This document shows positions 1 to 33,164 of a stretch of DNA of 33,164 nucleotides, piece after piece. Made by a program: the position numbers and the translations under genes. The number at the start of each line of letters is the position of its first letter. Position 1 is the stretch's first letter. The notes below the pieces were generated by a model. The model was not told the DNA's origin, made no database searches, and saw only the letters and a list, made by a program, of their open reading frames with translations. The DNA lies in assembly GCA_020344555.1 (NCBI GenBank), contig CP070827.1, forward strand, positions 2,942,416-2,975,579. Direction: 5' to 3'. This DNA is from Phycisphaerales bacterium. Its GTDB lineage: Bacteria > Planctomycetota > Phycisphaerae > UBA1845.

Positions 1-1953
1 GGTGTTCTGGAAGACGATTGTCCGTCTTGCACCGAGAACAACCACTGCGCCGACGGCGACGCCTGCACCGTTGACACGTGCGACGTTGCCACCGGGGTGT
101 GCTCGAACACTCCGAAGGCGGTCGCTGCGACCGAGTGCTGCGATAATGTGCCCGTGAACCTGGCCGCGGACGTGGGCGGTCTCGGCGCCGTCGTGTCCAA
201 CGTGGACGGGAATGACTGCACGTTTGATGAGTGCACCCCGGCCACTGGATGCGCCGTTGGTGCACAGTGTGGCGTACCCTCCAACCCGCCAATGCCCGCG
301 GGCGATCCCTGCGACGACGGGATCGAGTGCGACACTGTCGATGATCAGTGCGACGGGGCCGGCAACTGCGCCGGTACGAGCATTCTGGCCGTCCCCTGCC
401 CGGGTGGCGATCCGGATTGCGAGGCCAAGCATCCGGCAGCGAGCTGCAACCCGGTCACCGGATTCTGCCGCTGCGTGCCGCCGTCGTTGAACTTCGACGT
501 TCATCCGTCGGACAAGGTCCCGAATAACGCGTGTCACGACGCAGGTGATAAGATCACCGTGGACGTGTTCTTCAAAGACACGCCCGAGGTGGTGTACGGC
601 GGACAGTTTGTCGTTCTGTATGATCCGAGCTGTCTGCAGTTCAGGAGCATTAACCCGGGTGGTGATCCGTACACCTTCGAGATCCACGAGATCGTCGATG
701 AGGCCAACGGCATGATCTTCTACGCCGTGGGTGTCGACCCAATGGGCGGCGTTGGAGTGATGGGCACGGGCATTCTGGCCCAGATCAGCTTTGCCAAGTT
801 GGGTGCCTGCACGGAGTGCATCCTGTGCTTTGGCGGCGAGAACCCGCTGAACACCTACCTGGTCAACAACATTGGTCAGATGGTGGCCGACGTCGAACCC
901 AAATGCAGCGACACGATTATGGCCAACGACGAGCCGTGGCTCGAGTGTCCGGGCGACGCCAAGGTCAACGTCGACTGTGACAAGAACACCGCGATGGTCT
1001 TCTGGGATGCACCGACGTTTGGCAGCTCATGCTATCCTGACGCTGATCTGGTGTGCTGGGGTCAGCACGAAAGCGGCCTGGACATGACTGCTCTGGCAAT
1101 GGGTGGTGGTGGTGAGCATCCGCTTGGCGTCACCAGGTACCACTGTGATGTCACAACCACGGTCTGTGGTCATTCCGTGGGTTGCGACTGGACGGTCACG
1201 GTCAACCATGTCACCACGCTCGACGTGGAGATCCAGTTGTCGCCGATTATTGCCGGTGATCTGCTGCGCTGCATCAAGTTCGAGCTGTACTCGGATTGCG
1301 TGCAATCGCCGTTGGTCGTGGAGAAGGATATCTTCTTCGGCGGTCTGTTCGATCATATCGGTCACTTCACCGACGTGATCAAGATCCCCGGTGCCGGCCA
1401 GTGGCGTTGCATCACGGCCAGAGACCAGTTGCATACACTGCGATCATGTGCATGGCTGGAGTGCATCGACGGTGTCTACTACGCCGTGTTCAAGGGCGAT
1501 CCGTTCTTCGGCGGCAACTGGTTGGTCGGTGGTAACCTCGACGGATTCAAGAAGGACATCCCGACAGCGAGCCACGACGTGATCGACATCTTCGACTTCG
1601 GCACGTTCGTGGTGCAGTGGGCGGTGCGGGCCGATCCGAACACGATCTGTGGCACGCCGGGTCCGAATGCGGACATCAATGGCGACGGTATAGTCGATGC
1701 TCTGGACTTCACGTTCGTCATGATGAACTTCCTGGATCACAGCAAGGACTGCTGTTGCGGTCCGGCGGCGGGCACCATCGTTGGTCGCACCGAGGTCTCC
1801 GTCCGCGAGTTGCGTGAGATGGGTCTTGGTGAACTGGCGGTCGGCGACCTGAATCGCGACGGACTGCTGAACATGGATGACGTCCAGGCGTTCCAGGCCG
1901 GCGATCAGCAGCCCAGGAAGGGCTCGCGGGATCGCGCGGGAATGTCGAGGTAG
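1..1953 (+). CDS. Secreted Cys-rich protein with cohesin-like and dockerin-like regions (5'-truncated)
   Basis: The frame is open from the first base, so the N-terminus lies outside the window and the ATG at 97 is probably internal. Counting from the first codon, residues 1-155 are Cys-rich with repeats of the type CxDGDACTxDTC. Residues about 162-278 resemble a cohesin-like beta-sandwich (YGGQFVVLYDPSCLQF). Residues about 313-402 resemble a HYR/Ig-like module (ECPGDAKVNVDC). Residues about 525-580 hold a dockerin-like segment with an EF-hand loop (DINGDGIVDALDF), and residues 615-632 a second calcium-loop-like stretch (GDLNRDGLLNMDD). Such architectures are typical of large extracellular proteins of Phycisphaerae-like planctomycetes. 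Binding partner and function cannot be told. It ends in an intrinsic terminator, so it is transcriptionally separate from the flagellar genes. Confidence 0.8.
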   Translation, partial: GVLEDDCPSCTENNHCADGDACTVDTCDVATGVCSNTPKAVAATECCDNVPVNLAADVGGLGAVVSNVDGNDCTFDECTPATGCAVGAQCGVPSNPPMPAGDPCDDGIECDTVDDQCDGAGNCAGTSILAVPCPGGDPDCEAKHPAASCNPVTGFCRCVPPSLNFDVHPSDKVPNNACHDAGDKITVDVFFKDTPEVVYGGQFVVLYDPSCLQFRSINPGGDPYTFEIHEIVDEANGMIFYAVGVDPMGGVGVMGTGILAQISFAKLGACTECILCFGGENPLNTYLVNNIGQMVADVEPKCSDTIMANDEPWLECPGDAKVNVDCDKNTAMVFWDAPTFGSSCYPDADLVCWGQHESGLDMTALAMGGGGEHPLGVTRYHCDVTTTVCGHSVGCDWTVTVNHVTTLDVEIQLSPIIAGDLLRCIKFELYSDCVQSPLVVEKDIFFGGLFDHIGHFTDVIKIPGAGQWRCITARDQLHTLRSCAWLECIDGVYYAVFKGDPFFGGNWLVGGNLDGFKKDIPTASHDVIDIFDFGTFVVQWAVRADPNTICGTPGPNADINGDGIVDALDFTFVMMNFLDHSKDCCCGPAAGTIVGRTEVSVRELREMGLGELAVGDLNRDGLLNMDDVQAFQAGDQQPRKGSRDRAGMSR

Positions 1954-1965
1954 GAAGAAGACTCA

Positions 1966-1987
1966 GGTGCGTCACGGGAAACGCACC
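1966..1987. repeat. Short hairpin repeat unit (REP-like)
   Basis: Two 7-base arms, GGTGCGT (1966-1972) and ACGCACC (1981-1987), flank an 8-base loop. The first 18 bases of the unit (1964-1981, CAGGTGCGTCACGGGAAA) occur again exactly at 15439-15456 inside fliK. The unit lies 13 bases after the stop codon of the upstream gene and before its terminator. It looks like a small interspersed palindrome. No mobilising protein is seen. Confidence 0.5.
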
Positions 1988-2033
1988 TTAAACCTAGATC
2001 CGGGAAAGGGTGACTTTTCCTGAGATCGCAGCC

Positions 2034-2080
2034 AAAAGGCGGCGTATGGCCTCGAGACGCCATACGCTGCCTTTTTGTTT
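2034..2080 (+). terminator. Intrinsic terminator of the cohesin/dockerin-like gene
   Basis: The stem GGCGGCGTATGGC pairs with GCCATACGCTGCC around the loop CTCGAGAC, with one G-U pair. It is preceded by AAAA and followed by TTTTT at 2072-2076. Stem strength and T-run are both typical of a rho-independent terminator. Being A-flanked and T-flanked it could work on both strands. Confidence 0.85.
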
Positions 2081-2440
2081 CCCGGGCATGACGTGAACCT
2101 TGAAGGTGGAAGTCCACTGTGGGCGGCAATGACCGGAACAAGGAGCCGAAGGCAAGGGCGTCCACCGTAAGGCGGAGTCTGAAGGGAACCGAAGGCAAAA
2201 CGCGAACTCGACGAGCCGTAATCGGATACCAGGCCCGTCGCGCAGGAGGACGGGCGCCGCGGCGCGTCCTCCTACCCGGTTGCCCGGTTTGCGGCAGGGG
2301 CTATTCAAGCGGGCAAGAGCCGCCGTCCATACTCCTGGATCTGGCGATGGGCGGTTTGCGAACCGGCGTGGGTCAGCCGGTGCCCGGATCGGGTAGCAGG
2401 TCTACAGAACTGGGGAAGAAGGGGCCGTAACACTGAGAAG
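2077..2440 (+). mobile_element. Degraded group II intron fragment (domain I region, class-C-like), no reverse transcriptase
   Basis: The RNA-like sequence carries, in order, the conserved blocks of bacterial group II intron domain I. These are CCCGGGCATG near the 5' end (2081), a GTGG/CCAC stem with loop AAGT (2105-2116), GCCGAAGGCAAGGGCGTCC with CACCGTAAGG after it (about 2145-2172), GTCTGAAGGGAACCGAAGGCA (split here only by reading; about 2178-2198), and CGACGAGCCGTAATCGGATACCAGG. Near the right end, CGGGTAGCAGGTCTACAGAA and AACACTGAGAAG resemble the part that precedes the protein-coding domain IV. No reverse transcriptase, no convincing domain V and no clean 3' end follow. The 5' edge abuts the terminator T-run, the site preference known for class C introns. 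The expected GTGYG 5' terminus reads GTTTC. Recognition is from memory of the family; borders are approximate. Confidence 0.6.
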
Positions 2441-2590
2441 AGGGGCCCACGGATCCGCGCTGCCGATGTGGGTGGGATGCTCTCAGTGCACCTCTTTGCG
2501 GTCAAGCCAGCCGGGGCGATCTGCCGACATCTTCAAGTACTGCGTCAGGAGGATGCTGCGGATCGATTGACCGGGCTCAGGACGGGCACA
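2441..2590 (+). other. Non-coding gap upstream of the TPR gene
   Basis: Together with the hairpin, terminator and intron relic this completes the 637-base gene-free stretch 1954-2590. An open frame extends upstream of 2591 to 2468, but its translation (beginning MGGMLSVHLF) does not look like a natural N-terminus. No convincing -35/-10 or -24/-12 promoter was found here, although the TPR gene should need one. Confidence 0.4.
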
Positions 2591-4966
2591 ATGTCACATT
2601 GGGGAGACTTGCGAAACCGCGCGGCGGGGAAGTGGCAGATGCCGCTTCTTGCGGTGTCGCTCATCTTACTGGCCGGGACCTTTCTGCGCGCTCGGTCCAT
2701 GCCCACCCGACTTCCGTTCCAAGAGGCAGTCGAGCATCTGGAGACACTGACGTCTGGTGGTCTCTATGATAGTGCGATCGAGTTCGGTGATACTCTCTTG
2801 GCCCGCGAGGGGCGTACGGAGGCGGACCGCGCTCCAGTCCACCTACAGCTAGCTCGTGCTCGTTTTGGTGAGGCCCAGAGCCGGCGCATTCGAACCGCCG
2901 ACGTCGGGCGGCAGACCGTCGAGCACTATCGGTATGCAGCGTCACATGCTCAACCGCTTACTGCAGTTGACTTTCTGAACATGGGTCGGGCGTTCGAATG
3001 GCAGGGGCACATTGCAGATGCGCTGCGGAAGTACGAGGAGGCGCTTGATCGAGGCGTTGAGCGCTCCCTGGACCTGCGCAAGCATGTGCTCTCGCTGAAG
3101 ATGAGCTGGGTAGAGACGCCTCCGGGGCGTCTGCTGGAACTCGTTGATGGCTTGCTGTCCGACGCCGGGAGTCGTCGGTTGGACATAGGAATCTGGGCGA
3201 TCGGGCAAAAACTGGAACTCCTGGAGACATTGGGCAGACTCCAGGAAGGCTCAACACTGCTGACCCGCAATCGGGAACGATATCACGCCTCCGATTGGCA
3301 TGATCGGTTTTCGTACCTGGAGGCATGGCTGCTTTATAAGACAGGTCATTTAGACGAAGCCGAGCGCTATTTGCGTACCTTGCGGAACCGGGTGGATAGT
3401 GGGGACGAAGTCTACGCGATGACCGGTTGGCTGCTGGGTCGTGTGGTGATGAGTGATGACGGTCCGCAACGACCGCAGGAGGCGTTGTCGTTCTTTTCCG
3501 ATGTCACAAGGCAGCATCCCGACGGACCTTACGGGGTGGCAAGCCGGATCGGTTCGGCAGAAGCCCTGGCCATGTTGGCGCGTCACGCAGAGGCGATAGA
3601 CGCCTACCGGGCCGCAATCGACGAACTGGACTCGCTGGTGGATCGACGTCTGGTCAACCTGACAGTGTTGCGGGCATCGTTGGCGGTGATGGCCGAGGCT
3701 CAGCGACAAGCGGGTTACCTGCGAGAGGCCGTCGAGTATTCACAACTCGCGGTTGCACTTGTCGATCCGCGGAACGCCGAACAGGCTACGATGTTCCTGC
3801 AGCAACTTGCACAGATACAATCGCTGCTCGCGGCTCATCTGGATGGAGGAGCCACGGCAACGCCCGGACCATCGGAGCGAGTTATTGAAGCCTCGTCGAG
3901 GGAGGCACGTCGGATGTTCGCCGAGGCGGGCTCGACTCACCTGCGGATTGCGCAGCTCAACGCCCTGAACGAGCGAGTCGCAGCCCAAGCGACCTGGCGA
4001 GCGGCCGAGCTGTATGCCCGGGCCGGTAAGCGCGACCACGCCGCGACGCTCTATACGGCGTTTGCAGTGGAGCGCCCCGAACATCCGCTGGTAGCCCGAG
4101 CTTTTCTGCGGGTCGGGCAGCTCCGACAGGTGTCGGGACAGTTGGATGCGGCTGTCAGTGCGTACCGGGAATGCTACCGGCTGTATCCGCGCACGCTCGA
4201 CGGCTCGCGCGTGCTGGTCCCGTTGGCTCAATGTTACCTGGCAATGGGACCCGACTATGAGGGGCTTGCGGAGAAGACGCTGCGCGTGGTATTGGAGGAC
4301 TCGGAGGTCTTCACTCCCCGGGCGCCGGAGTTTGTCGAGGCGTTATTTTTGCTCGGGGACGTGCTCAACCGGCGCGCTGATTTCGAGCATGCGATTGCAA
4401 CCCTGGAAGAGGCGTTGGAGCGCTACCCCGACGATCCGCAAGTATGGCGGGCTCGTTATCTGCTTGCTGATTCATATCGCAAGAGCGGGCTTGCCTTGAA
4501 GGCCGAGATCGCCGACGCCAGGTTCCCCAGCGAAAGCGAACAGATGCGCGCCGACTCGATTGGCCGATTTCAGGCCGCGCAAGCGCTTTACCGCCGGTTG
4601 ATCGCGGAGTATCAGTTCCGCGACCCCGCGGGGCTGAATCGACTCGAGAGGGTGTACCTGCGACATGCCACTCTCTACGAGGCGGACTGCTACTTCGAAA
4701 CGCAGGACTACCGCCGTGCGCTGAAGCTCTATGAAGAAGCGGCTGGGGCATACAGGGACACCTCCAGCGCTCTGGCGGCATATGTCCAGATGATCAACAG
4801 CTATGTGTTCCTAGGTCAGCCCGAGGAAGCAAGAGCGGGGCTGGCTCGCGCCTTGGTGTTGGTGGACTCCATACCCGATGAGAGCTTTGACACTGGGGTG
4901 TCACCGGAAACGCGAGAGGACTGGAAACGATACTTCGAATGGCTGGGCCAGTCCGAGCTGTTCTAG
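2591..4966 (+). CDS. Large TPR-repeat protein with N-terminal membrane anchor, flagellar-locus leader
   Basis: The protein is about 791 residues from the ATG at 2591, preceded by an AGGA-type ribosome site. Residues 17-30 (MPLLAVSLILLAGTF) form one hydrophobic segment after a basic N-terminus, so it is either a signal anchor or an uncleaved signal. The rest is a series of degenerate tetratricopeptide helices, for example DALRKYEEALDRG, EAIDAYRAAIDEL, AVSAYRECYRLYPRT, AIATLEEALERYPDD and RALKLYEEAAGAYRD. TPR arrays usually hold protein partners, and this one would face the periplasm if the N-terminus is an anchor with the tail outside. The next gene starts within 13 bases of its stop, so the two are probably co-transcribed and the protein may have a flagellar role. 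No known flagellar TPR protein is a sure match, and the function is unknown. Confidence 0.75.
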   Translation: MSHWGDLRNRAAGKWQMPLLAVSLILLAGTFLRARSMPTRLPFQEAVEHLETLTSGGLYDSAIEFGDTLLAREGRTEADRAPVHLQLARARFGEAQSRRIRTADVGRQTVEHYRYAASHAQPLTAVDFLNMGRAFEWQGHIADALRKYEEALDRGVERSLDLRKHVLSLKMSWVETPPGRLLELVDGLLSDAGSRRLDIGIWAIGQKLELLETLGRLQEGSTLLTRNRERYHASDWHDRFSYLEAWLLYKTGHLDEAERYLRTLRNRVDSGDEVYAMTGWLLGRVVMSDDGPQRPQEALSFFSDVTRQHPDGPYGVASRIGSAEALAMLARHAEAIDAYRAAIDELDSLVDRRLVNLTVLRASLAVMAEAQRQAGYLREAVEYSQLAVALVDPRNAEQATMFLQQLAQIQSLLAAHLDGGATATPGPSERVIEASSREARRMFAEAGSTHLRIAQLNALNERVAAQATWRAAELYARAGKRDHAATLYTAFAVERPEHPLVARAFLRVGQLRQVSGQLDAAVSAYRECYRLYPRTLDGSRVLVPLAQCYLAMGPDYEGLAEKTLRVVLEDSEVFTPRAPEFVEALFLLGDVLNRRADFEHAIATLEEALERYPDDPQVWRARYLLADSYRKSGLALKAEIADARFPSESEQMRADSIGRFQAAQALYRRLIAEYQFRDPAGLNRLERVYLRHATLYEADCYFETQDYRRALKLYEEAAGAYRDTSSALAAYVQMINSYVFLGQPEEARAGLARALVLVDSIPDESFDTGVSPETREDWKRYFEWLGQSELF

Positions 4967-4978
4967 GCTTTGCGAGCG

Positions 4979-5467
4979 ATGATCATGAGGTCGGTCGGCG
5001 ATATGGCGGGTGGTATGCCGCATTTAGCGGATGGAGTCCTGGATCTGCTTCGCGAGCAGGCTTCGCTGTACGCGAAGTTGGAATCCTTGGCGGCGCGGCA
5101 GCGTTCGCTGGTTACGGAAGACGATGTCGGTCCGCTGCTCGGGCTGCTGGCCGATCGGCAGAGACTGTCGGAACAACTGACCAGGCTAAGTACACGGCTG
5201 GCACCGGTTCGCCGTGAATGGGAGACGTGCCGCAGGTGCCTCTCACCGGCCCAGCAGGCCGAGGCGGACGGATTGCTTAACGACGCCAGCGGGCGGCTGC
5301 GGCGGATTATCGAGAGCGACGAACAGGATGTCAGAGTGCTGTCCGGGCGAAAGCAGGCCATCGCCACGGCATTGCAGGCAACGCACTCGACGAATCAGGC
5401 GCTCCGAGCGTACCGGGGTCCAACCGGCCGGGCCGACCGCTTGGATTGTGTCGATGAAGGAGCTTGA
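4979..5467 (+). CDS. FlgN-like coiled-coil protein (possible flagellar export chaperone)
   Basis: The protein has about 162 residues from the ATG at 4979; a TTG at 4970 and an ATG at 4985 are alternative starts. It is nearly all alpha-helical and rich in Leu, Arg and Glu, with heptad-like stretches (LREQASLYAKLESLAARQRSL and ADRQRLSEQLTRLSTRL). Length, helical content and the repeated LL..Q..L pattern fit the FlgN family, which in other bacteria chaperones the hook-filament junction proteins FlgK and FlgL. FlgK and FlgL are not in the window. It sits between the TPR gene and the kinase and overlaps the kinase start, so it is part of the same transcript. The family is poorly conserved and the call rests on shape and context. 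Confidence 0.5.
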   Translation: MIMRSVGDMAGGMPHLADGVLDLLREQASLYAKLESLAARQRSLVTEDDVGPLLGLLADRQRLSEQLTRLSTRLAPVRREWETCRRCLSPAQQAEADGLLNDASGRLRRIIESDEQDVRVLSGRKQAIATALQATHSTNQALRAYRGPTGRADRLDCVDEGA

Positions 5468-6339
5468 TCAGGAAGATGCCATCCACTGTCGGGACGGAAC
5501 CCGATTTAGCCGCAATCATCCAGGCGTACAACGATGTGACCGAGCGTCTCAAGCACTCCCATGAGGCCCTCGCCCGGGAGGTGTGCCGGCTTCGAGAAGA
5601 GCTGCAATCGAAGAACAAGGAGCTGCAGCGCCGCGAGCGGCTGGCATCGTTGGGTGAGATGGCCGCGGGAGTGGCTCACGAGATCCGAAACCCACTGGGT
5701 GGGATTGGCTTGTATGCGTCGCTTCTGGAGCGCGATCTGACGGACAGGCCTAGGCAACTTGTGCTGGTGCGGAAAATGTCGGCCGGCATTTCGAACTTGG
5801 AAAGCATCGTGGGCGATATCCTCGCGTTTGCAGGCGACGCCGAGCCGGATCCGCAACCAGTTTCGGCGGGAAAGATCCTGCAACACGCACTCGAACAAAC
5901 CGTGCCCAAAGCGGAAACGGCAGACATTGCGATCGAGATCGATCCGAGGCTGCTGTCTGTGGAGCTGTTCTGTGATGCGGCGCAGATAACACGAGCAACG
6001 GTCAATTTGATCCTCAATGCGCTCGAGGCGATTGACGGGAGTGGGCGTGTCTGGATCGGGCGCGACGATCGCGACGTCGATAAGGGGCTGCTGCGCATTG
6101 TCGTGGAGGACACCGGCCGGGGGATCGCGCCGGAGCTGCTCAATCGGATCTTCGATCCGTTCTTTACCAGGAAAGACAGCGGGACCGGCTTGGGCCTGGC
6201 GATCGTACACCGGATTGCGGAGGCCAACGGAGGCTCTGTAAGCGCGGGCAACCGCCCGGGCCGCGGCGCGGTGTTCGTGTTGTCAGTGCCGCTGGCCGGA
6301 TATGGGAACAAGACAGACATTGTCGGAGAGCCCGAATAA
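5464..6339 (+). CDS. Soluble sensor histidine kinase, NtrB/AtoS type (flagellar regulator)
   Basis: The kinase has 291 residues from TTG 5464, overlapping the previous stop. The ATG at 5476 is an alternative, with AAGGAG 13 bases upstream. An N-terminal coiled coil (about 26-62) leads directly to the H-box AHEIRNPLGGIG with phospho-acceptor His72. Then come the N-box LILNALEAI (Asn185), G1 DTGRGI (216-221), F-box FDPFF (230-234) and G2 GTGLGLAI (240-247). There is no transmembrane segment and no recognisable PAS domain, so it acts in the cytoplasm on an internal cue. The next gene, starting at the adjacent base, is its NtrC-type partner. The pair corresponds in role to FlgS/FlgR or FleS/FleR of other bacteria, which link assembly of the early flagellum to sigma-54 transcription. 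The signal here is unknown. Confidence 0.9.
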   Translation: MIRKMPSTVGTEPDLAAIIQAYNDVTERLKHSHEALAREVCRLREELQSKNKELQRRERLASLGEMAAGVAHEIRNPLGGIGLYASLLERDLTDRPRQLVLVRKMSAGISNLESIVGDILAFAGDAEPDPQPVSAGKILQHALEQTVPKAETADIAIEIDPRLLSVELFCDAAQITRATVNLILNALEAIDGSGRVWIGRDDRDVDKGLLRIVVEDTGRGIAPELLNRIFDPFFTRKDSGTGLGLAIVHRIAEANGGSVSAGNRPGRGAVFVLSVPLAGYGNKTDIVGEPE

Positions 6340-7734
6340 ATGGCCCACATTTGCGTTGTAGACGACACGGAAATCTTGAGGGACTCGCTGTCCGAGGCCC
6401 TGACACGTGAGGATCATACGGTCAGCACGTTCGCCGATCCGGTGGAGGCGTTGGCGGAAGTCAAGGGCAACCGCTTCGACCTCATTCTGGCTGACCTGAA
6501 GATGCCGCGGATGGACGGACTGACGCTGATACGGGAAGTGCGAGCGGCCGGGTGCGACACGCCGGTCATCATGATGACCGCATATGCTTCGGTGTCGACC
6601 GCGGTCGAGGCCATGAAGCTCGGTGCATTCGATTACATGCAGAAGCCGTTTGACTCGGACGCGGTGGCTGTTGTCGTCGAACGGGCTTTAGAGCACGCCC
6701 GCCTGCGCCGGGAAAACGAAGCCCTCCGAGCGTCAGTTGATGATCTGCGCCGGTGCCGCCCCCTCGTGGGATCCGGTTCGGCCATGACAGCTCTGCGACA
6801 GCAACTGGATCAAGTGTCAAAGAGCAACGCCACGGTTTTGATCACCGGCGAGTCGGGCACGGGGAAGGAGCTGGTGACCTCGTACATACATGGAAAGTCT
6901 CCGCGTGCGGACAGGCCCATGTTGTGTCTTAACTGTGCGGCGCTGTCGACGAATCTTATGGAAAGCGAGCTCTTCGGGCATGAGCGTGGGGCGTTTACCG
7001 GGGCGGATCGTACGCGCAAGGGCCGTTTCGAGTTGGCCGATGAGGGAACGCTTCTGCTCGACGAGATCTCGGAGATGGTCTTGCCCTTACAGGCCAAGTT
7101 GCTTCGTGTTCTTCAGGAAAACGAGTTCGAACGGGTCGGCAGCAGCGTTACCCGCCGGGTCGATGTTCGTGTGGTCGCCACAACGAATCGCAACCTTCAG
7201 GAGTGCATCGCTCGCAAGCGGTTTCGCAGTGATCTGTATTACCGTCTTAATGTCTTGCCCGTGTCAGTCCCGCCACTGCGTGACCGTGGCGAGGACATTG
7301 GAGAGCTGGTGGAGTACTTTCTCGAGCAGGCGACGGTCCGCGAGGGCTGCGGGCCGCTGAAGGTCGCCTCGGAGGCCATGCGGTTGCTGACCGGCTACAC
7401 CTGGCCCGGCAATGTCCGCGAGCTGGAAAACCTGTGCCTCCGGGCAGCCACGTTGTGCACCAGCGACACGATCGCCGCGGAGCTGATCGAACCGTGGCTG
7501 CAGCCCAGCGGCCCATCGTTGGAAGGACTGGGGCCGTTGCGCGAAGGGCGGATGCTGGAGGATGTCGAACGAAAGCTCATCGAGCGGACGCTCGCCAGGT
7601 TCAACGGTCACCGTGCCAAGACGGCCAGAACCCTGGGCATGGGTGTCCGAACGCTGGGCATGAAGCTCAAGCAGTGGCGGGAGGAGGCTGAGGAGCAACA
7701 GCGCCCAATGGTGGCAACGGCTTCTGAGGTGTAA
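6340..7734 (+). CDS. Sigma-54-dependent response regulator, NtrC family (flagellar)
   Basis: The protein has 464 residues with three domains. The receiver (1-120) has the acidic pocket D8/D9, phospho-acceptor Asp52 (LADLKMP), Thr80 and Lys102. The AAA+ domain (about 135-370) has Walker A GESGTGKE (170-177), the sigma-54 contact loop GAFTGA (217-222), Walker B LLLDE (238-242) and the TTN/R-finger region. A Fis-type helix-turn-helix lies at about 405-446. The intact GAFTGA loop means it should activate sigma-54 RNA polymerase. It directly follows the kinase gene with no gap and lies just upstream of a -24/-12 promoter candidate before flgB. It is therefore the likely activator of the flagellar operon, like FlgR, FleR or FlrC elsewhere. 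Confidence 0.93.
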   Translation: MAHICVVDDTEILRDSLSEALTREDHTVSTFADPVEALAEVKGNRFDLILADLKMPRMDGLTLIREVRAAGCDTPVIMMTAYASVSTAVEAMKLGAFDYMQKPFDSDAVAVVVERALEHARLRRENEALRASVDDLRRCRPLVGSGSAMTALRQQLDQVSKSNATVLITGESGTGKELVTSYIHGKSPRADRPMLCLNCAALSTNLMESELFGHERGAFTGADRTRKGRFELADEGTLLLDEISEMVLPLQAKLLRVLQENEFERVGSSVTRRVDVRVVATTNRNLQECIARKRFRSDLYYRLNVLPVSVPPLRDRGEDIGELVEYFLEQATVREGCGPLKVASEAMRLLTGYTWPGNVRELENLCLRAATLCTSDTIAAELIEPWLQPSGPSLEGLGPLREGRMLEDVERKLIERTLARFNGHRAKTARTLGMGVRTLGMKLKQWREEAEEQQRPMVATASEV

Positions 7735-7857
7735 GTGCAACCGCGCCCATGCCGGTGACCCGCCCTTGTTGCGCAGTAATTGCCGGTGCGCAAAAAGTGC
7801 CGGTATCACTGAGCAGGACCAGTATGTTTTCAGGTTGATAACGGTGATTGGCGTGGG

Positions 7858-7873
7858 TGGTACAGGGCGTGCA
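7858..7873 (+). promoter_or_regulatory. Candidate sigma-54 (-24/-12) promoter for the flgB operon
   Basis: TGGTAC-AGGGC-GTGCA matches the consensus TGGCAC-N5-TTGCA at the key positions. The invariant GG and GC are separated by exactly 10 bases. It lies 84 bases before the flgB start and directly downstream of the gene for an NtrC-type activator with a GAFTGA loop. Transcription would start near 7885. Confidence 0.6.
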
Positions 7874-7877
7874 AACG

Positions 7878-7942
7878 GGGCGTTACGCCCTGAGGCCGGC
7901 CCGCGGGCGCCTTATCGCATGTATGCGGCGGACTGCCGCCGC
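7878..7942 (+). promoter_or_regulatory. Structured 5' leader of flgB (two hairpins)
   Basis: Two perfect stems lie between the promoter candidate and flgB. One is GGGCG/CGCCC (7878-7882 with 7886-7890). The other is GCGGCGG/CCGCCGC around ACTG (7925-7942), ending five bases before the GGAGG ribosome site at 7947-7951. The first overlaps the predicted transcription start, so only the second is sure to be in the message. It could influence flgB translation. No T-run follows either, so they are not terminators. Confidence 0.35.
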
Positions 7943-7956
7943 GGCTGGAGGCTGGA

Positions 7957-8394
7957 ATGTTTCTGTCGTCCGTGACAGAGCGCGGAGCAGTACCCGCGCT
8001 GGTCAAGACCCTGGCTTATAACCAGGCCAGGCTCGCGATGATCGCCGAGAATGTGGCGAACATCCACACGCCCGGCTATCGCGCCAAGCAACTGGACGCC
8101 AAGGCGTTCCAGCGAGCGTTGCGCGGAGCCCTTGATGCTCGTGGCGGGGATGCCAATGAGCCGTTTGTCGTCAAGGTTGGTCGCGAGGTGCAGACGGACA
8201 GGAATGGACATCTGCGCATTACGCCGAAGGAGAGGCCCGTGGAAAATGTTCTGTTCCACGACGGCACCAATATGTCACTTGAGCGGGAAATGGCCGACCT
8301 CGCCGAGACGGGGATGACTCATGAGCTGGCCACGGCGCTTCTGCGTGGTCGATTCGAGTTGCTGCACAAAGCGATTCGTGGGACCGTCGGATAG
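7957..8394 (+). CDS. flgB: Flagellar basal-body rod protein FlgB
   Basis: This 145-residue protein is the proximal rod subunit that links the MS ring/FliE to the rod, in the periplasm after export by the flagellar type III system. The N-terminal rod signature is clear: LAYNQARLAMIAENVANIHTPGYRAK (about 22-46), containing the ANxxTPGYR motif of rod/hook proteins. The C-terminal helix has the usual FlgB ending (LRGRFELLHKAIRG). The ATG at 7957 follows a GGAGG ribosome site with 5-base spacing. It is the first gene of the long operon behind the sigma-54 promoter candidate, with flgC 13 bases downstream. The flgB-flgC-fliE order is standard. Confidence 0.95.
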   Translation: MFLSSVTERGAVPALVKTLAYNQARLAMIAENVANIHTPGYRAKQLDAKAFQRALRGALDARGGDANEPFVVKVGREVQTDRNGHLRITPKERPVENVLFHDGTNMSLEREMADLAETGMTHELATALLRGRFELLHKAIRGTVG

Positions 8395-8407
8395 TGGGGC
8401 ATAGGCT

Positions 8408-8827
8408 ATGTTCGGTGCCTTGGATATCAGCACGTCGGCGCTTGTGGCCTATCGGGCCAACCTTGATGTGATCGCCGGCAACATAGCGATGAAGGACGCC
8501 GTGAAATACGAGAACGGGGAGGCTACTCCCTATCGTCGGCTGGTTGCGCTGTTCGCGCCCGGCGATCCGTCACGCGGCCGGGATGCATCTGGTGTGCATG
8601 TGGCAGCGATCGTTGAAGATCCGACACCGTTCGGTTTGCGCTGGGATCCGAACCATGTGCACGCGATCAAGGAGGGGAAAAATAAGGGCTATGTTCGCGT
8701 CTCCAACGTGGACTATCACACGGAGATGGTAAACGCGATGACGGCCGCACGGGCGTACGAAGCCAACGTGACCGTGATGGAGATGGCCAAGTCGATGGCG
8801 GCCAGCACCTTGAGGTTGATTGCATGA
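8408..8827 (+). CDS. flgC: Flagellar basal-body rod protein FlgC
   Basis: The protein has 139 residues, normal for FlgC, a proximal rod subunit. The N-terminal helix is LDISTSALVAYRANLDVIAGNIA. The family rod signature is slightly unusual, reading GNIAMKDAVKYENGEATPYRR instead of the common ANaxTtrt form. The C-terminal half has the diagnostic PNHVHA..GYVRVSNVDYHTEMVNAMTAARAYEANVTVMEMAKSM, which forms the second half of the D0 coiled coil. It is translated next to FlgB and directly before fliE in the basal-body block. Confidence 0.95.
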   Translation: MFGALDISTSALVAYRANLDVIAGNIAMKDAVKYENGEATPYRRLVALFAPGDPSRGRDASGVHVAAIVEDPTPFGLRWDPNHVHAIKEGKNKGYVRVSNVDYHTEMVNAMTAARAYEANVTVMEMAKSMAASTLRLIA

Positions 8828-8906
8828 GTGCTCGTTGGCTGACTGTCTCCATCGAGATCTGGGCTCTGGCCCGCGCGGACAGTCATTCACCAGGAAAGTG
8901 GCCGAG

Positions 8907-9218
8907 ATGACCGACCCGATCCAGATGCCTAACCCGATCGAACCGGTGAAACCTGCCGCGGCGACGCCCCAGGCGACGCCGACCGCCGCCGTAGAGGCCA
9001 AGGACTTCAAGTCGATCCTACTAGACAGTCTGGATGAGGTGAACCGGTTGCAGACTGAAGCGGACCGGGGTGTTCAGCAATTGCTGACCGGTGAGACGGA
9101 CAACGTGGCGGAAGTACTCGCGGCGGTGAATAAGGCCGGCGTCGCGTTCGATCTGTTGATGGAGATTCGGAACAAGCTGACCGACGCGTACCGGGAAATC
9201 CAGGAGATGCGTCTCTAA
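8907..9218 (+). CDS. fliE: Flagellar hook-basal body complex protein FliE
   Basis: FliE is the adaptor between the MS ring and the proximal rod. The ATG at 8907 (103 residues, MTDPIQMPNPIEPVKP) is chosen over an upstream in-frame ATG at 8820 because it has an AGGA ribosome site at 8892-8895 and gives the normal family length. The N-terminal 35 residues are Pro/Ala-rich and variable. The C-terminal part is typical: NVAEVLAAVNKAGVAFDLLMEIRNKLTDAYREIQEMRL, with the conserved RNKL.DAY.EI.. motif. It follows flgC, and fliF comes next, as in most flagellar operons. Confidence 0.93.
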   Translation: MTDPIQMPNPIEPVKPAAATPQATPTAAVEAKDFKSILLDSLDEVNRLQTEADRGVQQLLTGETDNVAEVLAAVNKAGVAFDLLMEIRNKLTDAYREIQEMRL

Positions 9219-9321
9219 CCGTATGACGATAGGGGAATCCTGGAGTTTTTGTTGACCTGGCTGGGGGGCGGCGCCGGTTTTGGAGGGCCGGGCGCCTCAG
9301 CCCGCGATAGTGTGGCAAGCG

Positions 9322-11007
9322 ATGGATCGACTACGCCAATTGTTGAATGCCATCTCCGCTCAGTTGAGTCTACTCACCGTCTCGCAGCGCCTGGCAATCG
9401 GGCTGTGTGCCGCTCTTGTTGCCGGGTCACTGCTGTGGCTGGTGCAATGGTCGACTACGCCCGAGTTGGTGCCGCTGGTAACGCACGATTTCAGCTACGA
9501 CGAACTTGATGCGGCCGAGGAGACTCTAAAGGCCAACGGCGTTCCCTACAACGTTCGGGGCACCAGGGTCTACGTTCGAGTGGGTGACCGGCACAATGCC
9601 CTCCGCTTGCTCCACAGTGCGGATGCCCTTCCGGAAGGGAGCCTGTTCGATATGGAAGCGGTGGTTACGGATAGCAACCCCTTCCAATCTCCAGAGGCCC
9701 GAGCGTACGCCCAGACCTATGCCAAGGGCAATGAGCTTGCCAAGATCATCGTCACTTCGCCGGCAGTGAACAAGGCATCGGTGATCATCAACCCGGTGAC
9801 CAAGCGCCGGTTGGGCGGCGTTGCCGATGTTCCCACCGCGTCGGTGACGGTCACGTTAGCCAAAGGTAGGGAGATGGCTCACGACATGGTGGAGGGGTTC
9901 GCCAAACTGGTGGCCGGTGGCGTCGCCGGGCTCAAGCCGCATAACGTCTACATCACCGATGCCCGAACGTTGAGGTCCTACAGCCTCCCTCATCCCGACG
10001 ATGCCGTCAGCTTCAATGTACTGAGCATGATCAAACGCCGCGAGGAGCACTATCGTTCCAAGATCCTCAGTAAGCTGGCCGACATCCCTGGGGTCCAGGT
10101 GGCTGTCAGCGTCGAGCTCGACATGAGCAAGCGGGTTACCCAGAGCATCAAACATGATCTGCCCCAACCGAAGGTGGAGACGTCGAGCTCCACCGAACAG
10201 TCGTCCCCCTTCCAGCCGACCGAGCCGGGAGTACAGGCTAATTTGGGTCAGGCCCTGACTGCGGCGACCCAGGGCGAAACAGGGTCGACTGAAGAGACCA
10301 CGGTCGAGAACTTCGAGCCCAAGCTCAGCCAGACCGAAACCGTGGAACAGATGCCGTTTGCGACCACGAAGATCACTGCGGCCATCGGCATCCCCCGGAG
10401 CTTCATTATTGGCGTCTTCAAGGCTCAGCATCCTGAGGCCACTGATGATCCCAAGGACGACGATCCGACCTTTGTAGCCGTCCGAGACGCGCAGGTGGAA
10501 CGCGTCAAGGGCAGCGTCGAGAGGATCGTCATGGCCAAGAACGCCGAGGATGTGGAAGTCGATGTCTATCCCGATATGGAATGGAGCGCAGACGGAGGCG
10601 CTTGGAGTCGCGCTCCGGGCGAAGTGGCCCTGGCGCGGCAGGGCGGAGAGGGGCCGGACGCTATTGGGCTTATGCGGGCATATGCGCCGCAGGTCGGGCT
10701 GGCGACATTGGCCCTGGTCAGCCTGCTTTTGATGATGCGGATGGTTCGCAAATCCTCGGAGATGGCCGCTCCGCACCGGCGGCTTGCGGCAGGACGAGGG
10801 AAACCGTACGTGGAGGAGCCTGTACTTGGTGTTGGCGTGGCGCCCGTCGGGCAGGCGGAGGTCATGAAGGGCATGTTGGCGGGCAAGGAGGTCGATGCGA
10901 CTACTCTGCGCTACCAGGATCTGGCCCGCGAAGTGTCCAAGATGGTCGAGGAGGATCCGGCGGGTACGGCAGAGTTGATCCGCCGCTGGGTTCAGGAATC
11001 TCAATAA
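9322..11007 (+). CDS. fliF: Flagellar MS-ring protein FliF
   Basis: FliF forms the inner-membrane MS ring on which the rest of the flagellum assembles. From the ATG at 9322 it has 561 residues; a TTG at 9280 would add 14. Membrane helix 1 is at about 24-42 (LAIGLCAALVAGSLLWLVQW). The YscJ/FliF ring-building motifs follow (LVTHDFSYDELDAAEETLKANGVPYNVR). Next come the ring-building domain (VNKASVIINPVTKR, ASVTVTLAKG), a Ser/Glu-rich disordered stretch, and a second helix near the C-terminus (VGLATLALVSLLLMMRMV). The short C-terminal tail (YQDLAREVSKMVEEDPAGTAELIRRWVQE) is the expected FliG-binding site, and fliG starts only three bases after the stop. Confidence 0.95.
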   Translation: MDRLRQLLNAISAQLSLLTVSQRLAIGLCAALVAGSLLWLVQWSTTPELVPLVTHDFSYDELDAAEETLKANGVPYNVRGTRVYVRVGDRHNALRLLHSADALPEGSLFDMEAVVTDSNPFQSPEARAYAQTYAKGNELAKIIVTSPAVNKASVIINPVTKRRLGGVADVPTASVTVTLAKGREMAHDMVEGFAKLVAGGVAGLKPHNVYITDARTLRSYSLPHPDDAVSFNVLSMIKRREEHYRSKILSKLADIPGVQVAVSVELDMSKRVTQSIKHDLPQPKVETSSSTEQSSPFQPTEPGVQANLGQALTAATQGETGSTEETTVENFEPKLSQTETVEQMPFATTKITAAIGIPRSFIIGVFKAQHPEATDDPKDDDPTFVAVRDAQVERVKGSVERIVMAKNAEDVEVDVYPDMEWSADGGAWSRAPGEVALARQGGEGPDAIGLMRAYAPQVGLATLALVSLLLMMRMVRKSSEMAAPHRRLAAGRGKPYVEEPVLGVGVAPVGQAEVMKGMLAGKEVDATTLRYQDLAREVSKMVEEDPAGTAELIRRWVQESQ

Positions 11008-11010
11008 AGG

Positions 11011-12054
11011 ATGGCCAAACTAACAGAAACACGTTCCCAAGGGGCCGAGGCCTCGTCGCTCAGGGGAATCACCAAGGCGGCCATCTTGCTGGTTTCCTTG
11101 GACAAGGATTCCTCCGCGGGCGTACTGCGCGAGCTGGATGATGAACTTGTTGAAGAGATCACTCGCGAGATTGCCAAGCTCGACCTGGTCGATCCGGAAC
11201 GGCGGGGACGAGTGATCGACGAGTTCTACAATCTTGCCCTGGCGCGACAGTACTTGAAGCAGGGCGGCATCCCTTACGCCAAGGAGCTGTTGGAGAAGGC
11301 CCTGCCGCCGAATCAAGCCTACAACATGCTCAAGGCCATCGAGCGTGAGGTCTATAAGAAGCCGTTCACCTTTCTGGTCAAGACGGATTCCGATAACCTG
11401 ATGACGTTCATTCAGGACGAGCATCCGCAGACGATCGCACTCATCCTCTCGCACTTGCCCGCCGACAAGGCGAGCGAGATTCTGGCTGGGCTTCCCCCCA
11501 ACAAACAGCTCGAGGTCGTGACGCGGATCGCCAACATGGAGAACACCAACCCGGAGGTCATCAAAGAGGTGGAAAAGGGGTTGGAGATGCGCCTCTCGGG
11601 CATCATGACACAAACGTTCCAGAAGGCCGGTGGGGTCGAAAGCGTGGCCGAGATGCTCAACCTCGCCGACCGTTCCACCGAGAAAGGAATCCTCGAAGCG
11701 CTGGAAGGCCAGGACCCGGACCTGGTGGACCAGATTCGCCGCCTGATGTTCGTGTTCGAGGACATCCTGCTGGTCAACGACAAAGGGATTCAGCTAGTCC
11801 TCAAGGAGATAGAGAACGAAGAGCTGGCTCTTGCCTTGAGAACTGCCAGTGAAGAGCTTCGCGAGAAGATCTTCCGCAATATGTCTGAACGGGCAGCTCA
11901 GCTTATCAAGGAGGACATGGAGTACATGGGACCCGTCCGTGTCAGCGATGTCGAGGCGGCACAACAAAAGATCGTGGAGGTCGTTCGCCGGTTGGAGGAC
12001 GCCGGCGAACTGATCATCTCCGGCCGGGGAGCCGAGAAGGAGATGATCGTATGA
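11011..12054 (+). CDS. fliG: Flagellar motor switch protein FliG
   Basis: FliG is the rotor protein that couples the MS ring to the stator and the switch. Its 347 residues are close to the usual 330-345. The N-terminal domain (GITKAAILLVSLDKDSSAGVLREL) contacts FliF. The middle domain has DEHPQTIALILSHLPADKASEILAGLP. The C-terminal torque helix includes FVFEDILLVNDKGIQLVLKEI and later MSERAAQLIKEDMEYMGPVRVSDVEAAQQKIVEVVRRLEDAG. The charged residues that face MotA (the K/R...D/E series) are present in this region. The start at 11011 is the only sensible ATG and lies three bases after fliF. Confidence 0.96.
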   Translation: MAKLTETRSQGAEASSLRGITKAAILLVSLDKDSSAGVLRELDDELVEEITREIAKLDLVDPERRGRVIDEFYNLALARQYLKQGGIPYAKELLEKALPPNQAYNMLKAIEREVYKKPFTFLVKTDSDNLMTFIQDEHPQTIALILSHLPADKASEILAGLPPNKQLEVVTRIANMENTNPEVIKEVEKGLEMRLSGIMTQTFQKAGGVESVAEMLNLADRSTEKGILEALEGQDPDLVDQIRRLMFVFEDILLVNDKGIQLVLKEIENEELALALRTASEELREKIFRNMSERAAQLIKEDMEYMGPVRVSDVEAAQQKIVEVVRRLEDAGELIISGRGAEKEMIV

Positions 12055-12119
12055 GTGTAGAGACACGTGCGGGCTGTCAGACCAGGCCGAGTGCCTGCGA
12101 ACGATGTGAGGGTTAAGTG

Positions 12120-12833
12120 ATGTCTACGGTAATCAAGGCCCGCGAATCAGTTCGCATTGTCGGGCGACTGTCTACCGTCGATCTTGCAGACTATCTGGCT
12201 GAGGCCCGCGCGGTGGTGGAAGAATCCCGGCGGCGCGCCTCGCAGATCACTGCTGATGCCAGAGTACAAGCCGATCGCGTGCTGGCCGACGCGAAGGAAT
12301 CCGGCTACCAGTCCGGCTACGCCCAGGGACATGCGGAGGGAACGCAGGCCGGCCATAAGGCCGCGTACGACGAATCGGTCAAACAGTTCGGGCAATCTCA
12401 GGCCGATGTGGTCGCAGCCATGGAGCAGGCCACCACCGAGATCAATGCCATCAAGGAGGACTTGAGGATCGCGGCGGAAAAGGACCTGCTCGATTTTGCG
12501 CTGCTGATTGCCAAGAAGCTCACCTTCGCCATCGGGCGGTTGCACCCGGAGTCGGCCATTGAGAATCTCGAGCGGGCCCTTCGTCTGGTCGAGTGCAAGA
12601 CGAACCTGACAATCCGGGTGCATCCCGACGACAAAACCTCGATGCAGACCTTTGCGGAATCCGTTCTCGAACAAGCAGAGGCATCACCTGTGGTGGATAT
12701 CGTGTCTGACGAGTCACTTGCGCCCGGAGGCTGCAAGGTCGAGAGCCCCAGGACCCGCGTTGACGCGTCACTGGAAACGCAGATCGACGAAATTGTCTCA
12801 CTGCTGCTTGGTGGAAGGGCGAGCGATGGCTGA
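12120..12833 (+). CDS. fliH: Flagellar export protein FliH
   Basis: FliH is the peripheral stalk and negative regulator of the FliI export ATPase, located at the base of the export gate. The protein has 237 residues from ATG 12120; GTG 12117 is in frame one codon earlier. It has a long charged coiled coil (AVVEESRRRASQITADARVQADRVL) with glycine-spaced repeats (SGYQSGYAQGHAEGTQAGHKAAYDE) resembling the GxxxG repeats known in FliH. The C-terminal domain reads LLDFALLIAKKLTFAIGRL and LVECKTNLTIRVHPDD, ending with the conserved DESLAPGGCKVES. The stop overlaps the fliI start by 8 bases, suggesting coupled translation. Confidence 0.92.
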   Translation: MSTVIKARESVRIVGRLSTVDLADYLAEARAVVEESRRRASQITADARVQADRVLADAKESGYQSGYAQGHAEGTQAGHKAAYDESVKQFGQSQADVVAAMEQATTEINAIKEDLRIAAEKDLLDFALLIAKKLTFAIGRLHPESAIENLERALRLVECKTNLTIRVHPDDKTSMQTFAESVLEQAEASPVVDIVSDESLAPGGCKVESPRTRVDASLETQIDEIVSLLLGGRASDG

Positions 12834-14199
12834 TCTGTTCGCCAGTCAACGCCGTCTGATCGAACAAGCCCGGATTTGTCGCACGACTGGCCGGGTCGTT
12901 GAGGTGACCGGATTGGCGGTCGTGGCGGAGGGTCTTGCCATACCCGTCGGGTCGCTCTGTGAGATTAAGCGCAGTGCCGACGAACCGATCCCCGCTCAAG
13001 TCGTCGGGGCACGCGGGGATCGTGCCATTCTGATGACACTGAACGAGCCGCTCGGCGTGGGCGTGGGCGACGCGGTGACCAGCTCAGCCGGAATGCAGTA
13101 CGTGCCTGTGGGCCGGCAGATGCTCGGCTGCGTGCTCAACGGCTTAGGCCGCCCCATTGGTGGACCGACCGACTTTACCGTTGAGGCTCACTATCCCGTC
13201 TACACCGACGCCCCACCGGCGCTGACCAGAGAGCCGATCAAGCGGGCTATTGCCACCGGCGTTCGTGCCATCGACGCGATGCACACCGTGGGGGGCGGTC
13301 AGCGCATGGGCATCTTCGCCGGCACCGGTATCGGCAAGAGCATTCTGATGGGCATGATCGCCCGATATACGACGGCGGATGTCATAGTTGTGGCACTCAT
13401 CGGTGAGCGCGGACGGGAGGTCGGGGATTTCCTGCGAAAGGACCTCGGCCGTGAAGGCCTTACACGCAGCGTGCTTGTGGTCAGCACCTCCGATGAATCA
13501 CCGGTGCTGCGGGTTCGGGCGGCGTTTGTGGCTACGGCGGTGGCCGAGTACTTCCGTGATCTGGGCCTTGACGTACTGATGCTGACGGATTCGACCACAC
13601 GTATGGCGATGGCACAGCGGCAGATCGGACTCTCCGCCGGCGAGCCGCCGACCACCAAGGGCTATCCCCCCAGTGTGTTCAGTCTGCTGCCCAAGCTGCT
13701 GGAACGGAGCGGGCAAACCTGCCGGGGCAGCATTACCGGGTTGTATACGGTGCTGGTCGAAGGTGACGATATCGCCGAGCCGATCTCCGACGCGATCCGC
13801 GGCACCCTGGACGGGCATGTTTGGCTGTCGCGAGACCTGGCCAATCGCGGCCACTACCCGGCCGTTTCGGTGCTCGAAAGCATCAGCCGGGTGATGACCG
13901 ACGTCGTCGACGAAGAACACCAAAAGGCGGCTGCGGTGGTTCGCCGCGTCCTTGCGGTCTGGAGCAGCATCGAGGACCTGGTCAACGTCGGGGCCTATGC
14001 CGCCGGCAGCAATGTGGAGTTCGACGTAGCCGTGAAGATGAAACCGGCAATCGACGAGTTCCTGCAACAGCCCATTGAAGAGAAGGCGGTTGTGACCGAG
14101 ACCCGCGGTTCTTTGTTGAAGTTGGCGTCGGAGATTGAAACGCTGCGCGACAAACTGGCGTCCGGAACGTCCGGGGCCGCGGTGAGAAAGGCCTCCTAG
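12826..14199 (+). CDS. fliI: Flagellum-specific ATPase FliI
   Basis: FliI is the hexameric F1-like ATPase of flagellar protein export. The start at ATG 12826 (MADLFASQRRL) gives 457 residues, the family norm; the frame remains open upstream but that part lies within fliH. Walker A is AGTGIGKS (165-172). The motifs ALIGERGREVGDF, LMLTDSTTRMAMAQRQIGL and SAGEPPTTKGYPPSVFS (Walker B and the P-loop neighbours of type III ATPases) are all present. The N-terminal beta barrel and the C-terminal FLxQ...E segment are intact. It sits between fliH and fliJ, its direct partners. Confidence 0.96.
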   Translation: MADLFASQRRLIEQARICRTTGRVVEVTGLAVVAEGLAIPVGSLCEIKRSADEPIPAQVVGARGDRAILMTLNEPLGVGVGDAVTSSAGMQYVPVGRQMLGCVLNGLGRPIGGPTDFTVEAHYPVYTDAPPALTREPIKRAIATGVRAIDAMHTVGGGQRMGIFAGTGIGKSILMGMIARYTTADVIVVALIGERGREVGDFLRKDLGREGLTRSVLVVSTSDESPVLRVRAAFVATAVAEYFRDLGLDVLMLTDSTTRMAMAQRQIGLSAGEPPTTKGYPPSVFSLLPKLLERSGQTCRGSITGLYTVLVEGDDIAEPISDAIRGTLDGHVWLSRDLANRGHYPAVSVLESISRVMTDVVDEEHQKAAAVVRRVLAVWSSIEDLVNVGAYAAGSNVEFDVAVKMKPAIDEFLQQPIEEKAVVTETRGSLLKLASEIETLRDKLASGTSGAAVRKAS

Positions 14200-14209
14200 G
14201 AGACGATCG

Positions 14210-14686
14210 ATGGCTCGGAGGTTCCGGTTTCGGCTCGAGACGGTTCGCAGGCTGCGAGAGCAGGCCCGCGATGCCCAGCGACGCGTCGTGGCGGACGCGG
14301 TGCGGGCCGTCACTCATCTGGAGGATCGGATCGCCCGCTTGATACGGCAGTTGGACGATACCGCTGACCGATTTCGGGATGCCCAACGGGCCGAACGTCT
14401 TGATGTGGTGTCACTACGTGGACACCAGATATTTCGTGGCTGGTTGACTCGAAAGATCGCTGAATCCAACGAAGAGCTCGTCCGGCGGCAAGCCAGGCTC
14501 GATTATGAGCGGGCCAGGTTGGCCGAAGTGTGGAAGCGGCTTAAGGCCATCGAGAAGCTTCGCGAGAGACAGTGGGAGCGCCACTTAACCGAGGTGGCCC
14601 GTGAGGAACGGGCCGTAAGCGATGAGGCGGCGCTGCAGAGGTATATGCGGCGGCGGGGTGAGCACGAACGCGAGGCAGTGGCATGA
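14210..14686 (+). CDS. fliJ: Flagellar export protein FliJ
   Basis: FliJ is the central stalk of the export ATPase, a two-helix coiled coil. The protein has 158 residues with the usual start F.FRLETVRRLREQARDAQRR and is almost entirely helical, Arg-, Glu- and Ala-rich. A short hinge near the middle (DVVSLRGHQIFRGWL) separates the two helices. The sequence family is weakly conserved, so the call rests on length, the N-terminal F-R-F-x-L-E motif and position right after fliI. The stop overlaps the next start in ATGA, showing tight coupling with the MotE-like gene. Confidence 0.85.
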   Translation: MARRFRFRLETVRRLREQARDAQRRVVADAVRAVTHLEDRIARLIRQLDDTADRFRDAQRAERLDVVSLRGHQIFRGWLTRKIAESNEELVRRQARLDYERARLAEVWKRLKAIEKLRERQWERHLTEVAREERAVSDEAALQRYMRRRGEHEREAVA

Positions 14687-15369
14687 TCGGTGACCCCTCC
14701 ATCTTCAGGCGAGCTTATGACACTGTGGCTCTGTTCGCTTTGCTCAACATGCTTGCCCTGGGAGGGCTGGGTGTCTACCTCGTTGCCAGTGGTGCGCTGG
14801 ATACCGAGAAGGCACGCCGAATTGGAGCTGTTCTACGCGGTGAAGATCTACCAGAAGCACAGGCGCAGATATCTGAAGAGCCGGTGGCGGCCGAAACAGA
14901 TACAGCCGGTTCGGGATCCGGTGGAGACGTCGTGGCCCAATCGCAGATGGAAATGGAGATCCTTCGTCGTGAAGGTGAGCGGATTAAGGCCGAACTCGAC
15001 CAGCGTCTGGCCCTCAACAACAGCATATTGCTGCGGGTGATGACCGAGCGCGAGCGGTTTCAACAAGAGCGTGACAAAGTGGCCCGGCAACAAAAGACCG
15101 CCCTGGACATGCGCCGCGAGGAGGGCTTCAAGAAGCAAATCGCCATCTACGAATCGCTCGCTCCCAAAGTCGCCGTGCAGCATCTTCTGGCCATGTCTGA
15201 GCCGGACGACGCCGCCAAGATCCTGCTGGAAATACAGACGCGCAAGGCCAAGAAGATCGTTGAGGCAGCCAAGCGCGGCGACCAGATGGAAAAGATGAAA
15301 GCGATTCTGAAACGTGTCCGAGAGGTGGCACCGGATCGATCCGCCGAGCTCGAGACAAACGAGCCGTAG
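14683..15369 (+). CDS. MotE-like membrane coiled-coil protein (MgtE N-domain family)
   Basis: This 228-residue protein has one N-terminal transmembrane helix (about 15-34, ALFALLNMLALGGLGVYLVA). It continues with a charged coiled coil (about 85-150, EMEILRREGERIKAELDQRLA) and a C-terminal helical domain (LAPKVAVQHLLAMSEPDDAAKILLEIQTRKAKKIVEAAK) of the type found in the MgtE N-terminal domain and in MotE. MotE-family proteins are reported as chaperones/partners of the stator MotB or MotC. Genes of this kind often lie between fliJ and fliK in non-enteric flagellar operons, as here. The start overlaps the fliJ stop by 4 bases and its own stop nearly overlaps the fliK start. The exact partner is inferred, not shown. 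Confidence 0.7.
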   Translation: MIGDPSIFRRAYDTVALFALLNMLALGGLGVYLVASGALDTEKARRIGAVLRGEDLPEAQAQISEEPVAAETDTAGSGSGGDVVAQSQMEMEILRREGERIKAELDQRLALNNSILLRVMTERERFQQERDKVARQQKTALDMRREEGFKKQIAIYESLAPKVAVQHLLAMSEPDDAAKILLEIQTRKAKKIVEAAKRGDQMEKMKAILKRVREVAPDRSAELETNEP

Positions 15370-16739
15370 TGAGCAGCGCCATGGTGACAACCTTGTCCGT
15401 CTTACCGTTCCCGATTTCGCCCCCCTCGGCCAACAACACAGGTGCGTCACGGGAAAGGCAGGGGGACGGACCGGGCGGCGATGTTGATGGCCGCGTCGCT
15501 GACGTGGCCTTCGAGGCGTTTCTGGACGCCACGCGCATCCTAACGGCCGCGACGCATGGGCGCAAGGGTGACCAGACGTCGCCTTCACAGATGTTCGAGC
15601 CAAATGTGGCCGATGCGCATGACCGACGGGAGATGGCGCTGAAGGAAGAGTACCGGTCAAGCATGACCCGGGCCGGCGATGAACGGTCTGAGTTAGCCGG
15701 TCTTCAAGGGCGTCGCGCGTTGCCCACGGGGCGAGCCAGCGGCACCCAACCCGCATCGTTGGGGGAAGGATCCCAAGCATCCGGCGTGACTGCGGGTGCC
15801 GGCAGATCAACGACGGGGCCGGAGGCAGGTCGACCGGGTGACACAGCAGTCTGGTCGATGTTTGAAAGCGGGTCTGCACGGGCTGGTGGTCACCCCGTAT
15901 CCTCTGCTGATGTGCGTGAGGCCTTCGGGGCCGCCCGGGCATCGGGTCCCGCTGATACTACCTTGCCCGCGCCGTCTCCGACCGGCGCGTCTGCAGTGGG
16001 TCGTGCCGTGGTTGCTTCCGCTGCACCGACGGGTACCTCGAATGGTTCGCAGGTGCAGACACCCGCCCAGCAGGTTGCTCAGCTACTCGGTGCCGGTCGC
16101 GCCGGCGAGGTCGAGTCGTCGCGGGCTGCCACTTCCTCTCCCGCTGCTGCTGATACCCGCTCATCGGGTGGCGATCAAAGGACGTCAGAGCGTCCGTCCG
16201 CGACGCGGCAGAGTCAGTCAGGCCGCTCGGGGCAACAAGCCACCGGCATGCGAGGCAAGATCGACGGTCCGGCACGGTCCGCCTTCGACCAGCTTGTTCG
16301 GTCGATCCGCCTTCACGCTGGTGCCCGGCGGTCGTCAGCCCGGTTGACGCTCGAGCCGCCCGAGCTTGGCCGACTCCACGTTAACGTCCGTGTCCAAGGC
16401 GACCTGGTCCAAATCGACGTCCGCACAGAAACCGCGGCGGCACGAGAGCTAGTATCCGAGCGAGCCGGGCAGTTGACGGCAGCATTAAACCAACACGGCA
16501 TCTCCGTGGAACGGTTCGAGATCACCACCGACCGGTCGGGAGACTCTGCCTACGCGCCTAACAGCCATGACGTTTTGAACGGAGAAGTGACATCGGACCA
16601 TGAGAAGGGTCAAGAGCACGAGATCTCGCCATCGCGAGCCAAGGTTGTGTTGCCGGAAGAGACCGACGCGTCGCTATCTTGGGACGTTAAGTCGGAGCCA
16701 ACAGTCGCAGGGGAGACGCGGCTGGATATCCGAGTCTGA
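15369..16739 (+). CDS. fliK: Flagellar hook-length control protein FliK
   Basis: FliK is the secreted ruler that ends hook export and switches FlhB specificity. The protein has 456 residues from GTG 15369; ATG 15381 is an alternative start. The first 300 residues are low-complexity, rich in Ser, Ala, Gly, Thr and Gln, which suits an extended ruler. The C-terminal Flg_hook domain (about 315-385) carries ARLTLEPPELGRLHVNVRVQGDLVQIDVRTE and LTAALNQHGISVERFEI, the family core. A copy of the hairpin repeat found at 1966-1987 lies in its coding region (residues 25-32). It sits between the MotE-like gene and flgD, the usual place. Confidence 0.88.
   Translation: MSSAMVTTLSVLPFPISPPSANNTGASRERQGDGPGGDVDGRVADVAFEAFLDATRILTAATHGRKGDQTSPSQMFEPNVADAHDRREMALKEEYRSSMTRAGDERSELAGLQGRRALPTGRASGTQPASLGEGSQASGVTAGAGRSTTGPEAGRPGDTAVWSMFESGSARAGGHPVSSADVREAFGAARASGPADTTLPAPSPTGASAVGRAVVASAAPTGTSNGSQVQTPAQQVAQLLGAGRAGEVESSRAATSSPAAADTRSSGGDQRTSERPSATRQSQSGRSGQQATGMRGKIDGPARSAFDQLVRSIRLHAGARRSSARLTLEPPELGRLHVNVRVQGDLVQIDVRTETAAARELVSERAGQLTAALNQHGISVERFEITTDRSGDSAYAPNSHDVLNGEVTSDHEKGQEHEISPSRAKVVLPEETDASLSWDVKSEPTVAGETRLDIRV
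15439..15462 (+). repeat. Second copy of the short hairpin repeat, inside fliK
   Basis: CAGGTGCGTCACGGGAAA at 15439-15456 is identical to 1964-1981. The following six bases differ from the other copy at three positions, all C to G, so the hairpin's second arm is broken here. It is read in frame as GASRERQG in the disordered part of FliK. Confidence 0.45.
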
Positions 16740-16767
16740 TGTGGAGCAGGCTTTCCGGCCTGTCTGA

Positions 16768-16836
16768 GACCGATTGGAACGTCGGTCCCACAATGTGGTT
16801 GCCCGGGGCGTCCGGGTGGAGCCCTCGACGCCCCGG
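16768..16836 (+). other. Two strong hairpins between fliK and flgD
   Basis: The 120-base gap between fliK and flgD contains GACCGA/TCGGTC (16768-16773 with 16782-16787). It also contains a perfect 10-base stem CCGGGGCGTC/GACGCCCCGG (16803-16812 with 16827-16836) whose loop can form a further GGG/CCC pair. No T-run follows, so it is not an intrinsic terminator. It may be a processing or stability element that separates basal-body genes from hook genes, but this is a guess. Confidence 0.45.
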
Positions 16837-16859
16837 AAAACGCTAACGGAGATCCACGC

Positions 16860-17474
16860 GTGGAAGCGATCAGCAGTCTGTCGTCACTATCAAGACCGGC
16901 CGGCGCAGTGGCGCCGGACTCGTTTTCCGATCTGGGAAGCGAGGATTTTCTGAGGCTGCTGATCATGCAGCTCCGGAACCAGGACCCGCTCGAACCGGTC
17001 GACAACGCGGAGTTGTTGGGACAGATATCCTCCGTTCGGGAGATTGAGTTGTCCACCACTTTGACCGAGTCCTTACGCCTACTGACCGGGCAGCAGCGTT
17101 TCGCATCGGCTTCTTCGCTCATCGGGAAGTACGTAACCGGCCCGGCAGGTGCGGACGGAATGGCTGAGAGGGGTATCGTTGCAGGGGTGCGATTCACCGA
17201 TGCCGGTCAGCCGATCTTGCAGCTTTCCAACGGGAGCGAGATTCCGCTGGAGCAGGTCGGCACTATCGAGTCACCGCTTCGGGCTGCGGAGGCGTTGGTG
17301 GGTCAGCCGATCGTCGGTCTGGATCGGCGCGATCCTACCGACCCGCAGGTCGTCGGGGGAGTAGTCACGGGCGTTCAGGTCGACACCCAAGGGGAGGTGT
17401 TGCTCGAATTGGATACCGGCGAGGATCTGCGATTCAGGGACTTTGTCCGCGTCGCCGCAACGGATGCCATCTAG
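16860..17474 (+). CDS. flgD: Flagellar hook assembly scaffold protein FlgD
   Basis: FlgD is the hook cap that guides FlgE polymerisation and is discarded later. The protein has 204 residues from GTG 16860 (MEAISSLSSL). The N-terminal export and folding core reads DFLRLLIMQLRNQDPLEPVDNAELLGQISSVREIELS, the highly typical FlgD block (D-FL-LL--QL--QDPL-P-dn-e---Q). The C-terminal part (GKYVTGPAG..GIVAGVRFTDAGQPILQL) matches the FlgD tudor/beta domain. GTG is preferred because ACGGAG lies nearby upstream. It is followed by flgE, its client. Confidence 0.93.
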   Translation: MEAISSLSSLSRPAGAVAPDSFSDLGSEDFLRLLIMQLRNQDPLEPVDNAELLGQISSVREIELSTTLTESLRLLTGQQRFASASSLIGKYVTGPAGADGMAERGIVAGVRFTDAGQPILQLSNGSEIPLEQVGTIESPLRAAEALVGQPIVGLDRRDPTDPQVVGGVVTGVQVDTQGEVLLELDTGEDLRFRDFVRVAATDAI

Positions 17475-17507
17475 CGTCGTGCAACCGAGGGTTGAGGAAA
17501 TTCTGCG

Positions 17508-19205
17508 ATGTCATTGACTTCGGCCATGCTTGTCGGATTCACCGGGATCAACAGCAACAGCACCACTGTCGATACCGTCGGTGATAATCTTGCGAACCTC
17601 AATACAACGGCCTTCAAGGGCCAGCGCACCTTGTTTGAGACGCTGTTGTACCGAACCATCAGTGAAGGAGAAGCACCCGGAGACACCGGCGGGGGGACCC
17701 TGCCGCACCAGGTCGGTCTCGGATCTACAGTCGGATCGATCCAACGGAACTTCCAGCAGGGTGGGCTGGAAAGCACAGGCTTTCAAAGCGACCTGGCCGT
17801 AGATGGCGATGGGTTCTTTATTCTCCAGGCCGGCACGGGTGAACATGTCTACACCCGGGACGGTTCGTTCCGGTTGGACGCGACGCAGACTCTTGTTTCC
17901 GCCAACGGCGCGCCGGTCCAGGTGTTTGCCGCAGATCAGAGCGGCAACATCGTTGAGGGCATCCTGTCCAATCTGGTCGTCCCGCTGGGCACCGCCAGCG
18001 AGGCGGTACCTACGACCGAAGTTCTGATGGACGGTCGCCTGGACAGCGGCACTCGAGTGGCTTCCGCTGGTGCCGTTGTTACGTCACAAGCGCTGGCGAC
18101 GTCCGCGGGGGCAACAGCGACCGCTCTAACGCCGCTGACCGATCTGGTCGACGCCAATGGTTTGCCGCTGTTTGCCGACGGCGACGTGCTGAGCGTGAGC
18201 GGAACCAAGGGTGGAATTGCCGCCGAAGAGTCGACGTTCACGATAAACACGACCGGCAGCACTTTGAGTGACTTCACGAGCTTCCTCGAAGCTGTCCTGG
18301 GGATCAACACCGATCCTACCACCGGCGGCAATCCCGGTGTCGAGGTATCGGACGGCTCTGAGTTTACAGCGGGCATGCTCGTTGTTCGTTCCAATTTCGG
18401 CGAAGTGAACGCGGTGGAGCTAGACGCCGGCTCAATCACCAATACAACCGGCGTTGTCACGTCGCCGTTCTCGTTCGTTACGGCGGAACCGGCCGCGGGC
18501 GGTGGAGTAACCACCTCGTTCAACGTGTTTGATTCCCTGGGCAATCCCGTCGACGTGAGGTTGCGCATGGCTTTGGAGTCCAAATCCCAGACCGGAACGA
18601 CCTGGAGATTCTATGCGGAGTCGGTCGACGACAGCGATCTGTCACCCGTTCTGGGGACCGGGACCGTTACCTTTGACGTGAACGGCCAGTTTGTCGGTGC
18701 TGGCGGTACGGATCTGGCGATCGACCGGGAGGGTGTCGGGTCGGCATCTCCTGCGACGTTTACGTTGGATTTCAGCCAGTTGACGGGTCTGGCCAGCCCG
18801 GACGGTACGTCGGAACTGGTTATGGCCAGTCAAGACGGTGCTCCTGCAGGTATTCTGACGGGTTATACCATTGAAGCTGATGGGATCGTCACCGGCACTT
18901 TCTCCAACCAGCTAACCCGGGTGTTCGGCCAGATAGCGCTGGCCACGTTCCCCAATAACGAAGGTCTGGTGGCACTGAGTGAGAACACCTTTACCTTCGG
19001 TCCGAACTCAGGTGATGTTACGGTGGTTGCACCCCAGACGGAAGGCGCCGGTGCAGTCCGTTCCGCTGCTCTGGAACAGAGTAACGTGGAGATCGCCCGG
19101 GAGTTTATAAACCTGATTACGGCGTCGACGGGTATTTCGTCCGCCAGCCGCGTGATACGCGTGGCCGACGACCTGCTTCAGGAATTGCTCCTTATCGCCC
19201 GGTAG
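17508..19205 (+). CDS. flgE: Flagellar hook protein FlgE
   Basis: FlgE is the subunit of the flagellar hook. It has 565 residues, longer than the enteric protein (about 400) but usual for species with large hook domains. The N-terminal D0 helix reads MLVGFTGINSNSTTVDTVGDNLANLNTTAFKGQRTLFETLLY, with the NxANxxTxxFK motif, and the last 40 residues (LEQSNVEIAREFINLITASTGISSASRVIRVADDLLQELLLI) form the C-terminal D0 helix. The middle is Thr/Ser/Ala/Gly-rich beta structure (D1/D2 inserts). A GAGGA ribosome site precedes ATG 17508. FlgF and FlgG of the distal rod share the ends, but length and neighbouring flgD favour FlgE. Confidence 0.92.
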   Translation: MSLTSAMLVGFTGINSNSTTVDTVGDNLANLNTTAFKGQRTLFETLLYRTISEGEAPGDTGGGTLPHQVGLGSTVGSIQRNFQQGGLESTGFQSDLAVDGDGFFILQAGTGEHVYTRDGSFRLDATQTLVSANGAPVQVFAADQSGNIVEGILSNLVVPLGTASEAVPTTEVLMDGRLDSGTRVASAGAVVTSQALATSAGATATALTPLTDLVDANGLPLFADGDVLSVSGTKGGIAAEESTFTINTTGSTLSDFTSFLEAVLGINTDPTTGGNPGVEVSDGSEFTAGMLVVRSNFGEVNAVELDAGSITNTTGVVTSPFSFVTAEPAAGGGVTTSFNVFDSLGNPVDVRLRMALESKSQTGTTWRFYAESVDDSDLSPVLGTGTVTFDVNGQFVGAGGTDLAIDREGVGSASPATFTLDFSQLTGLASPDGTSELVMASQDGAPAGILTGYTIEADGIVTGTFSNQLTRVFGQIALATFPNNEGLVALSENTFTFGPNSGDVTVVAPQTEGAGAVRSAALEQSNVEIAREFINLITASTGISSASRVIRVADDLLQELLLIAR

Positions 19206-19240
19206 CTGTGAGTCGGGGCGAGTGTCGGAGATGAACGGCA

Positions 19241-19435
19241 ATGATAACGGTTACCAGACTGGATGAACGTGTAGTCGTGCTCAACGCCGATCTGATCAAG
19301 ATGATCGAGTCGACGCCTGACACGATTCTCACGCTGATCAACGGCGACACCCTGGTCGTCCGGGAAACGGTCGATGAGGTCGTCCGGCGTGCCATCGACT
19401 ATCAACGTCAGGTGCGGGGCTTTCAGGTGGTCTGA
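19241..19435 (+). CDS. flbD: FlbD/SwrD family flagellar protein
   Basis: This 64-residue protein, MITVTRLDERVVVLNADLIKMIE.., has the FlbD core: L-V-LN-DLI--IE-TPDT--TL-NG--L-V-E-VDEVV. In Gram-positive flagellar operons the family (SwrD) sits after flgE and before motA or fliL and is needed for full motor torque; here it lies after flgE and before motA. Note that this is not the Caulobacter transcription factor also called FlbD. Length is normal and the protein is predicted to be cytoplasmic, with no signal peptide or membrane segment. Confidence 0.88.
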   Translation: MITVTRLDERVVVLNADLIKMIESTPDTILTLINGDTLVVRETVDEVVRRAIDYQRQVRGFQVV

Positions 19436-19596
19436 GGGGGTCGGCTTTGGCGGGCATGCCGGTCCGGCCAGATACCTGCTTGGGTCGGTATCCACGGGAA
19501 GACGTGGCCATGGGAAGCTTAACGGTGGCACTTCTACCAGTCGATATCGAATGGGATAGGGCGGGTGTGCACCCAGGCCCCAGGTGGTAATAACCG

Positions 19597-20376
19597 ATGG
19601 ATATCGCCACGATTATCGGGTTGATTTCGGGTACGGCCCTGCTGCTCTGGGCTATTATGGGAAAGTCCGAGCTCGGTGCCTTTATTGACCCCGGTTCGGC
19701 CGCGATCGTACTCGGAGGATCGGTCAGTGCGGCCCTGGTGAGCTTTCCCATGCAGAACCTGCTCGGGGTCGCCAAGGTCATCGGTAACTGCTTTTTCAGC
19801 AAATCGCGCGACCCCGGCTGCCTGATCGCGGAGATGGTCAAGTACGCCGAGGTGGCCCGCCGCGACGGAATCCTTGCTCTCGAGAACGTCACCGGCGACA
19901 TCCATGATCCCTTCATCGTATCCGGTATTCAGATGGCAGTTGACGGGACCGATCCGGACCTGATCGAGGCCGTTATGACCAACGATCTGGAAACCGTGGA
20001 AGCCCGTCACAGCGAGGGCAAGGCCCTGTTTGACACCATCGGCAAGTTCGCGCCGGCATTTGGGATGATCGGAACGCTTGTCGGACTGGTCATCATGTTG
20101 GGAAAGATGAACGATCCGTCGGCGATCGGCCCCGGAATGGCCATGGCCCTGATCACCACACTTTACGGAGCGGTGCTCGCGAATCTGTTCGCCTTGCCGA
20201 TGGCGGCCAAACTCGGTCTACGGAGCCGCGAAGAGATCCTGCTCAAGATGATCGTTATCAAAGGCGTTATGGCCATCCAGTCGGGGGACAATCCGCGCAT
20301 CGTTGAGCAGAAGTTGAAGACCTTCCTCCCGAACCGCCTGCGCGCGTCGGCCACAGTGGAAGCTAGGGCGGCGTAG
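19597..20376 (+). CDS. motA: Flagellar stator protein MotA
   Basis: MotA, with MotB, forms the ion-driven stator. The protein has 259 residues with four membrane helices: residues 3-20 (IATIIGLISGTALLLWAI), a second at about 35-53, and two in the second half. The diagnostic C-terminal part is PAFGMIGTLVGLVIMLGKMNDPSAIGPGMAMALITTLYGAVLANLFALPMA, with the conserved prolines used in the proton path. The cytoplasmic loop has EGKALFDTIGKF and the charged segment that meets FliG. Start ATG 19597 is preceded by AGGTGG. A 161-base gap separates it from flbD; motB follows 11 bases after its stop. Confidence 0.95.
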   Translation: MDIATIIGLISGTALLLWAIMGKSELGAFIDPGSAAIVLGGSVSAALVSFPMQNLLGVAKVIGNCFFSKSRDPGCLIAEMVKYAEVARRDGILALENVTGDIHDPFIVSGIQMAVDGTDPDLIEAVMTNDLETVEARHSEGKALFDTIGKFAPAFGMIGTLVGLVIMLGKMNDPSAIGPGMAMALITTLYGAVLANLFALPMAAKLGLRSREEILLKMIVIKGVMAIQSGDNPRIVEQKLKTFLPNRLRASATVEARAA

Positions 20377-20387
20377 GTAGCACAGCA

Positions 20388-21155
20388 ATGCCACAACGTA
20401 AACAGCAAAAACAAGTCGAAGAAGGCGCCCCGGCGTGGATGGTGACCTACGGCGACGCCATGACGCTACTGCTATGCTTTTTTGTGATCATGGTTTCCAT
20501 GAGCGATTTCAAACAGAATCAACGCTTTCAACAGGTTATGGAGTCGTTGCGCCGGGCGTTCGGCGGATACCAGGGCTCGGTGGGTGACCTGCCAATCGAG
20601 AACATCCCCACCAATACGTTGATCGCCAGGCTTCTCGAGCTCGAGGTGCCTGAGCCCAAGAAGAATAGAGGTGACGCCGATGAGGAGGGGATTCACGGCA
20701 AAAAGTTTCGCGTGACCAACGTGCGCGATGGGCTGGAGATCGTTGTCGGCGGTCGGATAACCTTTGACCGGTTCAGCGCCACCCTCAAACCGGAAGCGCG
20801 CCAACTGGTCGCCAGGACGGCCGAAGTGCTCCATGGATACAACACGAAGATGCTCGTGCGCGGGCATGCCACGCGTGAAGCGTTGCCCGAAGACTCCCTG
20901 TACGAGGATAGTCGTGATCTGTCGTACGCAAGGGCAAAAGCCGTCGCACTCGAGCTGGAGCGGAACGGTGTTCGCAGCATTCGCCTGGTACCGGTCGCGG
21001 TGGGAGATACCGAGCCGCTGGTGCGACAGGCTTACACGGACAAGCGACGGGCGCTCAATCGGCGCGTCGAGATCCTGGTTACGGAGGATCTGATTGATGA
21101 CTACGCGGGTTCAACAGTGGCGGACGATCTGAAGGAGTCCTCTGATGGCGGCTGA
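20388..21155 (+). CDS. motB: Flagellar stator protein MotB
   Basis: MotB anchors the stator to peptidoglycan and carries the ion-binding residue. The protein has 255 residues. The N-terminal segment is EEGAPAWMVTYGDAMTLLLCFFVIMVSMS, a single membrane helix with the critical Asp (D23, in YGD). The C-terminal OmpA/MotB domain (about 110-230) binds peptidoglycan: GRITFDRFSATLKPEARQLVARTAEVLHGYNTKMLVRGHATREALPEDS, with GDTEP and RRVEILVTE. It is translated directly after motA, and fliL overlaps its end. Confidence 0.94.
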   Translation: MPQRKQQKQVEEGAPAWMVTYGDAMTLLLCFFVIMVSMSDFKQNQRFQQVMESLRRAFGGYQGSVGDLPIENIPTNTLIARLLELEVPEPKKNRGDADEEGIHGKKFRVTNVRDGLEIVVGGRITFDRFSATLKPEARQLVARTAEVLHGYNTKMLVRGHATREALPEDSLYEDSRDLSYARAKAVALELERNGVRSIRLVPVAVGDTEPLVRQAYTDKRRALNRRVEILVTEDLIDDYAGSTVADDLKESSDGG

Positions 21156-21675
21156 CGAGAACGATTCCAAACCGACGGGGCCCTCACGTGGCCAGAGTCC
21201 AATAGTGCCCATCCTGGTTATTGCCCTGCTTATGGTCACGGAGGGCGTCGGCGTTTATCTGCTAACCAGGAACGTCAGTCCCGGCCCGGCAGCGGCGTTT
21301 GCCTCTCGGCCGGGCGACGGCGGCCAGAACTTCGGTGATGCGTATGGTGAAACGACTGCCGAAGTAGAGCTCGTCGAGTGCAGACCCACCAACGTGTTGG
21401 CCGGCAAGCTCATTACGTTTCATATTCGCGTATCAGCGCTGGTAGCATCAGCCGATCTTCAAAGGGCTGAGCGCCTGACACGGGACAAGCGGGCCCGACT
21501 GGAAGACGGCGTCAATACTGTTATCCGCAGCGCCGAACTGAGACACTTCAACGAGCCGAAGTTGACCACTATCAAACGCCGTCTCAAGCATGAGTTCGAT
21601 CGGATCTTCGGGGATGATCAGTTGATCCAGGAAGTGCTCATTCCTCATTTCCTTCAGTCCCAGGTGGGGGTTTGA
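21145..21675 (+). CDS. fliL: Flagellar basal body-associated protein FliL
   Basis: FliL surrounds and stabilises the stator. The protein has 176 residues with a single N-terminal membrane helix (about 17-36, [20 protein letters not shown]). The periplasmic domain follows ([24 protein letters not shown]..) and ends with [44 protein letters not shown], a fair match to the FliL C-terminal region. Sequence similarity is low, as is usual for FliL. ATG 21145 has AAGGAG upstream with 7-base spacing and lies inside the end of motB. The stop shares bases with the next start. Confidence 0.82.
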
Positions 21676-22379
21676 GTGTCGCCCGTGCCCGTGTTTTCCC
21701 GATAATAGCGGGTGACCGTATTGATAGAAGCTCGACATTGACACGGACCACGCGCGTGGAGACCTCACCCGACCAACAACCGGTATCGGTCCCCGCCTCC
21801 AGTGACGAGGCCCTCCATCAGACCGTAGACGATGCGTTGATCGACAACCTGCCAGACGATGATGCAACCGACAATGCAGCGGCCGCTCCCGAAGAGGCGA
21901 GCGACCCAAGTCCGGCTTCAGGACCGGGAGCATCGCAGGGAGTCGGTCCCGCCGACGTCGGCGCCCTGGCGGGCGAGGTCAACCCAACCAGCGCGGACGA
22001 CATGGCTGCTGACAAACTCTTGTCACCAACAGATACGGGCCCCCAGTCAGGCGGTCGCCCCGCGGATTCCGAATCATTTCAGCTACCCGAGTACTCCATA
22101 CCCGCCAATCTGAACGTGGACGCCAGACGCGTCACCATGCTCAATGATGTCAACCTCCGGGTCAAGATTGAGCTCGGGCGAACGCAAATGCTTGTTGAAG
22201 ATGTGCTTAGACTCGGGGAGGGCAGCGTCGTCGAGCTGGACAAGGTAGCAGGCGACCCCGTCGACGTCTATGTGAACGATCGTCTGGTCGCACGCGGTGA
22301 GGTACTGGTTCTGAACGACAACTTTTGCGTGCGAATCAGTGAGGTCTTGTCACACGATCCGCATCGGGTGAGTACGTGA
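21672..22379 (+). CDS. fliN: Flagellar motor switch protein FliN with long disordered N-terminal extension
   Basis: FliN forms part of the C ring. The protein has 235 residues from TTG 21672 overlapping the fliL stop; GTG 21756 would give about 207. The C-terminal SpoA domain (about 155-228) reads [70 protein letters not shown], the complete FliN core. Residues 30-140 are acidic, Ala/Pro/Ser/Asp-rich and probably disordered. No FliM-like CheC domain and no FliM CheY-binding LSQxEID motif is visible. fliM is normally between fliL and fliN, but here the genes touch. The extension is not unusual for FliN/FliY-like proteins of non-enteric bacteria. Confidence 0.92.
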
Positions 22380-22421
22380 CACGACGACGGAAGACTACGG
22401 CAGGGAGGCTGTAGGGCTACG

Positions 22422-23198
22422 ATGCGCCGACCTATCCCCGTGACCTACGCGTTAGCTGCTTTGCTGGCGGTTGCTTCTCCGTGCCCAGCCGGCGATGTGA
22501 ACGTAGCATCGGTCAGCTCCAATGACCCACGCGTTGCCCCCAATAAGAGCGTCTCTATCGATGAGGCTACGCCTGACCATACTGCGTTTCAAGAGACTGC
22601 GAACGAATCGCGCCGGGCCGGGGATCTGCAGACCGGGACCGGTGAAACCAAGCGGGCATCTCCACCGCCCGCGAAACGTCGCAGCGCCAAACAGGCCAGG
22701 CTGTCCCGCGAGTCCACCCGGTTATCGGGTGCTCGGAATACTCCCTGGTATCGGACGGGAATTGGAGCTCTCGCTATCGTGTTGGTGCTGGTCGGTGGAG
22801 CGACCTGGGTTGTCCGGCGATGGTTGCCTGCAGCGCGGGCCGGTGAGAGCGCCGTTCTTCGCGTTGTTGCCCGCACAAGTCTGTCGCCAAAGCATAACCT
22901 CGCGCTGGTCCGCCTGGGACACCGGTTCCTGTTGGTCGGAGTGTCCGGAGACAGGGTAAACACCCTTTGTGAGGTGAACGACCCGGATGAGGTGGCCGAG
23001 TTGGCTGCCCGCACCGGGACCTTGACTAAGCTGGGTGCAGGGAATTTCGACGGCCAACTGCTCCGCGAGGTCGCCGACTACGGCGGGGCCACAGCATCGG
23101 AGGCAGTGGAAGCGGAATCAACACGGGGCAAGCGTATACGTCCCCGTGAACCGTTGAACGATCTTCTACGCAAGCTTCGAGCGTTGCAATCGAAGTAA
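22422..23198 (+). CDS. fliO: Flagellar biosynthesis protein FliO
   Basis: FliO is an assembly factor for the FliP ring of the export gate. The protein has 258 residues. The N-terminus looks like a cleavable Sec signal (VTYALAALLAVASPCPAG). A variable, charged linker leads to a second hydrophobic helix (about 110-131, GIGALAIVLVLVGGATWVVRRWLP). The cytoplasmic FliO domain reads VLRVVARTSLSPKHNLALVRLGHRFLLVGVSGDRVNTLCEV. Family members vary greatly in length. A GGGAGG site lies upstream of the ATG at 22422. The position between fliN and fliP is standard. Confidence 0.88.
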   Translation: MRRPIPVTYALAALLAVASPCPAGDVNVASVSSNDPRVAPNKSVSIDEATPDHTAFQETANESRRAGDLQTGTGETKRASPPPAKRRSAKQARLSRESTRLSGARNTPWYRTGIGALAIVLVLVGGATWVVRRWLPAARAGESAVLRVVARTSLSPKHNLALVRLGHRFLLVGVSGDRVNTLCEVNDPDEVAELAARTGTLTKLGAGNFDGQLLREVADYGGATASEAVEAESTRGKRIRPREPLNDLLRKLRALQSK

Positions 23199-23246
23199 TC
23201 ATCCCTCCGCTTGGAAGCGGTCGGGGAGTGCGCAGTGGAGCAGCGC

Positions 23247-24083
23247 ATGAGCGGTGAGCATGGATGCTCCTTGGTCGGTCGCCGTCTGGCGATCGCCGGG
23301 CTGATGGTGGTGTTGTGCGCGGGCAGTGCTTATGCGCAGAGCCGCCCGTCAGCCGATCCTGCCGCTCTGACAAACCCCGCCAACGTCCCCGACATCAGGC
23401 AGCTTCTCCCGCCCGCTACGGACGCCAAGGGCGTCAGTGCCAGCCTTCAGATCCTCGTTCTCCTGACGGTCCTGACGCTGGTTCCATCCATCCTTGTGAT
23501 GATGACCGCATTTCCCCGCATCGTCGTCGTGCTGGCGTTGTTACGCCAGGCGGTTGGCACTCCTCAACTGCCACCCGGGCAGGTGTTGCTGGGGCTGTCG
23601 CTGTTCGTGACCGTCTTGGTCATGAGCCCGACCTGGCACAAGGTCCAGGTGGAGGCCCTCACCCCCTACCTTAACAACCAGCTCGGGCAGAGGGAGGCGT
23701 TCGATATCACTGCCGGTCATCTCAAGGACTTCATGCATCGGCAAATCGAGCGGGCCGGCAATTATGACGACGTCTATTTGTTTCTCGAGTACGCCGAGGA
23801 CCGCGAGATTCCACCGGAGGAGAAGATCGACGTCGAGCAGGTGTCCCTTACCGTAATGGTCCCGGCATTCATGCTCAGCGAACTCAAGACGGCCTTCATC
23901 ATGGGGTTTCGGATCTATCTGCCGTTTTTGGTGATCGACATGGTGATCGCCACGATCCTGCTTTCAATGGGTATGATGATGCTGCCGCCGGTGCTCATCT
24001 CGCTGCCGTTCAAGATATTGCTGTTCGTGCTGGCGGATGGTTGGCATCTGGTTGTGGAGACGTTGCTGTTCAGCTTCGCATAG
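23247..24083 (+). CDS. fliP: Flagellar export gate protein FliP
   Basis: FliP is the core of the flagellar type III export gate. The start at ATG 23247 (278 residues) is chosen for a GGAG ribosome site 6 bases upstream; an in-frame start at 23211 would add 12 residues. A signal peptide is at about 12-31 (RRLAIAGLMVVLCAGSAYA). Then come LQILVLLTVLTLVPSILVMMTAFPRIVVVLALLRQAVGTPQLPPGQVLLGLSLF (first helices, strongly conserved) and LKTAFIMGFRIYLPFLVIDMVIATILLSMGMMMLPPVLISLPFKILLFVLADGWHLVVETL, a near-perfect family match. It precedes fliQ and fliR. Confidence 0.97.
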   Translation: MSGEHGCSLVGRRLAIAGLMVVLCAGSAYAQSRPSADPAALTNPANVPDIRQLLPPATDAKGVSASLQILVLLTVLTLVPSILVMMTAFPRIVVVLALLRQAVGTPQLPPGQVLLGLSLFVTVLVMSPTWHKVQVEALTPYLNNQLGQREAFDITAGHLKDFMHRQIERAGNYDDVYLFLEYAEDREIPPEEKIDVEQVSLTVMVPAFMLSELKTAFIMGFRIYLPFLVIDMVIATILLSMGMMMLPPVLISLPFKILLFVLADGWHLVVETLLFSFA

Positions 24084-24128
24084 CCTTGGTGATTGCGCTT
24101 TGTCGCGAGGAGTGACCTGGAGGATAGC

Positions 24129-24389
24129 ATGGAGTTCAATGAAGCCCTCGAGCTGGGGAGGAACGCGTTTTGGATGGCCATGTCGACATCCGCCCCGATT
24201 CTGCTCATCGGGCTGGCGGTGGGACTGCTCATTGCCCTGTTTCAGGCGGTGACTCAACTTCAGGAGCAGACCTTGACGTTCGTGCCGAAGATCGCGGCCA
24301 TGGTGGTGGCGGCCTCGATCTTCATTCCATGGATATCGGATCGCATGGTGGCCTTTACACAACAGATGTTTGCCACCCTGCCCTGGTGA
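24129..24389 (+). CDS. fliQ: Flagellar export gate protein FliQ
   Basis: FliQ is a small two-helix subunit of the export gate that packs around FliP and FliR. The protein has 86 residues from ATG 24129 (MEFNEALELGRNAFW), with GGAGG just upstream; an in-frame start at 24093 is rejected as too long for the family. The two membrane helices are AFWMAMSTSAPILLIGLAVGLLIALFQAVTQLQEQTLTFVPKIAAMVVAASIFIPWISDRMVAF, with the typical QEQTLTFVPK motif between them. Confidence 0.96.
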   Translation: MEFNEALELGRNAFWMAMSTSAPILLIGLAVGLLIALFQAVTQLQEQTLTFVPKIAAMVVAASIFIPWISDRMVAFTQQMFATLPW

Positions 24390-24467
24390 GAACCAGGTCG
24401 CGACGTTCGATACCCCGCAGGCCCGGGCTGCCAGTCGCGGTGTCGCGGGAATGTGTGAACTTGAAAG

Positions 24468-25268
24468 ATGCCTTGGCCGCTACTTGACATCCTTTTGGCA
24501 TTGCCGGCCTACGCCCTGGTGCTGTTCAGGATCTCGGGTCTGATGCTTACCGCGCCAGTCTATGGCAGCCGGTTGATTCCCGTGCGTATTCGGGCTGCGC
24601 TGACGCTGACCGTGGCTGCGGTGGTTTTCCCTCTGGTGCGCTCCCAGGCACCGGCCGAGATGACCTTGTCGATGGCCCTGGTCGGCGGCGTACGCGAGAT
24701 GATGATCGGGGCGATCATCGGACTGGCCATGGGCGTCTTGCTGATGGGGGCCGAGGTGGCGGGATTGATTGTAGGCCGCCAGGCCGGCCTCGCCCTGGCC
24801 AACGTATACGATCCGAACGCGAACCAGCAAGCCACGATCGTCGGGCAGGTTTATACTATCAGCTTCACGCTGCTGTTTCTCCTGGTGGGAGGGCATCGGG
24901 CAACCATGGCGGCGGTGCTCGATACGTTCGACGTGATTCCGTTGCTTTCCTTTCGATTCGAGGAATCTTTTGTGCTGCTGCTGGTGGAGATGTTGGCAGC
25001 CGCGTTCATTCTCGGGATTCGTCTGGCCGGTCCCGTCCTGCTGGCCTTGTTCATGTTGGGTACCGCCCTGGCGTTTCTGTCCCGGACCATGCCGCAGCTC
25101 AACATTTTGACGGTCGGCTTCACGGTGCGACTTCTGGCGGCCGTGGCTGTCGCCGCTCTGGCACTGAGCGCATGTCAGGATGTACTGCTGGATGCGGTGT
25201 GGGACGGGGTCGAGCTTGTACGGGCGACCTTCGGGCTTGATCCCGGTGACACTCGTTTGGTGAGCTGA
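24468..25268 (+). CDS. fliR: Flagellar export gate protein FliR
   Basis: FliR completes the FliPQR export gate. The protein has 266 residues with six or more hydrophobic helices, starting MPWPLLDILLALPAYALVLFRISGLMLTAPVYGSRLIPVRIRAALTLTVAAVVFPLV. This holds the FliR signature F-RI-G-ml-aP--g---iP--iR. GQVYTISFTLLFLLVGGHRATMAAVLDTFDVIPL is the second family block. Its stop TGA shares bases with the flhB start (TGATG), so the two are coupled. The gap after fliQ is 78 bases. Confidence 0.95.
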   Translation: MPWPLLDILLALPAYALVLFRISGLMLTAPVYGSRLIPVRIRAALTLTVAAVVFPLVRSQAPAEMTLSMALVGGVREMMIGAIIGLAMGVLLMGAEVAGLIVGRQAGLALANVYDPNANQQATIVGQVYTISFTLLFLLVGGHRATMAAVLDTFDVIPLLSFRFEESFVLLLVEMLAAAFILGIRLAGPVLLALFMLGTALAFLSRTMPQLNILTVGFTVRLLAAVAVAALALSACQDVLLDAVWDGVELVRATFGLDPGDTRLVS

Positions 25269-26359
25269 TGGCCGGGTACGCTGACGACAAAACCGAACCC
25301 CCGACTCCTCGGCGGCGTGAGCAAGCCCGTCGACAGGGGCAGGTGGCCCGGAGCCAGGACTTGACGGCGGCTGTGCTGCTGTTGAGCGGCTTTTTCGCCC
25401 TGGCTCTGTTGGGGCCGCCCCTGTGGCACAGTCTGCTGGCCATGACCAGAGCGGGTCTAACCATGGAGTCCGGGCTTCGACTCGGGGATATCATGCCCTT
25501 CGCCGGGGCCGTCACCACTGAGGCATTCAAGCGTCTCGCACCGTTTCTGCTGATCCTGTTTACCGCCATGCTGGTCACACTTTTGGGTCAGATCGGCCTT
25601 CTGTTCACGTTGCATCCACTAACGCCCAGCCTCGGCAAGATCAACCCTTTGAGTGGCCTGCAACGTCTGTTCTCGGTACGGTCGATAATGCTCGCCGTGA
25701 GCAGCTTCGGCAAGCTGCTGATTGTCGGCCTGGTCGCCTACCTTACGCTCTCCGGCAGTGCGGCCGCGATCATTCATGCGTTCATGTTCGGATTTCGCGA
25801 TGTCTTCGTACTCGGTTCGACGTTGATGTTCCGGTTGGGAATGCGGATGGCCGCTGCCCTGCTGATCCTGGCCCTTTTGGACTTCGCCTGGCAGCGCTAC
25901 CGCCACGAGCGGGACCTGCGAATGACCAAGGAGGAGGTGAAGGACGAGCTGCGAAGCATGGAGGGTGATCCGCAGATCAAGCGCCGCCGGCGCGAGGTGC
26001 AGTTTCAACTGGCCATGCAGCGGCTGAGAAGGGATGTTCCTACGGCCGATGTCGTGGTCACCAACCCGACACACGTTTCCGTGGCGATTCGTTATGAGCC
26101 GGAGTCGATGATCGCTCCGAAGGTGGTTGCCAAGGGGGCCGACCAGATCGCCATTCGGATTCGTCAGATCGCCACCGAGTTCGGCATTCCGGTTGTTGAG
26201 CGCCCGCCGCTGGCCCGCGCGCTGTACGAATCGGTCGAGGTCGGGGAGTACGTTCCAGAGCGTTTGTACCGGGCGATTGCAGAGATTCTCGCATACGTTT
26301 ACGAGTTGACCGGCCGCTCGCCGTTGGCCGGCCGGCCCGTTCCGGTCGCGGCGCGGTGA
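25268..26359 (+). CDS. flhB: Flagellar export specificity protein FlhB
   Basis: FlhB controls the switch from rod/hook to filament export. Its 363 residues are normal length. After the charged N-terminus (DDKTEPPTPRRREQARRQGQVARSQDL) come four membrane helices (about 33-51, 91-115, 144-163, 181-204). The cytoplasmic tail holds MTKEEVKDELRSMEGDPQIKRRRR and the self-cleavage motif NPTH at 266-269 (VVVTNPTHVSVAIRYEPE). The conserved A-P-VVAKG-D--A--IR--A-E-gIP-VE-ppLAR-LY section follows. All switch residues are present. It overlaps fliR and precedes flhA. Confidence 0.97.
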   Translation: MAGYADDKTEPPTPRRREQARRQGQVARSQDLTAAVLLLSGFFALALLGPPLWHSLLAMTRAGLTMESGLRLGDIMPFAGAVTTEAFKRLAPFLLILFTAMLVTLLGQIGLLFTLHPLTPSLGKINPLSGLQRLFSVRSIMLAVSSFGKLLIVGLVAYLTLSGSAAAIIHAFMFGFRDVFVLGSTLMFRLGMRMAAALLILALLDFAWQRYRHERDLRMTKEEVKDELRSMEGDPQIKRRRREVQFQLAMQRLRRDVPTADVVVTNPTHVSVAIRYEPESMIAPKVVAKGADQIAIRIRQIATEFGIPVVERPPLARALYESVEVGEYVPERLYRAIAEILAYVYELTGRSPLAGRPVPVAAR

Positions 26360-26404
26360 CGGTTTATGGGAAGAACGTTCACCAGAATGGTCTTAAGGTG
26401 AGTA

Positions 26405-28483
26405 ATGGCGTTAGCTGACCTGACTAAGCTGCGCGTATCCCGAGCGGTCACCAGGCATTACGGCGTCCTGCTGCCCGCAGCAGTGCTGAGCCTGGTTCTG
26501 GTTATTCTCATCCCCTTGCCCACCGGGATAATGGACCTGCTCTTGCTCATCAACATCACCTTGTCCGGCGTCGTTCTGCTGACAGTGATGTACATGAAAG
26601 GCCCGCTGGAGTTCTCGTCTTTTCCCTCGCTATTGCTCGGCTTGACGCTGTACCGCCTGGTTCTCAACACCGCGACAACGCGCCTGATTCTCACCAACGG
26701 CGATGCCGGTGTGGTCATTGCCACCTTCGGAGGTTTTGTAGCCCGCGGCTCGCTGGCGGTGGCCATCATCATCTTCGCGATTATCGTGGTTATTCAGTTC
26801 GTGGTGATCACCAAAGGTGCGACACGGATCGCCGAGGTGGCGGCCAGGTTCACCCTGGATGGCATGCCCGGCAAGCAGATGGCCGTCGATGCCGACCTCA
26901 ACGCCGGGACGATAACCGAAGAGGAGGCCAAGCTTCGCAGGGCCGAGATCACCCGGGAGGCCGATTTCTACGGGGCCATGGACGGGGCCAGCAAGTTCGT
27001 TCGGGGCGATGCCATTGCCGGCATCATCATCACGCTGATCAATATCCTCGGAGGTATCTACGTCGGACTGGTGGAGCTCGATTGGACACTCGCCGAGACG
27101 CTGCGCCGCTTCACGATTCTGACAATTGGTGACGGACTAGTGTCGCAGATTCCCGCGTTCATCGTGTCCGTCGCTGCGGCTATGGTCGTCACGCGCAGCG
27201 CGGAAAGGAAGAGCCTTGGGGAGGAGTTACTCGGGCAGTTGGTCAGCCAGCCGGTTGCCCTGCTGCTTACCGGCGCGTTTCTGCTGGTTCTGGCGTTGAC
27301 GCCGTTGCCGAAACCGCCGTTGATCCTGCTGATGGTCTCATGCTACGCCCTGGCGTTCCTGCTCAGCAGGCACCACCAGGCGGTGGCGGCACAAGCGGCC
27401 GCTGCCAAGGTCAGACCAACCGGCTCCGAACGGATCGAACAGCACCTCTCCCCCGATCCCATGGAACTGGACGTGGGGTATGGGCTGATATGCCTGGTGG
27501 ATCGCAAGCAGGGCGGCGATCTGCTTGACCGGGTCACAAATATGCGGCGGCAAGTCGCCCAGGAGCTGGGCATTGTAGTTCCTCCCATTCGGATCCGTGA
27601 CGACATTCGGCTTCAACCCAACCAGTTCCGTGTGAAGCTGAGGGGGCTCACCATCGGCGAGGCTGAGGTGATGCCCGGTCATCTGCTGGCCATCGACTCC
27701 GGGGCGGTCTCCGAACGAATCAACGGCGTCGAGACGACCGAACCGGCTTTCGGTCTTCCGGCACTGTGGATCGACGAAGATCAACGCCATGAGGCCGAGC
27801 ATCGCAACTATACCGTGGTCGAGCCGTCCAGCGTGGTCGCCACATACTTGACTGAACTGATCAAGCGGCACGCGGAAGAGCTCCTTACCCGACAGGAGGT
27901 CAACCGGCTGCTCGATCACCTTCGCCAGCGGGCCGGGAAACTGGTCGAAGAGGTGGTCCCGGAGGTGCTCAAACCGGGCGAAATCCAGCGCGTCTTACAG
28001 GCCCTGCTTCGGGAACGCGTGCCCATCCGTGACCTGGAATCGATTCTGGAGACCGTTGCCAATGTCGCAGCGCGCACCAAGGATCCCGAGATTCTCACAG
28101 AATACGCTCGCAACGCTCTTGCTCGCACCCTCTGCCATCAACACAGGTCCGACGACGGGCGGATTCATTGTATTACCTTGGATCCATCATTGGAGGAGCT
28201 GATCACCAAGAGCCTGGAAAAGACCGAACACGGTGCCATGTTAACGCTCCCGCCGGCCCTTCAGACCGAGATTGCGGAGGCGATCCGGCTCCAGGTCGAG
28301 CAAACCGCGCCGTCGGTTCGTGGTCGGGCGCCGGTGCTTCTTTGCCCGCCGCAGGTTCGCCCCTGGGTGCGCAAGATGATTGAGGCCCGGCTCCCATCGG
28401 TCGCGGTGCTATCCTACAACGAGATCGTTCGCGGGTTCGAAGTCGAGTCACACGGCATGGTGGTTTTGAAGGATGAGAGTTAA
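26405..28483 (+). CDS. flhA: Flagellar export protein FlhA
   Basis: FlhA is the large export gate subunit whose cytoplasmic ring receives substrates and chaperones. Its 692 residues are the family norm. The N-terminal half has about eight hydrophobic helices. The FHIPEP-family signature RIAEVAARFTLDGMPGKQMA (141-160, continuing VDAD) lies in the conserved cytoplasmic loop, followed by LRRAEITREADFYGAMDGASKFVRGDAIAG. The C-terminal half (from about 350) reads ELDVGYGLICLVDRKQGGDLLDRV and QELGIVVPPIRIRDDIRLQPNQFRVKLRGLTI, and ends with a conserved YNEI. The stop lies inside the flhF start region (11-base overlap). Confidence 0.97.
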   Translation: MALADLTKLRVSRAVTRHYGVLLPAAVLSLVLVILIPLPTGIMDLLLLINITLSGVVLLTVMYMKGPLEFSSFPSLLLGLTLYRLVLNTATTRLILTNGDAGVVIATFGGFVARGSLAVAIIIFAIIVVIQFVVITKGATRIAEVAARFTLDGMPGKQMAVDADLNAGTITEEEAKLRRAEITREADFYGAMDGASKFVRGDAIAGIIITLINILGGIYVGLVELDWTLAETLRRFTILTIGDGLVSQIPAFIVSVAAAMVVTRSAERKSLGEELLGQLVSQPVALLLTGAFLLVLALTPLPKPPLILLMVSCYALAFLLSRHHQAVAAQAAAAKVRPTGSERIEQHLSPDPMELDVGYGLICLVDRKQGGDLLDRVTNMRRQVAQELGIVVPPIRIRDDIRLQPNQFRVKLRGLTIGEAEVMPGHLLAIDSGAVSERINGVETTEPAFGLPALWIDEDQRHEAEHRNYTVVEPSSVVATYLTELIKRHAEELLTRQEVNRLLDHLRQRAGKLVEEVVPEVLKPGEIQRVLQALLRERVPIRDLESILETVANVAARTKDPEILTEYARNALARTLCHQHRSDDGRIHCITLDPSLEELITKSLEKTEHGAMLTLPPALQTEIAEAIRLQVEQTAPSVRGRAPVLLCPPQVRPWVRKMIEARLPSVAVLSYNEIVRGFEVESHGMVVLKDES

Positions 28484-29720
28484 AACCTTCCGCGGAAAGA
28501 CGATGGCTGAGACGCTCGAGCGGGTCAAGCGTGAGTTCGGGCCCCATGCGGTAATACTCCACACCCGCACGGCCACACAGGGTGGGCTACTCGGCGTCGG
28601 CGGAAAGCCTTGTGTCGAGATCACGGCTGCCAGGCAGATGTCGGACTTGCCTGAGCCCCTCAGGCGAGGTACACTAAAAGTAAGATCGGGTCAGGACGGT
28701 TGTGCAGATGGAGCTGCCAGGGCGATGTCCTCATCCACCAAGCTCGTTGCCTCTCCACTGTCCGACACGCTGCTGTCGGAACTTGGCGCCCTTAGATCAG
28801 TTGTGGACGATCTGGCCCGCGAATCGCGGCGTTCTCAGGCCGTCGATATGCCCCGCGAGCTATATGACACGTACCGTAAGCTCGTGGAAAACGCCGTGGC
28901 AGAGGAGCTCGCCCGGCAACTGATCGACGAGCTCCGCGGCGCGCTGACTGAGAATCAACTCCGGGACCCCAGGATCGTCCGGGCCCGGCTGGCTTGTATC
29001 GTCGAGTCCATGGTACCCACTGCCGGTCCGATTCGACCGCCACGGCGCGATAAACCGACTGTGATCGCCCTGATCGGCCCCACGGGTGTCGGCAAGACTA
29101 CCACGATCGCCAAGCTGGCCGCCAACCTCTGTCTTCGTGAGCACCGCAGGGTCGGGCTGATCACCATCGATACCTATCGAATTGCCGCAGTCGAACAGCT
29201 CAAGACCTACGCCCAGATTATCGACGTGCCTCTGGAAGTCGTGATGGAGCCTAAGGAGCTTGGCGACGCGGTGGCCGGCATGGCGGACCGCGATATGATC
29301 TTGATCGACACCGCTGGGCGCAGCCAGCGGGATGGATACAAGATCGAAGAGCTTTGCGAATTCTTCGATGCTGTTCGGCCCGACGAGATGCATTTGGTTC
29401 TGTCCAGCACATCGAGCGAGTCGGTGTTGCGGGAGACCGTTCAACGATTTCGCAAGCTGGGCGTAAACCGGGTGATATTCACCAAGCTGGACGAGGCCAT
29501 CGGTTTCGGTGTTATCTTGGATTGTCTGCAGAAGGCAGAGGCGGGATTATCTTACGTGACAACCGGACAGGACGTTCCCGATGACATACAGGTGGGGGAG
29601 GGCAAGGCTCTGGCCAAGCTGATTCTTGGAACGCCGCGTCGGCGCGCGGACGGCGCTACGACGGCGGTCACCGTATTGGGGCCGACAAAAATGTCTGGGC
29701 AGAGCAGCGCTGTCTGCTAA
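28473..29720 (+). CDS. flhF: Flagellar SRP-like GTPase FlhF
   Basis: FlhF marks the place of flagellar assembly, usually at a cell pole, and recruits early components. The protein has 415 residues. The N-terminus MRVKTFRGKTMAETLERVKREFGPHAVILHTR is typical and fixes the start at 28473. The NG GTPase domain has G1 IGPTGVGKTT (201-210), the DTYRIAAVEQL block (233-243), G3 DTAGR (279-283) and G4 TKLD (337-340), and ends near GEGKALAKLIL. The basic, variable linker (about 55-125) is also usual. It starts inside the end of flhA and is followed by flhG, its regulator. Confidence 0.96.
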   Translation: MRVKTFRGKTMAETLERVKREFGPHAVILHTRTATQGGLLGVGGKPCVEITAARQMSDLPEPLRRGTLKVRSGQDGCADGAARAMSSSTKLVASPLSDTLLSELGALRSVVDDLARESRRSQAVDMPRELYDTYRKLVENAVAEELARQLIDELRGALTENQLRDPRIVRARLACIVESMVPTAGPIRPPRRDKPTVIALIGPTGVGKTTTIAKLAANLCLREHRRVGLITIDTYRIAAVEQLKTYAQIIDVPLEVVMEPKELGDAVAGMADRDMILIDTAGRSQRDGYKIEELCEFFDAVRPDEMHLVLSSTSSESVLRETVQRFRKLGVNRVIFTKLDEAIGFGVILDCLQKAEAGLSYVTTGQDVPDDIQVGEGKALAKLILGTPRRRADGATTAVTVLGPTKMSGQSSAVC

Positions 29721-29759
29721 TCGTGGCATCGCCGCGAGCGACGCCAACGGGATTGTCTC

Positions 29760-30632
29760 ATGGCTCAACGGGAAGCTCGAGCCCATCGCAGAGACCAGGC
29801 AAGCTGCCTGCGGGAGCTGGCAGGGCGCCACCGGTCCGCCGCGACGACGATCGCAGTGACCAGCGGCAAGGGCGGAGTTGGGAAATCCAATATAGCCGTA
29901 AATCTTTCAATCTGTCTGGCCGCGCACGGAATCCGCGTGACCTTGGTGGATGCGGACATGGGGCTTGCCAACGCCGATCTGTTGATGAATCTGCATCCTC
30001 GCTACACGCTCTCACACGTCCTCTCGGGGGTGCGCAGCATCGAGGAGGTCTCTATGCAAGGGCCGGGTGGGGTGCGCTTCATTCCGGGTGCTTCCGGCCT
30101 TCATGAACTTGCCAATCTCTGTGAGTTTGAGCGACAGAACCTCATCAGCCAACTCCTGAAGATGGAGATCAACACTGATATTGGGGTTTTGGACTGCGGC
30201 GCCGGCATATCGCGGAATGTGCTCAGCTTCGCTCTGGCTGCTGATCGGGTGCTGGTCGTAACCACACCGGAGCCTACCGCAGTGACCGACGCATATGCCA
30301 TGATTAAGGCATTGCACCGCGAGGGATGCCCCGGGCGAATCGGCGTGTTCGTGAACATGGCCAACAGCCGGGGCGAGGCCCTGGCGGCCTGCCAACGGAT
30401 CACCGGCGTGGCCGAAAGATTTTTGGATTATTCAGTTGCGGACTGTGGATATATGTTGCAGGATACCGCTGTGGAGTTGGCTGTTCAGGAGCGATGCCCC
30501 TTTGTCATTCGGCATCCGGGCTCGAACGCCAGCGCCTGCATCGCCGCAATGGCGAGTGATATGACCCGGACGTGTACGGGTCAGCAACGGCGCGGTGGTT
30601 TTTTCAGCCGCGTGGCCGGCTTGTTCGTGTAG
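29760..30632 (+). CDS. flhG: MinD-like ATPase FlhG (FleN/YlxH)
   Basis: FlhG limits flagellar number and stimulates FlhF. The protein has 290 residues. At the N-terminus, residues 12-18 read DQASCLR, a match to the DQAxxLR motif known to activate FlhF GTPase; this supports the start at 29760. The deviant Walker A is GKGGVGKS (36-43), then LVDADMGLANADLLM (switch) and VLDCGAGIS (Walker B region). The C-terminus ends in GGFFSRVAGLFV, which could be the amphipathic membrane-targeting helix of MinD-type proteins. It follows flhF by 39 bases. Confidence 0.93.
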   Translation: MAQREARAHRRDQASCLRELAGRHRSAATTIAVTSGKGGVGKSNIAVNLSICLAAHGIRVTLVDADMGLANADLLMNLHPRYTLSHVLSGVRSIEEVSMQGPGGVRFIPGASGLHELANLCEFERQNLISQLLKMEINTDIGVLDCGAGISRNVLSFALAADRVLVVTTPEPTAVTDAYAMIKALHREGCPGRIGVFVNMANSRGEALAACQRITGVAERFLDYSVADCGYMLQDTAVELAVQERCPFVIRHPGSNASACIAAMASDMTRTCTGQQRRGGFFSRVAGLFV

Positions 30633-30648
30633 GCTACGTACTGAGATC

Positions 30649-30687
30649 GACACCGTGCTTGGTGTCAGACGCCGGTAGGGATACCGG
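30649..30687. other. Two adjacent inverted repeats after flhG
   Basis: GACACC/GGTGTC (30649-30654 with 30661-30666, loop GTGCTT) and CCGGTA/TACCGG (30672-30677 with 30682-30687, loop GGGA) lie in the 157-base gap between flhG and the small membrane protein gene. There is no T-run, so they are not a clear intrinsic terminator. They might be a weak attenuating or processing site. Confidence 0.3.
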
Positions 30688-30789
30688 TAAGGGTTAGTCG
30701 GGGCGGATGACGGTGAGCGAAGGAGGCGCGGTCCCTCATACTGTTGTCTTCCCCGTGCAGCTAATCACGGCGACAGGGATGTTGCGATT

Positions 30790-31095
30790 ATGGTTGCGCG
30801 CTTTGCAGGGGCCGGATTAGGCCTCGTTGCTTTCACCATCACCATCACCGCGGGACTGCTCGCACGCAATCCCGTGGAGGTCACCCTGTCGCGGAGTATT
30901 CTTGCTCTGATTTTGTTCTGCCTCATTGGGCTGCTTCTCGGAGGTGCGGCGCAGCTTGTCGTCGCCGAGTACGAGAAGAATCGAGAGGCTGAGATTCGGA
31001 AGCGGTACCCCGACGACTCGACCGGCACGGAGGACGGCGGTCCGAAAGACGGGTCAAGCGGCGGTGACGGTGAGTCGATCCAAAAGGAAGCATAG
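30790..31095 (+). CDS. Small two-helix membrane protein of unknown function, between flhG and fliA
   Basis: The protein has 101 residues (MVARFAGAGLGLVAFTITITAGLLARNPVEV..) with two membrane helices at about 6-24 and 35-57. A charged tail follows (about 63-101, YEKNREAEIRKRYPDDSTGTEDGG..) that is Gly, Asp, Glu and Ser-rich. An AGGGA-type ribosome site precedes ATG 30790 at normal spacing, and the codon use looks like that of its neighbours, so it is probably a real gene. I do not recognise the family. Its place between flhG and fliA, with fliA 11 bases downstream, puts it in the flagellar transcript. Confidence 0.65.
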   Translation: MVARFAGAGLGLVAFTITITAGLLARNPVEVTLSRSILALILFCLIGLLLGGAAQLVVAEYEKNREAEIRKRYPDDSTGTEDGGPKDGSSGGDGESIQKEA

Positions 31096-31106
31096 GAGCG
31101 GATTTC

Positions 31107-31886
31107 ATGCGAGCGACCGTGGAGAGAGCCGACATGGGCGAGGTGTGGCGCCGGTTCAAATCATCCAGAGATCGATTGGTGCGAAACGTTCTCATGGAGA
31201 ATTACCTCCCCATCGTGAGGTACAACGCCGAGCGTATCAGCGCCAAGCTGCCGGACGAGATCGATCAGGACGATCTGATCTCGGCTGGAATCTTCGGTCT
31301 GATGGATGCCATCGAGGCGTACGATCTGGACCGGGGCGTCAAGTTCGAAACCTACTGCGCTCCGCGCATCCGCGGAGCCATCCTGGACGAGCTTCGCAGC
31401 ATGGACTGGGTGCCCAGGTTGGTCCGCAGCCGAGCTACCAAACTCGAGCACATCGCCAGGCAGCTCGAGTCGATCCTCGGCCGGGCTCCCGCGGAGGCCG
31501 AGATTGCCGAACGGCTCAGCCTCTCCCGGGTGGACTTTGAGAAGCTGGTGCGCGACGCCACGGCCGTTACCCAGATCTCGCTATCCCGCAAGTACAGCGA
31601 GACCGATTCGAACAAGGAGGTTTGTGAGATCGACGTCATCGAGGACAAGCGTGGACAAAACCCCATCTCGGAGGTGCAGAAGAAGGACCTCAAGGCTCTG
31701 ATCACTCGTGGTCTGACGCGTGCCGAACGCCTCATCCTGATCCTCTACTACTACGAAGAAATGACTATGAAGGAGATTGGGATGACGCTTGATTTGTCGG
31801 AGAGTCGGGTGTCGCAAATGCACTCCTCGATTCTGATTCGCTTGAAGGAGCAGTTGGAGCTGCGTCGCAAAGAGCTTGTGCATTAG
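31107..31886 (+). CDS. fliA: Flagellar sigma factor FliA (sigma-28, WhiG family)
   Basis: FliA directs RNA polymerase to late flagellar genes (filament, caps, chemotaxis). The protein has 259 residues. Region 2: LMENYLPIVRYNAERISAKLPDEIDQDDLISAGIFGLMDAIEAYDLDRGVKFETYCAPRIRGAILDELRSMDWVPRLVRSRA, the classical FliA/WhiG block. Region 3: LEHIARQLESILGRAPAEAEIAERL. Region 4 helix-turn-helix: TRAERLILILYYYEEMTMKEIGMTLDLSESRVSQMHSSILIRLKEQL. ATG 31107 has an AGGAG site about 8 bases upstream; ATG 31134 is an alternative. Its anti-sigma factor FlgM is not in the window. Confidence 0.96.
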   Translation: MRATVERADMGEVWRRFKSSRDRLVRNVLMENYLPIVRYNAERISAKLPDEIDQDDLISAGIFGLMDAIEAYDLDRGVKFETYCAPRIRGAILDELRSMDWVPRLVRSRATKLEHIARQLESILGRAPAEAEIAERLSLSRVDFEKLVRDATAVTQISLSRKYSETDSNKEVCEIDVIEDKRGQNPISEVQKKDLKALITRGLTRAERLILILYYYEEMTMKEIGMTLDLSESRVSQMHSSILIRLKEQLELRRKELVH

Positions 31887-31909
31887 CGCCGGCTTGTGGG
31901 AGCGTTGCC

Positions 31910-32233
31910 ATGTCGGAAATAGCCCCTGACCTTCCGTCGTCAGCGGCCCAGAGCGGCGTCCAAGCCCGGGAGATCGCCAAGGAGCGGGATGCCGGTCGTG
32001 CCGGCCAGGCCCACGCGGCGACCAGACAGGTCAAGACGGTCGATGAGGCCGGAAGCACTGTCGAAACTAATGATGAAGACGTGGCTGTCTTCGCCGACGC
32101 CGAAGGCACCGGCAGCGAAGGACGGGCGTTCGAGGAAGGCGGCACTCCGGAATCTGAATCCACCGATCAAGAGAAAACCAACGGCATTGCCAGAGGGGAA
32201 GACGGTCAACTCCACGTGGATCTCGAAGCGTAA
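31910..32233 (+). CDS. Small acidic protein of unknown function after fliA
   Basis: The protein has 107 residues (MSEIAPDLPSSAAQSGVQAREIAKERDAGRAGQ..). It is strongly acidic, low-complexity and probably disordered, ending GEDGQLHVDLEA. No signal peptide, membrane helix or Cys is visible. A GGGAG site lies 8 bases before ATG 31910, and it starts 23 bases after the fliA stop, so it is likely the last gene of the flagellar transcript. I do not recognise it. FlgM, also small, is an obvious candidate given the neighbouring fliA, but no FlgM motif is seen, so this is not claimed. Confidence 0.5.
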   Translation: MSEIAPDLPSSAAQSGVQAREIAKERDAGRAGQAHAATRQVKTVDEAGSTVETNDEDVAVFADAEGTGSEGRAFEEGGTPESESTDQEKTNGIARGEDGQLHVDLEA

Positions 32234-32326
32234 CCGCCCGCCCTGGTACCTCTGGTACCGTGTTTCACAAGTCTCGCAACTGTCTGTGTCGCAGGCTTTC
32301 CCGGCGCGCCGGAACGCGGGCGTCCG

Positions 32327-32344
32327 CGCGGGCTAAAGCCCGCG
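32327..32344. repeat. Perfect GC-rich palindrome downstream of the operon
   Basis: CGCGGGCT/AGCCCGCG (8-base arms, 32327-32334 and 32337-32344, loop effectively CTAAAG). It lies in the 292-base non-coding gap between the acidic gene and dapF. A weak AGGA/TCCT hairpin and ATTTTT follow 10-30 bases downstream, so a terminator role is possible but not shown. This palindrome is of the kind scattered between genes in planctomycete-like genomes. Confidence 0.4.
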
Positions 32345-32490
32345 GCTCCGGCTAGGATCGTCCTCGCACTATTTTTGAAGCACGGCACCGGGTAAGTCCC
32401 AGCCTTCAGGGCAAGTGTGAGGTAGCCCTGCAGGTCTCCGTCGCTTCGACGCCTGACCCGCGTGGCGTGCCTGGGCATCAATCTGGCAGA

Positions 32491-32519
32491 TTCCCGAACG
32501 GATATATGCGCCATAGAAT
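32491..32519 (+). promoter_or_regulatory. Possible promoter for dapF, leaderless arrangement
   Basis: TAGAAT at 32514-32519 resembles a -10 box and lies 17 bases after a weak -35 (TTCCCG, 32491-32496). Transcription would start at or very near the ATG at 32526. No Shine-Dalgarno sequence is visible between the -10 and the ATG. Confidence 0.25.
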
Positions 32520-32525
32520 CCCGGC

Positions 32526-33164
32526 ATGAAGTTCACGAAGATGCACGGCCTGGGCAATGACTACGTTTACGTCAACTGTTTCTCGGAGCGTGTTGAGCAC
32601 CCCTCTAAGCTGGCCCGGGCTGTCTCCGATCGCCACGCTGGCATCGGCAGCGACGGGCTGATCCTGATTCGCCCATCTGAGACGGCCGATGTCTGTATGC
32701 AGGTGTACAACGCCGACGGGTCCCAAGCTCAGATGTGCGGGAACGCCATTCGCTGTGTCGCCAAATACGCCGTGGAACACGGTATCGCACCCGGACCGAA
32801 CCTCAGGATCGAGACCGGCGCCGGCGTGAGGACTGCTCAATGCCACATCCTTGACGGCGTCGTGCGATCTGTACGTGTTGACATGGGTCGCCCGATCCTC
32901 GAAGCCCCTGCGATTCCATCAACCATTCCTGCCGAGCGAATCATCAACCATCCGCTTCGAATCTACCCCAGCAGGTCGCAGGCGGAACCTGTCCCCACAG
33001 AGTCGGGGGCCTGCCCGGGGTCCCCTGTCGAGTATGAGGTCACCTGCGTCTCGATGGGCAATCCCCACGCAGTCGTATTCTTCGAGGATCTCGACGCGAC
33101 CGCGCTGGACGTCGTCGGGCCGCAGTTTGAACATGCCCCTCAGTTTCCCGAGCGTATCAACGTG
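32526..33164 (+). CDS. dapF: Diaminopimelate epimerase DapF (3'-truncated by window end)
   Basis: DapF converts LL- to meso-diaminopimelate for lysine and peptidoglycan synthesis in the cytoplasm. The visible 213 residues start MKFTKMHGLGNDYVYVNCF, the typical opening of the family, which fixes the start. The first catalytic Cys is Cys71 in NADGSQAQMCGNAIRC. VSMGNPHAVVFFEDLD is the conserved central block. The second catalytic Cys (GCTLACGTG-like region) lies beyond the window. An insertion around residues 140-165 (SRSQAEPVPTESGACPGSPVE) is unusual but lies in a loop. It is not part of the flagellar operon by function. Confidence 0.95.
   Translation, partial: MKFTKMHGLGNDYVYVNCFSERVEHPSKLARAVSDRHAGIGSDGLILIRPSETADVCMQVYNADGSQAQMCGNAIRCVAKYAVEHGIAPGPNLRIETGAGVRTAQCHILDGVVRSVRVDMGRPILEAPAIPSTIPAERIINHPLRIYPSRSQAEPVPTESGACPGSPVEYEVTCVSMGNPHAVVFFEDLDATALDVVGPQFEHAPQFPERINV

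Follow-up and report, generated by a model that had tools for sequence, protein, structure and literature searches.

A class C group II intron relic that follows a terminator-type hairpin at a gene-order break in a Phycisphaerales genome

The locus and the limits of the element

The window, i.e., the whole stretch of 33,164 nucleotides that was analysed, corresponds to positions 2,942,416-2,975,579 of the genome of a Phycisphaerales bacterium (G000), which is a single contig of 5.25 Mb with an estimated completeness of 71%. Near its 5' end, a gene for a secreted protein is followed by a conserved leader and a terminator-type hairpin, and further downstream a gene for a TPR-repeat protein precedes the flagellar block (Table 1). 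Between the hairpin and the leader of the TPR gene lies a feature of 204 nt, in the same orientation as the hairpin and directly downstream of it.

Table 1. Coordinates of the features around the element in the window
Feature	Positions	Strand	Role or basis
Secreted-protein gene, 3' part (Pfam Cohesin and Dockerin_1)	1..1953	+	5' flanking gene; Pfam
3'-UTR leader, conserved, preceding the terminator	1966..2033	+	recurs twice elsewhere in G000 and once in G002
Terminator-type hairpin with T-run 2072-2076	2035..2076	+	intron target site and 5' exon; sequence and fold
Class C intron 5' end, initial 165 nt within the 5' portion of domain I, GTTTC start	2077..2241	+	identity to the G066 intron and L029; RF02001
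Deletion junction, about 1.77 kb gone (G066 intron nt 166-1934)	2242..2244	+	alignment blocks stop at relic nt 165 and resume at nt 169
Domain VI hairpin and intron 3' end	2245..2280	+	covariance model; identity to the G066 intron
3' exon and leader of the downstream gene, non-intron	2281..2590	+	G002:C1, 83% identical over 824 nt from 2280
TPR-repeat protein gene, before the flagellar block, start codon uncertain	2591..4966	+	3' flanking gene; Pfam; G002 orthologue

The hairpin has 16 pairs, with 2035-2050 opposite 2059-2074 in the minimum-energy as well as the centroid RNA structure, and its right arm enters the TTTTT of the T-run, immediately after which GTTTCCCGGGCATG begins at 2077. A simple terminator scan did not report this hairpin, probably on account of the pairing of its stem into the T-run, and the terminator call therefore rests on the sequence and the fold. 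The leader-plus-terminator element (window 1966-2076) has a conserved sequence which is found at three places in G000, including L029 and L039 (G000:1212714-1212835), and at one place in the sister genome G002 (L056, on contig C107), while a more diverged form in G021 (L057) lies, as judged by eye, behind a similar secreted-protein gene. No Rfam family matched the element in the window.

The nature of the feature can be read from a genome of the same family (G066), which carries a 1,970-nt intron running from GTGCGCCAGGCATG to CTACCCGAT with an open frame of 512 codons. The reverse transcriptase (RT) part of this frame has the GsI-IIC RT as its nearest solved structure (E 2.6e-135) and NCBIfam TIGR04416 (407 bits) places it among the group II RT/maturases, and domain I of the intron reaches 136 bits against RF02001; given these matches of the RT and of domain I, the class is fixed as class C. 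Two collinear blocks connect the relic with this intron, the first at nt 6-165 of both sequences (80% identical, 145 bits) and the second between relic nt 169-202 and intron nt 1935-1968 (91%, 31 of 34 nt, 49.1 bits), and the best of 500 dinucleotide shuffles of the relic scored 29.2 bits against the same intron. A covariance model (R1) covering domain VI together with the 3' end, built from seven relatives with the window excluded, matched the window at 2241-2281 with 35 bits (E 6.5e-9), the next best match having 9.1 bits (E 1.6), and in the whole of G000 it gave E 1.0e-6 for the sole match reported at E<=1, with 150 of 1,476 first-look candidates scored.

Given the two collinear blocks and the match of the domain VI model, the relic extends over 2077-2280 and has lost about 1.77 kb internally. 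It retains the first ~165 nt and a terminal 36 nt with domain VI and the 3' end, about 90% of the element being gone. As the homology is collinear at both ends, it belongs by descent to the class C remnants. The feature is therefore, with a high degree of confidence, what an internal deletion has left of a class C (IIC) group II intron, and it is inactive.

The Rfam families contribute less to this assignment. In 1700-3200, RF02001 (group-II-D1D4-3) was the only family matched at E<=10, at 2161-2327 with 31.0 bits and E 4.2e-4, which is one bit below its gathering score of 32, and the whole window gave no Rfam hits at gathering thresholds. This score says little by itself, since the same search gives matches in 11 of 14 control genomes, in two of them above the cut-off. 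The match was also rejected as a measure of the extent of the relic, given that it overshoots the 3' end by 47 nt.

The rest of domain I, domains II-IV, domain V, and the RT have all been lost. Domain V (RF00029) was absent at the relic both in the search of the window and in that of the genome, in which 150 of 310 candidates were scored, and no intron-encoded RT/maturase was found at the site by RVT_1. The 5' end reads GTTTC, which is not GUGYG, and the 3' end reads ...CTACCCGGT, with GT at 2279-2280 where the relatives end in AT (...CTACCCGAT), so that the 3' AY is not seen either. Judging from the parts that remain, the relic should neither splice nor move unaided, because the RT and the catalytic domain V are lost, and no present function is indicated.

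The initial annotation had recognised a group II intron of class C at this site, with domain I sequence starting at the first base after the T-run, a GTTTC 5' end, and neither an RT nor a domain V, all of which agrees with the present results. The comparison that it proposed with an intact intron of a related genome proved decisive in the case of G066, while its covariance check did find RF02001, but from 2161 onwards and one bit short of the gathering score. Its description of a dead copy holds on account of the deletion of the RT and domain V, whereas the GTTTC start that it cited is weak evidence by itself. On the other hand, its extent of 2034-2440 has to be revised, since 2034-2076 is the hairpin region and 2281-2440 is the flank, which was rejected as intron because it is collinear with the intron-free G002, and its reading of a domain I fragment only had overlooked domain VI and the 3' end.

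Related introns in the genome and the family

RF02001 at E<=10 points to five places in G000, of which two are above the cut-off (61.9 and 52.7 bits), i.e., L028 at 1.63 Mb and L029 at 1.91 Mb. The latter is 82% identical to relic nt 6-153 over 148 nt, and the similarity extends through the terminator and leader that precede it; L029 has its 5' flank in common with the window and its 3' flank in common with L028. A pair of paralogous genes (L028 3464-3857 and L029 4348-4742) are 90% identical over 395 nt, and a class C domain I fragment lies several hundred bases upstream of each.

Domain V was reported at seven other places in G000, four of them above the cut-off, among the candidates scored, and RVT_1 has eight matches, none of which is in the window. 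Against the class C RT of L058, five of these RTs show 33-36% identity across the aligned region, a comparison from which the remaining three frames, which are without the filter motifs, were excluded. The class C RT of G066 has seven matches in G000, and as all of these are merely 32-41% identical, no class C RT capable of driving the relic was found in this genome, at its estimated completeness. Three related introns of another class (L030, L031, and L032) also occur here, with a domain V over the Rfam cut-off and open RT frames of 460-468 codons, that of L032 including masked letters, whose proteins are 82-86% identical. By eye, L030 and L031 start with GTGCG, and the three introns have possibly been active recently. 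Outside chromosomes, a plasmid search with the relic returned 17 of 72,556 records, with at most 32% query coverage and mostly short domain I matches in lactobacilli.

Short copies which have kept both ends are found elsewhere in the family. For example, G062, of another genus, has five introns of ~320 nt (L087, L088, L089, L092, and L093), each behind a different hairpin and T-run, which have, by eye, one internal deletion in common and keep the 5' ~160 nt, a short stretch, and domains V and VI. One of them, copy b, has 323 nt; two blocks of it correspond to nt 7-159 and nt 1863-1970 of the G066 intron and are separated by 56 unaligned nt. No class C RT was found in the G062 assembly (completeness 89%), and these mini-introns look like a non-autonomous family. 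The five alike-deleted copies are a better lead than the relic. L196 (G020:C426) is a further short copy, of ~277 nt, which has likewise kept both intron ends and lost internal sequence.

G031 belongs to the genus of G062. There, the sequence found upstream of copy a runs directly into the sequence found downstream of copy b, and the upstream flank of copy b likewise runs into the downstream flank of copy e, where one side of each pair is a blastn match and the other was placed by eye. This pattern, read partly by eye, is one of flank exchange between intron copies. Copy b itself lies within a palindromic repeat of ~110 bp (TAACAGCCCGTTGAA ... TTCAACGGGCTGTTA) with an inner terminator-like hairpin, and the repeat is the target of the intron. 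There are dozens of copies of this repeat (L146, L149-L161) in G031 and G064, with at least 41 matches in each genome.

Over 51 genomes of the family, the domain VI model found 27 places in 12 genomes at E<=1e-4 (under stricter filters, with up to 128 candidates scored per genome), and the domain I query 23 places in 14 genomes at E<=1e-5. A special retention of 5' fragments in the family is not claimed, given that the first searches sought 5' ends and that the domain VI model then found these 27 places. The 5' breakpoints of three copies fall at ~nt 159-166, i.e., that of the window (2241), that of G062 copy b, and that of a truncated copy in G004 (L061/L086), which are too few for a hot spot.

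The 5' ends of these introns were also scanned in one genome per species (84,980 species, among which near kin of the window are possibly missing), using a pattern that admitted GTGCG, GTGTG, GTTCG, and GTTTG only. It returned 42 stretches, with 27 GTGTG, 10 GTGCG, and five GTTTG starts, all five of the last in Planctomycetota records. Since some planctomycete copies with mapped boundaries start with GTTTG, the GTTTC of the relic alone is no sign of death. The GUUUG-starting class C introns of planctomycetes comprise L118, L121, L125, L127, and L129 and copies in G062, G015, G050, and G004, L129 being the same place as the G015 copy and L121 the same as a G064 copy.

For G062, the possibility that GTTTG is exon sequence (from terminators ending in TTTGTTTG) was rejected. 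In all nine repeat copies that passed a filter, out of 13 loci, the T-run continues to TTCAAC and GTTTG is absent, and joining the exon upstream of copy b to the exon downstream of copy e yields this sequence, save for one C. Given that these intron-free repeat copies are without GTTTG, the own ends of the G062 intron are GTTTG at 5' and AT at 3'.

In a tree of 40 rows with the first five bases removed, from which duplicates and rows shorter than 120 nt had been dropped beforehand and in which 23 of 37 inner forks are open, the window and L029, which starts with GTCTT, are sisters (99/96). They stand apart from a 12-row group containing nine of the ten GTTTG rows, and the window's closest rows, measured by path, are L029 and L060, a row with GTGCG. 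The GTTTG label needs four changes on this tree, where a single origin of GTTTG is unsupported. Membership of the relic in a GUUUG sublineage was rejected, as it falls outside the 12-row group. The odd 5' ends of the window copy and L029 may be the result of decay, and GTTTC may be either a decayed GTGCG or a separate change.

Gene order around the relic

The flanks of the relic were compared with G002, a genome of the same genus which is 97% complete and in which the TPR gene has an orthologue (86% amino-acid identity over 791 positions). On the right side, the similarity to contig C1 of G002 begins at the last position of the relic and no intron is present there, and the gene and terminator upstream of this point in C1 differ from those of the window. 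On the left side, the secreted-protein gene, leader, and terminator match contig C107 (82% over 1432 nt) up to window 2080, where a different gene follows the terminator and the intron is again absent. The relic thus fills the gap between two sequence blocks that lie on separate contigs of G002. It is missing from both matching flanks, which, being on two contigs, do not make up a single intact empty site. The left counterpart in C107 may be a paralogue rather than an orthologue, and since that stretch of C107, at 82% identity, is what the left flank is compared with, the case for a changed gene order is strongest on the right side.

The genes on the other side of the break can be followed in G000. 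The gene downstream of the terminator in C107 is found at 1.21 Mb (L039), behind an intron-free copy of the leader and terminator, and a gene that G002 has ~4.5 kb in front of the TPR gene, which from a reading of its sequence is presumably radical-SAM-like, sits ~0.6 kb from L029, at a distance of 1.03 Mb from the relic of the window. A simple inversion with its ends in the window copy and L029 was rejected, given that the orientations relative to G002 do not fit. Recombination at the intron copies or at the repeated terminators would provide the simplest account of the exchanged flanks. The repeated terminator element, rather than the intron, could be the cause of the break, because this element also occurs without an intron (L039; G002:C107). 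There is no evidence for the buffer between the neighbouring genes which the initial annotation had proposed; the location of the relic at a gene-order break relative to G002 can be demonstrated.

Given both this break and the flank exchanges between copies in G062 and in G000, it is suggested that class C introns may act at terminators as a portable homology by which upstream genes are re-paired with downstream operons.

Origin of the remnant and known systems

The proposed sequence of events would begin with the insertion of the intron by reverse splicing into the hairpin and T-run target, as described for class C introns. An internal deletion would later have removed ~1.77 kb, and the intron copies, or the repeated terminator before them, would have had a part in joining the two flanks by recombination.

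It is improbable that the stub is instead a non-autonomous mini-intron which was mobilised in trans, as in G062, and owes nothing to loss after insertion. The five ~320-nt copies of G062, with their common deletion behind different hairpins, would fit this origin, as would the likewise short, two-ended copy of G020 (L196) and the 5' breakpoints of the window, G062, and G004 copies, which coincide within a few bases. However, the G062 copies have kept domain V, which the window copy has lost, the window copy falls outside the G062 group in the tree, and a class C RT was not found in G000. In addition, no other place spanning the junction turned up in 60 genomes, although the query used (1956-2260) reaches only 16 nt past the junction, which makes this a weak argument.

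Two other readings are very improbable. The segment might belong to a different class of structured RNA, or be a leader element of the flagellar operon, with no more than a resemblance to domain I, given that 2034-2440 folds strongly (z -2.75; 0 of 100 shuffles as low) in a stretch which includes the terminator hairpin. This is scarcely credible and is already refuted by the match of both ends, in the correct order, to an intron that bears an RT, and the segment is also missing from the orthologous leader of G002 and matches no further Rfam family at E<=10 in 1700-3200. The chances are similarly minute that the stub is a live intron which would splice or regulate between the secreted-protein gene and the flagellar genes; its position between two gene blocks and the retention of both ends are compatible with such a role, but domain V, most of domain I, domains II-IV, and the RT are gone, and its GTTTC start and GT end deviate from GUGYG...AY. 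The evidence thus favours the inactive class C remnant that lost its interior.

Singly, this relic is an ordinary fossil, a fresh specimen of a known type. It is of some value, given that its boundaries are fixed within a few bases against an intron-free sister and that a gene-order break falls on the stub. A broader and rather unlikely reading is that both-ended class C stubs (5' ~160 nt plus domain VI) would constitute a MITE-like, non-autonomous layer in Phycisphaerae-type planctomycetes, spreading in trans behind terminators, with one sublineage having GUUUG for GUGYG, and swapping the genes that follow terminators by mutual recombination. If this were true, the relic of the window would be one such recombination junction.

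Among the known systems, GsI-IIC, whose RT has been solved (PDB 6ar1), and B.h.I1 are bacterial class C (group IIC) introns. The relic resembles introns of the GsI-IIC type in that both the initial 165 nt and domain VI match those of an entire intron with an RT closest to that of GsI-IIC, and differs from GsI-IIC and B.h.I1 in that ~90% of it is missing, including the RT and domain V, and in its 5' GTTTC and 3' GT. Class C introns insert at terminators according to two sources (PMC4424553, PMC3522654), and the position of the relic directly behind a terminator hairpin is in line with this. According to the first of these, the usual intron boundary is GUGYG...AY and ORF-less introns are rare among bacteria (PMC4424553). 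The boundaries may nevertheless vary, as the class CL1 intron UHB.I2 (by its IEP) has UUGCG...GU (PMC7923331).

Internal deletions and fragments have also been described. In T. elongatus, TeI3n has lost a large part of its interior, and 17 ORF-less introns have one deletion in common (PMC2882425); the latter, of the TeI3 type, have proliferated, as the G062 mini-introns may have. The TeI3n/TeI3 introns are described there with EBS2 and an En domain (PMC2882425). The relic differs further in having lost domain V. The group II intron fragments of Enterobacteriales are regarded as the remains of past acquisitions, two of them being fragments of the class C intron So.gl.I1 (PMC3522654). They come from other hosts, and the available part of the same source contains no case that combines a terminator with a gene-order break (PMC3522654). 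Literature that names group II introns together with planctomycetes included, by title or the start of the abstract, nothing on such relics among the matches listed. A proposal mentioned in PMC7923331 is that group IIC-attC introns aid the formation of gene cassettes through homologous recombination between copies.
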